A program made the translations under genes and the position numbers. From Moorella humiferrea (GTDB taxonomy: Bacteria > Bacillota > DSM-521 > Neomoorellales > Neomoorellaceae): a stretch of DNA of 64,000 bases. Position 1 is the first letter of the stretch, and every line of letters begins with the position of its first letter. Of the stretch, positions 1-64,000 are shown one piece after another. The notes beneath the pieces were generated by a model. That model had not been told where the DNA came from, did no database searches, and was given only the letters and a program-made list of their open reading frames with translations. The DNA lies in the NCBI RefSeq assembly GCF_039233145.1, contig NZ_CP136419.1, positions 1,710,001-1,774,000 of the forward strand, given 5' to 3'.

Positions 1-565
1 AAAAGATGGGTTCCAGCTGTTCGGTGGTGGTACCTAAAAGAATAATGTCGCCCGTAGACCCATGCATATTAAAGAGACCGCTGCCCCGGAACTCCCAGAG
101 ATCGCATAGGGCCCTGAGAAAATCAGTTTTATAGAATTTGCTGGCCGGTTGATTTACCCGTATGGTATGGAAATGGGCCACCGAAGGATATTTTTCCGGC
201 ACGTCGGAATAACGCCCGATTACACCACCGCCGTATCCGAATACGCCGACGATACCTCCATGTTTCCAATGGGTTTCCCCGTCTTCAAAAGACAATTCCA
301 GTTGCCCCAGGAGGTCGTCCACTACATCCTGGTCAAGCATGAGGCGGTCCTTGGGGAGCTTTTTGCGCCGCAGCGCCTCGCGTTTGGCATCGGTGACAAA
401 GCTCGGCCAAGGCCCCTTCTCTAATTCTTCCAACATAGGTATACTGTGTTTGATCTTAAAATCCTTTAACTCTTCTTCGCTATAATTATGCAATTCTTCG
501 TCGGTGTAAATACGCAGTTCTTCATACTTTATTTCCTTTTGCGGTCGCTTGGGTTTAAATTCCAT
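1..565 (-). CDS. dsrA: Canonical dissimilatory sulfite reductase alpha subunit, N-terminal part
   Basis: Partial gene, cut by the left window edge; 188 codons are visible from the ATG at 563-565, which follows a GGGGG ribosome site. DsrA forms the siroheme sulfite reductase of the cytoplasm with DsrB and reduces sulfite to a DsrC-bound trisulfide. The match is direct: residues 48-59 read LEKGPWPSFVTD, 96-114 hold ETHWKHGG and VFGYGGG, and 161-178 read GSGLFNMHGSTGDIILLG, all DsrA hallmarks. The siroheme/Fe4S4 cysteines lie outside the window. The first 40 or so residues form a charged extension before the usual DsrA start, rich in Glu, Lys and Tyr. The gene is separated by 334 bp from selD upstream, so it is probably its own transcription unit with dsrB beyond the edge. 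Confidence 0.95.
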   Translation of the reverse strand, partial: MEFKPKRPQKEIKYEELRIYTDEELHNYSEEELKDFKIKHSIPMLEELEKGPWPSFVTDAKREALRRKKLPKDRLMLDQDVVDDLLGQLELSFEDGETHWKHGGIVGVFGYGGGVIGRYSDVPEKYPSVAHFHTIRVNQPASKFYKTDFLRALCDLWEFRGSGLFNMHGSTGDIILLGTTTEQLEPIF

Positions 566-774
566 GGCAATACCCCCTTTTATTTTTTAATTATCCACCC
601 GCTCCCGTAACGAGGAAGTAAAGGAATTTTGCGTTTGGCAGCTCTCTAACCTCGCCCCCTTTCTGAAAGGCAACAAATTAAACAAGGAATAGTTAACACA
701 ATCCCAAAGCGATTTTTTAATTCCCTCTCCCTTCTTCACAATAGGCCGACTTTTATCTTGTCGAAGGGAACACT

Positions 775-802
775 TTTGCTATTTATAAATTTAGTTCGCT
801 AT
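775..802. promoter_or_regulatory. Shared sulfur-island element, copy 1 (upstream of dsrA)
   Basis: 28 bp lying about 210 bp before the dsrA start. The plus strand begins TTTGCTATTTATAAAT and ends GTTCGCTAT. It matches copy 2 (9654-9681) at about 20 of 28 positions without gaps, and its first 16 bases match copy 3 (11680-11708) at 14 positions. No known operator consensus was recognised; a role in transcription control is inferred from location only. Confidence 0.5.
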
Positions 803-868
803 TTCTCTTAAAATTCCTGCCAGCCCTCAAATTTTTTTCTATAAACCTTTATGATAAAGGCTAAAGAC

Positions 869-886
869 GGCAGCCGTAAAGCTGCC
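869..886 (-). terminator. Probable terminator of the selD transcript
   Basis: Perfect 6-bp stem GGCAGC/GCTGCC with a 6-nt loop, 14 nt past the selD stop codon. On the minus strand it is followed by GTCTTTAGCCTTTATC, a modest U-rich tail. Confidence 0.55.
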
Positions 887-899
887 GCCTCAAGTCTAT

Positions 900-1949
900 T
901 TATGGTAGGACAACTATCTCACCCGAACCGTGGTCTACTTCACCGATAACCGCGGCCGCCGTAACTCCCCTTTCTTTTAAAGCCGCCAGTAAGGCTTTCG
1001 TTTTTTCTTCCGCCACGGCGATTAATAAGCCCCCGGATGTCTGGGGATCGCAGAGGATGTCAAAAAGGTCCTCGGGGACGCCGGCCCCCACCTTTACATC
1101 CTTTTCAATGTGACGGCGGTTGTTATAAGCCCCACCTGGTATCAGGCCCATGGCGGCAAACTCCCGGGCTTGGGGAAAGACGGGAATGGCTCCTGCATGG
1201 AACACCAGGTTCACGCCGCTTCCTTTGGCCATTTCCAGTCCATGACCCAAAAGCCCGAAGCCGGTAATGTCCGTGCAGGCATGGACGCCGACGGCCACCA
1301 TGGCCGCAGACGCATCACGGTTTAAGGTGGCCATCCATCGACTGACTTCCTGTTCCAGTTCGGGCGTTGCCATTTCGGCTTTGATGGCCGTAGTTATAAT
1401 ACCCGTACCCAGCGGTTTAGTAAGAATCAGCCGGTCGCCCGGCCGGGCTCCGCAGTTCGTTACTATTTTCTCAGGATGAACGATGCCGGTTACGGCCAGT
1501 CCATATTTCGGTTCTTCATCTTCGATGCTGTGACCGCCGACTAAAACGGCGCCGGCTTCTAGGACCTTTTCAGCCCCGCCCTTAAGGATCTCCCCCAGCA
1601 CATTTATATCAACCTTCTTGGTGGGAAAGGCTACGATATTCATGGCCGTCAGGGGCGTACCGCCCATGGCGTAGACATCGCTTAATGAGTTGGCCGCTGC
1701 TATCTGGCCGTAAAGGTAGGGATCGTCGACAATGGGCGTAAAAAAATCCACCGTTTGAATAATGGCCAGGTCGTCCGTGAGGCGGTACACGCCGGCATCG
1801 TCAACGCTGTTCATGCCTACCAGGAGATCGGGATGCTCCATTGCCGGAAGGTACTGGAGTATCTGATTCAGGGTCCCCGGACCCACCTTGGCCGCTCACC
1901 CGGAGCTGCATGAAAGCTGGGTTAGTTTAGGTTTATCGGCTTGTCCCAT
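900..1949 (-). CDS. selD: Selenide, water dikinase (selenophosphate synthase), a selenoprotein
   Basis: Makes selenophosphate, the selenium donor for selenocysteine and selenouridine, from selenide and ATP. The reading frame starts at the ATG 1947-1949, preceded by a perfect GGAGGT eight bases upstream, and runs 349 codons with an in-frame TGA at 1896-1898 (codon 18). That codon sits exactly where SelD has its catalytic Cys/Sec: the peptide is LSCSSG-Sec-AAKVGPG, followed by the SelD body (GGTPLTAMNIVAFP, VGGHSIEDEEPKYG, LTKPLGTGI, DITGFGLLGH, CDPQTSGGLL). A GTG start after the TGA would remove the catalytic loop, so read-through is the better model; a short hairpin just after the UGA supports it. 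It lies after the TusA-like gene and probably belongs to the same operon. Confidence 0.95.
1871..1884 (-). promoter_or_regulatory. Candidate bacterial SECIS hairpin in selD
   Basis: On the coding strand GGGTC pairs with GACCC around the 4-nt loop CGGG. The stem starts 11 nt after the in-frame UGA and the loop centre lies about 18 nt after it. This spacing agrees with bacterial SECIS elements, which sit inside the coding region just after the Sec codon. Confidence 0.6.
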
Positions 1950-2024
1950 TTTTGCCACCTCCTTTTTCATTTATTTTACCAGTCCCTATCTATCCCATGT
2001 ATAACAATTAATCATAATAAAAAA

Positions 2025-2038
2025 GCCCCGTATGGGAC
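2025..2038 (-). terminator. Weak hairpin with T-run between tusA-like and selD
   Basis: Minus-strand GTCCC-ATAC-GGGGC (5 bp with one G-T pair) followed by TTTTTTATTATG. It looks like a leaky terminator or attenuator that would lower selD expression relative to the upstream genes. Confidence 0.45.
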
Positions 2039-2045
2039 CGATATA

Positions 2046-2279
2046 TTAAGAAGGCGCTTTCTTGCGAATTAAGTAGGAATAATAGTCTTCGCGTATTTCT
2101 TTTTTGATAATAGTATGACCTGCCTGCTGACACCATGCAGGCAAATCGAACTCTGCCGCCAGATCGTCCACCCATACCTCCAGCAGTTCGCCCGGTTTTA
2201 GCTTCTGCATCTGCTTGGCCGTCTTCATAAGCGGTGCGGTACAGTTCATGCCCCGGCAGTCCAGTATTTTCCGGGTCAC
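2046..2279 (-). CDS. TusA/SirA-family sulfur carrier-like protein
   Basis: A 77-residue protein of the TusA fold, whose members carry persulfide on a conserved cysteine and pass it to sulfur acceptors; relatives (YedF type) are linked to selenium metabolism. The N-terminus DCRGMNCTAPLMKTAK aligns with the family signature around the active cysteine (Cys13), but the usual CPxP is CTAP here, so the first proline is lost. A second cysteine is at position 50 (PAWCQQAG). GTG start overlaps the stop codon of the upstream HTH gene by one base (TAGTG), so translation is coupled. Placement between the dsr genes and selD suggests a carrier for sulfur or selenium, but the substrate is unknown. Confidence 0.8.
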   Translation of the reverse strand: MTRKILDCRGMNCTAPLMKTAKQMQKLKPGELLEVWVDDLAAEFDLPAWCQQAGHTIIKKEIREDYYSYLIRKKAPS

Positions 2280-3181
2280 TAAGGTTCTTCCTCCCTCAAA
2301 TTGCCCTGTAAGAGTTTGATTAAATTAATTACAAGATTTCGTTCCTCTTCCCCGCTGCGGCTCAAAAAGCGGCGTATTTCCTGATACTGTTCTTCCGCAG
2401 CTCCCTGCAAAGGACGGCGGTTTTCGTTCAACGCATGGATAAAATCCAGTAATCCCCGTATTTCCCCTTCTTCCCAGCCGGCCAGGGCACGGACCACTTC
2501 CTGGAGAATCTGGCGCCGCAGGGCTTCCCTAACGTCGGCCGACAGACGGTAATCCAGGTAGAGATCTTCCTCCTCTTCTTCCATAAGGAAATAGCAGGTC
2601 GACACCCCTAAGGCCTCTGCCAGGCTGCTCAGGGTGGCCAAAGAAGGTTGTATGCGGTCGGTCTCGATCTGCCCGATGAGGCTGTGGGAAATACCTACCT
2701 GTTGCGCCAATTCTTTCTGGGTGAGGCCCATTTTTTCACGCAGGCGTTTTAGTTTATTCCCCAGGGTATCTTCCTGCCCGGAGCGCAATAGTGAACTGGG
2801 AGATACCTCCAAAACGGCCGCTAGTTTCTCTAAGGTTTTTAATGAGGCCGTCGAGCGGGAGCGTTCGATCTCGCTGATATGGGCCAGGGATACGCCGGAG
2901 CGCCGACTTAACTCGCTTAAGGTTATTCCCTTTTGCTCACGCAGGCGCCGCAGCCGGGCACCAATGGTATTTTTGTCACTGTTCCCATTTTCCCCTGTAA
3001 AGTAATTAATATCAACGTTGAAAATTCCGGCTATCTCTGTAAGGGTGGCCATGGAGAGACGCCTGATCCCTTTTTCTACCTCAACCATACAATCCGGGGC
3101 AATATCCAGGCGGTCTGCCAGTTCTTCCAGGGACATACCCCGTTCTTCCCTCAACTTTTTTAGTTTTTCCCCTATCGTCAT
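2279..3181 (-). CDS. Transcriptional regulator with three tandem XRE-type HTH domains
   Basis: 300 residues from the ATG at 3179-3181, chosen because GGAGGGG lies 11 bases upstream. Three Cro/CI-type helix-turn-helix repeats follow each other: residues 3-60, 72-130 and 140-198, each beginning with the pattern (I/L)GxxLxxLRExxG and ending in a pocket-like V(S/D)xxxL/YF. An acidic stretch (EEEEED, about 201-206) leads to a helical C-terminal part of about 95 residues with no recognised domain. Three fused HTH units in one chain are unusual; most family members carry one and dimerise. It ends where the tusA-like gene begins and starts 49 bp after dsrN, so it is a good candidate for the local regulator of the dsr/sel island. 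No target site is proven. Confidence 0.85.
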   Translation of the reverse strand: MTIGEKLKKLREERGMSLEELADRLDIAPDCMVEVEKGIRRLSMATLTEIAGIFNVDINYFTGENGNSDKNTIGARLRRLREQKGITLSELSRRSGVSLAHISEIERSRSTASLKTLEKLAAVLEVSPSSLLRSGQEDTLGNKLKRLREKMGLTQKELAQQVGISHSLIGQIETDRIQPSLATLSSLAEALGVSTCYFLMEEEEEDLYLDYRLSADVREALRRQILQEVVRALAGWEEGEIRGLLDFIHALNENRRPLQGAAEEQYQEIRRFLSRSGEEERNLVINLIKLLQGNLREEEP

Positions 3182-3230
3182 TTTGAAAAAAGCCCCTCCT
3201 TGTTTCCCCCACATCCGGTCCTAGACAAAT

Positions 3231-4586
3231 CTATCTCTTTCCCGCCGCAAGCATTACCAGGTTGGCAGCCCACTCGGGATGGGTGGGCGCGTAAATATGA
3301 TTGTAGCCGGCCAGAACGTGCTTGTATAGGATACCGTCCACCCGGCCGTCGATACCAAAGCCGCGCTGGACGCTGTAAAGAAATTTAACGTTTGTGCGTT
3401 CTAAATTAATCACTCTGGAATTATGGAACTCGTGGCCTTTGATGATGCTTCCCTGGCTGAAGAAGGGATTTTCTCCTTCCACTAATAGGCGCGTATAGCC
3501 GTGACCCTGGGGCCGAGAGGACATGGTGACATCAAAGGGCAAGGCTCCGCTCATTTCATACCAGCGTCCCTTGTAATTTAGGCGCCTGGCGAGATACATT
3601 AATCCCCCGCATTCGGCATATACGGGCATTCCTTCGGCTACGGCTTTTTTAACCTCACGGCGCAAAGTTACATTGGCCTCCAGCCGGGCGGCAAATACTT
3701 CTGGAAACCCGCCCCCTATATACAGCCCATCGACTATCGGTAGACCGGCATCTTCCAGGCTATTTATGGGTACAAGGGTGGCCCCCGCCTGGGCCAGAGC
3801 TTCTAGATTTTCCGGATAGTAAAAGGTAAAGGCACGGTCCTGAAAGACACCCAGGTGTACCCGCGGCGGAGGGAGCTGCGGCGTCTCCGCCGATGATGTA
3901 AGTTCCGGTACCTGGCTGGCAATGGCCAGTAGGGCGTCCAAATCTATATTGGCGCCAACGGCCGTGCCGGTTGCTGCCAGGGCGGTATGGAGGCTTTCGT
4001 TTTCAGCCGCCGGTATTAACCCCAGGTGGCGGTCCGGAATGAGAAAATCCCTCTTTTTTGGTAGTGCTCCTAGAACAGGTAATCCCGTATAATGTTCAAT
4101 GGAGCGACGCAGCATGTCTTCATGGCGGGGACGGGCAACCTGGTTTAAAATAACGCCGGCTATCTTTACCCGGGGGTCAAAATTCTGAAAGCCTTGCACC
4201 AGAGCCGCCGCGCTCCTGGTCATACGGACGGCGTCGATGACCAGGACCACGGGACATCCCAGGGTGCCGGCGACGGCCGCCGTACTGTTGCTTCCTTCCA
4301 AATCCAGGCCGTCGAAGAGGCCCATGGCGCCTTCGATGAGGGCCATATCGGCACCACGACAGCAGGCGGAGAAATGTGACCTTAGCTGTTCAGGTGACAG
4401 AAAATATAAATCAAGGTTACGGCAGGGACGGCCTGCGGCCAGAGTCAGCCAGCTGGGGTCGATGAAATCAGGCCCCTTTTTAAAGGGCTGGATCACCAAT
4501 CCCCTTTGTCTTAAGGCAGAAATCAGGCCCAGGGTAACGGTTGTTTTCCCCGACCGGCCGTGGGGCGCGGCGATGACCAGGCGCAC
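3231..4586 (-). CDS. dsrN: Siroheme/cobyrinate amidase of the DsrN/CbiA family
   Basis: 451 residues, GTG start after GGGGAGG. The N-terminal half is a dethiobiotin-synthase-like ATPase (APHGRSGKTT at 8-17, KKGPDFIDPSW, EGAMGLFDG); the C-terminal half is a class I glutamine amidotransferase with the nucleophile Cys in YAECGGLMYL, the GHEFHNSR segment and a THPEW histidine near the end. CbiA amidates cobyrinate in B12 synthesis; the homologue DsrN makes siroheme amide for sulfite reductase. Here it follows dsrB2 by 18 bp and no cobalamin genes are near, so the DsrN role is inferred from context. The symbol would become cbiA if B12 genes turn out to depend on this copy. Confidence 0.85.
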   Translation of the reverse strand: MRLVIAAPHGRSGKTTVTLGLISALRQRGLVIQPFKKGPDFIDPSWLTLAAGRPCRNLDLYFLSPEQLRSHFSACCRGADMALIEGAMGLFDGLDLEGSNSTAAVAGTLGCPVVLVIDAVRMTRSAAALVQGFQNFDPRVKIAGVILNQVARPRHEDMLRRSIEHYTGLPVLGALPKKRDFLIPDRHLGLIPAAENESLHTALAATGTAVGANIDLDALLAIASQVPELTSSAETPQLPPPRVHLGVFQDRAFTFYYPENLEALAQAGATLVPINSLEDAGLPIVDGLYIGGGFPEVFAARLEANVTLRREVKKAVAEGMPVYAECGGLMYLARRLNYKGRWYEMSGALPFDVTMSSRPQGHGYTRLLVEGENPFFSQGSIIKGHEFHNSRVINLERTNVKFLYSVQRGFGIDGRVDGILYKHVLAGYNHIYAPTHPEWAANLVMLAAGKR

Positions 4587-4604
4587 CTTTTTTCCTCCCC
4601 TAAA

Positions 4605-5678
4605 TTAATAACGAAAATGCAGGTCACGGCGAAAATTATTATAAGGAGGGCGTTTTTCGCCCAAATCTTCTACGGTGTCGGCACCGATTTTTTGTAAAAA
4701 ACGGCCCCAGCCAATACGTTCTATAAAAGCCGCCAGCCTTTCTCCGGGTAATCCTTCGCGGTGCCAGCAGTCGATAATCCCAGCCACGCGCTTAAGTATA
4801 GCCCCATACTCCACGGGCCGGGCCGGAACCCGCGGAAAAACGACGGCTGCCATTTCAGGCCCCCTTGCCCCATTTCCCCCATGACCTCCCACAGCTATGG
4901 CCACATAACTTTTTTTCTGCAGGCGGATGCCTTCCGGTGCCACCTGTACGCAAGAAGTGCAGCGCACACAGCGCTCCCTGTCGATGAGCGCCAACGTCCC
5001 TTTAGGCGTCGTCTTGGTACGAATGGCGCCTGTGGGGCACCAGGAAACCAAAAGGCCTATGTCGATATTGGCGGCCAGAAATTTCTCGATATCGACTTCG
5101 GGTACGGACTCATACAAACCCATAATGCCAATGTCGGCTTCTATACCGCCACCGCATTGATTGGGACATCCTCCCACAGATATCTTTAAAGGGGCAGGTA
5201 GATCGTTTTGAAAAAATTCCCCATAAAAATGGTCGGCTATGGCCTTGGCTATACTCGGCGCATCGACGGCAGCGTTCTGGCAGTGGATAAAGGAGGTACA
5301 GCATTTTACCTGGTGCAAGGAGCGGCCCGTTCCTCCAGGCGGAAAGCCGGCGTCCCGTAGCTTTCCCAGAAACTCGGTAAGTTTCTCGGGGCGTACCCCG
5401 ACAAATTCAAACCCCTGGCGACTTGTCCGCCGCCCGGTTAAGGCATAGACGCGGATCCAGCTGGCAAAGAGCCTTAAGGTGGATGCGCTCAAGAGGCCGT
5501 TGGGCGGCAATAGAACGCGAACGGTCAGTATGGCACTGCCGTCTACCGCCACATGTCGGATAACGCCGGGCTGTAAAATCTCATGCCATACCCAACTTCC
5601 CCGTCGAGCGAGCAAATCCTCCGGTATTTGCCGGCGATAATCAGGCATTATACCCGCCGGCAGGTCAGGCTGGTTCAA
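4605..5678 (-). CDS. Second, divergent dissimilatory sulfite reductase beta-like subunit (DsrB2)
   Basis: Start set at TTG 5676-5678: AAGGAGG lies 8 bases before it and the dsrA2 stop is 20 bp upstream, whereas longer frames overlap dsrA2 by 79 bp. The product has 357 residues. It carries the siroheme/Fe4S4 binding cysteines (CCTSFIHC and GGCPNQCGGG) and one ferredoxin cluster made of CVRCTSC plus the Cys of the preceding CPTGA. It is related to DsrB but clearly not its ordinary form, and pairs with DsrA2 encoded just upstream. The likely reaction is six-electron reduction of sulfite in the cytoplasm; nitrite or another oxyanion cannot be excluded. The pair could be an assimilatory-like or ancient Dsr; direct biochemical evidence is not available here. 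Confidence 0.85.
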   Translation of the reverse strand: MNQPDLPAGIMPDYRRQIPEDLLARRGSWVWHEILQPGVIRHVAVDGSAILTVRVLLPPNGLLSASTLRLFASWIRVYALTGRRTSRQGFEFVGVRPEKLTEFLGKLRDAGFPPGGTGRSLHQVKCCTSFIHCQNAAVDAPSIAKAIADHFYGEFFQNDLPAPLKISVGGCPNQCGGGIEADIGIMGLYESVPEVDIEKFLAANIDIGLLVSWCPTGAIRTKTTPKGTLALIDRERCVRCTSCVQVAPEGIRLQKKSYVAIAVGGHGGNGARGPEMAAVVFPRVPARPVEYGAILKRVAGIIDCWHREGLPGERLAAFIERIGWGRFLQKIGADTVEDLGEKRPPYNNFRRDLHFRY

Positions 5679-5698
5679 CTGCCGTGCCTCCTTCAGTT

Positions 5699-6829
5699 TT
5701 ACCTTTGAAACCCGTTTCTTTTGGGGCTTATGAGAATCTGTGGCTCTGTTTTCAGCCCCAGTTCCTTCAGTACCCATAAAGGCCCAACCCGGGCGATAAA
5801 ATCGCCAATGCGTTCCTTTTTGCGGGCATTATCGGCCCAAAGTTCTAGAAAGGCACCGAACAAATCACCCACCGGCGCATAATCTTCATCTTTAATGGGG
5901 ATAAAGGGCACAAGTACATACCCGACCATGGGTCCCTGGGGACCACGGTGACCGTACTTTCCCCCCACCACCCAGGCCACTCCGCGTTCCCGGCCGGGAC
6001 GCAAGGCGGGACAGAGATTGATGCAAACCATACAGTGCCAGCATTTCTCAGGGTCGATAATTAAAGTCGAACCCGTCCATGCCAACGCGCCGGTCGGACA
6101 GGATGAGACGAGAACGGAGATGTCGCCACCGTCGGCCAGCCAGGAGGCTAAGATTTCGTCGTCTATTTGCGGCAAATCACGGTAGACGCCGATAAAGGAA
6201 TGGTCTTTCTGCATCATGGCCCGGATGCAGTCATTGGGACACCCGGCAATGCCGCTTTTAACCTTCTGGGGATAACCGGGATACTGCTGTTCGTCAATAA
6301 AACGCTGCCCCAAATAAGTTGCCAGGGCCGGAGCGTCGATGAGGGCCGCGTCGCACCTCAACGGCCCGCAGCAGGCCGTAAGACACCGCAAATCATTGCC
6401 CGTCGATCCGACATCTAATCCGGCGGCATTCAGTTCCCTGACCATGGGTACCATTTGCTCTCTTGTGGTATATATTTCAATGGTGCCGCCGCTGGTAAAG
6501 TGAACAAGGCCTTTACCATAAGTTTCGGCACAAAAGGCCAACGCTTCCAAGGTATCCGCCGCTAACCAACCCCCCGCCGGTTGGAGAATGCGCAGATAAG
6601 CCGATTCTTCAATTATATCAGGACGGCCACTCCTGCGCACCCCTACTCCCGAGGGTAGTTCCGGGATGTTGATGTAACCGCCGTGTTCATAAGCGCTCTC
6701 CCCGGCGGTAAGACCGTGCTCATACATGGCCAGGGGATAGCGGCTCTTCTCCAGTTCCCGGACATGGCTGGGCGAAGGTCCTTTTAAAAGCTTACGACAG
6801 TAAGAAAACCCCTGATCTTCCTCCGGCAT
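5699..6829 (-). CDS. Second, divergent dissimilatory sulfite reductase alpha-like subunit (DsrA2)
   Basis: 376 residues; ATG at 6827-6829 begins three bases after the stop of the dsrC paralogue, with AAGGAG inside that gene's end. The order of motifs matches sulfite reductases: CCGPLRC and AGCPNDC bind the siroheme-coupled Fe4S4, then CPTGA and CWHCMVCINLCP form a ferredoxin module, followed by VGGKYGHRGPQGP. It shares little with the canonical DsrA at the left edge (no HWKHGG, no long N-terminal extension). Together with DsrB2 it should form an alpha2beta2 sulfite-reductase-like enzyme. The cotranscribed DsrC paralogue and DsrN suggest a self-contained second Dsr system. I infer sulfite as substrate from the family, not from a substrate-specific motif. 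Confidence 0.85.
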   Translation of the reverse strand: MPEEDQGFSYCRKLLKGPSPSHVRELEKSRYPLAMYEHGLTAGESAYEHGGYINIPELPSGVGVRRSGRPDIIEESAYLRILQPAGGWLAADTLEALAFCAETYGKGLVHFTSGGTIEIYTTREQMVPMVRELNAAGLDVGSTGNDLRCLTACCGPLRCDAALIDAPALATYLGQRFIDEQQYPGYPQKVKSGIAGCPNDCIRAMMQKDHSFIGVYRDLPQIDDEILASWLADGGDISVLVSSCPTGALAWTGSTLIIDPEKCWHCMVCINLCPALRPGRERGVAWVVGGKYGHRGPQGPMVGYVLVPFIPIKDEDYAPVGDLFGAFLELWADNARKKERIGDFIARVGPLWVLKELGLKTEPQILISPKRNGFQR

Positions 6830-6832
6830 TAT

Positions 6833-7087
6833 CTAACACTCCTTCGGCATGGGGAGGCCGGTTATCTGGCTGATTTCGCCGATAGGATTGCCCGGAAAAA
6901 GTTTATAAATATACTTTTTTTCCAAGCCGCTCAACTTAATTAGGTTGCGCAGGGTACAGATGGTGCGGTGCCCTTCATAATACTCAAAGCTAATATTTAT
7001 CAATTTCCAGTGGTCGTCGCCCAAGTCAATGCCCCGCGCCCTGGCCCGCTCGGCTATTTCCTTTTTTCGGGCTTCCGTCAACAGCAC
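6833..7087 (-). CDS. DsrC/TusE-family protein with a single C-terminal cysteine
   Basis: 84 residues, GTG start with GGGGGA nine bases upstream. DsrC is the sulfur-carrying partner of DsrAB; its mobile C-terminal arm holds two redox cysteines, and the trisulfide they bridge is the enzyme's product. Here the arm ends ITGLPMPKEC, so the penultimate-type cysteine is kept as the very last residue (Cys84), while the inner cysteine is replaced by Ser73. The N-terminus is also about 20 residues shorter than the neighbouring DsrC. It sits three bases ahead of dsrA2, so the two are coupled. One-cysteine relatives such as TusE are persulfide carriers and cannot form the intramolecular disulfide. I infer a dedicated partner of DsrA2B2. 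Confidence 0.88.
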   Translation of the reverse strand: MLLTEARKKEIAERARARGIDLGDDHWKLINISFEYYEGHRTICTLRNLIKLSGLEKKYIYKLFPGNPIGEISQITGLPMPKEC

Positions 7088-7117
7088 CTTCTACCATCCC
7101 CCTTGAATTGACATAAA

Positions 7118-7139
7118 GGCCAGCACTGGTGCGCTGGCC
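7118..7139 (-). terminator. Hairpin between the two dsrC genes
   Basis: Perfect 7-bp stem GGCCAGC/GCTGGCC with an 8-nt loop. The minus-strand tail is only TTTATG, so it may act as partial terminator or as an mRNA processing/stability element separating abundant dsrC message from the downstream dsrC2-dsrA2B2. Confidence 0.5.
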
Positions 7140-7151
7140 CCTCGACTTTTT

Positions 7152-7469
7152 TTACACGCAACCGGTAGGCTTGGGTAACCCGGCAATCTTACAGGCCCCT
7201 TTAGCCGGTCCGCTGGGGAACAGATCATAGATTTCCTTTAAGCTGAATCCTGTCTCTTTACAAAGTTTCCGGATCATGGGAGCAATACCGAACTGTTGAT
7301 AATACTGGCGCAGGTAGTTAACCACTTTCCAATGGTCCTCAGTAAGTTCGGTAACTCCTTCCGTCTCGGCCAGGGCCTTGGCTACGGCTTCATTCCACTT
7401 GCTGGGATCGGCAATGAAACCGTCTTCATCGACTTCAATTTCAAGGCCGCCAACATTAATTACTGGCAT
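7152..7469 (-). CDS. dsrC: DsrC, sulfur-carrier substrate protein of sulfite reductase
   Basis: 105 residues from ATG 7467-7469 (AGGAGGTG six bases upstream). The C-terminal arm GACKIAGLPKPTGCV carries both conserved cysteines, Cys93 and Cys104, so this is a full DsrC able to carry the trisulfide produced by DsrAB. The trisulfide is then reduced at the membrane by DsrMK, encoded immediately upstream in the same direction. The body has the family pattern DEDGFIADPSKWNEAVA and LTEDHWKVVNYLRQYY. It lies between dsrK and the single-cysteine paralogue. Confidence 0.95.
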   Translation of the reverse strand: MPVINVGGLEIEVDEDGFIADPSKWNEAVAKALAETEGVTELTEDHWKVVNYLRQYYQQFGIAPMIRKLCKETGFSLKEIYDLFPSGPAKGACKIAGLPKPTGCV

Positions 7470-7538
7470 GACCAGCACCTCCTGCTAGATTTTATTATAC
7501 CTGTGCCTTTAGGTTTAGGCTACAGGCTAATAACAATT

Positions 7539-8915
7539 TTATCGAACGAGGGCGTTGGCGATTAATTCGCTAATACCGGCAAAGCGTACCGGTAGCTTAT
7601 AATAATTGATGATTTCACGAAATTGGCCCTTGCAGTTGGAACACGCCAGGGCAACTATACTGGCCCCTGACGCCTTTATCTGCTCGGCCTTAAGCTTGCC
7701 GTAGGTTTCCATGCGGAATTTAAGAAAATCTCCCTTTTCCATAATAGCAAAACCACTGCCGCCGCCGCAACAGATGCTCATTTCCCGGTTGGGTTCCAGT
7801 TCGCGAAAATCCTTGCAACAGGCTTTAAGAATCCGGCGCGGCTCTTCATAAAGCCCTCCCAGACGCCCCAGCTTGCAGGAATCATGGTAGGTAACCGGCT
7901 CCGGATTTTTTTCAGGATCAACCTTGATGCGGCCTTCGCGGATCCATTCGTCTTCCAGTTCTAAAATGCTCTTGACCTCGAAGGGTCTTTCCTCCGGCGG
8001 TATAAGCCTCTGCATCAAATACTTTAACGCTTCAAAGGCATGGCCGCATTCGCCCACAACCAGGGTCTTGACGCCGAGTTTTTTAGCCGTCTCCACGTGG
8101 GCCTTAACGACTGCCGTAAATTCTACGTCGCTGAAAAATACTCCATAGTTAACGGCATCGTTAACCCCTGTGGCCGGCGAGTTCAGGGTCCAGTCCACCC
8201 CGGCGGCATCCATCACCTCGGCCGCACCCATGACCGTTTCGGCAAAGGCCAGGTAATCGCCGGCGTTATGCATCAGCAGGTATTCGGCACCGACCTTATC
8301 AACGGGTATTTTAACCTTATAGCCCTTTGTATCCTCAATTTCTTCCTCGAGAAATTCGATCATATCCAAAAAGGCGTTGGCCGGAGTGCCGGTGGCGTTG
8401 CCTAATTTTAACTGCTTCTGGGTACCGTTTTTCTTCAGCTCGTCGGGCGCGATATCGATGGCATCAAAAATTTTCCTGGCTTCCCTGGCGATAACGCCGT
8501 TATCGATGGCCACCGGGCAGACGTAGGCGCATCTACGGCAAATGGTGCAGCGGTAAATGTTTTCTGCCATGGCATCGAGTTTTTCTTCCGTCAGGTCTTC
8601 TGCCCCAACTAATTTGGGGAAGAGCCTGCCGGGAAGGGTAAAATAGCGTTTATAGATTTTACGCAACATATCAGCACGATAAACAGGGTGATAAATTTCC
8701 TTGCGCCCGCTTGCCAGGTATACGGGGCAAACCTCGGCGCAGGTGCCGCACTTCATACAAGTATCCAGGGACAATGTATAGGGTAGCCAAAAGGTCCAGT
8801 TATCCCTTTGCTGGAGAGATTTCTTCATGGCCTGCAGAAATTTTTCCACCCGCGGTTCCTCGGGCCTAAGGGTCTCATCGGATAGCACCCGGTAATCGTC
8901 AAAGACCTTGCGCAT
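7539..8915 (-). CDS. dsrK: DsrK, iron-sulfur subunit of the DsrMK complex (HdrD-like)
   Basis: 458 residues. Two ferredoxin motifs near the N-terminus (CMKCGTCAEVCP at 53-64 and CTICRRCAYVCP at about 122-133) are followed by a C-terminal CCG domain with YHDSCKLGR, CCGGGSG and ACSNCKG, which in HdrD-type proteins holds the special cluster that cleaves disulfides. DsrK is thought to reduce DsrC trisulfide on the cytoplasmic face, taking electrons from membrane subunit DsrM. The start overlaps the dsrM stop (TAATG), giving one-to-one coupling. No dsrJ, dsrO or dsrP is present, as in Gram-positive sulfate and sulfite reducers. Confidence 0.92.
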   Translation of the reverse strand: MRKVFDDYRVLSDETLRPEEPRVEKFLQAMKKSLQQRDNWTFWLPYTLSLDTCMKCGTCAEVCPVYLASGRKEIYHPVYRADMLRKIYKRYFTLPGRLFPKLVGAEDLTEEKLDAMAENIYRCTICRRCAYVCPVAIDNGVIAREARKIFDAIDIAPDELKKNGTQKQLKLGNATGTPANAFLDMIEFLEEEIEDTKGYKVKIPVDKVGAEYLLMHNAGDYLAFAETVMGAAEVMDAAGVDWTLNSPATGVNDAVNYGVFFSDVEFTAVVKAHVETAKKLGVKTLVVGECGHAFEALKYLMQRLIPPEERPFEVKSILELEDEWIREGRIKVDPEKNPEPVTYHDSCKLGRLGGLYEEPRRILKACCKDFRELEPNREMSICCGGGSGFAIMEKGDFLKFRMETYGKLKAEQIKASGASIVALACSNCKGQFREIINYYKLPVRFAGISELIANALVR

Positions 8916-9577
8916 TATTCCATTTCACCCCACTTGACCTTGTGGTAGGTAAAATACTTGACGGCGAAGTGCGCCATACGGGTAAAGGGAATGTAGATCA
9001 TAAAAAGCCACAACAACAGCAAAAAGACTAAATAGTTTTCCGGTAGAGGCAAGTGGGGCTTAAAGGTCAATAAACCGATGAAATAGCTCCTAAAGGTAAA
9101 ATCACTGAGGGCCCCGCTCATCAAGGCGGTAAACGCTAAGAAGAAAATGAATAGAAGATTCAAGTATTCTACAGGTGTGGATATCTGGCGCAATTCAGGT
9201 ACAATGGCGCGCAGGAGAAACAAGAGACAGGAACCGGAAACCGCAAGTATTCCCCCTACAACGCCTAAATAGACGGCAAACGGCAGCCCTACTACAAGGC
9301 AAAACAGCCAAAAAACGACGGTATAAATGCCCCAGTGCATAACCAGGGAAGGAAACCATAATTTGCGGTTGTGATGAAAGAGGCTGCGAAGGGTAAATAC
9401 CTCCATCAAAAGCTCACTTATCTGTCCCCCCAGGGTGCGCGGATACGGAAAAAGCTCCCAGTGCAGGTTAACCGGGGCTTTTAACCAGTAAACCACCTTG
9501 TAACCCAGCCCCAGGATCAGGGCGGCAATCGCTATATACGGCAGTACGCCTCCGATGAATGATTGCCAGAAAGTCAT
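8915..9577 (-). CDS. dsrM: DsrM, cytochrome b-type membrane subunit of DsrMK
   Basis: 220 residues with five or six hydrophobic segments (about 12-30, 75-95, 98-125, 140-160, 180-200), related to NarI-like cytochrome b. Possible haem ligands include His60/His61 and His75 in HHNRKLWFPSLVMHW and His207 near the C-terminus. DsrM would take electrons from menaquinol and hand them to DsrK. ATG start with AAGGAGGGC. It is shorter than DsrM of Gram-negative sulfate reducers, whose proteins are above 300 residues. It is the first gene of the run that continues through dsrK, dsrC and the second dsrAB to selD. Confidence 0.88.
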   Translation of the reverse strand: MTFWQSFIGGVLPYIAIAALILGLGYKVVYWLKAPVNLHWELFPYPRTLGGQISELLMEVFTLRSLFHHNRKLWFPSLVMHWGIYTVVFWLFCLVVGLPFAVYLGVVGGILAVSGSCLLFLLRAIVPELRQISTPVEYLNLLFIFFLAFTALMSGALSDFTFRSYFIGLLTFKPHLPLPENYLVFLLLLWLFMIYIPFTRMAHFAVKYFTYHKVKWGEME

Positions 9578-9610
9578 AATCTGCCCTCCTTATAGTTCCC
9601 TTCAAGAATG

Positions 9611-9622
9611 TCTACGTTCACG
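9611..9622. promoter_or_regulatory. Short motif shared with the yeiH upstream region, copy A
   Basis: TCTACGTTCACG, 34 bp before dsrM. It differs by one base from 11623-11634 upstream of yeiH. Both copies are followed by AT-rich DNA. Function unknown. Confidence 0.4.
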
Positions 9623-9635
9623 CAAGAACGACTAT

Positions 9636-9652
9636 GATATTTATAAAATATC
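9636..9652. promoter_or_regulatory. AT-rich palindrome upstream of dsrM
   Basis: GATATTT-ATA-AAATATC, a perfect 7-bp inverted repeat. Its core TATTTATAAAAT recurs at 9722-9733. It may be an operator or a -10-rich promoter region for dsrM. Confidence 0.4.
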
Positions 9653-9653
9653 A

Positions 9654-9681
9654 TTAGTTATTATGGTATTTATTTCGCTAT
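9654..9681. promoter_or_regulatory. Shared sulfur-island element, copy 2 (upstream of dsrM)
   Basis: 28 bp about 77 bp before dsrM. Plus strand begins TTAGTTATTATGG and ends TTTCGCTAT. See copies at 775-802 and 11680-11708. Confidence 0.5.
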
Positions 9682-9733
9682 AAAGGGCGGTTTTCCTCCT
9701 GCCGGCAAAAAATTTTTTTGGTATTTATAAAAT

Positions 9734-9764
9734 CAGTAGGAGGGGACAACGTCCCCTCCTACTG
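9734..9764 (-). terminator. Terminator after the small membrane protein gene
   Basis: Perfect 14-bp stem CAGTAGGAGGGGAC with its complement around a 3-nt loop, 15 nt after the stop at 9780. The minus-strand tail ATTTTATAAATACC is U-rich. It separates yeiH and its small partner from the dsrM operon. Confidence 0.8.
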
Positions 9765-9779
9765 ACTAGAAATTATCGC

Positions 9780-9917
9780 TTATAAAGTATGGGTCACCAG
9801 GAGCAGCACTACAAGGAGCACTATTCCCAATCCCAAACTGAAGCTTATCAGCTTTTTCTCGGCAGGCATCAAATCAAACCATTCTTCTTCTTGCGGCAGG
9901 CGTTCCTGTTCGGCCAT
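9780..9917 (-). CDS. Small single-pass membrane protein (45 aa)
   Basis: Found by eye: ATG 9915-9917 follows AAAGGAGGGAGC and encodes 45 residues. The first 22 are acidic and soluble (MAEQERLPQEEEWFDLMPAE), then residues 24-41 form one hydrophobic helix rich in Leu and Val, ending VTHTL. It starts 16 bp after the yeiH stop and is followed by a strong terminator, so it is almost certainly cotranscribed with yeiH. I do not know its family. A role as small subunit or stabiliser of the YeiH-like transporter is an inference from pairing only. Confidence 0.75.
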   Translation of the reverse strand: MAEQERLPQEEEWFDLMPAEKKLISFSLGLGIVLLVVLLLVTHTL

Positions 9918-9933
9918 TTCTAGCTCCCTCCTT

Positions 9934-11397
9934 TTAAGCCACCGGCGGCGGGGTTATGCCGTGGAAGAACAACCAGGAAATCAACAAGCCGATCCAAATG
10001 ATGAAGCCGAAGAGGCATACCACATATACAACAGCCAGTTTCCCCATGCCTTCTTCCCAAAGCTTTTTAAAGTTGGACATTAAGCCGATGGTGAAGAAGG
10101 TTAAGGCAAAGAAGATGCCGCGGAAGTTGCCCGCCTGACCGATACCGGCATTCAAAAGTTTCAATGTATCTTTACCTACACTCTTACCTATCAATATGAC
10201 CAGGATAAACAGGGCGGCGTAGCCGAGAACGAATTTCGGGAAGCGCAGCCAGATTTCGCCTGCGTTCACCTTTTCCCCTTCCCGCCGGTCGATCTTCCAG
10301 GACCAGATAATGGCAAGGATAAAGGCCCAAATGGCAATGAAAATATCAATGAAAACCTTCACCGTCGTCGTCGCCATGAGCATCCAGCCTTCCTGCCACT
10401 TGACACCCAGGGCGCTGATGGCCTTACTGCGGATCAAAGCGTCGACCATCGCTCCGCTGGCGGCCGCGGCGCCGTCGGTTTTGACGGCCAGACCCATCCA
10501 GGCGCCCGCCACCATGGGCTCTTTGTAAAGCCAGGCCTGGGCGGCAAAGGGAAGGATAATCAGTTCAACTACGGCAAAGATAACAACCAGGGAGGAGACA
10601 ATAATGGGAATGACCGGACGGGCCTTGATGGCGCCTCCCGTGGCAATGGCCGCGGAAACGCCGCAGATGGAAATGCCCGAGGCCAGGGGTGCGGCCCACT
10701 CCGGAGTAAATTTAAAGTAACGGCGGGCGATGAAATAAACGAGGGGCCAATAGATGAGATAAGCTTCAATAATGGCACAGAGTCCCCGGAAGACAACCTG
10801 GGCCGTCAAACCGGTGGATTGCAGGGCGTTGAGGCCGATCTGGCCGCCGAGGATAACGATGGCTGTTTTGACAAACCATTCCGGTTTTGTCGCTTCCTGT
10901 AAGTAACGGGTCAGGCCCGGGAAAAGATTACCGATGATCAAACCTACAATCAACGCGATGATAAATCCTGATTCTCCCGTCATACGCAATGACCAGGGGA
11001 TATTCAATTTCGCCAGCTGGTCGGGAGTGGCGGCAATATAGGCATAGTTTCCGATCATCCAGCAGATATAGGTGATGAAGAAGATAATGGTAAAACCGCC
11101 GATGAAGCGGGGCACGTTGCCGCCCATAGAAGCCACACCGATGCTTAGAACTACCGTCAAGAATATATACGTCAAGATAAGGGCTATAAAGCCAGGCAGG
11201 CCTTTGTAAACGTCGGATACGGGCGTAAGGGCTTTGGACAAATCGAGCCACATGTTAGTTTTAACCGCCCAGCCCAGGAGATCGACGCCACCTATTTTTA
11301 GAAAACCGAGGAAAAAGATAAATAATCCGATCCACAGCGCCCACCAATCCTCGCTTCTTAAAAGGGGCGAGCGCGCACCTTTACCTTCCTGGACCAT
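9934..11397 (-). CDS. YeiH-family (putative sulfate/sulfite exporter) membrane protein
   Basis: 487 residues with about twelve hydrophobic segments. It matches the UPF0324/YeiH family in the segment LASGISICGVSAAIATGGAIKA split over two helices, and in KTDGAAAASGAMVDALI, both hallmarks of that family. The family is named putative sulfate exporter without firm proof. Next to two sulfite reductase systems, a role in moving sulfite, sulfate or another oxyanion is plausible. The N-terminus has an extra region of about 100 residues before the typical YeiH core (E. coli protein about 350), with three more helices. It has a 402-bp upstream region and thus its own promoter. Confidence 0.8.
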   Translation of the reverse strand: MVQEGKGARSPLLRSEDWWALWIGLFIFFLGFLKIGGVDLLGWAVKTNMWLDLSKALTPVSDVYKGLPGFIALILTYIFLTVVLSIGVASMGGNVPRFIGGFTIIFFITYICWMIGNYAYIAATPDQLAKLNIPWSLRMTGESGFIIALIVGLIIGNLFPGLTRYLQEATKPEWFVKTAIVILGGQIGLNALQSTGLTAQVVFRGLCAIIEAYLIYWPLVYFIARRYFKFTPEWAAPLASGISICGVSAAIATGGAIKARPVIPIIVSSLVVIFAVVELIILPFAAQAWLYKEPMVAGAWMGLAVKTDGAAAASGAMVDALIRSKAISALGVKWQEGWMLMATTTVKVFIDIFIAIWAFILAIIWSWKIDRREGEKVNAGEIWLRFPKFVLGYAALFILVILIGKSVGKDTLKLLNAGIGQAGNFRGIFFALTFFTIGLMSNFKKLWEEGMGKLAVVYVVCLFGFIIWIGLLISWLFFHGITPPPVA

Positions 11398-11622
11398 TTT
11401 GTTCCCCCCTAAAGTCTTTAATTCATCGCACCTTTTCTGTTTTCTTCCCCTAACTCGCTGTATTGCCCGCGGCCCTTCACCTCCCTCTAGCGCTCATTAC
11501 CACCTTCACTTGTAAGGCTTTATCGCCCCCCTTTTTTGTTTAATTTTAATTTTTATCTGCTACATTAATTAAACTTTTGTATTAATAAATATATTGTGAC
11601 CTCAGAATAATATATACTAAAA

Positions 11623-11634
11623 TCTACGCTCACG
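11623..11634. promoter_or_regulatory. Short motif shared with the dsrM upstream region, copy B
   Basis: TCTACGCTCACG, 226 bp before yeiH; one mismatch to 9611-9622. Confidence 0.4.
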
Positions 11635-11679
11635 AATAATACATATTGAAATATATTCTCGTTCCAACTTTCCTTTATG

Positions 11680-11708
11680 TTAGCTATTCATAAATAATAT
11701 TTCGCCGT
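11680..11708. promoter_or_regulatory. Shared sulfur-island element, copy 3 (upstream of yeiH)
   Basis: 29 bp, beginning TTAGCTATTCATAAAT and ending TTTCGCCGT on the plus strand, 283 bp before yeiH. Fourteen of the first sixteen bases equal copy 1 at 775-802. Confidence 0.5.
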
Positions 11709-11761
11709 CATTAAGAGTTTTCCTGCTGGAAGGAAAAATTTTTTGGAACAAATATAAAAAA

Positions 11762-11779
11762 CACCCTTCCAAAAGGGTG
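11762..11779 (-). terminator. Rho-independent terminator of rex
   Basis: Stem CACCC(TT)/GGGTG around a small loop, immediately followed on the minus strand by TTTTTTATATTTG; 20 bp after the rex stop. Confidence 0.8.
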
Positions 11780-11799
11780 CCAGTTATAGCGAAGGCTAT

Positions 11800-12450
11800 C
11801 TATTCTCCCCAGGTTTGTTCCCCTTCGTTACTGATATAATAGGCGAGGCGCTGGAGATCCAGGTTATAATCGGCGTTGTAGACCAGGACGTCAGGGGGCA
11901 CACTTAACGTGATGGGCGCGTAGCTCAAGATCCCCTTAATACCGTTTTTGACCAGCTCGTGGGCCACCTTCTGGGCCTCTTCCGCCGGTACGGCCACCAT
12001 GGCGATCTTGACGTCCTTTTCTTTTATCAATAGCGGCATATCCTCCATGGGCCTGATTTGCATGCCGCCTACTTCGAGGCCGATTTTTGCCGGATCCCGG
12101 TCAAAAACGCCCACCAGGTGGAAATGCCGGCCGTATTTACGGTTGTGCTCGGCTAAAGCCATGCCCAGCTTGCCGGCACCTACCAGGATGAAAGGCCACT
12201 CCCGGTCAAGGCCCAGGATGCGGGCTATGGCTTCTTTGAGGTAGGTTACATTGTAACCAACGCCGCGTTTGCCCAGCTCGCCGAACCAGGCCAGATCTTT
12301 ACGGATTACCGAAGGGTCTACGCCCACCCTGACCCCCAGGACCTGGGAAGATATTTCTTCTATGCCGTGCTCTTCTATTAAGTTAAGGCAGCGATAATAA
12401 AGGGGCAGGCGCTCAATGGTAGAACGCGGTATTTTAATCCGAAAGGGCAT
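11800..12450 (-). CDS. rex: Redox-sensing transcriptional repressor Rex
   Basis: 216 residues. Rex senses the NADH/NAD+ ratio and represses fermentation and respiration genes when NAD+ is high. The N-terminal winged helix (about 5-80) contains ISSQVLGVRVGVDPSVIRKD and the FGELGKRGVGYNV segment; a Rossmann fold follows with VGAGKLGMALA at about 92-102 and DRDPAKIG. Length is normal for Rex. It stands 31 bp after mltG and is closed by a terminator. No Rex operator was recognised in the sulfur-gene spacers. Confidence 0.95.
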   Translation of the reverse strand: MPFRIKIPRSTIERLPLYYRCLNLIEEHGIEEISSQVLGVRVGVDPSVIRKDLAWFGELGKRGVGYNVTYLKEAIARILGLDREWPFILVGAGKLGMALAEHNRKYGRHFHLVGVFDRDPAKIGLEVGGMQIRPMEDMPLLIKEKDVKIAMVAVPAEEAQKVAHELVKNGIKGILSYAPITLSVPPDVLVYNADYNLDLQRLAYYISNEGEQTWGE

Positions 12451-12481
12451 TGTAATCTACCTCGCTTTGGCTATTTTATTT

Positions 12482-13504
12482 TTAACGGGTCTGATAACGG
12501 GCTACCGCCTGGTTGTGCTCATCCAGGGTACGGCTAAAATAATGGGTGCCGTCGGGCTTGGCCACAAAGTACAGGTAATCCGTTTTCGCCGGCCTTAAAG
12601 CCGCCAAAAGCGATGCCCTGCCCGGATTGGCAATGGGCCCGGGCGGCAGGCCGTTGACCCGGTATGTATTATAAGGAGATTCGATCTCCAAATCCTTGTA
12701 CGTCAGGACCGGCTTGGGTTCAGGCAATAAATATTGAATCGTCGGATCGGCCTCCAGGCGCATGCCTTTATTTAGGCGGTTTACATACACACCGGCGATT
12801 AGGGGACGTTCGCTATCGACCCTGGCCTCTTTTTCCACAATGGAAGCCAAAATAACGATTTGCTTTGTATCTAAGTTTAATCCGGGGTCTTTCTCCCGGC
12901 TGATTTCCTGATAAACCTCCTGAAAACGTCTGAGCATCATCATTATGATTTCTTCCGGAGGGGTACCTTTGGCCACCCGGTAGGTATCGGGAAAAAGGAA
13001 ACCTTCCAACCTTTCCGGACCAGATACATCATCGGGCAAAAAATCAAAGGGATAATGGCGTACTGCTGCCTGTAAAAATTCTTCCTCCTCTGTCAAACCC
13101 TTCTGTTGAAGCATAGCGGCTATCTGTCGTACCGTGTATCCTTCGGGAACGGTAAACTCAATCTCCTCTACCTTTCCCGCAGCCAATAAATCCAGGATTT
13201 CCCGAAGGGAAAGGCCCGGTGAAATTAAATAATACCCCGGTTTTATCTTCCTGTCCAGCCCGGTAATTGACGTCAACAGGCGAAAGGCCCAGGGGCTTTT
13301 TATTATTCCCTTGCCGGCGAGCTCCGCGGCAACAACCGCCGAAGTAGCCCCCGGAGCAACATATACCTCAACGGCCGGCGCACCGGGTTTTTCTGGGGGC
13401 AATAAAAGGTTATAAAAATAGACGCCGACGATTAAGAATAAAATAATACTAAATAACACAGCAAAAATTGCTATCCGGCGCTTCGTGTCTGTCTCTTCCT
13501 CCAT
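12482..13504 (-). CDS. mltG: Endolytic murein transglycosylase MltG
   Basis: 340 residues; cleaves nascent peptidoglycan strands at the membrane and so sets glycan length. One N-terminal transmembrane helix (about 10-31) is followed by a LysM-like region and the YceG/MltG domain with the catalytic glutamate in IVEKEARVDSERP, the VNRLNKGMRLEADPTIQY motif and YNTYRVNGLPPGPIANPG. It has its own promoter at 13540-13568 and precedes rex. In Bacilli, mltG (yrrL) follows yrzB-yrrK-ireB-alaS just as here. Confidence 0.93.
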   Translation of the reverse strand: MEEETDTKRRIAIFAVLFSIILFLIVGVYFYNLLLPPEKPGAPAVEVYVAPGATSAVVAAELAGKGIIKSPWAFRLLTSITGLDRKIKPGYYLISPGLSLREILDLLAAGKVEEIEFTVPEGYTVRQIAAMLQQKGLTEEEEFLQAAVRHYPFDFLPDDVSGPERLEGFLFPDTYRVAKGTPPEEIIMMMLRRFQEVYQEISREKDPGLNLDTKQIVILASIVEKEARVDSERPLIAGVYVNRLNKGMRLEADPTIQYLLPEPKPVLTYKDLEIESPYNTYRVNGLPPGPIANPGRASLLAALRPAKTDYLYFVAKPDGTHYFSRTLDEHNQAVARYQTR

Positions 13505-13539
13505 AACCCCACGTTTTCTCTCCCAAAATTATTTTTTTC

Positions 13540-13568
13540 ATTATACCAAGTTCGTCAAGATTGTACAA
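13540..13568 (-). promoter_or_regulatory. Sigma-A-type promoter of mltG-rex
   Basis: Minus strand: -35 TTGTAC (13563-13568), 17-bp spacer, -10 TATAAT (13540-13545), 36 bp before the mltG start. Confidence 0.7.
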
Positions 13569-13584
13569 CACTTGCAAATTAAAA

Positions 13585-13604
13585 CCCGCCAGTTAGATGG
13601 CGGG
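13585..13604 (-). terminator. Terminator of the alaS-to-DUF1292 operon
   Basis: CCCGCCA/TGGCGGG stem with 6-nt loop, followed on the minus strand by TTTTAATTTG; 8 bp after the DUF1292 stop. Confidence 0.85.
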
Positions 13605-13612
13605 CTTTAATT

Positions 13613-13888
13613 TCAATCTTCTTCGGCTTCTTCCAGGGCGTTTTCCCAAGCTGCAACAACGCGTTGCCATTCATCTTCATCCTCAATTTCATAGAGGACC
13701 TCGCTGCCGTCTTCGTCTACACCGATCTTTAGCACAATGGCTTCGGCAGCTTCATTATCGCCGTCCCCTTCTACGGGTAAAAGGACGGCATACTCGTCGT
13801 CTTCGACATTCAGGATATCTACGACCAAAAATTCATGCTCCTGGCCCTCATCATCCGTCAGGATGATTGTATTTTCCTGGTCGGCCAT
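13613..13888 (-). CDS. DUF1292 (YrzB-like) acidic protein
   Basis: 91 residues, strongly acidic, matching the DUF1292 pattern IILTDDEGQEHEFLVVDI, DEYAVLLPVEGD and EEDEWQRV-like C-terminus. Function unknown. Its place between ruvX and mltG is conserved across Firmicutes (yrzB in Bacillus), which supports the assignment. The final gene of the operon before the terminator. Confidence 0.88.
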   Translation of the reverse strand: MADQENTIILTDDEGQEHEFLVVDILNVEDDEYAVLLPVEGDGDNEAAEAIVLKIGVDEDGSEVLYEIEDEDEWQRVVAAWENALEEAEED

Positions 13889-13918
13889 ATCCTCACTCCT
13901 TTTTCCAGGTTAGGCCTA

Positions 13919-14341
13919 TCATAACCCATTTTGCCCCCGGCGGTCAAGGTATCCCTGTAAAATTATTGTGGCGGCCACCTGATCGACCACGGCCCGCCGG
14001 CGGCGACGGGAAAGGTCGGCTTCTAAAAGGACTTTATCTGCGGCAACGGTAGTGAGACGTTCGTCGTAAAGGTGGACGGGCAGACCCAGTACCGCCTTTA
14101 AGCCCTGGGCAAAGTCACTGGCCTCCTTTGCCCGGGGTCCAAAGGTGCCGTCCATATTGCGGGGCAGGCCGACGACTATTTCTTCAACGCCAAAACGTTC
14201 TATTATTTCTTTGAGGGCGGCCAAATCGGCGTTTTTATTTTTACGCCTTAAGGTAGTCACGCCCTGGGCCGTCCATCCTAAAGGGTCGCTGACGGCCACC
14301 CCGATGGTTTTCGTGCCGACATCGAGACCCATTATACGCAA
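13919..14341 (-). CDS. ruvX: YqgF/RuvX-family nuclease (pre-16S rRNA processing / Holliday junction resolvase-like)
   Basis: 140 residues with the RNase H-like fold: MRIMGLDVGTKTIGVAVSD at the N-terminus supplies the first catalytic Asp, VVGLPRNMDGTFGPRA the central strand, and YDERLTTVAA with a C-terminal DQVAATIILQGYL the remaining acidic residues. The family (YqgF) matures the 5' end of 16S rRNA in E. coli. It lies one base downstream of an inserted aldo/keto reductase gene rather than directly after ireB, as is usual. Confidence 0.93.
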   Translation of the reverse strand: MRIMGLDVGTKTIGVAVSDPLGWTAQGVTTLRRKNKNADLAALKEIIERFGVEEIVVGLPRNMDGTFGPRAKEASDFAQGLKAVLGLPVHLYDERLTTVAADKVLLEADLSRRRRRAVVDQVAATIILQGYLDRRGQNGL

Positions 14342-14342
14342 T

Positions 14343-15290
14343 TCAAATCACCTTAATACAAAAATCCCGGCAAGCACCGGCGCAGTATCCGCAGAGAAGA
14401 CAGCGGCCGGGGTCAACCATTACCCGGCCGCCAGCCAGTTTCAAGGCTCCCTGATGGCATCGTTTAACGCAGTTGCCACAGCCGCAGCACCAGTCTTCTA
14501 TGATAAGGCGGCGTCTCCTCCCTATAAGACGCGTCACGAGCTCGGGCGCCGGCTCCCTGCCGCTAAACCAGGCCACGTTTACTTCAATTTCTTCCAACGA
14601 TTGCATGCCTACGGCAACGGCATCAATTACCGGTGTCGCCAGCACGAACTCCAGGGCCTGACGCGCCTGGGCCTGCAAATGACCGCCGCCCAAGGCCTTC
14701 ATGGCATAAATACCCTTGCCATTTTTATGGGCCAGGGTTATTGCGGCCAGCATGTTTTCCCTGCTGCCGTCGATTATCCCCAGCCCTTCTCGATTGTACA
14801 GGGGGTGGATTATATCGATTTCCGGCATCACGGCGGCCGTTTTTACCGCCGCCACCGCATGGGACGATATGCCCACAGCCCGCACCAAACCGCGTTCTTT
14901 GGCGTTCAGGAGGTATTCCAGGGCCGGCCGGTGGCCAGCCAGCGTTAGGGCCGTTTCTTGCTCGTGAAGCAAAAAGATGTCGATAACGTCACGTTCCAGC
15001 TCCCGCCTAGCTTCTTCCAGGCTTGCCGCCATGCCTTCCGCCGTATAATCATAGGATTTTGTAGCTATGACTACCTCTTGCGGCCATCCCTTCAAGGCCT
15101 TCCGAATATAGGGGTACGTTTGGTAGCTCTTGGCCGTGTCGATAAAGTTCACGCCGAGCTCCAGGGCATGGCGGATAAGCCTCGCCCCCTCTTCAAGGCT
15201 TAGACCTACCTGGAGCGGCCCTATGGTCAACGTCCCAAAGCACAGACGGGAAACCTTGAGGCCACTGGCGCCTAGGGTGGTGTAAAGCAT
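14343..15290 (-). CDS. Aldo/keto reductase with C-terminal ferredoxin domain
   Basis: 315 residues. The N-terminal (beta/alpha)8 domain carries LGASGLKVSRLCFGT, the active-site region FIDTAKSYQTY and YDYTAEGM; the last 55 residues are a 2[4Fe-4S] ferredoxin module (CCGCGNCVKRCHQGAL and CLLCGYCAGAC). NADPH-type aldo/keto reductases fused to ferredoxins are common in Clostridia; substrates are unknown. It begins directly after the stop of a 98-residue gene and interrupts the conserved ireB-ruvX adjacency, so both genes are probably an insertion within the alaS operon that is translated with it. Confidence 0.88.
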   Translation of the reverse strand: MLYTTLGASGLKVSRLCFGTLTIGPLQVGLSLEEGARLIRHALELGVNFIDTAKSYQTYPYIRKALKGWPQEVVIATKSYDYTAEGMAASLEEARRELERDVIDIFLLHEQETALTLAGHRPALEYLLNAKERGLVRAVGISSHAVAAVKTAAVMPEIDIIHPLYNREGLGIIDGSRENMLAAITLAHKNGKGIYAMKALGGGHLQAQARQALEFVLATPVIDAVAVGMQSLEEIEVNVAWFSGREPAPELVTRLIGRRRRLIIEDWCCGCGNCVKRCHQGALKLAGGRVMVDPGRCLLCGYCAGACRDFCIKVI

Positions 15291-15587
15291 TTATTTCCGG
15301 ATTTCCTCCAGTTTTTTCTCCCAGTACACCAGTTTTTCTTCCGTGCGGTTTAAAATCTTCCGGTCTTGATCGGTAAAGTAGCCACCTTCGGCCTTCGCCT
15401 TGGCTTCTTCCAGATGGGCACGCATGAGTTTTAAGCTGCGCTCGTAAAGCTCCATGGCATAGGCGGCCCGTTCCCGCTCGTGGCCCCAACCCCCTTGCCA
15501 ATCTCGCACCGCGGCTTTCAGGAGGTCAAAAAACTTATCGCCTTCGGTATAGAGGTTGACCGTCAGCTCAACATCCGACAGGGCCAT
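15291..15587 (-). CDS. Hypothetical helical protein (98 aa)
   Basis: No family recognised. The protein is rich in Glu, Lys, Leu and Ala, with predicted long helices (about 10-30, 38-65 and 75-97) and no cysteines or membrane segment. The composition suggests a small helical bundle. It abuts the aldo/keto reductase with no spacing and starts 21 bp after ireB, so it is an operon member. Whether it partners the reductase is unknown. Confidence 0.75.
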   Translation of the reverse strand: MALSDVELTVNLYTEGDKFFDLLKAAVRDWQGGWGHERERAAYAMELYERSLKLMRAHLEEAKAKAEGGYFTDQDRKILNRTEEKLVYWEKKLEEIRK

Positions 15588-15608
15588 GGGTACCGTCCTC
15601 CTTTTATT

Positions 15609-15860
15609 CTAACCTAAATAACTCTTAAGCAACTCGGCAATGATCTCGTCCCGTTCGACACGCCGGATCAAATTACGAGCCCCTTTGTGGCTGGTGATAT
15701 ATGCCGGGTCTCCCGACAGGAGGTAACCGATTAACTGATTAATGGGATCATATCCCTTTTCCTTTAAGGCCGCCTGAACTTCCATCAGGACGTCCCGTAC
15801 CTGTACTTTCTCTTCTTTGTCGACTTTAAACATCATTGTTTCCTGCATGTCACCGGCCAT
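15609..15860 (-). CDS. ireB: IreB-family regulatory phosphoprotein (UPF0297)
   Basis: 83 residues; almost the entire family pattern is present: [56 protein letters not shown] and LLKSYL. In Enterococcus IreB is a substrate of the Ser/Thr kinase IreK and affects cephalosporin tolerance. The gene is 30 bp after alaS, its conserved neighbour in Firmicutes. Confidence 0.95.
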
Positions 15861-15890
15861 TGTCTGTAACCCCCTTGCGGTTTCCCGGCT

Positions 15891-18548
<2,658 letters not shown>

Positions 18549-18568
18549 TCAACTCCTCGTCAAAACTA

Positions 18569-18603
18569 AACCTCGCCCCCGCCCCGGGGCGGTGAACGAG
18601 GTT
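18569..18603 (-). promoter_or_regulatory. Hairpin in the alaS leader
   Basis: AACCTCG pairs with CGAGGTT, enclosing a GCCCC/GGGGC inner stem. One CCTCG (18597-18601) could alternatively pair with CGAGG at 18605-18609 or with the CGAGG that overlaps the ribosome site at 18555-18559. It may control termination or translation of alaS. Confidence 0.45.
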
Positions 18604-18624
18604 CCCTCGGCTAAATTTTTCTAC

Positions 18625-18653
18625 ATTATACCTGAAGGACCGAAGGTTGTCAA
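18625..18653 (-). promoter_or_regulatory. Consensus sigma-A promoter of the alaS operon
   Basis: Perfect -35 TTGACA (18648-18653), 17-bp spacer and perfect -10 TATAAT (18625-18630) on the minus strand. The -35 overlaps the last codons of the upstream methyltransferase gene. Confidence 0.85.
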
Positions 18654-19528
18654 TGAAGGTTCAACCCCCAGAAAAGATAACCTACGGTCATATCCCGGCG
18701 GGAAAGGTAACGACCGTTCACTAAACGGCTCTGGACATAATCGATTATGGTCCTGCGCACCGACGGCGTCAGTTCCAGGTGGGGATAAAAGAAAATCTCA
18801 AATTCTTCTACTGCCTGTTCCGGCTCCATTTCCCGGGTGCTTACAATCCTTTCCACCTCCAGGGAGGGGCAATATCCCCAGGCGTAAAGAATATGAAAAA
18901 TATATAAAACGTCTGCCGGTATTGCCGGCATTTCGCCTCCTACCAGCTTCCGCCACAACTCTTCACGCCCGCTGATCTCCTGACGCAGGTGACCGGCCAG
19001 CAGACAGGCGTTACTGGAAGCGGCGATCATTTTCTTCAAAGTGTCTGTATCTTTAATGCCGGGGCTCATAAGGGCCAGCACCAGGTCAAATCGGCCGCGC
19101 CATCCCTGTTTGTCTAGATCTACGTCTTCCCAGGTCATTTGAACTGCCTCAATATTGGTTACGCCCTCTTTTGCGGCCCGCTCTTTAAGGAGGGCGAGCA
19201 TCTCCTCTGCCGGGTCCAGGGCTATCACCCGCCGCGCCCGGCGGGCCAGGGGCAGGGCATAATTGCCCGTACCGCAACCGATATCCAGTATCTCTAGATT
19301 CCGGTCCAAACCGCCGTGGTGCCCCAGCCAGTAGAGGACCCGGGCCACCCTCTGCTTCCCCTCTTCCCCACCGGCCAGGCGGGCAAAATGGCCGGCGCGC
19401 CGGTTCCAGTAGCCGGTACCTTCGCGATCCGGCCGGCGCCGGCCGTAGAGGGACTGCCGGCGCTCCTCCTGCCAGGCCTTTTCCCAGAAGTCGGCCTGCT
19501 GAAATAGGGGTGTTTCCGCATTTACCAT
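18650..19528 (-). CDS. Class I SAM-dependent methyltransferase
   Basis: 292 residues. A Rossmann-type methyltransferase core lies at about 75-185: ILDIGCGTGNYALPLA is motif I, VIALDPAEEML motif II and FDLVLALMSPGI the acidic strand. The N-terminus contains a basic stretch (RRPDREGTGYWNRRAGHFARL). Proteins of this form are found in acetogens and sulfate reducers next to unrelated genes, and the substrate cannot be told from the sequence. It lies between a terminator and the alaS promoter. Confidence 0.8.
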   Translation of the reverse strand: MVNAETPLFQQADFWEKAWQEERRQSLYGRRRPDREGTGYWNRRAGHFARLAGGEEGKQRVARVLYWLGHHGGLDRNLEILDIGCGTGNYALPLARRARRVIALDPAEEMLALLKERAAKEGVTNIEAVQMTWEDVDLDKQGWRGRFDLVLALMSPGIKDTDTLKKMIAASSNACLLAGHLRQEISGREELWRKLVGGEMPAIPADVLYIFHILYAWGYCPSLEVERIVSTREMEPEQAVEEFEIFFYPHLELTPSVRRTIIDYVQSRLVNGRYLSRRDMTVGYLFWGLNLH

Positions 19529-19601
19529 AAATAAATCACCTCTGCCCCTATTTTATCCCTTTGCAGGTATTTTTCCAGGGACAATTTTGTTAAAATTAAA
19601 G

Positions 19602-19627
19602 GCCCCTCCCTTTTTCCCGAGAGGGGC
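19602..19627 (-). terminator. Terminator after ygeY
   Basis: GCCCCTC/GAGGGGC stem with a 12-nt loop, 22 bp past the ygeY stop; minus-strand tail CTTTAATTTTAAC. The plus-strand tail GTTTCTTTTTG is also U-rich. Confidence 0.7.
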
Positions 19628-19648
19628 GTTTCTTTTTGTGTCCGGGCT

Positions 19649-20854
19649 TTATTTGGCCAGCATTTCACTTAAAATCGTGGGGAAGAAAGCATAAAATTCG
19701 GTAGAACGCACAACGTCTTCAATGGGCACCTGGTCGAGGACGGAGTGGGCATATACCTCATCGCCGGGTCCGAAGCCGATGGCAGGGATACCGGCTTTAC
19801 CCACCCAGTAGGTGCCGTTGGTGCTGAAAACCCACTTGCCTACACCGGTAGGCTTGCCGAAAAGCTCTTCATATGTTTTGAGGCCGGCCTTAACCAGGAG
19901 GTGATCCTCCGGCAGAGCCCAGGCCGGGAAGTATTTATCGACTTTAAAGACAAAACCGGTGTAGCTGGGTTCATTAAATTCCAGCACTTCCACCACACCG
20001 CCGTGGGGTTCCGCCACTTTGCGCACCTGCTCCACGGCCATTTCCTGGGTTTCCCCGAAGGTAAGACGGCGGTCGATGTAAATAAAGCACTCGTCGGGCA
20101 GGGCGTTGATGGATGGAGTCTTGCAGTGAATGTCGGTAACGGCAATGGATCCTTTCCCCAAGAAGGGATCGTCAATGAATTCATCGCCCATTTGGCTGAT
20201 ACCCTTGATAATCTCCGCCATCTTGTAAACGGCATTAATCCCCCGCTCGGGGGCGCTGGCGTGACAGGTACGCCCTTTAGTCGTAACTTTCATCTCCACG
20301 CGGCCGCGGTGCCCGCGGTAGATGTTCATCTTCGTGGGTTCGCCTATAACTACAAAGTCCGGTTTAATTTTATCGGTAACCACCAGGGAATTAGGGGCCA
20401 CGCCGTCGCAGATTTCTTCGATATTACCAAAGTAGTACAGGGTGAAGTCTTGGGTCAGGCCCAGGTCCTTTATAATTTTGAGGCCGTAGACCATACCCGG
20501 CGTCGAATTTTTTTCATCCCCGGCACCCAGGCCGTAGAAGATGCCGTTTTCCACCTTGCCTTGATAAGGATCCCATTGCCACTGGTCGGAATCGGCTATA
20601 TCCACCGTGTCAATATGGCTGTCGTAAAGCAAAACCCTGGAACCGTTGCCGATACGGCCGACGATATTGCCCATACTGTCCAGAAAAACTTCGTCAAAAC
20701 CCAGCTTCTTCATTTCCTGGCCGATGCGTTCGGCCACCGCCTTGATGTTTCCATTGGGGCTGGGAATGGCGACGATGTCCCGTAAAAACTGAATGATATC
20801 CTCCCGGTATTTTTCGACTTCCGCCTTAATCTTTCTGATGGTCTCCTCGTGCAT
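19649..20854 (-). CDS. ygeY: YgeY-family M20 metallopeptidase, selenium-metabolism-linked hydrolase
   Basis: 401 residues from ATG 20852-20854 (GGGAGGAGG seven bases upstream). It is an M20 amidohydrolase-type enzyme: zinc ligands in YDSHIDTVDIADSD, GLGAGDEKN and YFGNIEEICDG, then VVIGEPT and, near the end, EVYAHSVLDQVPIEDV. The close agreement with YgeY, a family that follows selenium-dependent molybdenum hydroxylase genes, is the reason for the name. No such hydroxylase is in the window; selD lies 18 kb away. A general deacylase or dipeptidase role is possible. Confidence 0.82.
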   Translation of the reverse strand: MHEETIRKIKAEVEKYREDIIQFLRDIVAIPSPNGNIKAVAERIGQEMKKLGFDEVFLDSMGNIVGRIGNGSRVLLYDSHIDTVDIADSDQWQWDPYQGKVENGIFYGLGAGDEKNSTPGMVYGLKIIKDLGLTQDFTLYYFGNIEEICDGVAPNSLVVTDKIKPDFVVIGEPTKMNIYRGHRGRVEMKVTTKGRTCHASAPERGINAVYKMAEIIKGISQMGDEFIDDPFLGKGSIAVTDIHCKTPSINALPDECFIYIDRRLTFGETQEMAVEQVRKVAEPHGGVVEVLEFNEPSYTGFVFKVDKYFPAWALPEDHLLVKAGLKTYEELFGKPTGVGKWVFSTNGTYWVGKAGIPAIGFGPGDEVYAHSVLDQVPIEDVVRSTEFYAFFPTILSEMLAK

Positions 20855-20975
20855 CGAGCTTCCTCCTCCCGGCATCTTAATTTTACTTTAATTGAGTCGC
20901 TATTTTTAACCTACAGTTAAGTTATTTCCACACCGATTGCAAAATTCCTGCCGCGACGGCAAAGATTCGTATAAA

Positions 20976-22013
20976 TTAACTGCTAACTAAACGCGCCCAA
21001 ATAAATTTGATTACAGTGCTGCCAATGGCCGTAAGAGGTACTGCCAGGAGCAGCCCTCCCACCCCCCAGAGTTCCCCGCCGGCTAGAAGGACGAAAATAA
21101 CCGCCAGGGGATGGAGGCCGACGCTGCCGCTTAGGATCCGCGGTGCCAGCCAGCTGCCCTCGATCTGTTGGACGACAGCCATAACAAATAAGGCATAAAG
21201 GGCCGTCCTTTTCCCTTCCAAGAGGGTGAGGGTTAATACGGGGACCGCCCCGATTATAGGTCCAAAATAGGGAATTAAATCGGCCAGGCCTACCACTACT
21301 GCCAGAATTACGGCATATCGCGAACCGATTAAGGCCAGCCCGATGCCGGTCAAAAAGCCAACGATAAGGGATACCAGAAGATGGCCGCGGATAAAGCTAG
21401 TCAGTATCCGATCTATCTCCGTCCATAAACCGAAAACGTCTTCTTTTATCTGTAGGGGTAACAAATGACCGGCCGCCCGGCCGATTTGCTCGCTATCGCG
21501 TAATAGGTAATAGGTGAGAACAGGCGCTAATAAAAAGCTGGGGGCTCCCGCTAGGAGGTTAAGGAGCCCCTGCAGGGCCCGCCGGGCGGCCTGCTGAAAG
21601 GTATTGCTTAAACCAATGAAGGAATCATCCAGCAAGCGGCGTAGGCCAGCAGGCAGCGCCACTTCATTGTATCTCTGGTAAAATTTCCCTAATAGTCCTT
21701 CCACTTCGGTCGTGAAGATAGGCAGATGTAACAGGAATTCATTTAATTCCCGTACCAGCTTGGGCAAGATAAATAAAGGCACCGGCAGGAAAAGAATAAA
21801 AACAAGGAAATAAAGAAGTAAAATGGCCGCAGGACGCTTCAATCCCCTTTTTTCCAGCTTTACCATGGCCGGCTTCAAAAGATAGGCCAGGAAAGCCGCC
21901 AGGAAAAAGGGAGTTAAAACGGTGCGCACCCGGTAGAGAAAATACAAGGCGGCGGTTAAAAAAAGCCCGGCACCTACCAGGCGTAAAATCTTCATGACCC
22001 GCTTTGCCGTCAT
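20976..22013 (-). CDS. AI-2E family permease (YtvI/PerM-like)
   Basis: 345 residues with about seven or eight transmembrane segments: helices near 10-50 and 60-85, an extracellular region about 90-150, then 155-175 and a cluster 205-335. The C-terminal signature GLADLIPYFGPIIGAVP is typical of AI-2E/PerM proteins. The family exports small molecules, and in some bacteria Na+ in exchange for H+; the cargo here is unknown. A similar gene (yrrI) lies close to alaS in Bacilli, so this is part of the conserved block. Confidence 0.9.
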   Translation of the reverse strand: MTAKRVMKILRLVGAGLFLTAALYFLYRVRTVLTPFFLAAFLAYLLKPAMVKLEKRGLKRPAAILLLYFLVFILFLPVPLFILPKLVRELNEFLLHLPIFTTEVEGLLGKFYQRYNEVALPAGLRRLLDDSFIGLSNTFQQAARRALQGLLNLLAGAPSFLLAPVLTYYLLRDSEQIGRAAGHLLPLQIKEDVFGLWTEIDRILTSFIRGHLLVSLIVGFLTGIGLALIGSRYAVILAVVVGLADLIPYFGPIIGAVPVLTLTLLEGKRTALYALFVMAVVQQIEGSWLAPRILSGSVGLHPLAVIFVLLAGGELWGVGGLLLAVPLTAIGSTVIKFIWARLVSS

Positions 22014-22025
22014 GTTACTTCCAAC

Positions 22026-22211
22026 CTAAATTTGCGTGCGGCGGCGGACGACTCCCCTGGAACGAAGGGGCGCAGGTTCCTCCGGCTCCATAAAGGTCGA
22101 AGGCTCCTGGGAAGGCTTAATAAAGGTTTCCCGCGAACTTTTCCAGGCGACGCCGATTATGGCCCCCATTATCCCGCCGGTGATAAAACCCCGCCAGAAA
22201 CTCAAGGCCAC
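22026..22211 (-). CDS. Small YtxH-like membrane-anchored protein
   Basis: 61 residues; one N-terminal hydrophobic, glycine-rich helix (FWRGFITGGIMGAIIGVAW) followed by a polar, basic tail ending RGVVRRRTQI. Such glycine-zipper proteins resemble YtxH, but the tail is too short to be sure. It lies 12 bp upstream of the AI-2E permease gene and is probably cotranscribed. Confidence 0.6.
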   Translation of the reverse strand: MALSFWRGFITGGIMGAIIGVAWKSSRETFIKPSQEPSTFMEPEEPAPLRSRGVVRRRTQI

Positions 22212-22221
22212 TTTGTCCCTC

Positions 22222-22371
22222 CTACCCTTCCAGGGATATTAAAGTTCCATCCTCGGCAACATTAAAAATCTCCCGACGCTCGTTAAATTCTACAAAACAG
22301 TCCCAGCAGTAATATTGATCCGTGCCGATTTTACCGACCGATTTGCTGCCGCAGTGGGGACAATTTATCAT
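22222..22371 (-). CDS. Small zinc-ribbon protein (49 aa)
   Basis: Found by reading the minus strand between two annotated genes: ATG at 22369-22371 follows GGGAG and encodes 49 residues with no stop until 22222. The N-terminus MINCPHCGSKSVGKIG and YYCWDCFVEF give a CPHC...CWDC zinc ribbon. The remaining part (VEFNERREIFNVAEDGTLISL) looks like a small beta domain. Function unknown. It is 22 bp after the PRC-barrel gene and 10 bp before the YtxH-like gene, so probably in one operon. Confidence 0.75.
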   Translation of the reverse strand: MINCPHCGSKSVGKIGTDQYYCWDCFVEFNERREIFNVAEDGTLISLEG

Positions 22372-22393
22372 CGTTATCACTCCCGGGTAAAAA

Positions 22394-22852
22394 CTACCAA
22401 ATAATTATTCCTTGGCTTTCCCATTTAAAGTCGCCTGTCAAAGGAACTTCCCGCCGGCCTTCCAGCAGGTCGTTGACCAGGCCGGTTGATACTTCCAGGG
22501 CTTTCACCTGGCCGGAAGGAAGGTCAACAACCAGATCTTCTACCAGGCCCAGTTCCTGGCCGTCACGGTTTAAAAGGCGCAGGCCTTTTATCTCCTGCCA
22601 TCGTCTCAACCCGGCCGGCAACTCACTGTCGATGGAGTCCGTCCCGGCAACAGTAAAGGTTTTAGGACCCCGTGACTGTAACTTGTCAAAGGTTATTACC
22701 CTGGGCTGCTGCAGCCAGCCGCCTTCAGCCAGGACCAGGGCTTTTACCTGGGCGGATTTTTCGTCGTATAGCAGATCTTGAACCCGGCCCACTTCTTCTC
22801 CCCTTTCCTGGTTGAGGACCGGCAGCCCCACCAGTTCCCTCCCCTTGGGCAT
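22394..22852 (-). CDS. Protein with two PRC-barrel domains
   Basis: 152 residues from ATG 22850-22852 (GGAGG six bases upstream). Residues 3-70 (GRELVGLPVLNQERGEEVG, VQDLLYDEKS) and 80-150 (IKGLRLLNRDGQELGLVED) are two PRC-barrel units. Bacillus yrrD, beside mnmA and alaS, is of the same kind, so position supports the call. PRC-barrels are small RNA- or protein-binding modules; no specific function known. Confidence 0.85.
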   Translation of the reverse strand: MPKGRELVGLPVLNQERGEEVGRVQDLLYDEKSAQVKALVLAEGGWLQQPRVITFDKLQSRGPKTFTVAGTDSIDSELPAGLRRWQEIKGLRLLNRDGQELGLVEDLVVDLPSGQVKALEVSTGLVNDLLEGRREVPLTGDFKWESQGIIIW

Positions 22853-22919
22853 GGTCAAACCTCCGCCAAAAAAGATAACCTTCCTCTAGTATAACCAGGG
22901 AAGGTTACCAATATGCCCT

Positions 22920-24026
22920 TCATTCCCGGGCCGAGACTGCCTCGATGGTACCGCCGCCTACCACCAGTTCACCCTGATAATAAACAACAGCCTGACCGGG
23001 GGTAATGGCGCGCTGGGGTTCGTCAAATTCTACCCTAGCCCGTCCCCCTTCCATAGGATATAATGTTGCCGCCGCCTCGGGGGCCCGGTAACGAATCTTC
23101 GCCGTTATCCGCACCCGGGTGGGAGGCTTTTCCCACAGGATGTAATTATTGTCCCGCGCATAAAGGACGCGCTGCTCCAGGTCTTCCTTATCGCCTACCA
23201 CCACGGCGTTACGCTCCGGGTCCAGGGCCACCACAAAACAAGGTTTTCCCATGGCCAGTCCCAGGCCCCGGCGTTGACCGATGGTATAATAGGGAAGACC
23301 TTCATGGCGCCCGATTATCCGTCCTTCCGTGTCTAAAATGGGGCCCGGTTTTATATCCCGCGCCGCCCTGGTACGGAGAAAATGGCGATAGTCTCCCTCG
23401 GTGATAAAACAAATATCCTGGGATTCGGCTTTTTGAGCTACCGGGAGTCCGTATTTTTGGGCTAGCTCGCGTACTTCTCGTTTAGTATAATCCCCGAGGG
23501 GAAGGAGGGTATGGGCCAGCTGTTCCTGGGTAAAGGAATAGAGGAAGTAACTTTGATCCTTTTCACGATCGCGGCCCTTAGCCAGGAAATACCGATCCCC
23601 CTCGGCATCATAAAGACGGCGGGCGTAATGGCCGGTGGCTAGATAATCCATCCCCAGGGCGCGCGCCTTTTTTAAAAGCACGTCAAAGCGCACCTTGCGG
23701 TTGCAAACGATGCAGGGGTTGGGAGTTTCCCCCTTCAGATATGAAGCTACAAAGTAATCTATAACTTTACGTTCAAAGACGTCACGAAAGTTTAAGACAT
23801 AATATGGTATATCCAGGATACCGGCGACCCGGCGGGCATCCTCCACGGCGGACAGGCTGCAACATCCCGTTTCACCTTGCGGCGGCGGCAAATCTTCCGG
23901 CCACTGGTTGAGGGTAACGCCGATGACTTCGTAACCGGCTTCCTTCAGTAAAGCAGCGGCCGTAGAACTGTCCACGCCGCCGCTCATGGCTACCATTACC
24001 TTTGCCTTGTGGGCCGCTTTGGCCAC
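22920..24026 (-). CDS. mnmA: tRNA-specific 2-thiouridylase MnmA
   Basis: 368 residues; puts the 2-thio group on U34 of Lys, Glu and Gln tRNAs. PP-loop ATPase motif VAMSGGVDSSTAA at 12-24, the persulfide-related Cys pair (NPCIVCNRKVRFD and ESQDICFI), RDREKDQSYFL and TIGQRRGLG. It takes sulfur from IscS, encoded just upstream in the same direction through iscU. The GTG start is marked by GGCAGGGG; an internal start cannot be excluded. Confidence 0.95.
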   Translation of the reverse strand: MAKAAHKAKVMVAMSGGVDSSTAAALLKEAGYEVIGVTLNQWPEDLPPPQGETGCCSLSAVEDARRVAGILDIPYYVLNFRDVFERKVIDYFVASYLKGETPNPCIVCNRKVRFDVLLKKARALGMDYLATGHYARRLYDAEGDRYFLAKGRDREKDQSYFLYSFTQEQLAHTLLPLGDYTKREVRELAQKYGLPVAQKAESQDICFITEGDYRHFLRTRAARDIKPGPILDTEGRIIGRHEGLPYYTIGQRRGLGLAMGKPCFVVALDPERNAVVVGDKEDLEQRVLYARDNNYILWEKPPTRVRITAKIRYRAPEAAATLYPMEGGRARVEFDEPQRAITPGQAVVYYQGELVVGGGTIEAVSARE

Positions 24027-24051
24027 CCCCTGCCTTTAATTTTCTCCCTTT

Positions 24052-24432
24052 TTAAGAGGCCTTCTTATTCTTATTCTGGTAATCCTCGATGGCTTTATGC
24101 AGGGCATCGGCGGCCAGGTTGGAACAATGCATCTTCTGGGCCGGCAGACCGTCCAACGCCTCGGCCACCGCTTTATTGGTTATCTGCAGCGCTTCCTCTA
24201 TGGTTTTTCCCTTAACCATTTCCGTCACCATACTGCTGGTAGCAATGGCCGCACCGCAGCCAAAGGTTTTAAATTTACAATCTTTGATAACGCCGTCTTC
24301 CACCAGGATATAAAGGCGCATAATGTCGCCGCAAACGGGGTTGCCTACTTCGCCAACGCCGCTGGGATTCTCAATTTCCCCCACATTGCGCGGATTGGTG
24401 AAATGGTCCATGACCTTTTCGGAATACACCAT
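24052..24432 (-). CDS. iscU: Iron-sulfur cluster scaffold protein IscU/NifU-like
   Basis: 126 residues from ATG 24430-24432 (AAGGGAG upstream). The three scaffold cysteines are present (NPVCGD, KTFGCGAA, KMHCSNLA) together with the nearby GD and K residues. It receives sulfur from IscS to build Fe-S clusters. It starts 22 bp after iscS, and MnmA follows, the usual order in Clostridia. A two-part NifU is unlikely, as the chain is only the N-terminal scaffold. Confidence 0.95.
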   Translation of the reverse strand: MVYSEKVMDHFTNPRNVGEIENPSGVGEVGNPVCGDIMRLYILVEDGVIKDCKFKTFGCGAAIATSSMVTEMVKGKTIEEALQITNKAVAEALDGLPAQKMHCSNLAADALHKAIEDYQNKNKKAS

Positions 24433-24454
24433 GCTCACTCCCTTGTTTCTCCTT

Positions 24455-25621
24455 TTATTTTTTGTTGTATAAAGGAGACATGGCCCGCAAGCGGGCTACT
24501 ATTTCGGGCATCACTTCCAGGACGTAGTCTATATCGGCTTCCGTATTGCCGCGACCCAAGGTCATACGCACCGAACCGTGGGCCACTTCATGGGGTATGC
24601 CCATGGCCAGCAGGACATGGGACGGGTCCAGGGAACCGGAGGTGCAGGCCGATCCGCTGGAGGCGCAAATACCCTTCATATCCAGACTTAAAAGCAGGGA
24701 TTCGCCTTCCACATAGCGGAAGCTGAAGTTGGCGTTGGTGGCCACGCGTTTCTCCAGGTCACCGTTCACCTGCACATCCTCAATCCGCTCCAGGATGCCC
24801 TTTATCAGCCTGTCCCGCAGGGCTTTAAGCCGCGGCATTTCCTGCGGGAGCTCCTGTCTGGCCAGTTCCGCCGCCCGACCGAAGCCCACAATGCCCGGCA
24901 TATTTTCCGTACCGGCCCGGCGCTTGCGTTCTTGGCCGCCCCCATGGAGGATGGGGGTGATCTTTGTGCCTTTACGGATATAAAGGCATCCCACGCCTTT
25001 GGGCCCGTATATCTTATGGGCGGAGGCCGAGAGCAAGTCCACATTCAGTTCATCGACATTAACGGGGATTTTGCCCACGCTCTGGACGGCGTCGGTATGG
25101 AAGACAATCCCCCGTTCCCGGGCCAGGTGCCCTATTTCTTTAATGGGCTGGATAGTACCTACTTCATTGTTGACGTGCATGACACTGATAAGAATGGTTT
25201 CGTCGGTAATGGCTTCTTCCACATCCTCCACCCGTACCAGGCCTTCCGGGGTCACCGGCAGAAAAGTTACTTTGAAACCCTGGCGCATTAAATACTGGGC
25301 CGTATGCAAGACGGCGTGGTGTTCGATACTGGAGGTTATAATATGGCGGCCCTTTTTCTCGTTAGCCGCCGCCGTGCCGATAAGGGCCAGGTTATCGGCC
25401 TCAGTGCCGCCGCTGGTGAAAACGATCTCCTCAGGTCTGGCCCCAATCAGGCCTGCCACCTTTTCCCGTGCTTCATCCAGGGCTTTTTTGGCCTCCCGAC
25501 CGTAGCTGTAAATGGTGGAAGGGTTGCCAAAGGCCTCTTCTTTAAGAAAGGGCAGCATGGCTTCCAGGACTTCCGGCCGCACCGGTGTAGTAGCGCTATG
25601 ATCTAAGTAAACCCTGCGCAT
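24455..25621 (-). CDS. iscS: Cysteine desulfurase (IscS/NifS)
   Basis: 388 residues. PLP-dependent desulfurase: YLDHSATTPVRPEV at the N-terminus, TSGGTEADNLAL, SIEHHAV for the cofactor-stacking His, SASAHKIYGPKGVG for the PLP lysine, and the catalytic loop Cys in SGSACTSGSLDPSHVL. It provides persulfide sulfur to IscU, MnmA and other tRNA thiolases. Preceded by iscR in the same transcript. Confidence 0.96.
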   Translation of the reverse strand: MRRVYLDHSATTPVRPEVLEAMLPFLKEEAFGNPSTIYSYGREAKKALDEAREKVAGLIGARPEEIVFTSGGTEADNLALIGTAAANEKKGRHIITSSIEHHAVLHTAQYLMRQGFKVTFLPVTPEGLVRVEDVEEAITDETILISVMHVNNEVGTIQPIKEIGHLARERGIVFHTDAVQSVGKIPVNVDELNVDLLSASAHKIYGPKGVGCLYIRKGTKITPILHGGGQERKRRAGTENMPGIVGFGRAAELARQELPQEMPRLKALRDRLIKGILERIEDVQVNGDLEKRVATNANFSFRYVEGESLLLSLDMKGICASSGSACTSGSLDPSHVLLAMGIPHEVAHGSVRMTLGRGNTEADIDYVLEVMPEIVARLRAMSPLYNKK

Positions 25622-25641
25622 AATTCCACCCTTTTCTTTCG

Positions 25642-26094
25642 CTAGATATAATACATATAATGCTTTTCGTCTTGCTGCATTTTACTTGCTTTATCGACCA
25701 TGTCGGCTAGGGTAAAGCTGTCCAGGACGCTGCTGATGCTGTCCCGCACCTTTTCCCAGATGCCCCTGGTGACACAGGTTTCTGCCCGCTCGCAGGAGTC
25801 ACCTTCCCCGTCATTCAAACAATCAACCGGAGCAATGGGACCCTCCAGCACGCGGATGATATCCCCCACGGTAATTTCCTCCGGTTCACGGGCCAGGATA
25901 TAACCGCCCTGGGCGCCCCGGACGCTTTTTACCAGGCCGGCTTTCCGCAAAACGGCAATTAGCTGTTCCAGGTAGTGCTCGGAAATATCCTGCCTTTCAG
26001 CCACGCTTTTAATGGGGATGGGGCCTTCGCCGTAATGCTGGGCCAGGTCGAACATGGCGCGTAGTCCGTATTCACCCCGCGTCGAGAGTTTCAC
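25642..26094 (-). CDS. iscR: Rrf2-family regulator IscR-like
   Basis: 150 residues from GTG 26092-26094, chosen because the family start KLSTRGEYGLRAMFDLA follows immediately and GGAGGTGG precedes it. A winged helix (5-60) precedes a dimerisation helix; three cysteines (VDCLNDGEGDSCERAETC) match the Fe-S ligand pattern of IscR. The predicted role is feedback control of the iscS-iscU-mnmA operon by Fe-S status; CymR-type cysteine regulation is less likely as CymR lacks the three Cys. Confidence 0.93.
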   Translation of the reverse strand: MKLSTRGEYGLRAMFDLAQHYGEGPIPIKSVAERQDISEHYLEQLIAVLRKAGLVKSVRGAQGGYILAREPEEITVGDIIRVLEGPIAPVDCLNDGEGDSCERAETCVTRGIWEKVRDSISSVLDSFTLADMVDKASKMQQDEKHYMYYI

Positions 26095-26134
26095 CCCACC
26101 ACCTCCAATCCCTAGTGGTTTGCTCGGTAATAAT

Positions 26135-26163
26135 ATCTTAGCAGCCGACTCGGATATTGTCAA
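26135..26163 (-). promoter_or_regulatory. Promoter of iscR-iscS-iscU-mnmA
   Basis: Minus strand: TTGACA (26158-26163), 17-bp spacer, TAAGAT (26135-26140), 41 bp before the iscR GTG. The spacer includes ATATCCGAGTCGGCTGC, whose ATATCCGAGTCGG part resembles an Rrf2 half-site. Confidence 0.7.
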
Positions 26164-26246
26164 TGTTAAAGTTGACTTTTTTACTCTGCTTTTTAAATTA
26201 CCCCGGGTGGAAAGAAAATATACCATACAGGGCCGCATAAAAAATA

Positions 26247-26269
26247 GCCCCGGAGGTTACTGCCAGGGC
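26247..26269 (-). terminator. Possible terminator of the cytochrome b gene
   Basis: Imperfect GCCC-GG/CC-GGGC stem on the minus strand followed by TATTTTTTATG, 11 bp after the stop. Confidence 0.5.
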
Positions 26270-26279
26270 CAGGGTGGTA

Positions 26280-26951
26280 TTAATCGCTGCTTAACTTCTT
26301 TTGCAATTTTTCATACCATAAAGAATGCCTCTTACGGACATACTCCTCATCTACGTAGCCGGTAAACATACCGGGCAAAAGGGGCCGGTTGGCTTTAAAG
26401 ATAAAGGCCGCCAGGTGGGCAATAATGCCGACTATAATCATTACCATTCCCAGGTTATGCAGGTTGGTAGCCCAGTCAAGAAGAGTATCAGAAAAAGTTA
26501 TGCCCGGGAAATTTTTAATCACTTTAATGAATCCGGTAACAATAAGCAAGAGTAGGTTAAAGGCAATAAAAGCATAGGCCACACGTTGCTCAGCCAGGTA
26601 CTTATCAGCAGGAGGCTCTTCACCAAACCCCAGCATGGCTTTGATAACGATTAAAGACTCTCTGACATCGCCGCGACGGGGCAGGATAGTAAACTCGCGG
26701 CGCAAGCTGTGATAAACGATATGAAAAGCAGCCGCAAATACCAGCCAGATAGCCGCTACATAATGCAGGGTAAGGGTAATGTGGAAATTAGAGGACCAGG
26801 TTAAGCCCGGAATCTTATCAACCATATAGCGCTGGTAAAGGGGTAATTGCCCCAGGCCGCTGAAGATCAGGAGAAAGGTAGAAACGGCTACTGACCAGTG
26901 CACGAACCGTACCGCGAGGCTATGCCTTTTAATGCGCCCGTTTTTATTCAT
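26280..26951 (-). CDS. Formate-dehydrogenase-type cytochrome b561 (gamma subunit)
   Basis: 223 residues; ATG 26949-26951 selected because the ribosome site AAAGGTGATGG lies inside the end of the upstream gene, which overlaps by 8 bases. Four helices are visible (about 14-36, 57-78, 118-140, 158-180). His residues in RHSLAVRFVHW and LHYVAAIW and LHNLGMVM fit haem b ligands, as in FdnI. It would anchor the ferredoxin-type partner to the membrane and pass electrons to or from menaquinone. The catalytic molybdenum or tungsten subunit is not nearby, so the electron partner is unknown. Confidence 0.85.
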   Translation of the reverse strand: MNKNGRIKRHSLAVRFVHWSVAVSTFLLIFSGLGQLPLYQRYMVDKIPGLTWSSNFHITLTLHYVAAIWLVFAAAFHIVYHSLRREFTILPRRGDVRESLIVIKAMLGFGEEPPADKYLAEQRVAYAFIAFNLLLLIVTGFIKVIKNFPGITFSDTLLDWATNLHNLGMVMIIVGIIAHLAAFIFKANRPLLPGMFTGYVDEEYVRKRHSLWYEKLQKKLSSD

Positions 26952-27921
26952 TATTCCCATCACCTTTCATGCCTTTGTATACTGCCAGGCCAGCTGCCAG
27001 GACACCGGCTACCGGCGCCAGCAGCAACCCCTGGGCCAGCCCATTAGCAGTTTCAAGATAGTTTTCTACTTCCACAGGTAAGCCAGGGCTCTGTTTTTGC
27101 TCCATTAAAGCCCGGTGCAGGACTGTAAAGGGTACTGCCGAAACATAAAAGGTAGAAGTACCGCCATTTTCTTTTTCCCCATATATATAGCCGTTAATGG
27201 CGGCTGCCCTGGCGCGGGCTTTTTTACGCATTTCTTCCTTGGGGCCAAATTCTATTGCACCTTTTGGACAGGCATCGACACAAGCCGGTAGTTCCCCGTT
27301 GATAATCCTGTTATAGCATAGATCGCATTTATACATAACACCGCCACCGGCGAATTTAGGAGCTACTTTTAAATATAAACCTACTCCTGCCTGGCGCTGG
27401 GGAATATGCCAGGGGCATACTTCGCGACATTTTGCCCCTCCAAAACAGGTATTGGGATCTATCAACACCGGTCCTTCGGGCGTTTTTTCCTGGGCGCTGA
27501 AAGGGCAAAGGTTGGCACAAGGAGGATTATCGCAATGCATACACCGCCTGGGGATAAACACAGTTGCCTTTTTACCCTGGTGTTCTACTTCAACTTTTTG
27601 GACAAAAGTCCAGTTATAAGGAGTCAGGCGATTGGTTACATCTTGCTTTTGGGACCAGTCCTCAAATTTTTTCTGGGGCCAGTAGGGTCGTATGTCTTCA
27701 GGCCGCGGTCGAGGAAAACGATCGCGATTGGTTTCCCGACAAGCTGCCACACAGGCAGGTAAATCTTTGCCGGTACAACCGTCGCATTTGGTTAAATCTA
27801 TCATCGTACCTACCGCTATGGTTGCCGCCCATGCTGTTTCAACCTTGTTCAATCCGGTGAGGGCTATCCCGCCAGCAATACCGGCCACAACGGTGCGTTT
27901 TAGAAATTCACGCCTGTTCAT
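26944..27921 (-). CDS. Tat-exported 4Fe-4S electron-transfer protein (FdhB/HybA-like)
   Basis: 325 residues. The N-terminus NRREFLKRTVVAGIAGG is a twin-arginine signal, giving an extracytoplasmic location. Several ferredoxin motifs follow: DGCTGKDLPACVAAC, CMHCDNPPCANLCP, CFGGAKCREVCP and CDLCYNR...CVDACP. Near the C-terminus (about 295-318) is one hydrophobic helix (LAQGLLLAPVAGVLAAGLAVY) that anchors it, like the FdnH beta subunit. With the cytochrome b downstream it makes a membrane electron-transfer pair. A strong promoter (27957-27985) drives it. Confidence 0.85.
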   Translation of the reverse strand: MNRREFLKRTVVAGIAGGIALTGLNKVETAWAATIAVGTMIDLTKCDGCTGKDLPACVAACRETNRDRFPRPRPEDIRPYWPQKKFEDWSQKQDVTNRLTPYNWTFVQKVEVEHQGKKATVFIPRRCMHCDNPPCANLCPFSAQEKTPEGPVLIDPNTCFGGAKCREVCPWHIPQRQAGVGLYLKVAPKFAGGGVMYKCDLCYNRIINGELPACVDACPKGAIEFGPKEEMRKKARARAAAINGYIYGEKENGGTSTFYVSAVPFTVLHRALMEQKQSPGLPVEVENYLETANGLAQGLLLAPVAGVLAAGLAVYKGMKGDGNNE

Positions 27922-27956
27922 GTATGGTTCTCACTCTCCACTTCGGTTTTAATTTT

Positions 27957-27985
27957 ATAATACGTTTGTTCTTTTTCGCTGTCAA
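27957..27985 (-). promoter_or_regulatory. Promoter of the FdhB-like/cytochrome b operon
   Basis: Minus strand: TTGACA (27980-27985), 17-bp spacer, TATTAT (27957-27962), 36 bp before the start codon. Confidence 0.7.
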
Positions 27986-28017
27986 TATTATATAGCATAA
28001 AGCAAAAAATAATATTA

Positions 28018-28035
28018 GCGGTCGCAGAGGACCGC
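28018..28035 (-). terminator. Terminator of ttcA
   Basis: GCGGTC/GACCGC stem with 6-nt loop and a minus-strand tail TAATATTATTTTTTG. Confidence 0.75.
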
Positions 28036-28056
28036 CAAGGCAAAATTTACCGCGGT

Positions 28057-28776
28057 TTATTCCAGCCACCCGACTGCTTCCAGGGCCGTCAGAAAACGCT
28101 CACGCAGGTAGGGATAACGCCTAGCTAAAAGATTTACAACGGCTTTTACTTCGTGACGTTTCGTTTTACCCGCGGCCGGGCAGGGATTGGACAGTACCGG
28201 CAAGTTTTCCACCCGTGCCAGACTTGATACCGTAGCTTCAGAAAGATAGATGAGGGGCCGGATCACCTTCAGGCCGCTTTTGCTCAAATCAGTTACTGGC
28301 AGAAAGGTCGCGAACCGGCCGTTATAGAACCAGTTCATAAGGAAAGTCTCCAAGAGGTCGTCCAGGTGATGCCCCAGGGCCACTTTGTTGCAACCGAGGC
28401 GCCGGGCCGCTTCGTTCAGGGCACCGCGACGCAGATGGGAACAGAGGGCGCAGGGATGCTCCTCCCGGCGGTGCTCAAAGACTATCGCCCTTATAGGTGC
28501 AGGTTCGACGTGAAAGGGTATATCGTGCTCCCGACAGAAAGCGGCCAGGGGTTCGGTATCAACCTGCCAACCCATATCCAGAAAGACGGCTCGAAAGTCA
28601 AAATGGAGAAAGGAGTAGTTTTTTAAAACCCACAGGATATAAAGCAGAGCAGAACTATCCTTACCCCCGGAAGCCCCCACCGCTATCCTGTCGCCGGGTG
28701 TTATCATGCCATACCTTTTACTGGCCCTTTTGACAGGAGTCAAAAACCACTTACTATAAGTACGCTTAACAGCCAT
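28057..28776 (-). CDS. ttcA: tRNA 2-thiocytidine/related thiolase (TtcA-like PP-loop protein)
   Basis: 239 residues. The P-loop-like VGASGGKDSSALL (about 32-44) and the cysteine pair in PCALCSHLRRGALNEAARRLG match TtcA, which holds a [4Fe-4S] cluster; a third cysteine lies in NPCPAAGKTKR. GHHLDDLLETFLMN is a further TtcA signature. TtcA adds sulfur to C32 of some tRNAs. A broader ATPase of the TtcA/TtuA superfamily with a different substrate remains possible, since Firmicutes often have paralogues. Confidence 0.8.
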   Translation of the reverse strand: MAVKRTYSKWFLTPVKRASKRYGMITPGDRIAVGASGGKDSSALLYILWVLKNYSFLHFDFRAVFLDMGWQVDTEPLAAFCREHDIPFHVEPAPIRAIVFEHRREEHPCALCSHLRRGALNEAARRLGCNKVALGHHLDDLLETFLMNWFYNGRFATFLPVTDLSKSGLKVIRPLIYLSEATVSSLARVENLPVLSNPCPAAGKTKRHEVKAVVNLLARRYPYLRERFLTALEAVGWLE

Positions 28777-28882
28777 CTAGACCTACTCCGCTTCAGTCAT
28801 TACAGCCCTTATTATATCCCTGTTCATAAAAGTTGCCAATCCCGCTCCATCGAGGCACCGGTTACCCGCACCCTGGATCACA

Positions 28883-28910
28883 CCGGCCCCGGGATTTCAC
28901 CCGGGGCCGG
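28883..28910 (-). terminator. GC-rich hairpin after mrp
   Basis: Perfect 11-bp stem CCGGCCCCGGG with its complement, loop ATTTCA, 20 bp past the mrp stop. No U-run on the minus strand, so it may be an mRNA 3' stability hairpin rather than a classical terminator. Confidence 0.5.
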
Positions 28911-28929
28911 AAAAGATACAAGTATAAAT

Positions 28930-29766
28930 TTATTCTTGCCGGTCCATCTTTTTGACAAACTCCATAACCCTTTCCAGCAAGGGTCCGCGATATTCCTCCA
29001 CCCGGCCGTGATCGCACAGGGAAGTCAGTTCCGAATCCAGTGGCAGAGATCCCAATAGGGGAATACCGGCTTCGGCCGCCGCTTCTTCGGCACGGCTGGG
29101 GCCGAAAATATAGATTTCCTTACCGCAATCGGGACAAACGGCGTAGCTCATATTTTCCACCAGGCCAAGAATCTTTACATTCATCAAGGCCGCCATTTTT
29201 ACCGCCTTCCGGACGACCATCTGGGCGAGCTCCTGGGGCGAACTGACAATGATCAATCCGTCCACAGGTAAAGACTGGAGTACCGTCAGGGGAGCGTCGC
29301 TGGTGCCGGGGGGTAAGTCAATTAACAGGAAATCGAGATCGCCCCAGATGACGTCGGTCCAGAATTGTTTAATCGCTCCACCGATAAGGGGCCCCCGCCA
29401 GATGACCGGATCGTCCTCATGGGGCAGTAAAAGGTTTAAGGACATGATTCTGACGCCTTTAGGGCTTTGAGGCGGGATCATACCCTGGCCTGTACCTTCC
29501 GGCGGACGTCGAACGCCGAACATCCGGGGTATGCTGGGACCCGTAATGTCGGCATCCAGAATGCCGACTTCAAAACCGGACCGGCGCAGGGCCACGGCCA
29601 GCAGAGCCGTTACCGACGATTTGCCTACGCCGCCTTTGCCGCTCATGATACCGATTACGCGCTTGATGTTGCTAAGCTCATGGGGCGGAATGGTAGTCGG
29701 TCCCTTTGCCTCACAAGTCTTATCGCAGGTACTAGGATTGCAGGTTTCGCACGTACCTGTAGTCAA
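28930..29766 (-). CDS. mrp: Mrp/ApbC-type P-loop ATPase (Fe-S cluster carrier)
   Basis: 278 residues. TTG at 29764-29766 is chosen as start: GAGGTGAGG lies just upstream, while the longer ATG frame would begin inside the promoter spacer. The N-terminal peptide TTGTCETCNPSTCDKTC carries four cysteines that probably bind a cluster. The ATPase region has IGIMSGKGGVGKSSVTALLA (20 residues), then VGILDADITGPSIP and LLIDLPPGTSD. C-terminal ENMSYAVCPDCG holds the CPxC pair of Mrp/NBP35. It delivers Fe-S clusters. It is transcribed divergently from rarA. Confidence 0.92.
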   Translation of the reverse strand: MTTGTCETCNPSTCDKTCEAKGPTTIPPHELSNIKRVIGIMSGKGGVGKSSVTALLAVALRRSGFEVGILDADITGPSIPRMFGVRRPPEGTGQGMIPPQSPKGVRIMSLNLLLPHEDDPVIWRGPLIGGAIKQFWTDVIWGDLDFLLIDLPPGTSDAPLTVLQSLPVDGLIIVSSPQELAQMVVRKAVKMAALMNVKILGLVENMSYAVCPDCGKEIYIFGPSRAEEAAAEAGIPLLGSLPLDSELTSLCDHGRVEEYRGPLLERVMEFVKKMDRQE

Positions 29767-29787
29767 TACCCTCACCTCTCGAAATAA

Positions 29788-29815
29788 ATTATACTCTTTT
29801 GCGGTCATATGTCAA
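29788..29815 (-). promoter_or_regulatory. Promoter of mrp
   Basis: Minus strand: TTGACA (29810-29815), 16-bp spacer, TATAAT (29788-29793). Confidence 0.75.
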
Positions 29816-29829
29816 TTAAATTAAGGTAA

Positions 29830-29857
29830 TTTACTCAACAATATAACCTGCTAAAAT
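29830..29857 (+). promoter_or_regulatory. Possible promoter of rarA
   Basis: Plus strand: TTTACT (29830-29835), 16-bp spacer, TAAAAT (29852-29857), 18 bp before the ATG. Confidence 0.55.
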
Positions 29858-29875
29858 GTAATAGAGGTGATCACC

Positions 29876-31201
29876 ATGGATCTTTTTGAACAGGCCAGTC
29901 TGGAAAATCGCGAAGCGCGAGCACCCCTGGCCGTGAGGATGCGCCCGCGCACCCTGGACGAGTTTGTCGGTCAAGAAAAAATAGTCGGGCCCGGGACTCT
30001 ACTGCGCCGGGCCATTGAAAATGACAGCTTGAGTTCCATTATCCTTTGGGGCCCGCCGGGCAGCGGCAAAACTACCCTGGCCCGCATTATCGCCCGCATG
30101 ACCAAAGCCCATTTTGAAGCTTTGAATGCGGTTTTAGACGGCGTCAATGACATTCGCCGGGTCGTTGCCGAAGCCCGGGAGCGCGAAAAATATTACCGTC
30201 AAAGAACGGTAATTTTTGTCGATGAAATTCACCGCTGGGCAAAAAATATTCAGGACGCCCTCCTCCCCTGTGTCGAGGAGGGGCTGCTCATCCTCATCGG
30301 CGCCACTGTTGAGAATCCCATGTTTACCGTAAACGCCGCCCTCCGGTCCCGTTCCCGCATCTTTCGTCTCGAGGCCTTGTCCGAAGAAAATATCCTCATT
30401 ATACTTCAGCGTGCCTTAAGGGACCCCGAGCGCGGATTGGGAAAATTTAATGTTGAGGTGGAACCGGCGGCCCTTGAGCACCTGGCCCGGGTGGCCAGCG
30501 GCGACGCCCGCGTGGCCTTAAACGCCCTGGAGTTCGCCGTCCTTACCACACCGCAGGATGGAGAAGGGCGACGCTTCATTACCCTGCAGGTTGCAGAGGA
30601 AGCAATCCAGCAGCGTGCCCTCCTTTACGACCGGGACGGCGACCAGCATTACGACTGCGTTTCGGCCTGGATTAAAAGCATGCGCGGTTCCGATCCCGAC
30701 GCTGCCCTCTACTGGCTGGCGCGGATGCTTTATGCCGGAGAGGATCCGGCCTTCCTCGCTCGCCGCCTCCTCATCCACGCCGCCGAAGACGTAGGTCTGG
30801 CCGATCCCCAGGCCCTCGTTATCGCCAGCGCCGCAGCCCAGGCCGTGGAGCGGGTGGGTCTGCCCGAAGGACGCATCATCCTGGCGGAAGCCACCATTTA
30901 TATTGCCCTGGCGCCAAAAAGCAATTCCGTCATTAAAGCCATTGACGCCGCCCTGGCCACAGTGGAAAAAGAAACGGCCGCGCCGGTACCCCTGCATCTG
31001 CGGGATGCCAATTATCCGGGCGCAGCCGCATTCGGACACGGTAAAGGTTATAAATATCCCCATGATTACCCCAACGGCTGGGTGGAACAACAGTATCTAC
31101 CGGATAATCTCAGGGGAAGGGTATTCTACCACCCTACCGACTACGGTCGCGAAGGTCAACTAAAGACGTTCTGGCAACAACGCAGGCGTAAAAATAAATA
31201 A
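29876..31201 (+). CDS. rarA: Replication-associated recombination protein A (RarA/MgsA AAA+ ATPase)
   Basis: 441 residues from ATG 29876, preceded by GAGGTGATCACC. AAA+ core: RMRPRTLDEFVGQE, Walker A GPPGSGKTTLAR, Walker B VIFVDEIHRW, arginine-finger region ALRSRSRIFRL. The C-terminal tetramerisation domain has KSMRGSDPDAALYWLARML and RRLLIHAAEDVGLADP. It acts at stalled replication forks. One of only a few plus-strand genes; its stop codon touches the trx stop codon on the other strand. In Bacilli this gene (yrvN) belongs to the same neighbourhood. Confidence 0.96.
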   Translation: MDLFEQASLENREARAPLAVRMRPRTLDEFVGQEKIVGPGTLLRRAIENDSLSSIILWGPPGSGKTTLARIIARMTKAHFEALNAVLDGVNDIRRVVAEAREREKYYRQRTVIFVDEIHRWAKNIQDALLPCVEEGLLILIGATVENPMFTVNAALRSRSRIFRLEALSEENILIILQRALRDPERGLGKFNVEVEPAALEHLARVASGDARVALNALEFAVLTTPQDGEGRRFITLQVAEEAIQQRALLYDRDGDQHYDCVSAWIKSMRGSDPDAALYWLARMLYAGEDPAFLARRLLIHAAEDVGLADPQALVIASAAAQAVERVGLPEGRIILAEATIYIALAPKSNSVIKAIDAALATVEKETAAPVPLHLRDANYPGAAAFGHGKGYKYPHDYPNGWVEQQYLPDNLRGRVFYHPTDYGREGQLKTFWQQRRRKNK

Positions 31202-31531
31202 TTACAAGTATTTCTCAATGACTTGAACCAGTTTGTTTTTCGCCTGATACCCAACCATGCGGGTTACGACTTGTCCGTTTTTAAAAAGCAGGAGGGTAGG
31301 TATGCTCATAATGCCGTACTCGGCCGCCAGGCCCTGGTACTCGTCTACATTCAGCTTGCCTACCTTCATTCTATCTTTGTATTCTTCGGCCAGTTCTTCC
31401 ACCAGGGGGGCTATCATCCGGCAGGGGCCGCACCAAACAGCCCAAAAATCGACCAGAACCGGAACCTGGGCTTCAAGGACTTCCGCTTTAAAATTGGCCT
31501 CATTAAGGGTAATAATATTTGCGTTTGCCAA
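31202..31531 (-). CDS. trxA: Thioredoxin
   Basis: 109 residues, TTG start after GGGAGAGGCAGG. Active site WCGPCRM at about 33-39, cis-proline SIPT, and the FWAVWCGPC context are those of classical thioredoxin. Reduces protein disulfides in the cytoplasm. It lies 24 bp downstream of csoR and may be coexpressed with it. Confidence 0.95.
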   Translation of the reverse strand: MANANIITLNEANFKAEVLEAQVPVLVDFWAVWCGPCRMIAPLVEELAEEYKDRMKVGKLNVDEYQGLAAEYGIMSIPTLLLFKNGQVVTRMVGYQAKNKLVQVIEKYL

Positions 31532-31555
31532 AACCTGCCTCTCCCTTCCCTTTTA

Positions 31556-31849
31556 TTAATTCATAAAACGGTTTAAAACATCGATTAATTCATTAATAAT
31601 TTCCCCATCTTCCTGGTTAACAATGGCCGTCCGGACACAGCCCTTAACATGGGCTTCAAAAATCATGGTGCCTACTTTTTTTAAAGCGGCACGCGCAGCG
31701 GCGATCTGAATGAGGATGTCGACACAATACTTGTCCTCTTCTATCATGCGGTGGATGCCTTTAACCTGGCCTTCTATCTTCCGCAGGCGAAGGAGTAAAT
31801 CGTCACGCTGGGGAGCGTAGGAACTCTCTTCTCCCGGCCTCCTGCTCAC
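31556..31849 (-). CDS. csoR: CsoR-family copper-type repressor
   Basis: 97 residues, all helical. The metal ligands of CsoR are present at the right spacing: Cys42 (DKYCVDILIQ), His67 (EAHVKGC) and Cys71, i.e. 25 and 4 residues apart. The Cys-His-Cys set points to Cu(I) sensing; the persulfide sensor CstR and the formaldehyde sensor FrmR lack that His arrangement. GTG start after GGAGG. No copper ATPase gene is in the window; the trx gene downstream may be in the same operon. Confidence 0.88.
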   Translation of the reverse strand: MSRRPGEESSYAPQRDDLLLRLRKIEGQVKGIHRMIEEDKYCVDILIQIAAARAALKKVGTMIFEAHVKGCVRTAIVNQEDGEIINELIDVLNRFMN

Positions 31850-31914
31850 TTCTCCATTCCTCCTTTCCCGGGGGTACCCTAACCCAGTATACAGGATTAT
31901 TCCCCTCCGGGCAA

Positions 31915-32637
31915 CTAATAATCGGCCCGGGAAAGAAGATGGCGTACTACCAGGCTGGCCAATATCATACCCGCCACCGCCGGGACAAATACCATGCTGC
32001 CCGGCGGTCGGCGTTCGCCCGGTGCCAGGGGAGGCAATATGCGTAGAGGAAGCGGCGGTTCTTCCGAATAGACAACCGTTATTCCCTTGGTTATACCTCT
32101 AGCTTTTAAGCCGCGCCTCACGGCCCGTGCGAGGGGGCACCCCCGGGTGGCGCTGATATCGGCCACCTTCAGGCGAGCAGGATCCAAACGGTTACCTGCT
32201 CCCATGCTGCTGACTACAGGTATCCCCTTACCTTTGGCCTTGGCCAGAAGGTCGATTTTGGCACCTACACTGTCAATGGCATCCACCAGAAAATCTAAGT
32301 CTGCACGAATAAACTCATCGCTTGTTCCCGGGCTGTAAGCTTCCTGCCTGGCTACCACCACCCCTTCGGGGTTAATTTCACGGCACCGGCGAGCCAGGAT
32401 ATCTACCTTCGGTTGACCGATGGTTGTATGTAATGCCGGCACCTGGCGGTTGATGTTGCTGGGGCGCACCACATCGGGATCAACCAGTTCTAGATAGCCT
32501 ATTCCCGCCCGGGATAGGCCTTCTACGGCAAAGGAGCCGACACCTCCGGTGCCGATGACCGCCACTCGGGACTGCGCCAGGCGGGCCCGTCCCTCAGGAC
32601 CGATCAGCATTTCCGTCCGCGACCAGAAACTTTCCAC
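31915..32637 (-). CDS. tcdA: tRNA threonylcarbamoyladenosine dehydratase (TcdA/ThiF-MoeB family)
   Basis: 240 residues with a ThiF-type adenylation domain: IGTGGVGSFAVEGLSRAGIGYLEL split in two parts, then DPDVVRPSNINRQ, DFLVDAIDSVGAKI. C-terminal CPLARAVRRGLKARG and GSMVFVPAVAGMILAS match TcdA, which cyclises t6A37 in tRNA. Its place near aspS-hisS and rarA agrees with Bacillus (yrvM). The gene starts just after the 6S RNA region. Confidence 0.9.
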   Translation of the reverse strand: MESFWSRTEMLIGPEGRARLAQSRVAVIGTGGVGSFAVEGLSRAGIGYLELVDPDVVRPSNINRQVPALHTTIGQPKVDILARRCREINPEGVVVARQEAYSPGTSDEFIRADLDFLVDAIDSVGAKIDLLAKAKGKGIPVVSSMGAGNRLDPARLKVADISATRGCPLARAVRRGLKARGITKGITVVYSEEPPLPLRILPPLAPGERRPPGSMVFVPAVAGMILASLVVRHLLSRADY

Positions 32638-32654
32638 TTAACCCACCCAACAAA

Positions 32655-32868
32655 ATAAAACCCCACAAATGCCGTGCTCACCGTGTGTTTAATGAACCCG
32701 CTCTCAGCAGGTGGGTGCCTCCCTGGGCGCTTTTTGCTTCCCCTGCCGCGGGGGCCTGCAAGCCACGTCCAGAGGGTGGGCTCCCTTTTTATTGGTGTTG
32801 GCTCAAAACTCCACGGTGCGACACGAACATCGCAGGGTAACCTTTTATCTTATCCTCTTTTCCTTGCA
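32655..32868 (-). ncRNA. ssrS: 6S RNA
   Basis: The 275-bp gap between aspS and tcdA contains a GC-structured RNA-like region. On the minus strand it has the 6S-type pieces in order: GCGATGTTCGTGTCG, then GGAGTTTTGAGCC, later CGTGGCTTGCAGGCCC, then CACACGGTGAGCACGGCATT and a closing GTGGGG followed by TTTTATTTTG. The 5' and 3' ends can form the long closing stem around a central bubble. A promoter (32875-32903) sits just upstream. 6S RNA traps sigma-70-type RNA polymerase holoenzyme in stationary phase. The ends given are approximate. Confidence 0.85.
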
Positions 32869-32874
32869 GGCATT

Positions 32875-32903
32875 ATCTTAACACAAACTTAATGAAATTG
32901 CAA
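32875..32903 (-). promoter_or_regulatory. Promoter of the 6S RNA gene
   Basis: Minus strand: TTGCAA (32898-32903), 17-bp spacer, TAAGAT (32875-32880). Confidence 0.65.
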
Positions 32904-32911
32904 GTACGTGA

Positions 32912-34723
32912 TTATTCCTGAACGGCTTTGCCCTGTCGATCGGCGGATCTAACGACGGTTCTTAAATGGAGTTCCAGGAGCTGTTCCGGAGCAACAGGAG
33001 ATGGCGCTCCCGTCAGTAGGCAAGTGCCGCTCTGGGTTTTGGGGAAGGCGATACAGTCACGGATCGTATCCCGCCGCGCCATTAGCATTACCATGCGGTC
33101 CAGGCCGAAGGCAATACCGCCATGGGGCGGGGTGCCGTATTCAAAGGCCTCCAACAGGAAGCCAAATTTTTCCTGCGCCTCCTCAGGAGAAAAACCTAAG
33201 AGGCTAAACATTTTTTCTTGAATGTCGCGGCGGTGGATACGAATACTTCCCCCGCCCAATTCGACACCATTTAAAACCAGGTCATAGGCCAGGGCACGTA
33301 CCTTTAGCGGATCCGTATCCAGCAGAGGCCAATCTTCCTCCATGGGCATGGTAAAGGGATGATGAACGGCCACGAAACGTTTTTCTTCCGGACTGTATTC
33401 CAGGAGGGGGAAATCGGTAACCCAAGTGAAGGCCAGCTGCCCGGGATCATAGAGGCGCAGCCGCCGGCCCAGCTCCAGGCGTAACGCCCCGAGGGTGCCG
33501 GCCGCTATCGTCTCACTATCGGCAACGAACAGAAGGAGGTCACCTTCCCTGGCTTGCATTACCTTCATCAATTCCTGAAGTTCTTCAGCGGTGAAAAACT
33601 TGGCAATTGGTGAACGGACGCCTTCCGTAGTTATGGCCATCCATGCCAGGCCTTTGGCCCCATATGTAGTCGCAAGTTTTGTCAATTCATCCAACTCGCG
33701 GCGCGAGAAGGCGGCACCGCCTTTCACACATAGGCCGCGCACCACACCTCCCGTGGCCACCGCATCACGAAAAACCTTAAAACCGCACTTTTTAACTTCC
33801 GTTGAAACGTCCTGAATCTCAAGGCCGAAGCGGAGATCGGGTTTATCGGTACCAAAACGGGTAATGGCTTCCTGATAAGTCAGCCGCGGCAAGGGCAAAT
33901 TAATCTCCACACCCAGGGTTTCCCGGAAAATATGGGCCATCAATTCTTCTACCAGATTTAAGATATCTTCCCTCTGGATAAAGGACATTTCCATATCCAG
34001 CTGGGTGAATTCAGGTTGACGGTCGGCCCTTAAGTCTTCATCCCGGAAACAACGAACGATCTGAAAATAACGTTCGACACCCGCCACCATCAGGATTTGT
34101 TTAAAGAGTTGGGGTGACTGGGGCAGGGCAAAGAATTCTCCCGGCCGCAGCCGGCTCGGCACGAGAAAATCCCTAGCGCCTTCCGGGGTGCTGCGGGTAA
34201 GCATGGGGGTTTCGATTTCCCAAAAGCCACGGCCGTCGAGGAATTCGCGAATGGCCCTGGTCGTTTGGTAACGCAGACGCAAGATCTCCTGCATCTCCGG
34301 GCGGCGTAAATCCAGGTATCGATAGCGCAGGCGCAGGGCCTCATCGACGCCAATATTGTCTTCAATGTAAAACGGCGGAGTTTTCGCCCGGTTGAGGATC
34401 CTTAGCTCCCTGGCCTCGACCTCGATGGCACCGGTGGCCAGGCGGGGATTGGCCGTTCCTTCAGGCCGCTGCCTTACTCTGCCCCGCACGGCCACCACAT
34501 ATTCGTTGCGCACTTCTTCGGCTTTCTTAAATGCTTCCCCGCTTTCCGGATCGCACACGACCTGGACCAGGCCGGACCGGTCCCGCAGGTCGATAAAGAT
34601 GAGGCCGCCGTGATCGCGGCGGCGATGCACCCAACCCATCAGAGTAACTTCTTCACCTGTATTTGTCGCCCTGAGCTCACCGCAGCCGTGGGAGCGGTGC
34701 AGCCCGGCAATGCCCTCAAGCAC
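32912..34723 (-). CDS. aspS: Aspartyl-tRNA synthetase
   Basis: 603 residues. The GTG at 34721-34723 is chosen as start because AAAAGGAG lies ten bases upstream and the product begins with the family pattern [17 protein letters not shown]; it overlaps the hisS end by 8 bases. OB-fold (20-120) with [11 protein letters not shown], class II motif 1, motif 2 ([18 protein letters not shown]) and motif 3 ([12 protein letters not shown]). Bacterial type with GAD insertion. Whether it is discriminating or also charges Asn cannot be told here. Confidence 0.96.
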
Positions 34724-35993
34724 TAAAGCCACTCTCCTTTTTCTGACGGCAATAATTAACAACCTCGTCCAGGGAAACTTCTTCCTGGATCCCCGTGTCC
34801 AGACGACGAATTAAGACCCGGGCGCGGGACAATTCCTCTTCCCCCAGGATTATAACCATTTTAGCCGGGTAACGGTTGGCGTACTTCATCTGCGCCTTAA
34901 GGCTGCGCCCCAGGTAATCTTTGTCCGCCCGCAGCCCGACCGCCCTTAAGGCGGACAAAAGGCGGACTGCCGCCTTGTCCAGCCCGTCACCTGCCGTTGC
35001 CACCAAAACATCAATGCCCCCGACAGATGACGGCTTTCCGCCCTGAGCTTCCATGGCGAGAAGAACCCTTTCCAGGCCGAGGCCAAAGCCAATACCTGGT
35101 ATTGGTTTCCCTCCCAGGGCTTCCACCAGACCGTCGTAACGTCCACCGCCGCCGATGGAGCTCTGGGCGCCGATGCCTTTAACCATAATCTCAAAAGCAG
35201 TATTGGTATAATAGTCCAATCCGCGGACCAGATGCTCGTCCAGGATATAAGCAATTTTCAGTTCCTGTAAATATTCCTGGACCTTCGCAAAATGTTCCCC
35301 GCATTCCCGGCAGAGGGAGGCGGCGATCGTCGGTGCTCCGGCCACAATCTCCCGACACACGGGGCTCTTGCAGTCGAAGATGCGTAAAGGATTGCGTTCA
35401 AAACGGCCCTGGCAGGTAGGACAGAGATCGCCCAGGTGCGGCCGCAGGTAATCCTGGAGTTTCTCGCGGTGCATGGGACGGCATTTCCGGCAGCCGACAC
35501 TGTTTAAATGCAGTTCCAGGTCTTCCAGTTCCAGGCGGTTGTAAAAATCCATGGCCAGGGCAATTACTTCGGCATCCAGAGCCGGATCCCGCGAACCAAA
35601 AGCTTCTACCCCGAACTGATGAAACTGCCGCAGCCTGCCGGCCTGGGGCCTTCCATAACGGAACATGGGGCCCAGGTAAAAGAGCTTTACCGGCAAACCT
35701 CCCCCTTCCATGTGGTGTTCCAGGAAGGCCCGTACTACAGGGGCCGTACCTTCAGGACGCAGGGTCAGGCTGCGTCCGCCGCGGTCGTTAAAGGTATACA
35801 TTTCCTTTTCTACGATATCGGTGGTATCTCCCACACCCCGATCAAAGAGCTCGGTATGTTCAAATATGGGTGTACGGATTTCCCGGTAACCATACAACTG
35901 GCTTACCCGTCTGGCCGTTTCTTCCAACCGATACCAGCGGCCTACTTCTTCCGGCAGTATGTCTTCCGTACCCCTTGGTCGAGTTGTCAGCAT
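34716..35993 (-). CDS. hisS: Histidyl-tRNA synthetase
   Basis: 425 residues. [12 protein letters not shown] at the start, [33 protein letters not shown] (motif 2), [14 protein letters not shown] and [15 protein letters not shown], and [14 protein letters not shown] (motif 3), then the anticodon-binding domain. Directly upstream of aspS, as in most Firmicutes. Confidence 0.97.
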
Positions 35994-36014
35994 AACTGGC
36001 CTCCGTTTTAATAA

Positions 36015-36635
36015 TTAAAAGAAGGGATTATCGACCCGTTCGGCGCCGATGGTGGACGACGGGCCGTGGCCGGGATAGATTTTCAAGTCGTCATCAAGGA
36101 CAAAGAGTTTTTCTTTGATGGCATTGATTAATTGGTTATAGGAGCCGCCTGGTAAATCGGTACGGCCGATAGACCCGGCAAAGAGGGTATCTCCGGTAAA
36201 AATCAAGCCTTCTCCTTTTAAACAAATACCCCCCGGCGTATGTCCCGGCGTATGAATCACCGTCAGGGTGATGGTACGACCGATATTTATGGTGTCTCCT
36301 TCTTTTAAAAAACGATCGGCCTCGGGGCTTTTATCCCGGCTGCCCATGAACAGAGAAAGGTTGCGTCCCGGTTCCGTCAGGTAAGGGGCGTCGTCTTTAT
36401 GGATTAGGACGGGGGCGCCGGTGGCTTCTTTTATGGTGCCGTTGGCGCCGATATGATCTATATGGCCGTGGGTATTGATTATATAGGCTATTTTTATCCC
36501 CGCTTCCTGGGCGGCGGCGAGGATACGCTCCCCTTCAGCCCCCGGATCGATTACAGCGCCTTCCTTTGTTTCCCGGCATCCCAGTAGATAGCAGTTGGTC
36601 CCCAGCGGGCCAACCAGCAGGGTCTTTAAAAACAT
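36015..36635 (-). CDS. MBL-fold metallo-hydrolase (glyoxalase II-like)
   Basis: 206 residues. The metallo-beta-lactamase motif NTHGHIDHIGAN (HxHxDH) with a later HTPGHTPGG histidine, FTGDTLFAGSIGR aspartate and YPGHGP histidine complete a di-metal site. Small single-domain relatives in Clostridia hydrolyse thioesters, but the substrate is not established. It is 21 bp after hisS and 30 bp before dtd in the conserved dtd-hisS-aspS string. Confidence 0.88.
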   Translation of the reverse strand: MFLKTLLVGPLGTNCYLLGCRETKEGAVIDPGAEGERILAAAQEAGIKIAYIINTHGHIDHIGANGTIKEATGAPVLIHKDDAPYLTEPGRNLSLFMGSRDKSPEADRFLKEGDTINIGRTITLTVIHTPGHTPGGICLKGEGLIFTGDTLFAGSIGRTDLPGGSYNQLINAIKEKLFVLDDDLKIYPGHGPSSTIGAERVDNPFF

Positions 36636-36665
36636 ATGGCAACTCCTTCCCGCAATATTGCGTCG

Positions 36666-37124
36666 CTAGAACAACCTGCGGCTATCCAGTAACATGGTTA
36701 CCGGGCCGTCGTTTTCCAGGGAAACGAGCATTTCTGCCTGAAAACGGCCGGTATTCACCTTAACCCCATAGCTCTTGAGAGAGGCAATAAATTCCTGGTA
36801 TAGTTTTCGGGCCAATTCTGGGGGGGCCGCTTCGGTAAAACTAGGGCGCCGTCCTTTACGGCAGTCCCCGCAAAGGGTGAACTGGGAGACCGCGAGGACC
36901 TCCCCCCCGGTATCGCGTACCGATAAATTCATTTTGCCTTCCCCGTCGGCAAAGATCCGCAAATTGGCTACTTTATCGGCCATATAGGCCACGTCCCGTT
37001 CGTCATCTCCACGGGCGACGCCTAAAAAAACTAACAATCCCGGACCTATGGCCCCAACTTCCTGGCCTTCTACCGTGACCCGTGCCCTTTTAACGCGCTG
37101 AACAACCGCCCTAATGCTCGTCAC
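36666..37124 (-). CDS. dtd: D-aminoacyl-tRNA deacylase
   Basis: 152 residues; removes D-amino acids from t[18 protein letters not shown] at the N-terminus, [23 protein letters not shown] with the catalytic Thr region, and [21 protein letters not shown] near the end match Dtd. The annotated start is GTG at 37124, but the ribosome site is only a few bases from it; the third codon after is ATT, matching the usual first residue of Dtd (R-A-V-V-Q), so an ATT start is possible. Confidence 0.95.
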
Positions 37125-37151
37125 CTGCCTTCCAGTTTAACACAAAAGCCT

Positions 37152-39305
37152 TTATCCTGGAATTACCCTTTTGACTTCCATTACATCGCGGATGCGGCGT
37201 ATTTTATCCATTATATAATTTAAATGTTCTAGACTTCTAATTTCAATTTTTAAGTCTACCAGAGCCTGATCATTTCTGGTGGCCCTGGCATGGACGGAAT
37301 TGATTATCGTCTTGGTATCAGTTACGGCGGCCATGATGTCCATGGCCAGGTTCGGTCGGTCCAGGGCCAGGGCTTCGATATGCACCTGGTAGGTGGCGTC
37401 GGGAGTATCTTCCCAGGCCACCTCTATAATGCGCTCCTTTTCCGTCGTGAGGTGGTGATGGAGGTTCGGGCAATCACTCCGGTGAACGCTAACACCCCGC
37501 CCGCGGGTTATATAGCCCAGAATGGCGTCGCCCGGAAGGGGGTTGCAGCAGTGGGCCAGACGGATATCCAGGTTGTCCATTCCTTTTATTTTGATGCCGG
37601 CGGAAGTCCTAACATGGCCCTGCCACGGTTTGACGGCCGTTTTAAGAACTTCCACCTGAGAGTTTTCTTCTTCTCCTTTCATCCGTCCCAGTACCTGGGC
37701 GGGAGTTAGCTGCCCCTCCCCCACTAAAACATACAGCTCTTCAGGGCTTACCACATTAAACCGGCGGGCTGCTTCCTGGAGCAAAGCCGGCTTTAACGTT
37801 TCCTCCGGATCAAGGCCCTGTTTCTGGCATTCTTTCTCCAGCATTTCCCTTCCCCTGGCCAGGTTGTTGTCCCGCTCCTCCTTTCTAAACCACTGACGAA
37901 TGCGGTTTTTGGCCTGGGAAGTCTTGACGATGTGCAGCCAGTCGCGGCTGGGACGACTGCCCTTGGTGGTTATAATTTCCACAATGTCCCCGGTTTTTAA
38001 TTTATAATCCAGGGGCACAATACGTCCGTTAACCCGGGCCCCGGTACAGCGGTGACCTATATCGGTATGAACCCGGTAGGCAAAATCTATGGGTACCGAC
38101 CCGGCCGGCAATTCTACCACGTCGCCTTTGGGAGTAAATACGTAGACCCGGTCGGAAAAAAGATCGATCTTTAAGGATTCCATAAACTCCCGGGGGTCGC
38201 GCATTTCCCGCTGCCAATCCAAAAGCTGCCGCAGCCACGTCAGCTTTTTTTCAAAATCCGGGTCGGAAGTACCGCCCCCTTCTTTATAACGCCAGTGGGC
38301 GGCAATGCCGTATTCGGCCGTACGGTGCATTTCCCAGGTACGAATCTGTATTTCAAAGGGATCCCCGTTCGGGCCGATAACGGTGGTGTGCAGGGACTGG
38401 TACATATTGGGTTTGGGCATGGCAATATAATCTTTAAAGCGGCCGGGAATGGGTTTCCACAGGGCATGAACCAAGCCCAACACCGCATAACAGTCCTTGA
38501 CGCTGTCGACTATAACCCTTACGGCAATGAGGTCGTATATCTCGCTTAACTCTTTTCCTTGTTTTACCATTTTATTATAAATGCTGTAAAAATGCTTCGG
38601 CCGCCCCTGGATATCGGCCTTAATACCCCCCTCGGCCAATTTTTCACCTAAGATATTTACCACCTGCTGAATGTATTCTTCCCTCTCCCTGCGCTTCATG
38701 TTGATGCTGTTTACCAGTTCGTAGTAGCGCTCCGGTTCAAGGTAGCGCAGGGCCTGATCCTCTAGTTCCCATTTCAGACGGAAAATGCCGAGGCGGTGAG
38801 CCAGGGGTGCGAATATTTCCAGGGTTTCCCTGGCAATCTCCTTTTGCTTTTCCGGGGGATGATGCTTTAAAGTGCGCATGTTATGCAGGCGGTCGGCCAG
38901 TTTAATCAAAATGACGCGGATGTCCTGGGCCATGGCCAGGAACATCTTGCGCAGCGTTTCCGCCTGCTGTTCCTCTTTCGTCTTACATTCCAGGCGGCTG
39001 AGTTTGGTGACGCCGTCGACCAGCAGGCCCACCTCATCACCGAAAAGCTCTTTGATAGTGTCCAGGCTGATGGGGGTATCTTCCACCACATCGTGTAAGA
39101 GGGCTGCCGCCAGGGTAACCACATCAAGCTGGAGCTCTGCCAGAATGGCAGCTACGTTCAAAGGATGGGTAATATAATCTTCACCGGAACGGCGTTTCTG
39201 TCCCCGATGGGCGACGGCGGCAAACTGATAGGCATCTTCTAAAAGTTTCAGATCCGCGTCCGGCTGATAACTTTTGATCTGTTGTTTCAGTTCCTCCAGG
39301 TCCAC
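37152..39305 (-). CDS. rel: Bifunctional (p)ppGpp synthetase/hydrolase
   Basis: 717 residues from GTG 39303-39305 (GGAGGTGA six bases upstream). HD hydrolase domain (about 40-150: HPLNVAAIL, HDVVEDT, KLADRLHNMRTL), synthetase domain (about 230-345: GRPKHFYSIYNKM, YDLIAVRV, DYIAMPKPNMYQSLHTTV), TGS (about 385-445), zinc-finger/helical part with CCNPLPGD and a C-terminal ACT domain (635-715). Long Rel of the Gram-positive type. It makes and degrades the stringent-response alarmone. It follows recJ directly, with rel and recJ separated by only six bases. Confidence 0.96.
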   Translation of the reverse strand: MDLEELKQQIKSYQPDADLKLLEDAYQFAAVAHRGQKRRSGEDYITHPLNVAAILAELQLDVVTLAAALLHDVVEDTPISLDTIKELFGDEVGLLVDGVTKLSRLECKTKEEQQAETLRKMFLAMAQDIRVILIKLADRLHNMRTLKHHPPEKQKEIARETLEIFAPLAHRLGIFRLKWELEDQALRYLEPERYYELVNSINMKRREREEYIQQVVNILGEKLAEGGIKADIQGRPKHFYSIYNKMVKQGKELSEIYDLIAVRVIVDSVKDCYAVLGLVHALWKPIPGRFKDYIAMPKPNMYQSLHTTVIGPNGDPFEIQIRTWEMHRTAEYGIAAHWRYKEGGGTSDPDFEKKLTWLRQLLDWQREMRDPREFMESLKIDLFSDRVYVFTPKGDVVELPAGSVPIDFAYRVHTDIGHRCTGARVNGRIVPLDYKLKTGDIVEIITTKGSRPSRDWLHIVKTSQAKNRIRQWFRKEERDNNLARGREMLEKECQKQGLDPEETLKPALLQEAARRFNVVSPEELYVLVGEGQLTPAQVLGRMKGEEENSQVEVLKTAVKPWQGHVRTSAGIKIKGMDNLDIRLAHCCNPLPGDAILGYITRGRGVSVHRSDCPNLHHHLTTEKERIIEVAWEDTPDATYQVHIEALALDRPNLAMDIMAAVTDTKTIINSVHARATRNDQALVDLKIEIRSLEHLNYIMDKIRRIRDVMEVKRVIPG

Positions 39306-39311
39306 GAACAA

Positions 39312-42065
39312 TCACCTCCCTCCTGCAATTTGCCGATAAAACTGTCTGCTTATTTCCGTTTCCGCCAGGAGCTGGCGGTAACGGCGGGAATCCATTAAAT
39401 TAGTCCTGCCGGTTACCGGTATAAGTTTTATGGCCAAGTCGGTTCCCTGATTTTCTACTTGGATAAGGCCGAGCTCTTCAAAAATAGCCAGATACCATCG
39501 TAAATGATAACCCTTATTATTCATTATGTAAAGCCTGCTGCCGTTGCCAGTCCCTATCTTGAGCTGCCGGTAAAAAAATATGAGTTCCCTGCGCCAGTCT
39601 GTCGGCCGCCAATCCTCCTCCAGAGTACGGATATATACTCTGGGCGTTTTTTCAACCAACGGCAGGGCCAGTTCCACTTCCTCAAGACTGTCGGGAAAAT
39701 AATTAAAAACGACGGCGTCGGCGGGATAAAACCACGCCGGCACTTCCCTTCTGGCAATCAGGAGGGGCATACGGCCGCTCAAGGCCTCTTCCCTGGCCAG
39801 CAGGAGGTGACGGGGGTCGGAAAAGGCATCCACGGCCACACTCACATCCTTCACTTCTCCCCGTAACCTTTTAGCCGCCTCAACCATCTGCACCCCGTCC
39901 CTTTCATATAGAAGAACCTTTTGGCCCTCGGCCAAAAGCCCCATCAGCAGGGGTAAAGGTTCCCGGAACAACATCAACTGTTCCGGGGCGCACCGGGGTT
40001 GAAGCTTTATTAACGACCGCTTTTCTTCGATTCCCTGCACCAGAAAGGAAACCACCGAGGCTTCCCTGCCACGAACAGCCTCGAAAGACCAAAAGGGGTG
40101 ACAGGTAATGAGGGAGCGCCTTTCGTTTAAAAGCCTGTTAAGACTTTTACCTCCAATCCAGGGAGGTATGGGCAGGAAATTATTTTCCGTACCTTCCCAG
40201 CGTTTCAAACCATTATAGCACTGGCGGACGGCAGAACTGTTAGCCAAAATGATGCGCGCAACCGGTGCGGCGGCCAGAGCATCTGTCAGCTGCCGTGGCC
40301 AGGTGGAGCAGGTGGCCGTTGCGGTGGCCGCAACCTGCTCCTTATACGACCAGGTCGCCAGCGGCACAGGTTGGGAGGGCCGAAGGGCCGCCAGGGAAAG
40401 GCGCAGTCCTTCCTTTCCCAGGTAATTGTCGCGTTCCAGGTAAAAAGCCAGATCCACCCGATCCCCGGGGGATACTTCCGGCGGCAACTGGAGGTTAAAG
40501 CCAATGGCTTCCATTTGCCTGCCTTCTCCTGAAAGCGTCAATTTCAAATGGGCGCCGCCATTCCCCACCTGGCGTGCCGTCTTTATCCTGGCGTTGTTGT
40601 AGACCAAAAGGGGAGGGGGATTACCTTCGCCGAAGGGAGCCAGGCTTTCCAGCTCCCTCAAGAGTTCCCAATCGAGCTGGCTGAAAAGCACTGCGGCATC
40701 CGGCATTATTTCCGGCATCGGCGGGGCTTCGGCCATAAGCGACGCCACGATTCTATCAAATGCTTCCCGAAAGGCCGGTATTTGCCGCCTTTCGATTTCC
40801 AATCCTCCTGCCAGGGCATGGCCGCCGAAGCCTAAAAGATGGGAACTGCACCCGGCAAATATCTCATTGAGGTTTATTCCCGGCAGGCTCCGGCCAGAGC
40901 CCCGGCCCCTATCGCCCATAACGGCAATTAAAACAACGGGGCATCTATATTTTTCCACCAGCCGGGAAGCAATAATACCGATTACCCCAGGATGCCACCC
41001 CTCTGCCGCCAGAACCAGCCCCTTCGCCCCTTCGGCCATAGCCGCCACGGCCATGGTTTCGGCTTCAGCGGCAATACTCTCTTCCATATAACGCCTGCTC
41101 TGGTTTTCCTGCTGGAGATGGCGGGCCAGTTCCCACGCCCGCTGAGGGGAGGGAGTCAGTAAAATTTCCAGGGCGGGGAAGGCGCTGCCCAGACGCCCAC
41201 AGGCATTAAGGCGCGGCACAATCCCGAAAGCCACTTCCCTGGCCGTCCACTCCCCGGCGGGCAGACCCGCCACCTCGCCCAAAGCCTGCAAGCCGGGGCG
41301 AGGATACCTGGCCATCGCCTTTAAACCCAGCTGAACTAAAAGTCGATTTTCCCCCACAAGCGGTACGGCATCGGCAATGGTGGCCAGGGCGGCCAGATCC
41401 AGGACCCAGCCGGCGGCAACCCCATCAGGAGCCGGAAGGTGGAAATGCTTTGACAGAAATTGGGCCAATTTAAAGGCCACCCCGGCACCGCATAATGGAG
41501 GTAGCCCCGGTGTAAGCCAGGGATTAACAACGGCCACGGCCTCCGGAAGGCTTGTCCCTGGCCGGTGGTGATCGGTAATAATCAGGTCCAGACCCTGTTC
41601 CCGGGCAATGCCGGCTTCTTTTACGGAGGTAATACCGCAGTCCACAGTTAAGACCAAAGAGCAGTTTAACTCCAGGGCCTTTTTTAAGCCCTTCTCTTTT
41701 AAACCGTAACCTTCACTGAGGCGTTCGGGGATATACGCTTCGGCTTCAACTCCCAAACGCGCCAATGTTTCCAGTATGATTGCCGTGGCCGCCAGGCCGT
41801 CGACATCATAATCGCCGTGGATTAAAATCTTTTCTCCTTTTTGTATGGCCTGAATCACTCGTTCACCGGCCGCAGTCAATCCGGGTAGCTCTTCGGGGGA
41901 AATGAGGTTGACCGGATCCGGATACAAAAAGGCCCGTGCCTTCGCCGCCGTGTCTATTCCCCGGTTTAAAAGGATTTGCGCCGTAACCGGCGAGATATGT
42001 AATTCCCGCGCCAGGGCCAACCTCTCGGCATTTAATGGAGGCTCGGTCCAACCTATACTACTCAA
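39312..42065 (-). CDS. recJ: Single-stranded-DNA exonuclease RecJ, with extended C-terminus
   Basis: 917 residues; the DHH superfamily core shows HGDYDVDGLAATAI, LTVDCGI and ITDHHRPG, with the DHHA1 part in GFGGHALAGGLEI near 415. The OB-like domain follows (about 450-570). Residues about 575-917 form an extra region with helicase-like patterns but without recognised nucleotide motifs, as in other Firmicute RecJ proteins though somewhat longer than the roughly 790 residues in Bacillus. TTG start overlaps the lapA stop by four bases. Confidence 0.94.
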   Translation of the reverse strand: MSSIGWTEPPLNAERLALARELHISPVTAQILLNRGIDTAAKARAFLYPDPVNLISPEELPGLTAAGERVIQAIQKGEKILIHGDYDVDGLAATAIILETLARLGVEAEAYIPERLSEGYGLKEKGLKKALELNCSLVLTVDCGITSVKEAGIAREQGLDLIITDHHRPGTSLPEAVAVVNPWLTPGLPPLCGAGVAFKLAQFLSKHFHLPAPDGVAAGWVLDLAALATIADAVPLVGENRLLVQLGLKAMARYPRPGLQALGEVAGLPAGEWTAREVAFGIVPRLNACGRLGSAFPALEILLTPSPQRAWELARHLQQENQSRRYMEESIAAEAETMAVAAMAEGAKGLVLAAEGWHPGVIGIIASRLVEKYRCPVVLIAVMGDRGRGSGRSLPGINLNEIFAGCSSHLLGFGGHALAGGLEIERRQIPAFREAFDRIVASLMAEAPPMPEIMPDAAVLFSQLDWELLRELESLAPFGEGNPPPLLVYNNARIKTARQVGNGGAHLKLTLSGEGRQMEAIGFNLQLPPEVSPGDRVDLAFYLERDNYLGKEGLRLSLAALRPSQPVPLATWSYKEQVAATATATCSTWPRQLTDALAAAPVARIILANSSAVRQCYNGLKRWEGTENNFLPIPPWIGGKSLNRLLNERRSLITCHPFWSFEAVRGREASVVSFLVQGIEEKRSLIKLQPRCAPEQLMLFREPLPLLMGLLAEGQKVLLYERDGVQMVEAAKRLRGEVKDVSVAVDAFSDPRHLLLAREEALSGRMPLLIARREVPAWFYPADAVVFNYFPDSLEEVELALPLVEKTPRVYIRTLEEDWRPTDWRRELIFFYRQLKIGTGNGSRLYIMNNKGYHLRWYLAIFEELGLIQVENQGTDLAIKLIPVTGRTNLMDSRRYRQLLAETEISRQFYRQIAGGR

Positions 42066-42382
42066 GCCCGTCCGGTCCCTTCCTTCCTGCCTCCCTCTGT
42101 GCCGGCCGCCGCTTCTTTTTCATAGTAGATACCGGCTTCCTGCAGTTTCTTGAGATTATTTTTTAATTCTTTAATCTCCCGGGCCTGGCGCACCTGCCTT
42201 ACCGCTCCTAGTAAAAATACCGCCAGGGCGCCAAAGGCCGCAGAACCCAGGATCACCAACACCAAGGAGATGTGGCGAAACTGCCAGAACAGAAAATTAA
42301 TTTCCACCGGTTCGGCGTTCTGGAGGGCGAATACGGCCACCAACAAGGCAAAAAGAATGGCCATCAGGGTAAAAAACTGCAT
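42062..42382 (-). CDS. LapA-family (DUF1049) membrane protein
   Basis: 106 residues with two hydrophobic helices (2-22 and 38-62) and a charged C-terminal helix (about 66-90, REIKELKNNLKKLQEAG) likely coiled-coil. NAEPVEINFLFWQ is the typical DUF1049/LapA segment. In E. coli LapA assists LapB in envelope homeostasis, but in Gram-positives the role is unknown. Cotranscribed with recJ. Confidence 0.85.
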   Translation of the reverse strand: MQFFTLMAILFALLVAVFALQNAEPVEINFLFWQFRHISLVLVILGSAAFGALAVFLLGAVRQVRQAREIKELKNNLKKLQEAGIYYEKEAAAGTEGGRKEGTGRA

Positions 42383-42412
42383 TTTTAAACTCCCCCGTTA
42401 AAAGTTTCAACC

Positions 42413-43342
42413 CTAATCATTTCGCCTTGGGACGCTTTTTTCCTTCTCCGGACAGGAGGCACACACCGGGCAGTCTGCAGATTTAGTACACGGTTCGGCG
42501 TGAATTAAAACCTCGGTATAAGGGAGGGCCGCCTTAATCTCGTCACCAATGTGTTCACATAGGTCATGAACGTACTCAATATGTTGATAGCGCGGCACCA
42601 CCAGATGCAAGTCTACCTGACGTTCCCGGCCGGCCCTGCGGGTACGCAGTTTATGAAACTCTACATACTCATCAGCATGGCGCGCTATAATTTCTTTTAT
42701 TATCTTTTCTTCTTCATCCGGCAGGCTAACATCTGTTAAAGGTAACAGAGCCTCCTTCATTAAGCCATAGGCGGCCTTGATGATCATGGCGGCTACGATA
42801 AGGGCCACTGCGGGGTCTAGCCAATGAAAGCCGGTAATGTACAGGGCCGCCAGGCCCGCCATTACGCCGAAGGAAGTATATACATCAGTACGAAGGTGCC
42901 AGGCATCGGCCTCCAGTGCTATAGAGTCCGTCTCCTTTGCCACCCGGAAGAGATAGCTGGAAACCAAATAATTAATAATGCCGGCCCCGGCCATAACTGC
43001 CGCGCCGGTCAGGGGTTCACTGACGCTATGCCCTCCCCTTACAAGGCTTTTTAAAGCATCGTTAATAATCCATAAAGCCGCCATAAAAATCAACAGGGCT
43101 TCAATGGTTCCGGCAATATTTTCGATTTTGCCGTGGCCGTAGCGGTGCTCGGCGTCGGCAGGTTTGCTGGCTTCGCGTACGGAAAAATAGGCAATAGCCG
43201 CCGCTGCCAGATCCAGCCCGGAATGGATGGCCTCCGACATGATGCTCACCGAGTGCATCCAGTAGCCGATGCCCAGTTTGCTTAGCACCAACAAAGAATT
43301 GGATAATATGGAAATCCTGGCGGCCCTTGTACGCATATCCAT
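42413..43342 (-). CDS. Cation diffusion facilitator family transporter
   Basis: 309 residues from ATG 43340-43342 (GGGAGG nine bases upstream). About six helices; metal-site motifs SEAIHSGLDLAAAA (HxxxD) and DAWHLRTDVYTSFG (HxxxD) and the HRYGHGKIE loop are CDF hallmarks. A cytoplasmic ferredoxin-like domain follows. The last residues, CTKSADCPVCASCPEKEK, are a cysteine-rich tail that is not usual for CDF proteins and might bind metal. Likely exports Zn, Fe or Mn; specificity unknown. Confidence 0.9.
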   Translation of the reverse strand: MDMRTRAARISILSNSLLVLSKLGIGYWMHSVSIMSEAIHSGLDLAAAAIAYFSVREASKPADAEHRYGHGKIENIAGTIEALLIFMAALWIINDALKSLVRGGHSVSEPLTGAAVMAGAGIINYLVSSYLFRVAKETDSIALEADAWHLRTDVYTSFGVMAGLAALYITGFHWLDPAVALIVAAMIIKAAYGLMKEALLPLTDVSLPDEEEKIIKEIIARHADEYVEFHKLRTRRAGRERQVDLHLVVPRYQHIEYVHDLCEHIGDEIKAALPYTEVLIHAEPCTKSADCPVCASCPEKEKSVPRRND

Positions 43343-43381
43343 GGCCCAAGACCTCCCGGTCATGGTAAAATTAAAAAATTA

Positions 43382-43406
43382 GACTTCATCCGGGAGCGAT
43401 GAAGTC
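43382..43406. terminator. Bidirectional terminator-like hairpin
   Basis: Perfect 9-bp stem GACTTCATC/GATGAAGTC with a 7-nt loop. U-rich on both sides (plus CCTTTTACC then TTTTTT; minus TAATTTTTTAAT). It closes the DUF456-like gene (stop at 43467) ahead of the CDF gene. Confidence 0.7.
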
Positions 43407-43466
43407 CCTTTTACCAATCTTTTTTACATTTTACACCGCGAACCGGCATCCTGCAAGCCGCTCTGA

Positions 43467-43952
43467 TTAAAAAAGTCCAAGCAGGCGCCCGGTCAGCAGC
43501 GCAGCAGTTATAAGTAAAGCGGCCCCGCGTATGCCCAGGTAAAAAACACCCCGGGTCAATCCGGACGCCGGCTGGCCCACGTCGGTAAAATAAGTCCCTC
43601 CCATGGTACCGACAATACCCGCCACAAGCACTCCCCACAAGGGTCCAAGAAAAACTCCTGCCGTGATGAGGGCCGCCAAAGTGCATGTCATCAATTTTTT
43701 ACCTGCCTGTAAGGCGTCTTCATGACTAGAGTTCCACCGCCGCATAATTAATTCGTCTACCAGCAGAGCAGCGCCTCCCATCACAACTGACCCAGTGACA
43801 TAAGCAATAGAAAGCCCCGGTACCCGGCCGAAAAGCCCAAGGGCTGCTCCCGAAATCCAGAGAAGCAACAGGCCCCGCCAGGGCCTGAGCATTCCCACCG
43901 CCAGAGCCAGGGCGCAGGTTAGACCTCCCACAAAAAGTATGATTAAACCCAT
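43467..43952 (-). CDS. Membrane protein, probably DUF456 family
   Basis: 161 residues with about five hydrophobic helices rich in Gly and Ala. The C-terminal half (FLGPLWGVLVAGIVGTMGG and YLGIRGAALLITAALLTG) resembles DUF456 glycine-zipper repeats. No catalytic residues are seen; a family call of moderate certainty. It stands between the opu operon terminator and the CDF gene. Confidence 0.6.
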   Translation of the reverse strand: MGLIILFVGGLTCALALAVGMLRPWRGLLLLWISGAALGLFGRVPGLSIAYVTGSVVMGGAALLVDELIMRRWNSSHEDALQAGKKLMTCTLAALITAGVFLGPLWGVLVAGIVGTMGGTYFTDVGQPASGLTRGVFYLGIRGAALLITAALLTGRLLGLF

Positions 43953-43998
43953 ATTTTTAGCATCCCCAGGGCGTAGTTAACTATGCTTAAATATTATT

Positions 43999-44023
43999 GC
44001 CCACCGGTTAAATAGCGGTGGGC
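43999..44023 (-). terminator. Terminator of the opu operon
   Basis: GCCCACCG/CGGTGGGC stem with a 9-nt loop, 30 bp past the opuCC stop; minus-strand tail AATAATATTTAAG. Confidence 0.7.
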
Positions 44024-44053
44024 ACTTTAATAGCTGGATCATTCAGCATCAAG

Positions 44054-44974
44054 TTATTCGATAAGGCTTTTTTTCTTTAGAAAATCCCTGGCCACCTGGG
44101 CCACTTCCTTTTTTTCTTCATCCACCTGGTAATTCAGCTGGCGCATTTCATCATCATTTAGCTGGCCGGCCAGCTTGTTAAGGACCTCTTCCAATTGGGG
44201 ATACTTCTCAAGGGTATCCATACGTACTAGCGGTGCTGCAAAGTAAGGCGGGAAGAAGTGCTTGTCATCTTCCAAGATTTTTAGGTTATAGGTAATCAAT
44301 TGGCCATCGGTGGAAAAGGCGTCGATTATATCTACCATTTTATTGCCAATGGCTTCATATTTGAGGCCCGTTTCCATCTGCTTGGCGCTTTTGAAATTTA
44401 GCCCATATGTTGCAATTAAGCCGTCATAGCCGTCCGGGCGGTTGAAAAATTCCTGCTCGGCCCCAAATACCATCTCACTGGCCACGTTTTTCAGGTCGGA
44501 TATTTTTTGTAAATTACGCTGTTGAGCAACCTCCTCCCGTACTGCCAGGGTATAGGTGTTATTAAAGCCAAAAGGTTTTAGCCACTTCAACTTGAGCTGC
44601 TCGTTATATTCCTTTTGGACGGTATCATAGGCCTTCTGGGGGTCATTAATAACATCCTTTTTCAAGATGGCCACCAGGCCGGTACCGGTGTAGTCAGCAT
44701 AAAGATCTAAATCGCCTTTTTTAAGGGCGTTAAAGTTAACCAGGGTACCGCCAAGGTTTAATTTGCGTTCAACCTTCAGGTCCGTGTGGGCTTCAATGAG
44801 TTGGGCCATTATCTCCCCCAGGATAATATTTTCGGTAAAGTCCTTGGAACCCACCACCACCGTATCCTTTACCTCCGGACCACCGCCGCAACCGACAATG
44901 CCAAGTAGGAGTATGGTGAAGCTCATAACCAACGCAAAAAACTTTCCCCCCACCCGTGCAGTTTTCTTATGCAA
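44054..44974 (-). CDS. opuCC: Glycine betaine/choline-type ABC transporter, substrate-binding lipoprotein
   Basis: 306 residues from TTG 44972-44974, chosen because GGAAAGGGTGGG precedes it; a longer frame would run through opuCD in another frame. The signal peptide ends LLGIVGC, a lipobox, so the protein is a lipoprotein on the outer face of the membrane. It has the quaternary-ammonium-binding domain: VVVGSKDFTENIILGEIMAQ (20), NLGGTLVNFNALKKGDLDLY (20), DYTGTGLV. An OpuAC/ProX-type binder for glycine betaine, carnitine or choline. It ends the operon. Confidence 0.9.
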   Translation of the reverse strand: MHKKTARVGGKFFALVMSFTILLLGIVGCGGGPEVKDTVVVGSKDFTENIILGEIMAQLIEAHTDLKVERKLNLGGTLVNFNALKKGDLDLYADYTGTGLVAILKKDVINDPQKAYDTVQKEYNEQLKLKWLKPFGFNNTYTLAVREEVAQQRNLQKISDLKNVASEMVFGAEQEFFNRPDGYDGLIATYGLNFKSAKQMETGLKYEAIGNKMVDIIDAFSTDGQLITYNLKILEDDKHFFPPYFAAPLVRMDTLEKYPQLEEVLNKLAGQLNDDEMRQLNYQVDEEKKEVAQVARDFLKKKSLIE

Positions 44975-45000
44975 AATATCCCACCCTTTCCTTAAAAAAA

Positions 45001-45624
45001 TTATAATGCATTTACAGTCTTTTTCTTTAGCCCCCGTGGGATCAACGCCTGTTCCAAGAGGGCTAGCACACCGTCGGTAACAATGGCCAACAGTGCCGCA
45101 GGTACAGCTCCCATGAGGACCATGGAATTGTTCCTGGTTTGAATACCCCGCCAGATTAACGTCCCCAGTCCACCCGCGCCGATGAGCACACCAATGGTGG
45201 CAATGCCAATAGCGGTCACCAGGGCTACACGCAGGCCGGCCAGGATCACCGGCAGGGCAATCGGCACCTGCACCCGACAAATCAATTGCCTCCTGGTCAT
45301 ACCCATGCCTTTACCTGCTTCCAGCAAACTGGTATCTACTCCTAACAGCCCCGTATAGGTATTACGCACGATGGGCAACAGGGAATAAAGGAACAAAGAT
45401 ACAACGAGGGTGGTATCCCCCAGCCCGAACAGCATCATCAATAGAGCTAACATAGCCAGGCTGGGAATTGTTTGGAGCACTTCAATGAATGCCATGATGG
45501 GCTTGGCTAACCACCGGTACCGCGTCAAGAATATCCCCAGCGGGATACCTCCCGCAGCTGCCAACGCTACTCCCATGACCGACAGGCTGAGGTGTTGCCA
45601 GCTCAAAGCCAGGACCCTATTCAT
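45001..45624 (-). CDS. opuCD: OpuC-type ABC transporter permease 2
   Basis: 207 residues, five to six helices; the BPD permease loop is present as KGMGMTRRQLICRVQVPIA (EAA-like motif), with LQTIPSLAMLALLM earlier. Pairs with the other permease 45 bp upstream to make a heterodimer, with the binder just downstream. Length is normal for OpuCB/OpuCD. Confidence 0.9.
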   Translation of the reverse strand: MNRVLALSWQHLSLSVMGVALAAAGGIPLGIFLTRYRWLAKPIMAFIEVLQTIPSLAMLALLMMLFGLGDTTLVVSLFLYSLLPIVRNTYTGLLGVDTSLLEAGKGMGMTRRQLICRVQVPIALPVILAGLRVALVTAIGIATIGVLIGAGGLGTLIWRGIQTRNNSMVLMGAVPAALLAIVTDGVLALLEQALIPRGLKKKTVNAL

Positions 45625-45668
45625 CTTTCGCCTCCTTTCCCGTTATTTACCAAAAGGCGAAACAGCTA

Positions 45669-46310
45669 TCACAGGCCACGCGGGGTTACCATGCGCTCTA
45701 TAGCCCCTAGCAACCAGCTGGCCAGGAGCGCCAGCATGGCTGCGGGTAATGCCCCCGCTAGGATGAGCTTGGCGTCATAGGTATGGATGCCGGCAAGTAT
45801 TGGATCGCCCAATCCCCCGGCGCCAATTAAAGCTGAAAGGGTGGCCCAGCTGATAATATATACAGTAGACACGCGTATCCCTGACATGATAACCGGGAAG
45901 GCCAAGGGGAACTGTATCCAGGTTAAAAGCTGTCTTTGATTCATTCCCATACCTATGCCGGCTTCCAGGTAGGCAGGGTTTACTTCGCGAATGCCGGTAT
46001 AGGTGTTGCGTAGGATAGGGAGAATTGAGTAAAGAAACAATACAGTCATAGCCGGAACTACACCAATACCGAGAAAAGGCAGAACAAAACCAAAAAACGC
46101 CAGGCTGGGAATGGTTTGAATAGTACTGGAAATACCCAGCACCACCGCCGCCACTCGCTGATGGCGGGCGAGCAGAATACCCAAGGGCACCGCAATAATG
46201 GTCCCCAGCAGCACCGCACCTAGCGAAAGCAGCAGGTGTTCAGCGGTGGCGGCCAGGATACTTGAACCCTTGGCAGCCAGAAAGTCTCTCCAGCTAAGCA
46301 CTAACCTCAT
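45669..46310 (-). CDS. opuCB: OpuC-type ABC transporter permease 1
   Basis: 213 residues, six helices, EAA-type loop IGMGMNQRQLLTWIQFPLA. ATG start overlaps the ATPase gene by 17 bp, so the two are coupled. Permease partner of opuCD for compatible-solute import. Confidence 0.9.
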   Translation of the reverse strand: MRLVLSWRDFLAAKGSSILAATAEHLLLSLGAVLLGTIIAVPLGILLARHQRVAAVVLGISSTIQTIPSLAFFGFVLPFLGIGVVPAMTVLFLYSILPILRNTYTGIREVNPAYLEAGIGMGMNQRQLLTWIQFPLAFPVIMSGIRVSTVYIISWATLSALIGAGGLGDPILAGIHTYDAKLILAGALPAAMLALLASWLLGAIERMVTPRGL

Positions 46311-47424
46311 CCCCCCATACTACCGATGCCAGGGCATTGACCATGCTGGTCCTGGTAACCAGTCCCTTCAAACGCCCCTCCTTATCAATTACCGGCAGGT
46401 ATTCTAGTCGCTCCCGGGCAATCAAGTCAAAAGCTTCCCGGGCCGGTGTTCCTTCAAGGACTGTGGGAACATCGCGCGCCATCAAGTCCTGTACCTGGTG
46501 CGCCCGCTGGTAGTTGCGGTCCAATTCCTCGATAGATACCGCCCCTAAAAGCTGGCCTGACGCATCGGTAACCAGCAGCGTATCTACCTTTTTACGCCGC
46601 ATGATGGCAACTCCTTCGGCAATACCCGTATGGGGTCGCACCGTCACCGGTTCACCAATCATCACCTGTTCTACGGTGCGCAATTCCAGCCCGGAAGCCA
46701 ATCGCTCTTTGCCGATAAACGATGCCACGAACTCGTTGGCCGGATGCCGCAGCAGCTCTTCGGGCGCTGCCACTTGGACGATGTGGCCGTCCTTCATTAC
46801 TACAATCCGGTCGGCAAGTTTCAGGGCCTCGTCCATATCGTGGGTAACAAAGAGAATGGTCTTGTGCAGCTTGGCTTGCAGGGCCTTCAATTCCTCCTGG
46901 AGGTTTTCCCGTGTAATGGGGTCAAGGGCGCCAAAGGGTTCATCCATAAGGATGAGGGGTGGTTCTGCCGCCAGGGCCCTTAGCACGCCGATGCGTTGTT
47001 GCTGCCCTCCGCTTAGCTCCGAAGGATACCGGTCGGCGTATTCATCAGGGTCCATACCCACCAGTTCCAGTAATTCACGGACGCGCCGCCGCCGGCGTTC
47101 GGTCGGCCAACCCAATAGACGAGGTACCACATCTACATTCTGGGCAATAGTCATGTTAGGAAACAGGGCGATCTGCTGGATAACATAGCCAATCTGCCGC
47201 CGTAACATCACGGGATTCTGTTTCCGGATATCTTTACCATTAAGGTAGATAGTCCCGGAGGTGGGTTCGATAAGGCGGTTAACCATTTTTAAGGTGGTGG
47301 TCTTGCCACAACCGCTGGGGCCAATTAACACAATAAATTCCCCGGCTTCCACTTCCAGATCAAAATCGGCCACGGCTATTCGATTGCCGTCATATACTTT
47401 TGCGACGTGCTCGAAGGTAAGCAT
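46294..47424 (-). CDS. opuCA: OpuC-type ABC transporter ATPase with CBS domains
   Basis: 376 residues. Walker A IGPSGCGKTTTLKM, signature ELSGGQQQRIGVLRAL, Walker B LILMDEPFGALDPI, switch His. Two CBS domains (about 255-370, VRPHTGIAEGVAIMRRKKVDTLLV split by one loop) are typical of OpuA/OpuC/ProV ATPases, where they sense ionic strength or c-di-AMP. It drives uptake of osmoprotectants when salt is high. Confidence 0.93.
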   Translation of the reverse strand: MLTFEHVAKVYDGNRIAVADFDLEVEAGEFIVLIGPSGCGKTTTLKMVNRLIEPTSGTIYLNGKDIRKQNPVMLRRQIGYVIQQIALFPNMTIAQNVDVVPRLLGWPTERRRRRVRELLELVGMDPDEYADRYPSELSGGQQQRIGVLRALAAEPPLILMDEPFGALDPITRENLQEELKALQAKLHKTILFVTHDMDEALKLADRIVVMKDGHIVQVAAPEELLRHPANEFVASFIGKERLASGLELRTVEQVMIGEPVTVRPHTGIAEGVAIMRRKKVDTLLVTDASGQLLGAVSIEELDRNYQRAHQVQDLMARDVPTVLEGTPAREAFDLIARERLEYLPVIDKEGRLKGLVTRTSMVNALASVVWGDEVSA

Positions 47425-47471
47425 GGCGTCCTCCTTTCAACAGGATTTGTCCTAGGCATCAAGACCTGGTA

Positions 47472-48116
47472 TTAACCGTCCGGATGCTCAAGTTTACCTT
47501 CAGCCAGCCGGCGCAACCTTTCCACTGCCTTTTGCTTCCCAACTACCAGGAGCAAATCTCCAGGGCTTAGTCGCAGTTCCGTCCCTGGCGAAGCGTACCA
47601 GCGGCCCCGGCGCCTAACAGCGGTAACGATAACTCCCGTAACTGTCCGTAACTGGGCCTCTTGCACACTTTTTCCCACCAGGGGCGAATCCGGGGCAACC
47701 AGGACCTCTTCAGCATTCTGCATGTTTTTCAACAGGCTTGTTTTAAAGTGGACAATTTCTTTAACCAGTTTATCGATCTCCGCGTTAAGTTTATTGCGCT
47801 GCCGGATTAGGTTATCCAAACGGCGCTCCAAAACCTCAAGGGAATTATGTTCATGAAAGTCTTCGATGAACTCTTTGGCGGCCTGGCGGGAAAGGATAAT
47901 CACCCCGCTCCCCGGAACTACATCGACCACCTGCCGCGCTTGAAGGAGGGCTAGGGCCTTTCTTACAGTTTCCGGCGAAACACCGTACTGCCCGGCTAAA
48001 ATGGTTCTTCCCGAAACTTTTTCCCCTTCGTTGTAAGTTCCCCGTATTATCTCGCCGGCAATCATAAGCGCAATTTGTTCGTAACGGGACAGTTCTTCAC
48101 CCTGTACACCGCACAT
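47472..48116 (-). CDS. busR: GntR-type regulator with C-terminal RCK_C (BusR-like, c-di-AMP-responsive candidate)
   Basis: 214 residues. A GntR-type winged helix (about 10-76: GEKVSGRTILAGQYGVS and PETVRKALALLQ) is followed by a coiled-coil linker (about 85-130, LERRLDNLIRQRNKLNAEI) and an RCK_C/TrkA_C domain (about 138-205: GKSVQEAQLRTVTGVIVTAV and LRLSPGDLLLVVG). BusR of lactococci and streptococci has this exact build and represses the glycine betaine transporter when c-di-AMP is bound. The opuC genes begin 47 bp downstream, so the same logic is inferred. The gene's promoter overlaps a 22-bp palindrome. Confidence 0.85.
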   Translation of the reverse strand: MCGVQGEELSRYEQIALMIAGEIIRGTYNEGEKVSGRTILAGQYGVSPETVRKALALLQARQVVDVVPGSGVIILSRQAAKEFIEDFHEHNSLEVLERRLDNLIRQRNKLNAEIDKLVKEIVHFKTSLLKNMQNAEEVLVAPDSPLVGKSVQEAQLRTVTGVIVTAVRRRGRWYASPGTELRLSPGDLLLVVGKQKAVERLRRLAEGKLEHPDG

Positions 48117-48143
48117 TTTTATTCTCTCCTTACTGCCAACTTT

Positions 48144-48172
48144 ATTTTATTATATAGGTTGTCACCTGTCAA
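48144..48172 (-). promoter_or_regulatory. Promoter of busR-opuC
   Basis: Minus strand: TTGACA (48167-48172), 17-bp spacer, TAAAAT (48144-48149), 27 bp before the busR start. Confidence 0.65.
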
Positions 48173-48176
48173 CCTA
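48155..48176. promoter_or_regulatory. Palindromic operator over the busR promoter
   Basis: 22 bp: arms TAGGTTGTCA and TGTCAACCTA separated by CC, complementary except one position. It covers the -35 of the busR promoter, the expected place for an autorepressor site. GntR-family dimers bind such palindromes; binding here is inferred. Confidence 0.65.
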
Positions 48177-48200
48177 TGCCACAAACCCATTATAAAATAA

Positions 48201-48223
48201 GCCTGCCCATTTGGCGGGCAGGC
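48201..48223 (-). terminator. Terminator of the secD-secF operon
   Basis: GCCTGCCC/GGGCAGGC stem with 7-nt loop, 34 bp after the secF stop, with minus-strand tail TTATTTTATAATG. Confidence 0.8.
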
Positions 48224-48256
48224 CTGCTTTCCTACAACCTGTTGTCACAGTTCACC

Positions 48257-49189
48257 TCAATGGGAAGGGGCTTTTCGTGGCTTGGCTTTTGTCGCTGCCT
48301 TGGAGGTCGCCGCCTGGCGGTGGCGCTCCCGGCTGAGGTTGCGCAAATCTATCCATAAGGGGCTGGCGGTAAATATGGATGAATAGGCTCCGCTTATGGT
48401 GCCGATGAGCATGGCCAGGGCAAAGGTCCTGGTTGTTTCGCCGCCCAAAATCATTAAAGCCAGAAGGGCGATGATTACTGTCAGGACGGTATTTATCGAT
48501 CTGGTCAAGCTCTGGTTGATGCTGCGATTCACCAGTTCTTCAATGGTTTCCTTCCGGCGCAGGCGCAGGTTTTCCCGGATGCGGTCGAAAATAACAATGG
48601 TATCGTTTATGGAATAACCGATGATCGTGAGTATGGCCGCCACAAAGGTGCTGTCTACTTCCCAGCGAAAGACGGCAAAAAGTCCCACAGTTACCAGCAC
48701 GTCATGAATGAGAGCCAGTATGGCCGCCAGCCCGGACAAAAATTCAAAGCGAATGGTAATGTAGATAACCATCAACACCCAGGCAATGGCCATGGCCTCG
48801 ATTCCTTTGATGGTCAGCTCCCGTCCGATGGTAGCGCCGACCTTTTCGTTACGTTTTAAATCCAATTGCCCTATTTTATCGCGCAGGGCGCCAATAAGGC
48901 GGTCCGTCTGTTCTTCATTGAGTTCCGGAGTCCGGATTAAAAACTCGTTATTCCCCGTGGCCTGAATAGAGCTGGTACCTAAATCGAGGCTGTCCAGCAC
49001 CTCGCGTACTTGACCGGCGCTGACCGGCTGCTGGAATTGGACATCAATAATATTACCACCGGTAAAATCAATGCCAAAATTGAGGACCGGACGGTGCAAG
49101 GCCATGGCAATTAGACCGGGAATAATTATTAGCAGCGAAAGGGCGTACCACCACTTGCGCCTGCCGACAAAATCAAAATTGAAACTCAT
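48257..49189 (-). CDS. secF: Protein translocase subunit SecF
   Basis: 310 residues, six helices with a large extracellular loop. The N-terminal LNFGIDFTGGNIIDVQFQQP, and YSINDTIVIFDRIRENLR with the conserved NDTIVIFDRIRE, are SecF signatures. With SecD it uses the proton motive force to help proteins across after SecA. Its ATG overlaps the secD stop (TAATG). Confidence 0.96.
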   Translation of the reverse strand: MSFNFDFVGRRKWWYALSLLIIIPGLIAMALHRPVLNFGIDFTGGNIIDVQFQQPVSAGQVREVLDSLDLGTSSIQATGNNEFLIRTPELNEEQTDRLIGALRDKIGQLDLKRNEKVGATIGRELTIKGIEAMAIAWVLMVIYITIRFEFLSGLAAILALIHDVLVTVGLFAVFRWEVDSTFVAAILTIIGYSINDTIVIFDRIRENLRLRRKETIEELVNRSINQSLTRSINTVLTVIIALLALMILGGETTRTFALAMLIGTISGAYSSIFTASPLWIDLRNLSRERHRQAATSKAATKAKPRKAPSH

Positions 49190-50475
49190 TAAATCTCACC
49201 CCTCGCTGCTACTGGAATCTGGTTTTCTTTAACGCCAAAAAGCCATAACCTTTGGAAGGCCGGAACGCCGATTACAAGGTGCAGCAGGAAACGCGTCAAG
49301 GTGATAGCCGTAAACATACTGGCGGCAATACCCAGGGAAAGGGTAATGGCGAACCCGCGCACGGTGCCGCTCCCCAGAAAATAAAGAACTATTGCCGCCA
49401 AAACCGTGGTAGCATTTGAATCGAATATAGTGGTAAAGGCCCGCTTAAAACCGGCATCGACTGCCGCTCGCAGGGTTTTGCCGTTGCGGAGTTCCTCTTT
49501 AAGGCGCTCGTAAATAATTACATTGGCATCGACGGCCATACCCACCGACAGCAAGAGACCGGCTATACCCGGCAATGTCAGGGTTGCCTTTAATGCCCAA
49601 AGGACTCCTAAAACGATCAAACCGTAAATAATCAAGGAAAAATCGGCCACCAATCCCGGTAGACGATAAACAACAAGCATAAAGAGGGCGATCAATACTA
49701 AGCCGGTAATTATAGCCGTTTTGCTCTTGGCTAGGGAATCGGCCCCCAGGGTCGGTCCTACAGTACGGCGTTCGATTATTTGCACCGGCACCGGCAGGGC
49801 GCCGCCGCGCAAAAGGGCCGCCAAGTTAGCCGCTTCCTGGAAGGAAGCGAAGCCGCCCCTGATCACCGCCTCACCGCTGGGGATGGCCTCATCAACGTGG
49901 GGATTGGTCAAAAGCTGGTTATCCAGATAAATGGCTATGTGCCGCTTGGGATCTCCTCTGCCGTAGCTGTTAACTAATTTCTGGGTTGCTTCGGCAAATT
50001 TTTGAGTGCCTTCGGCGTTAAATTTCAGGGAAATTTCCGGCTCCCTGGTCTGCTGATCGATAACCGCCTTGGCGTCCTTCAAATCTTTACCGGTAACCAC
50101 TACCTGGCCGTCGCTGGTCTTAAATTCCAGCATGGCCGTTTTGCCAATCATTTTAATGGCTTCTTCCGGGTTGCTGACCCCGGCCAGCTGGATAATCAGG
50201 CGATCGCTACCCTCCCGCTGGATTACCGGTTCAGCTATACCCAGCTGGTCGACCCGATCGCGCATAACCCTTTCCAGGGCGGCCATGTCTTCGCCCGTTA
50301 CCGCATGTTCCGGCGTGCTCTGGGCCTGGAGGAGGACATAAACTCCGCCCTGGAGGTCCAGTCCCAGTTTCATGGCCCCCAACAGGGGTTTAAAGGCTCC
50401 GACTCCCAATGCCAGAATGGCAATGAATACGACGGCGACCTTAAGAAGGCCGCCTCCTCTTTTTCCCCCTGCCAA
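49189..50475 (-). CDS. secD: Protein translocase subunit SecD
   Basis: 428 residues, six helices. KLGLDLQGGVYVLLQ at about 33, then GLLLSVGMAVDANVIIYERLKEELR (in two parts) with the VDANVIIYERLKE motif, and FDSNATTVLAAIVLYFLGSG. Short form typical of Firmicutes. TTG start after GGAGGCAGGAG. It pairs with SecF and lies in the yajC-secD-secF order usual for bacteria, here separated from yajC by an HD-domain gene. Confidence 0.96.
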   Translation of the reverse strand: MAGGKRGGGLLKVAVVFIAILALGVGAFKPLLGAMKLGLDLQGGVYVLLQAQSTPEHAVTGEDMAALERVMRDRVDQLGIAEPVIQREGSDRLIIQLAGVSNPEEAIKMIGKTAMLEFKTSDGQVVVTGKDLKDAKAVIDQQTREPEISLKFNAEGTQKFAEATQKLVNSYGRGDPKRHIAIYLDNQLLTNPHVDEAIPSGEAVIRGGFASFQEAANLAALLRGGALPVPVQIIERRTVGPTLGADSLAKSKTAIITGLVLIALFMLVVYRLPGLVADFSLIIYGLIVLGVLWALKATLTLPGIAGLLLSVGMAVDANVIIYERLKEELRNGKTLRAAVDAGFKRAFTTIFDSNATTVLAAIVLYFLGSGTVRGFAITLSLGIAASMFTAITLTRFLLHLVIGVPAFQRLWLFGVKENQIPVAARGEI

Positions 50476-50518
50476 AACTCTCCTGCCTCCTTGAAAAAAT
50501 CCGATTATGTGACAACCT

Positions 50519-50548
50519 ATTATAACTCTAGTAAAAGTTATCCGTCAA
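50519..50548 (-). promoter_or_regulatory. Promoter of secD-secF
   Basis: Minus strand: TTGACG (50543-50548), 18-bp spacer, TATAAT (50519-50524), 43 bp before the secD start. The bases just downstream (TAGGTTGTCAC on the minus strand, 50509-50519) equal one arm of the busR operator. Confidence 0.7.
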
Positions 50549-50558
50549 TGTTTTTTGC

Positions 50559-51224
50559 CTACAGCAGGCGCGCCCCGTTGGCAATGAGGCCAAAGTGGCA
50601 GTCCAGGAAAGCGGCGGCCCGCCGACACATCATCATGCGCGTCATAAAGATCTCAAAATACTCCATGGGTGTGCTCACGGAAAGGTCGATGTTTAGCTCC
50701 AGGGTAATGGAGCGCCGAGCTGCCTCCACCCGCAGAAAGGAATGCTTGACGGCATAATTTACCCGGTCGTGAATGTCGAAGGTGCTGATGTCTTTGTTGC
50801 GTACCCGGGAACGATGGACGTCCGATTTGTCCGCCAGGATGAGGGCCGCCCCGACAGCATTGACGGCCTGGCCGTATTCTTCTTCATGGTTGCCGATAGC
50901 CCCCATGATTACGGCGACCTCATGTACGGGCATGCCCATGCGGGTCAAAATACGGTAAGCCAGCAGGGCTCCCGTCTGGCCGTGATCCTGCCGGCTTACG
51001 ACGTTTCCAATGTCATGCAGATAACCGGCGATGGCCGCCAGTTCGGCCGTCCGCCGGTCGAATCCCAGGTGTTCTATCACGTTATAGCTTATGCTGGCCA
51101 CCAGATTCAGATGGCGGTGACTGTGTTCGGTAAATCCCATGGCACCGAGGTGCTCATTACCTTGAACGATCAGCGTATCTACTTCCGGATCTCTTTTTAC
51201 CTCTTCCAGGGTAACCCTGTCCAA
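50559..51224 (-). CDS. HD-domain phosphohydrolase
   Basis: 221 residues. The HD motif LHDIGNVVSRQDH, with a histidine upstream (SHRHLNLV) and NHEEEYG and ADKSDVHRSR after it, makes a metal-dependent hydrolase. Family members act on nucleotides or act as predicted RNases; this form with HDIG and the C-terminal 65 residues is unassigned. It is translated 6 bp after yajC. Confidence 0.85.
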   Translation of the reverse strand: MDRVTLEEVKRDPEVDTLIVQGNEHLGAMGFTEHSHRHLNLVASISYNVIEHLGFDRRTAELAAIAGYLHDIGNVVSRQDHGQTGALLAYRILTRMGMPVHEVAVIMGAIGNHEEEYGQAVNAVGAALILADKSDVHRSRVRNKDISTFDIHDRVNYAVKHSFLRVEAARRSITLELNIDLSVSTPMEYFEIFMTRMMMCRRAAAFLDCHFGLIANGARLL

Positions 51225-51230
51225 TACCTA

Positions 51231-51500
51231 CTATTCCTCCTGTCCAGGAACATAAGCGACACCGGCCTTGTCCACTTCCACCTCGACCTTGTCGGCAATG
51301 CGGACCATGATAGTTCTATCTTTAATTTTCGTAATCCGCCCGTGGAGGCCGCCGGCCAGAACCACCCGGTCGTCGACCTTTAAGCTGTTCAACATTTCCT
51401 GACGCCGCTTTTGTTGTTTCTGCTGCGGCCGAATCATTAAAAAATACAAAATGGCAAAGAAAACCAGCATGTAAAATATGGTTCCCGCCCACTGCTGCAT
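51231..51500 (-). CDS. yajC: Preprotein translocase accessory protein YajC
   Basis: 89 residues: one N-terminal helix (FYMLVFFAILYFLMI), then RPQQKQQKRRQEMLNSLKV and a small beta domain ending VEVDKAGVAYV. Full-size YajC; part of the SecDF-YajC complex. Confidence 0.93.
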   Translation of the reverse strand: MQQWAGTIFYMLVFFAILYFLMIRPQQKQQKRRQEMLNSLKVDDRVVLAGGLHGRITKIKDRTIMVRIADKVEVEVDKAGVAYVPGQEE

Positions 51501-51585
51501 GAAACGACATCCATCCTTTCTTAATCTTTAACTATTTTGGCCTTGCTAAACATTCGACGTCCACCCGGTAAAAACCTGCCCTGCT

Positions 51586-52719
<1,134 letters not shown>

Positions 52720-52725
52720 CTAACG

Positions 52726-53754
52726 CTATAAAATCAACATGGCGTCTCCAAAGCTGAAAAAACGGTACCCCGCCGCTACGGCCTCTTTGTATGCGGCCAG
52801 GATTTTTTCCCGACCGGCAAAGGCGCTGACGAGCATGATGAGGGTCGATTTGGGCAGGTGGAAATTGGTAATCAAACAGTCGACGGCCTTAAAGGTATAA
52901 CCGGGATAAATAAAGATGTCCGTCCACCCCTTTCCCGGACGGATTACACCTTCCGAGGTGGCCACCGTCTCCAGGGTGCGGACCACCGTCGTCCCTACGG
53001 CCACCACCCTTCCACCCCGGCACCGGGCCTCGTTAATGGCCGCCGCCGTCTCCGGAGTCACTTCATAATACTCGGCATGCATTCGGTGTTCTTCAATGTT
53101 TTCGACCTTGACGGGACGGAAGGTTCCCAAACCGACGTGGAGGAGGAGATATGCCAGCTTTATGCCCTTTTCCTGAAGTCTCTCCATTAGGCGCGGAGTA
53201 AAATGCAGCCCGGCCGTCGGCGCCGCGGCCGAGCCGTCTACCCGGGCATATACCGTCTGGTACCGACCGGGGTTTTCGGGTTTTTCTTTAATATATGGGG
53301 GCAGGGGCATTTCCCCGAGGCGCTCCAGCAGTGCTTCAAAGGGCCCTTCCTCATAGGCAAACTCCAAAAGCCGCTCTCCTTCCTTGCCTACGGATATAAC
53401 TCGCCCCTTCAATTCCCCTCTACCAAAGATTATCTCCGTACCCACCGGTACCCGCCGCGCCGGACGGACCAGGGTCTCCCAGATATCCCCTGTACGCCTT
53501 GTAAGCAAAAGGACTTCGATCCTGGCCCCGGTACCGGCCCGGCGGCCCCACAGGCGGGCCGGCAGCACCCGGGTTTCGTTTAAAACAAGGACATCCCCAT
53601 CACATAGATAATCTGGTAAATCATAGAAATGACGATGTTCTAGCATGTCTTTTTCCCGGTGCAGGACGAGGAGCCGCGAGGCATCCCGCGGCTCCACCGG
53701 TGTTTGGGCTATTAATTCCGCTGGTAGATAATAATCAAAGTCTTCCAGGCGCAA
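52726..53754 (-). CDS. queA: S-adenosylmethionine:tRNA ribosyltransferase-isomerase
   Basis: 342 residues, TTG start. [40 protein letters not shown] (in two parts), [26 protein letters not shown] and [19 protein letters not shown] are QueA signatures. It makes epoxyqueuosine from preQ1-tRNA. The stop is 18 bp before tgt. Confidence 0.97.
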
Positions 53755-53760
53755 AATCTC

Positions 53761-54900
53761 TCACCTGCTATCAACATGGGATCGTGATTGTTTGTTATCC
53801 CTTGGCGGATTAATTGGGGTCGCCTTCTTGGGTTCTGGCCCTGCGTCACGCTTAACTGTATCATCTTTAAGCCGTTCCGGCGCAGTTTCTTTCGCCACAC
53901 CGTCGTTCTCCTGTAGCCGTCCCCGGGAGGCATTTTCACCAGTTTCACGGCTTTTGTCCTTTAAGTTGCCGTCCCGCCCCACCTTGCCGGAAGCATTATC
54001 TTTCCCACTCGCGGCCGTGTCGGGACTATTTTCATTTGCCTCTTTTTTACCCAGGGCCTTTTTTAAAGCCGCATCCAGCTGCCGCTCCTTTTGTAAAAGT
54101 TCTCGATCCTGGTGCAGCCTGTGCAGGAGTTCTTCCCAATTGTCGCCAAACCGCCCCAGTACACCGGCGATACTTTCTTGTTTTAAATCGTCTGCCGTAA
54201 CCGGCAGACCGGCTTCCAGGGCTTCCAGGAGAATGCCGTATTTACCGGGTGATAGGCCGTAAGCTTCCGCACGACTGCGGATTTCCGGGTCAACGACCGC
54301 CGTTTCCACTACAGCCTCTACCCCGGCCTGGCGGAGGATATTTCGGGCACGCTCGGACACCTTCTGGCCCAGGGCGTCACCGGCCTCCCTTTCTTCCTCC
54401 GCCCTGCCTTCGGCAGGACTTACCGTTACCACCATTGTTCCCTTACGGTCGGGAAGGTAATACCCTTGCCGGATCGCCTCGGTGGTCAAAATGGCGACGG
54501 CCTCGGCGATTTTCTCATTTTTTAAGGCTACAGCCCCGAGGAGCTTTTCGCCGTCTTCGTTGAAACCGCGGGCACTCAGCACGCGTTCTTCCCCGTCAAC
54601 AGCCAGCTCGATGCTGGGGTTGATGTCAATGCCGACATAATAGGCAGGAACGACGGGAACGGAAGGAACTATGGCCCGACGGGCCAGGGGGAGGGCTAGG
54701 ACAAGCAGTAATATGACCGCCGCCGCTGCCATCAATACCTGCCGTCTGGAAGCCTTTTTTGCCGGCGGCAGCATGACTTCTTCCCCAACTTCCGGTACAG
54801 GTCCGGCCAAAGGGATAGAGCGCCATTCCCCTTCCGGCGTCAACACGATCACTTCACGTCCCTGCTTGGCCACCACCAGCCCTCGTACCGGGTTACCCAT
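53761..54900 (-). CDS. rsgI: Membrane anti-sigma factor of the RsgI type
   Basis: 379 residues from ATG 54898-54900, overlapping the sigI end by 8 bases. Residues 1-50 form the RsgI N-terminal domain (RGLVVAKQGREVIVLTPEG), followed by one transmembrane helix (about 55-75), an extracellular part with YYVGIDINPSIELAVDGEE and then about 120 mostly charged residues rich in Lys, Asp, Glu, Asn and Gly. RsgI binds SigI and releases it after an extracellular signal; Clostridium thermocellum proteins carry polysaccharide-binding ends, absent here. The C-terminal tail looks disordered; its sensor role is unknown. Confidence 0.88.
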   Translation of the reverse strand: MGNPVRGLVVAKQGREVIVLTPEGEWRSIPLAGPVPEVGEEVMLPPAKKASRRQVLMAAAAVILLLVLALPLARRAIVPSVPVVPAYYVGIDINPSIELAVDGEERVLSARGFNEDGEKLLGAVALKNEKIAEAVAILTTEAIRQGYYLPDRKGTMVVTVSPAEGRAEEEREAGDALGQKVSERARNILRQAGVEAVVETAVVDPEIRSRAEAYGLSPGKYGILLEALEAGLPVTADDLKQESIAGVLGRFGDNWEELLHRLHQDRELLQKERQLDAALKKALGKKEANENSPDTAASGKDNASGKVGRDGNLKDKSRETGENASRGRLQENDGVAKETAPERLKDDTVKRDAGPEPKKATPINPPRDNKQSRSHVDSR

Positions 54901-55615
54901 TCCGACCACTTCCTTTACTGTGACCTATGTAATCCGCCAGGTATTCATAATCACCCATTAACATAACCGCCGCGGCTATGATGTATTTGCGGTGGCGTTC
55001 CAGGGTTTTACGACTTGTGTCCAAGGATTGTTCCAGTGCCTTTAAAGGTAGGGCTTTATGTTCCTTAAGGTAACGGCGGAATAGGGGATTGTCCGCCACC
55101 ACCCGGGCGGCCGCCAGGGCACGGTCGCGGGCGTCCCGATGCTGGGGGGTGGCCTTTACCAGATCTTTAAAGGTAATACCGAAGCTGGCCAGCTCTTCCC
55201 GATAGCGTTCAATCTCCCGGCGTCTGTCGGCCAGCTCGTTGACCAGATTTATTTCTTCTTCGACCTGGGAATCGAGGGCGGCCGCCGTTTCATTATCAAG
55301 GGCGTGCAGGGATAAAACCTGGCGGTGACGCCCTTCGCGGCGAAAATAATCTATTAAACGACGGCGAATAATGGTTTCGGCAAGGGTTAGAAAGTTGGCA
55401 CCTCCGCCCGGCCGGAAACTATCTATAGCTTCGTTAAAGGCCATCAGGCCGACGCTGGCTTCATCGTCTTCCCCCAGGCGGATAAAATGACCGGTCACCC
55501 GGGATACTACGGCCAGGATAAAGGGGGTAAAGCGGCGTATTAACTCTTCCCTGGCACCCGTATCCCCCTCCCTCGCCCTTAGCAGCAACTGGCTGGGATC
55601 TGCTTCTGACGGCAC
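54893..55615 (-). CDS. sigI: RNA polymerase sigma factor of the SigI type
   Basis: 240 residues from GTG 55613-55615 (AGAGGTGAGG upstream). Region 2 contains AREELIRRFTPFILAVVSRVT and ASVGLMAFNEAIDSF; the C-terminal half (about 160-225) ends with SLDTSRKTLERHRKYIIAAAV, the DNA-recognition helix of SigI. Bacillus SigI responds to heat and Clostridium thermocellum SigI proteins to polysaccharides. It is transcribed with its anti-sigma gene and ahead of queA. Confidence 0.9.
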   Translation of the reverse strand: MPSEADPSQLLLRAREGDTGAREELIRRFTPFILAVVSRVTGHFIRLGEDDEASVGLMAFNEAIDSFRPGGGANFLTLAETIIRRRLIDYFRREGRHRQVLSLHALDNETAAALDSQVEEEINLVNELADRRREIERYREELASFGITFKDLVKATPQHRDARDRALAAARVVADNPLFRRYLKEHKALPLKALEQSLDTSRKTLERHRKYIIAAAVMLMGDYEYLADYIGHSKGSGRNG

Positions 55616-55671
55616 GTGTAGCCTCACCTCTCATAATTTTCGCAGGTCATAACTGTTTTTTGCCCATTCAT

Positions 55672-55896
55672 CTAGCGCCGGAAAATTAAATTTAAAACTA
55701 TCGTCAGGATGAGGCTTAAAAGAAGGGAACTCACCAATGGAAAATAGAAGGTAAAATTGCCTTTTTGAATATAAATGTCCCCGGGAAGGCGACCTATTGA
55801 AAAGAGCTTGCCCATTAACAAAACTACGAGGCCCATCAAAGCGAGAAACAAACCCATACCGAGCAAAAGTTTGCCAAAAAAACTCCAATCACCCAT
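55672..55896 (-). CDS. DUF2905 membrane protein
   Basis: 74 residues with two hydrophobic helices (about 5-30 and 50-72) and the DUF2905 pattern LFSIGRLPGDIYIQKGNFTFYFPLVSS (in two parts). Function unknown. It usually sits next to ruvB in Firmicutes and starts 14 bp after the ruvB stop here. Confidence 0.88.
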   Translation of the reverse strand: MGDWSFFGKLLLGMGLFLALMGLVVLLMGKLFSIGRLPGDIYIQKGNFTFYFPLVSSLLLSLILTIVLNLIFRR

Positions 55897-55910
55897 GACG
55901 TTCCCTCCAA

Positions 55911-56921
55911 TTAAAACAGGCTGTCCAGCCGCTTTATACCCAAATGGTCATAAGCCCTGGCGGTGGCAATGCGGCCCCTGGGGGTTCGCTGGATAAAGCC
56001 ATGCTGCAGTAAAAAGGGTTCATAAACGTCTTCGATGGTATCTGGTTCTTCGCTGACGGCCGCCGCCAGGGTGTCAAGGCCTACGGGGCCGCCGCCAAAT
56101 TTTTGGATAAGGGTTAACAGCAGGCGACGGTCGGAATTGTCCAGACCAAGGGCGTCGACCTGCAAGAACTCGAGGGCTTTCATCGCCACTTCCCGGGTGA
56201 TGATCCCCCCGGCGCGAACTTCTGCGTAATCCCTCACCCTTTTCAGCAGCCTGTTGGCCACCCGCGGGGTCCCTCGGGACCGGCAGGCAATTTCCCGGGC
56301 GCCTTCAGGCTCAATCTTTACCTGCAGTATGGCCGCCGCCCGGAGAATAATTTGCTCCAGCTCCTCTATGCGATAAAATTCCAAACGGGAATTAATGCCA
56401 AAACGGTCCCGCAGGGGCGAAGATAGTAAGCCCGCCCTAGTGGTGGCCCCGACTAAAGTGAAGGGAGGCAGATCCAGACGAATGGAGCGGGCGGCAGGGC
56501 CCTTGCCGAGGATAATGTCCAGGGCAAAATCCTCCATGGCCGGGTATAGAATCTCTTCCACCTGACGGGGCAGGCGGTGAATTTCGTCAATGAATAAAAC
56601 GTCCCGCGGTTCCAGATTGGTAAGGATGGCCGCCAGATCACCGGCGCGTTCCAAAGCCGGCCCTGAAGTAACCCTAAGGTTGGCTCCCATTTCATTGGCA
56701 ATTATACCGGCTAGGGTAGTTTTTCCCAGACCAGGCGGACCGTAAAGCAAAACGTGATCCAGGGCTTCTCCCCGTTCCCGGGCCGCCTGGATGAATATGG
56801 CGAGGGTTTCTTTAACATGCTGCTGGCCGATATATTCTGCTAAAAAACGCGGCCTTAAACTCACATCCAATTCTTCGTCTTCCCGATGCAGGTTACCGGC
56901 CAGCAGGCGCTCCACCGTCAA
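55911..56921 (-). CDS. ruvB: Holliday junction branch-migration ATPase RuvB
   Basis: 336 residues. Walker [13 protein letters not shown], Walker [12 protein letters not shown], sensor ATTRAG, and a C-terminal winged helix with [17 protein letters not shown] start overlaps the ruvA stop (TTGA). Motor of the RuvABC resolvasome. Confidence 0.97.
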
Positions 56922-57511
56922 GCCGCTCCACCTCCCCTACCCATGATCTTCAAAACGGCCTGGACAACGGCCGCCGTGTCGGCCCCGGGCCCAAGCTCCG
57001 CCTCCACCCGGGCCAAAACCCGGGCTATCTCCTCGCGACCGTACCCCAGGGCCAGAAGGGCAGCCAGGGCTTCATCATTATTGGCCCTTTCCGATACTGT
57101 GGCGGCAAAACCTGCCTTCAAGAGGGCATCCTTTAGTTCCAGAAGAAGGCGTTTGGCCTTTTTTGTCCCTATGCCGGGGAGGGCGGTCAAAAACGCGGTG
57201 TCTTCAGCAACAATGGCCTGGGCCAGCCTATCTGGATCGGCCGCCGCCAGGATCTGCATCGCTCCCCGGGGTCCTATGCCCGCCACTCCCAGAAGGAGGG
57301 TAAAGAGCTTTAGTCCTTTGGGGCTGGTAAAACCGTACAATTCCAGGGCGTCTTCCTTAACCACCAGGTGGGTGTAGACGGCGACCTCCGTTCCCAGCGG
57401 CGGCCAATTCTCTGCCGGCGAGGTGCGGACATGCCAGCCGATGCCTCCGGTTTCCAATAGTATACCTTCGGCCGTTACCTGGAGAAGCGGCCCGCGCAGG
57501 TACCCGATCAT
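56918..57511 (-). CDS. ruvA: Holliday junction-binding protein RuvA
   Basis: 197 residues from ATG 57509-57511, overlapping the ruvC stop (ATGA). [22 protein letters not shown]-fold, two HhH motifs ([14 protein letters not shown] and [19 protein letters not shown]), and the RuvB-binding C-terminus ([12 protein letters not shown]). Confidence 0.96.
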
Positions 57512-58014
57512 TGGCGCCACACCCCTGTTTTCCGGCGAGGCCAGGAAGCCATGCTGGCATGGCAGATGGCCACGGCCAGGGCGTCGGCAACGTCGTCAGG
57601 TTCCGGCCGGTTTTTCAGGCCCAGCAGGGTCTGGACCATCCGCTGCACCTGTTCCTTGGGAGCCCGGCCGTAGCCGGTGACCGCCTGCTTTACTTCCAGG
57701 GGTGTATACTCGGCGACGGGAACGGCCCCGTGGGCCGCCGCAAGGATGGCCACTCCCCGGGCCTGACCTACAGCCATGGCCGTACGGCTGTTTTTGTTAA
57801 AAAACAGCTCCTCCACGGCCATAATGTCCGGGTGGTGCTCCTTTATTATTTCCCGTAGGCGATCGTATATCATAACCAGGCGCCGACTGGTCTTTAACTC
57901 CGCCGGCGTCCTAATACAGCCGTAGGCAAAGGCCTGCAACGTCCCGCCGTTGCCGGCCTCTATCAAACCATAACCCATTATGGCGGTACCAGGGTCAATT
58001 CCCAGGATTAGCAT
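57508..58014 (-). CDS. ruvC: Crossover junction endodeoxyribonuclease RuvC
   Basis: 168 residues from ATG 58012-58014 (GGGAGGAG upstream). ILGIDPGTAIMGYGLIE supplies the first catalytic Asp, VEELFFNKN the Glu, and DDVADALAVAICH the final acidic pair. Resolves Holliday junctions. It is the first gene of the ruvC-ruvA-ruvB string, divergent from the plus-strand dehydratase module. Confidence 0.96.
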   Translation of the reverse strand: MLILGIDPGTAIMGYGLIEAGNGGTLQAFAYGCIRTPAELKTSRRLVMIYDRLREIIKEHHPDIMAVEELFFNKNSRTAMAVGQARGVAILAAAHGAVPVAEYTPLEVKQAVTGYGRAPKEQVQRMVQTLLGLKNRPEPDDVADALAVAICHASMASWPRRKTGVWRQ

Positions 58015-58088
58015 CCTTTTACTCCTCCCAGGCAATTATTCGACGTTGAAGATTATAGTTCCTTTTTTATACCGGCAAAACTATTTGT

Positions 58089-58117
58089 TTTAATAAGCCC
58101 CCGGAAAGAGTTATAAT
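58089..58117 (+). promoter_or_regulatory. Promoter of the dehydratase-like module
   Basis: Plus strand: TTTAAT (58089-58094), 17-bp spacer, TATAAT (58112-58117), 52 bp before the first ATG. The -35 is weak. Confidence 0.6.
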
Positions 58118-58169
58118 AGATGCTGTTAATAGCAAGGTGTGGAAAGCATTACCATGAGGGGAGCAGACA

Positions 58170-59210
58170 ATGGGTGATTTTATAGGCTGGCTGTGTCATT
58201 ATACGCCGGTAGAAGTTATCACCGCAGCAGGCTACATACCCTTACGGCTATTGGGGAGAAAAGGCAATAATTCACGAAGTGCTACCTATTTTTCCGGCAA
58301 CCTTTGTCCTTATGTGCAAAGCTGCCTCGAAGCGGCCCTCCGCCATGAGCTGCCTCCCTTAAAAGGCGTAGTAATCGCCCGCTCCTGCAATGCCATGATG
58401 CACCTGGCCAACTTATGGCCCCGCTACATTACCAGAGGCCAAACCTTCGTCCTAGATGTGCCCCGCCGTTTTGACGACGACGCCGTACTTTATTTTGCCC
58501 AAAATTTGCGTCGTCTGACAAAAGAACTTACAGGAACCACAAATATTGATAAAGAAAACCTGTGGACGGCCATAAACTGGTGGGAGGAACAGCGGGAGGG
58601 CTGGCGGGAACTGCTTTCCCGCCGGGCGGAAGAAACGCCTTTATCCGGTACGGAAATAATGGCCAAGCTAACCAGATGGCAGTCCCCCGCCGCTTCCGTT
58701 AAGGCAACAAATAGTCAGGCGTTCATTAGCCTGACGGCCGATGGAAAACAGAAAAAAGACGTCGAACGTCCGCGTCTTTTTCTTGCCGGAAGCATCATCC
58801 CCCAAGAGCTGGTTGAAATGATCGAAGAACTGGGCGGATTGGTGACATTTGCGGACGGCTGCAACGGCTGGCGGCTTTTACTGGCGCCGGTCACCGGCGA
58901 CGAAAGGGATCCTTTCCTTTATCTGGCCAAGCTCTACCTGGGAGGTCCGCCCTGCCCGAGGATGGTGCCCGTACGGGGGTGGCGCAGCCGCTACTGGGCC
59001 GCGGCGGTAGAGCAGTTCCAGATTCGAGGAGCCATCTATCATGCCATGAAATTTTGCGATGCCGCCGTGTATGACTTTTTAGCGTTAAAAAACTTCTGTG
59101 AAAAAAGAGGGTTACCCCTTCTCCGCCTCGACGGCGACTTCAGCGGCGGTAACCGGGGACAGTGGCGGACCAGGATAGAAGCTTTCCTTGAGATGCTGGA
59201 GGTGCAGTAA
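58170..59210 (+). CDS. 2-Hydroxyacyl-CoA dehydratase / HgdB-like Fe-S subunit
   Basis: 346 residues, ATG after GAGGGGAGC. It belongs to the 2-hydroxyglutaryl-CoA dehydratase/benzoyl-CoA reductase family: Cys9 (WLCHYTPVEVITAAGYIP), Cys46 and Cys52 (NLCPYVQSCLEAAL) and Cys73 (VVIARSCNAM) are the places of Fe-S ligands. Members carry [4Fe-4S] clusters and perform low-potential, ATP-driven reductions. The gene precedes a second subunit, with overlapping stop and start (TAATG), and an activase. Shorter than the 400-residue HgdB, but all key parts are present. The substrate is unknown. Confidence 0.85.
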   Translation: MGDFIGWLCHYTPVEVITAAGYIPLRLLGRKGNNSRSATYFSGNLCPYVQSCLEAALRHELPPLKGVVIARSCNAMMHLANLWPRYITRGQTFVLDVPRRFDDDAVLYFAQNLRRLTKELTGTTNIDKENLWTAINWWEEQREGWRELLSRRAEETPLSGTEIMAKLTRWQSPAASVKATNSQAFISLTADGKQKKDVERPRLFLAGSIIPQELVEMIEELGGLVTFADGCNGWRLLLAPVTGDERDPFLYLAKLYLGGPPCPRMVPVRGWRSRYWAAAVEQFQIRGAIYHAMKFCDAAVYDFLALKNFCEKRGLPLLRLDGDFSGGNRGQWRTRIEAFLEMLEVQ

Positions 59211-60478
59211 TGGACATCTACCAGTTGCTGCGCTCTTACCTTGAGACGGCTTTACGCCAACGAGCCTTAAAATCCCCCTGGACATATAGGGTTTTAAGAC
59301 AGGCCGTTGCCGCCCGGAGAAAAAGTTTTTCCTGGCAGGCGGCCCACAGCCTCCTCCTTCATACCATCGACCAGGCCGCTGCCGCCTTTTTGCAAAAGGG
59401 CCCGGTGATCTGGCATAATGTTTTCTTCCCTACCGAGGTTCTTTATGGCCTGGGAGTAATCCCCTTTGCCCCGGAAGCGGCCGCGGTGGCAGCCACAGGT
59501 CTGGGCATAGCCGCCAAGGCCCTGCAGCAGGCCGAAGGCGACTGGGTAAGCGGTGAAACCTGCACTTTTCACCGTTTAGCCTACGGCTGCGATCGCCTGG
59601 GTTACTTCCCCCGGCCGTCAGGGGTGGTCTGCAGTTCCCACCTGTGCGATACTGCTCCCCAGTCCCTGGCGGCTGCGGCGGCTTACCACGGTGTACCCTT
59701 TTATCTTTTGGATGTGCCTCACCAACAGGACGCCGCCGCCTTGAGCTACGTTGCCCGCCAGCTCAAGACCATTACTTTTTCCATGGTAGAATCCCTAAAC
59801 CTGACGTGGGATGAAGGGCGCCTCCAGCAAGCCCTCGTCAATTCCAACGCCGCCCGGGAACGCCTGATGGCCATAAACAACCTGCGGCAAAAGCGCCCGG
59901 CCTGCATTCGGGGGGAAGAAGCCCACAGCTTTATTTACCTGATGCTTGCCGGTTTTGGAGCGGCCGCTACCGTTGCCGTATACGAAGAGCTGCTGAATCA
60001 GCTGGAACGAAGTTACCGGAAGAATGAACCTGCCGTGCCGGAAGAAAAGGCCCGGGTGGTATGGCTGCACCTTAAGCCTTATTATCCCAATGAGATTTTT
60101 CAGATATTGGAGCAAGAGGCCGGAATAATTATCGTCTGTGAAGAAATGAACCATGTCTACTGGGAACCCCTGGAGCCGGAGAGGCCCTTTTACAGCCTGG
60201 CGCGTAAAGTTTTAAGCCATCACGGTTTGGGGCCCATAAGCCGGAGGATAGAAGCCGTCCTGGCCATGACGGAATCCTATAAAGCCGACGGGGTAATCCA
60301 TTTCGCCCACTGGGGATGCCGCCAGAGCGCGGGCGCCATACGCCTGCTGCAGGAGGCTTTACGGGAGAAGGGCATATCCTTCCTCAACCTGGAAGGAGAC
60401 TGCATTGATCAAAGCAAATACGCTCCCGGCGCCGTGCGGACGCGCCTGGAGGGTTTTATAGAAATGTTATTAACCTAG
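59210..60478 (+). CDS. 2-Hydroxyacyl-CoA dehydratase-like second subunit
   Basis: 422 residues, same family as the upstream gene but a different branch. The first-cysteine position is lost (WHNVFFPTEVLYGLGVIPF), while further cysteines are present: Cys118 and Cys127 (GETCTFHRLAYGC), Cys141 and Cys146 (CSSHLC), and later HWGCRQSAGA and GDCIDQ. It may form a heterodimer with the upstream subunit, or an independent cluster protein like the ATP-dependent double-cubane cluster protein known from Carboxydothermus. No CoA-transferase or dehydrogenase gene is next to it, so an ordinary hydroxyacid fermentation is doubtful. Confidence 0.82.
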   Translation: MDIYQLLRSYLETALRQRALKSPWTYRVLRQAVAARRKSFSWQAAHSLLLHTIDQAAAAFLQKGPVIWHNVFFPTEVLYGLGVIPFAPEAAAVAATGLGIAAKALQQAEGDWVSGETCTFHRLAYGCDRLGYFPRPSGVVCSSHLCDTAPQSLAAAAAYHGVPFYLLDVPHQQDAAALSYVARQLKTITFSMVESLNLTWDEGRLQQALVNSNAARERLMAINNLRQKRPACIRGEEAHSFIYLMLAGFGAAATVAVYEELLNQLERSYRKNEPAVPEEKARVVWLHLKPYYPNEIFQILEQEAGIIIVCEEMNHVYWEPLEPERPFYSLARKVLSHHGLGPISRRIEAVLAMTESYKADGVIHFAHWGCRQSAGAIRLLQEALREKGISFLNLEGDCIDQSKYAPGAVRTRLEGFIEMLLT

Positions 60479-60493
60479 AGGAGGTTGTAAACT

Positions 60494-61261
60494 GTGATTT
60501 TGACGGCAGGAATAGATATCGGAAGCCTGACAACGAAGGCGGTGGTAGTGGCGGACGGTCAGTTGCAGGGCGCTGCCGTTTTAAAAAGCAGCGTTGACGG
60601 TGAAGCTACCGCCCGCACGGCCTTACAGGAAGCCCTGTCCCGGGCCGGTTTTAAGGAAGACGATCTGGCGGGGATTGTGGCCACGGGTTACGGCCGCATC
60701 CGCGTTTCCTTCGCCCGGCGTCGCATCACGGAAATAACCTGCCATGCCCGGGGAATTTATCACCTGTGGCCCGACGTGCGCACGGTCATCGACATCGGCG
60801 GCCAGGACAGCAAAGTCATTCTCTTAGATGAAGGCGGCAGGGTGCGGGATTTTGTGATGAACGAAAAATGCGCCGCAGGCACCGGCCGCTTCCTGGAAGT
60901 TATGGCCAACGCTTTAGAAGTACCGGTAAAGGAGATGGGCCGCCTTTCCCTTGAAGCCGTGCAGGGAGCCAACATCAGCAGCATGTGTACCGTTTTTGCC
61001 GAAACGGAAGTCGTCTCCCTGGTGGCCGAAGGCCGCCCCGTACCGGAAATTATAAAGGGCCTGCACAACGCCATTGCCCAGCGGGTGGTAGCCATGGCCC
61101 AGAGGGCCGGGTGGGAAGAACCGGTGGCCATGACCGGCGGCGTGGCCAAAAATTTAGGAGTGGTAAAAAGCCTGGAAGAACAGCTGGGTGCCAGCATTCG
61201 CGTACCCCCAGATCCCCAGATCATCGGCGCCCTGGGAGCCGCCCTGCTGGCGGCTGAATAA
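60494..61261 (+). CDS. ATP-dependent activator of 2-hydroxyacyl-CoA dehydratase type (BadF/HgdC)
   Basis: 255 residues, GTG start after GAGGAGG. ASKHA ATPase with IDIGSLTTKAVVVAD and VIDIGGQDSKVILLD. Cys126 (NEKCAAGTGRF) and Cys165 (SSMCTVFAETEV) hold the [4Fe-4S] cluster shared between two subunits, as in HgdC. It hydrolyses ATP to push an electron to a very low potential into the dehydratase/reductase. C-terminal TGGVAKN and GALGAALLA complete the family pattern. Confidence 0.92.
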   Translation: MILTAGIDIGSLTTKAVVVADGQLQGAAVLKSSVDGEATARTALQEALSRAGFKEDDLAGIVATGYGRIRVSFARRRITEITCHARGIYHLWPDVRTVIDIGGQDSKVILLDEGGRVRDFVMNEKCAAGTGRFLEVMANALEVPVKEMGRLSLEAVQGANISSMCTVFAETEVVSLVAEGRPVPEIIKGLHNAIAQRVVAMAQRAGWEEPVAMTGGVAKNLGVVKSLEEQLGASIRVPPDPQIIGALGAALLAAE

Positions 61262-61269
61262 AAATTAAC

Positions 61270-61851
61270 TCAGGAGCGAAATTCATCCAGGCTGTCGAGG
61301 GCTTCCAGCATTTCTTTTTCGGAATTAAACTCTATTTGGCCGCTTTCTATCTTTTCCTTCCATCCCCTGGGTAAAGCTGTGACCTTTATATTTGTTACCC
61401 GCATTAGGGGCCCCAGGCTGCCTGCCGGCCCCTGATAAACAGCCACCATTCCGTCTTTAACGGCCAGGTGACGTTTGGGGGAATCTGTCGGACAGAGGCC
61501 GTCTATCTCCTGGGTGATGACCAAACGTTCACCCTCCCAGGTTATACGCCAGCCCTCGGACGCCGGAAAAAGAATGTGCAATTCCTCTACTCCGGCCCAA
61601 TTCCATTTAACCCCCGCCGGTAAAGGAAGAGCTTCCCGATGGCCACAAAAACGATAATATTTTTCCAACCTCGGTTCTTCCAGTACCCGCGGTTCCAAAA
61701 GACCGGGCACCCTGAGGAGAACCGGATTGAGCCCATTGTTAACCCTTGCTTGCTGATAGGCTACAACAATACCTAGCATAAAGATTATAAAACCGATAAT
61801 ACTTAAGCGCCGGTAAGCCTTACGCAAAGGCGGCACCTCTCCTTCTAACAA
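61270..61851 (-). CDS. BofC-like membrane-anchored protein
   Basis: 193 residues; an N-terminal helix (about 14-33) and an extracytoplasmic domain. The C-terminal part (LCPTDSPKRHLAVKDGMVAVYQGPAG) is like the C-terminal domain of BofC (bypass of forespore, control of sigma-K processing). The position between yebC and ruvC-ruvA-ruvB matches bofC in Bacillus, which strengthens the call. Sequence identity to BofC seems low. It would act in the intermembrane space of the spore. Confidence 0.65.
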   Translation of the reverse strand: MLEGEVPPLRKAYRRLSIIGFIIFMLGIVVAYQQARVNNGLNPVLLRVPGLLEPRVLEEPRLEKYYRFCGHREALPLPAGVKWNWAGVEELHILFPASEGWRITWEGERLVITQEIDGLCPTDSPKRHLAVKDGMVAVYQGPAGSLGPLMRVTNIKVTALPRGWKEKIESGQIEFNSEKEMLEALDSLDEFRS

Positions 61852-61899
61852 TAATTGCCACCTTCTAGCTTTACCGGCGCTTCCCAGTTTTATACCAGT

Positions 61900-62658
61900 T
61901 TATAACTCCACTTGCTCTAAAATATGGGCGGGAATATCGGCGTTGGTATAAACAGCCTGAACGTCATCATGATCTTCCAGACGGTCTACCAAGCGCATTA
62001 CCTTGGCGGCCGTTTCCGGGTCGTCGATAGTTACCGTAGTTTGGGGTACCATGGCGATTTCGGCGCTCGCAATATTAGCTCCGGCCTCCTCCAGGACCTT
62101 TTTTACCTTCTCCATATCTGCGGTAGCCGTCTTGATCTCTATGGCCGCGGGATCGCTGTCATCGACGTCTTCTGCCCCGGCCTCAATGGCCTGCAGGATT
62201 ATTTCTTCCCGCTTTTCTCCCACTGGAACTTCAACGGTAATGACCCCTTTGGCGTCAAACATCCAGGCCACACAACCGCTTTCTCCCAAACTGCCGCCGT
62301 TGCGGGAAAAAATATAGCGGATTTCTGAAGCCGTGCGGTTACGATTGTCTGTTGCGATATTTAACAGCATAGCTACGCCGCCGGGACCGTACCCCTCATA
62401 AACCATCTCTTCATACGCCGCACCTTCTAGTTCTCCGGTACCCCTCATTATGGCCCGCTGAATATTATCATTGGGCATATTTACTTCCTTGGCCCGGGCT
62501 ATGGCCGCCTTCAAGCGCGGATTGCCTTCCGGATCGCCACCGCCCTGCCGGGCGGCGATAATAATCTCCCGGGCAATTTTGGTAAAAAGGCGTCCGCGTT
62601 TCTCATCCATTTTGGCTTTGCGGTGCTTTATATTAGCCCACTTGGAATGGCCAGACAT
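61900..62658 (-). CDS. YebC/PmpR-family regulatory protein
   Basis: 252 residues. MSGHSKWANIKHRKAKMDEK at the N-terminus, GGDPEGNPRLKAAIARAKEVNMP (in two parts) and RYIFSRNGGSLGESGCVAWMF are the unmistakable YebC signature. Family members act as regulators and as translation factors. In Bacillus (yrbC) it neighbours bofC. Confidence 0.96.
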   Translation of the reverse strand: MSGHSKWANIKHRKAKMDEKRGRLFTKIAREIIIAARQGGGDPEGNPRLKAAIARAKEVNMPNDNIQRAIMRGTGELEGAAYEEMVYEGYGPGGVAMLLNIATDNRNRTASEIRYIFSRNGGSLGESGCVAWMFDAKGVITVEVPVGEKREEIILQAIEAGAEDVDDSDPAAIEIKTATADMEKVKKVLEEAGANIASAEIAMVPQTTVTIDDPETAAKVMRLVDRLEDHDDVQAVYTNADIPAHILEQVEL

Positions 62659-62775
62659 CCTTTGCCCCCCTTTCCTTAAGCTGCCGTCAAAATTCTAGCA
62701 TATAATCCTCCAATTAAGCAATAAGCCCCCGGCATTCCTGGTATATATTACCTCGCCAAAGACGTAAGTTTTATG

Positions 62776-62804
62776 TTAACTTTCTGCCTGTAATATGATA
62801 GAAT
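62776..62804 (+). promoter_or_regulatory. Promoter of the CAP-domain gene
   Basis: Plus strand: TTAACT (62776-62781), 17-bp spacer, TAGAAT (62799-62804). Confidence 0.5.
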
Positions 62805-62826
62805 TCATACAGTAACTTTTTCACCG

Positions 62827-62864
62827 CCGCGATCACTAGGGGAGGTGAGTTGTTGTTATCGCGG
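62827..62864 (+). promoter_or_regulatory. Leader hairpin of the CAP-domain gene
   Basis: CCGCGAT (62827-62833) pairs with ATCGCGG (62858-62864). The loop contains a strong ribosome site (GGAGGTGA) for a short upstream reading frame. Confidence 0.45.
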
Positions 62865-62882
62865 ATGGTAGGAAAAAAATAG
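62850..62882 (+). CDS. Possible leader peptide (10 codons)
   Basis: TTG TTG start after a perfect GGAGGTGA; reads MLLSRMVGKK and stops at 62880-62882, overlapping the ribosome site of the next gene. It may couple translation or sense translation state; no evidence of expression. Confidence 0.4.
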   Translation: MLLSRMVGKK

Positions 62883-62894
62883 GGGGGAATTATT

Positions 62895-63539
62895 TTGCGG
62901 TTTAAGGTTAAAATTCCGACCGCATATTTAATTGCCTGCCTCGTCGTCACCGTTTTAGTTTTAACCTTCGCACCCCTTCCACCGGTGCAAGCCGCCACTT
63001 ACAGCGGTAACTATTATGCCTTCCATTTTGCACCACTAAAATATTTATACTCTAGATATGCTCAACCGCAGCCGGCACCGCTGCCTGCCCCGGCACCAAA
63101 ACCGGTACCAGTTCCGGCTCCGCAGCCTGAACCGCAGAACGAAAACTATCAGCTCCATGAGTTTGAACAGAAAGTCGTCGATTTGGTCAATGCCGAACGC
63201 GCCAAAGCCGGACTAAAACCCCTGACTTTAGACATACAGCTGGCCAGGGTAGCACGTCTCAAGGCCGAAGACATGCGGGACAATAATTACTTCAGCCACG
63301 AATCGCCCACCTACGGTTCTTTTTTCACCATGTTGCAGAAATTCGGCATTACTTACCGCACCGCCGGTGAAAACATCGCCGCCGGTTATCAGACGCCGGA
63401 GGCAGTGGTCGCAGCCTGGATGGGCAGTCCTGGTCATCGCAATAACATTTTAAATCCTAATTTCACCTCCATCGGCGTCGGCTATACGATGGGCGGCAGT
63501 TACCGGAACTATTGGGTTCAGCTGTTTATCGGCAAATAG
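62895..63539 (+). CDS. Secreted CAP/SCP-domain protein
   Basis: 214 residues, TTG start after GGGGGG. A signal peptide (about 1-33, ending VQAAT), a linker of Pro, Ala, Lys and Gln (about 58-85) and a CAP domain (about 95-214): VDLVNAERAKAGLKPLTLD, YFSHESPTYGSF, GENIAAGYQTPE, WMGSPGHRNNILNPNFTSIG. The His and Glu of the CAP cavity are present. Family members in spore formers (YkwD type) are extracellular or in the spore coat; function unknown. Confidence 0.92.
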   Translation: MRFKVKIPTAYLIACLVVTVLVLTFAPLPPVQAATYSGNYYAFHFAPLKYLYSRYAQPQPAPLPAPAPKPVPVPAPQPEPQNENYQLHEFEQKVVDLVNAERAKAGLKPLTLDIQLARVARLKAEDMRDNNYFSHESPTYGSFFTMLQKFGITYRTAGENIAAGYQTPEAVVAAWMGSPGHRNNILNPNFTSIGVGYTMGGSYRNYWVQLFIGK

Positions 63540-63550
63540 TTAAGAACAAA

Positions 63551-63583
63551 AGCCCCTTTTAATCACGGCGGTTAAAAGGGGCT
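63551..63583. terminator. Bidirectional terminator between CAP gene and cysK
   Basis: 12-bp perfect stem AGCCCCTTTTAA/TTAAAAGGGGCT with a 9-nt loop, extended by AGAAC/GTTCT-type pairs; U-rich on both sides. Confidence 0.85.
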
Positions 63584-63589
63584 GTTCTT

Positions 63590-64000
63590 TTATGCCATTT
63601 TAAAGAGTTCGGTGCTCAAATAACGTTCGCCCGTATCGGGGGCGATGACCAGTACTTTTTTTCCTCGTCCCAGGGTCCTGGCCACCTGCAGGGCGGCATA
63701 TACTGCCGCACCGGAAGATATGCCTACCAGCAGACCTTCCTTCCGCGCCAGATTCCTGGCAGTCATGATGGCGTCTTCATTGGAAACGGTTATGATTTCA
63801 TCGAGTAAATCCGTGCGAAGAACCGACGGTACAAAACCGGCCCCGATGCCTTGAATTTTATGGGGACCGGGCCTGCCTCCGGAAAGGACGGGTGAAGCAG
63901 CCGGTTCCACGGCAATTATCTTTATACCCGGAATTTCCCTTTTTAGAACTTCGCCGACGCCGGTAATGGTCCCACCTGTACCCACTCCGGCCACAAAGGC
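63590..64000 (-). CDS. cysK: Cysteine synthase A (C-terminal part)
   Basis: Continues beyond the right window edge; 136 residues are visible. The frame reads [20 protein letters not shown], with the glycine loop for the PLP phosphate, then [19 protein letters not shown] and [16 protein letters not shown], ending [12 protein letters not shown]. It makes cysteine from O-acetylserine and sulfide. The PLP lysine lies outside the window. The N-terminus is not visible. Confidence 0.92.

Follow-up and report, generated by a model that had tools for sequence, protein, structure and literature searches.

The dsrA2B2 operon and its neighbors

The stretch of DNA analyzed here, hereafter the window, comprises 64,000 nucleotides (positions 1710001-1774000) from the complete genome (2.67 Mb) of a Moorella (now Neomoorella) species, a thermophilic acetogen. 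Within it, a minus-strand operon runs in the order dsrM2-dsrK2-dsrC-dsrC2-dsrA2-dsrB2-dsrN-XRE-tusA, with intergenic gaps of 0 to 64 bp (Table 1). Past tusA lie selD and then canonical dsrA, dsrB, dsrD and a TPR gene, with dsrK-J-O-P-M following beyond the window. The preliminary description had placed a canonical dsrA at the left edge and, in an operon of its own, a divergent dsrA2/dsrB2 pair with a DsrC paralogue and DsrN, and the open reading frames bear this out. Its interval (4605-7087) takes in dsrB2, dsrA2 and dsrC2 but ends just short of dsrN, and it overlooked a normal two-cysteine dsrC directly upstream in the same operon.

Table 1. Features of the dsrA2B2 operon and the adjoining canonical dsrA (positions in the window)
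Feature	Position	Strand	Description	Basis
dsrM2	8915-9577	-	short 220-aa NarI/DsrM-like membrane subunit	PF02665, E 3e-8
dsrK2	7539-8915	-	DsrK/HdrD-like Fe-S and CCG protein, 458 aa	synteny
dsrC	7152-7478	-	canonical, with CysB and CysA (CKIAGLPKPTGCV)	TIGR03342, 127.8 bits (cut-off 53.5); alignment
Stem-loop, ~12 pairs	7115-7142	-	in dsrC-dsrC2 spacer	fold, z -2.18
dsrC2	6833-7087	-	84-aa DsrC paralogue	PF04358, 57.4 bits (cut-off 24.9)
dsrA2	5699-6829	-	alpha subunit	ORF, family matches, alignment
dsrB2	4605-5678	-	beta subunit, 357 aa; probable TTG start at 5678, longest ORF from 5777	
dsrN	3231-4586	-	CobB/CbiA-type amidotransferase	TIGR00379, 472 bits
XRE-type regulator	2279-3214	-	three HTH domains	conserved in module
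tusA-like sulfur carrier	2046-2279	-		PF01206, 81 bits
Canonical dsrA, 5' part	2-565	-	remainder, dsrB, dsrD, TPR gene and dsrKJOPM outside the window	

The product of dsrM2 scores 43 bits against the NCBIfam DsrM model (cut-off 300) and that of dsrK2 336 bits against DsrK (cut-off 400); dsrM2 is missing beside the module at three other loci (L034, L056 and L057) and is therefore dispensable for it. For dsrB2, the TTG at 5678, preceded by a Shine-Dalgarno sequence (AAGGAGG), is preferred over an ATG at 5777 and a start near 5702. Selenocysteine insertion or stop read-through at a TGA in the G009 match was also rejected, as this TGA lies upstream of the probable start. DsrN is likely a siroheme amidase; a role as cobalamin CbiA is less likely, since another CobB/CbiA-type gene is encoded elsewhere in the genome (G000:C1:1175642), making dsrN the second copy. 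At every locus of sufficient length dsrN accompanies dsrA2B2, and the XRE regulator adjoins dsrN in all complete loci. The tusA gene is part of the module in Moorella and at L034; the module stands without it at L032, L033 and L035.

A GC-rich stem-loop separates dsrC from dsrC2 in 12 of 13 loci (the window, L023-L028, L030 and L032-L035); at L033 and L035, a C-G pair of the stem is replaced by T-A. It may set the level of dsrC above that of dsrC2A2B2 through partial termination or processing. At L034, from which dsrM2K2 is missing, a pyridine nucleotide-disulfide reductase-rhodanese fusion (10932-12629, minus strand) lies between dsrM and dsrC. A YeiH-type transporter (PF03601; 9934-11397, minus strand, in the window) adjoins the dsr operon in most carriers and is duplicated, or swapped for a distant homologue, in some of them.

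Because selD lies directly downstream, with tusA between, a link to selenium or selenite reduction was considered. It was rejected, as dsr-less Moorellaceae keep mltG-(YeiH)-selD without XRE, tusA or dsr genes. Three such genomes (L104, L105 and L106), compared with window positions 900-12450, keep these genes together. In carriers, YeiH and selD flank the entire dsr block, which was thus acquired or lost as one cassette. With selD present in 21 of the 22 genomes of the class, it is a chromosomal landmark outside the Dsr system. Within the gene (900-1949, minus strand), a TGA falls in frame at 1896-1898 (SCSSG-TGA-AAKVGPGTL), which makes SelD look like a selenoprotein in its own right; its start is called 3' of this TGA by ORF callers.

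Active site and phylogeny of DsrA2 and DsrB2

Pfam matches to NIR_SIR, NIR_SIR_ferr and DsrC are all well over their cut-offs, and both DsrA2 and DsrB2 contain the siroheme and ferredoxin domains. The best NCBIfam match of DsrA2 is dsrA (TIGR02064, 244 bits) and that of DsrB2 is dsrB (TIGR02066, 240 bits); neither reaches its curated cut-off (392.85 and 341.5, respectively), which marks the pair as divergent. Relatives with solved structures include the alpha and beta chains in the enzymes of Archaeoglobus and Desulfovibrio, with which they share the fold, the alpha/beta split, the sulfite ligands and the ferredoxin domains, at a beta-subunit identity to canonical DsrAB of about 27 to 32%. In A. 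fulgidus, sulfite is bound by Arg98, Arg170, Lys211 and Lys213 (PMC10202398; chain numbering in the structure file is one higher). Arg80, Arg148, Lys189 and Lys191 of DsrA2 align with these ligands and are invariant in 13 of 13 DsrA2 sequences, as are the cluster cysteines (Cys153, Cys159, Cys197 and Cys201; Cys244, Cys263, Cys266 and Cys269). The preliminary description held that all siroheme and Fe-S cysteines are kept; they are indeed all present, with four for the siroheme-coupled cluster and four for the ferredoxin cluster in each subunit, but those of DsrB2 do not occupy the canonical DsrB positions.

Every canonical DsrB in the set with a readable motif has the pattern C...CCX3C, which we take to be the four siroheme-cluster ligands on the basis of the D. 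vulgaris structure. In DsrB2, by contrast, the second motif is GC-X3-C and an extra upstream cysteine gives CX5C (C135-X5-C141...C179-X3-C183, in the numbering of 4605-5702), so one ligand has moved; its ferredoxin domain has CP and CX2CX2C. The CX5C...CX3C arrangement is also that of DsrA and assimilatory reductases, and it recurs in the DsrB of basal type II enzymes from Rokubacteria and from an Acidobacteria MAG (L064, L065 and L067-L069). A monomer model of DsrB2 has dissimilatory sulfite reductase beta chains as its best matches; at pLDDT 69, and built from the start at 5702, which gives it eight surplus N-terminal codons, it is of low to modest confidence and too weak for siroheme-site geometry. 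Ratios of dN/dS are 0.06 to 0.18 for dsrA2 and dsrB2 and 0.04 to 0.23 for dsrC2, compared with 0.01 to 0.09 for canonical dsrA and dsrC, and dsrA2 and dsrB2 are thus under strong purifying selection. Elsewhere in the genome, at L008 (1389-2749, plus strand), a 309-aa siroheme-reductase-like protein precedes one of the DsrE family.

In a tree of DsrA and DsrB pooled, with the root between the two paralogues, which takes in bacterial-like Archaeoglobus but no other archaeal-type rows and no Chloroflexota basal type I rows, one member of the pair falls on the A side and the other on the B side (100/100). DsrA2 and DsrB2 each form one clade (100/100 and 100/99) outside canonical DsrA and DsrB (each 100/100), so the pair does not have the position within the canonical clade that the preliminary description had named as evidence against it. 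DsrB2 is the first branch of the B side, where the other rows are joined at 99/94. On the A side, long branches meet and the deepest branching order is weakly supported (88/31 and 90/56), with DsrA2 joined to L067 at 88/31. Rokubacteria, one contig of which carries two tandem dsrAB pairs of basal type (L065, 8646-13623, plus strand), are placed between the DsrA2/DsrB2 clades and canonical DsrAB. Lying outside both canonical and basal type II DsrAB, the pair belongs to basal type I. This fits the published placements, in PMC10504309 as the basal "second copy of Moorella" and in PMC12948486 as "basal type I DsrAB". Extra dsrAB copies are indeed on record for Moorella (PMC10504309, PMC7174415 and PMC12948486), as the preliminary description had noted.

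DsrC2 and its association with DsrB2

The DsrC paralogue is real, but it is not an ordinary DsrC. DsrC2 has no N-terminal segment, ends on Cys84 at the CysA position, carries Ser73 at the CysB position and has Cys44 in place of a proline of canonical DsrC. All 15 aligned DsrC2 sequences keep Cys44 and Cys84, and CysB is replaced by serine in 14 of them, including that of the window, which lacks the CX10C C-terminal motif of two-cysteine DsrC. With serine at CysB, DsrC2 cannot close an intramolecular trisulfide. The remaining sequence (L057, 4976-5230, minus strand) has cysteine at this position and is the sole DsrC2 with an intact CX10C motif, which suggests loss of CysB within the DsrC2 family. 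An AlphaFold model (pLDDT 88), whose top Foldseek matches are all DsrC or TusE (TM 0.73-0.77 to DsrC), predicts that DsrC2 folds like DsrC; in the tree it is a single clade apart from DsrC (100/99). Like TusE and the single-Cys DsrC-like proteins of E. coli and phages, it combines the DsrC fold with CysA only, but it differs from them in lacking the N-terminal segment, ending on cysteine, having the invariant Cys44 and being tied to DsrAB. Against the TusE family model it scores 33 bits (cut-off 191). The genome encodes only two DsrE-family proteins, neither of them close to the operon, and these findings lend no support to a possible TusE role in tRNA 2-thiolation with TusBCD.

Among 398 sampled genomes of the phylum, matches of DsrC2 grade (at least 129 bits, with the next DsrC scores at most 63 bits) occur in 13, exactly those that bear DsrB2. 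In near-complete genomes of the class, DsrB2 is present if and only if canonical DsrB is present, the one exception being an 84% complete MAG. The canonical partner is of two lineages, one Desulfovibrio/Archaeoglobus-like (in Moorella) and another in Thermanaeromonas and relatives. Its dsrAB lies directly ahead of dsrM2K2-C-C2-A2-B2 at L031-L033 and L035, and canonical dsrC is adjacent to dsrC2 in all complete Moorellia loci. The operon is conserved across several genera, and two genomes from a different family (L056 and L057) show the order A2-B2-N-XRE-C2, so the linkage of dsrC2 survives rearrangement. The carriers come from few clades, in two larger groups, and co-occurrence counts therefore overstate independence. 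The pair of the preliminary description has its own operon, but "system" is too strong a word: DsrN, DsrC and perhaps DsrMK probably serve canonical DsrAB as well, and no near-complete carrier in the sample lacks canonical DsrAB.

Earlier work on the second dsrAB of Moorella and basal type I (PMC10504309, PMC7174415 and PMC12948486) concerns the same lineage and genus and describes an early-branching pair near dsrC and dsrN. In the text consulted, it mentions neither the short DsrC2 with its single cysteine and its one-to-one pairing nor the ligand arrangement of DsrB2. In M. thermoacetica the canonical copy is in another region; at most loci here, it is nearby or in the same operon.

A candidate accessory sulfite reductase with a single-thiol partner

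Taking these observations together, we lean, at slightly better than an even chance, toward an accessory and competent siroheme sulfite reductase of basal type I that works with a dedicated single-thiol DsrC2 beside canonical DsrAB and DsrC. The invariant sulfite ligands, the complete set of cluster cysteines, the match of the DsrB2 model to beta chains and the low dN/dS speak for an active enzyme, and the exact pairing of DsrC2 with DsrB2, the linkage of dsrC2 and its DsrC-like model fold for the partnership; activity itself, its direction, and the docking, hand-off and sharing described next are inferred. Sulfite would bind at siroheme held by DsrB2 and be polarized by Arg80, Arg148, Lys189 and Lys191 of DsrA2. 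DsrC2, as a dedicated carrier or gamma subunit, would dock by its C-terminal arm, and Cys84 would accept the partly reduced sulfur. With CysB replaced by serine, this sulfur would be handed on from the single thiol to the neighboring canonical DsrC or to TusA, or a second thiol would release it. The module would run beside canonical DsrAB with DsrC, DsrN and membrane electron input common to both. Every near-complete carrier also has canonical DsrB, and both DsrAB copies are reported from the proteome of M. thermoacetica (cited in PMC10504309). No aprA above cut-off is found in the genome, so the expected feed of DsrA2B2 is sulfite or thiosulfate and not sulfate, and we speculate that the module is used at low sulfite or for sulfite derived from thiosulfate. 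The physiological record is mixed: M. sulfitireducens is described as a sulfite user, and M. carbonis uses neither sulfite nor thiosulfate (PMC11328732), which would count against this explanation if that species carries the module; an earlier paper (PMC7174415) states that Moorella do not reduce sulfite and that thiosulfate reduction is general in the genus. Also weighing against it are the few groups of carriers, the low-confidence DsrB2 model, the full CX10C motif at L057, by which loss of the trisulfide may be secondary and incidental, and, according to PMC12948486, the lack of an experimental demonstration of sulfite reduction by basal type I DsrAB.

The main rival reading, itself unlikely in our judgment, has DsrA2B2 working through the two-cysteine canonical DsrC encoded in its operon, by normal trisulfide chemistry, with DsrC2 acting as a non-catalytic plug or regulator. 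In Moorella, canonical dsrC does precede dsrC2 by 64 bp, it adjoins dsrC2 in all complete Moorellia loci, and DsrC2 is the faster-evolving protein (dN/dS as high as 0.23, compared with 0.02-0.09 for DsrC); however, a protein freed from thiol chemistry would not be expected to keep CysA and Cys44 invariant, and at L056 and L057 dsrC is apart from dsrC2, which still accompanies dsrN-XRE. More improbable is another substrate or direction for DsrA2B2C2 (thiosulfate, thionates, nitrite or oxidation of carrier sulfur), with TusA feeding DsrC2 as in TusA-TusE relays. The phage literature handles single-Cys DsrC proteins as TusE-like (PMC8190135), and this alternative also draws on the tusA gene of the operon and on the thiosulfate reduction reported for Moorella (PMC7174415). 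Against it stand the loci whose module lacks tusA, the distance of both DsrE-family genes from the operon, the invariant sulfite ligands and the fact that no oxidative-type marker was seen beside the module. That DsrA2B2 is a non-functional or relic copy is very improbable: its activity is undemonstrated and both subunits diverge from the canonical models, but the active site is invariant, selection is strongly purifying, the operon persists across several genera and expression of both copies has been reported.

A broader version of the favored explanation, that the deepest DsrAB lineage is a trisulfide-independent Dsr variant with a single-thiol DsrC, restricted in its working to cells in which canonical DsrAB operates too, is tentative and at present doubtful. 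Basal type II offers a comparison, being intermediate in the tree; in Rokubacteria it has a full-length canonical DsrC beside it and no DsrC2, whereas DsrA2B2, in contrast to canonical DsrAB as well, is paired with a DsrC2 that lacks CysB. While the DsrA2/DsrB2 pair was already known, we found no description of DsrC2, its one-to-one pairing with DsrB2 or the DsrB2 ligand pattern in the open-access literature that could be searched. Trees of dissimilatory sulfite reduction are rooted with basal type I DsrAB, and since activity of this branch is unproven, a paper from 2026 places the origin of the process later than the branch (PMC12948486). The conserved partner DsrC2 is a concrete biochemical handle on whether and how this root lineage reduces sulfite, and work on it would tell whether the trisulfide step of DsrC is older or younger than the enzyme.
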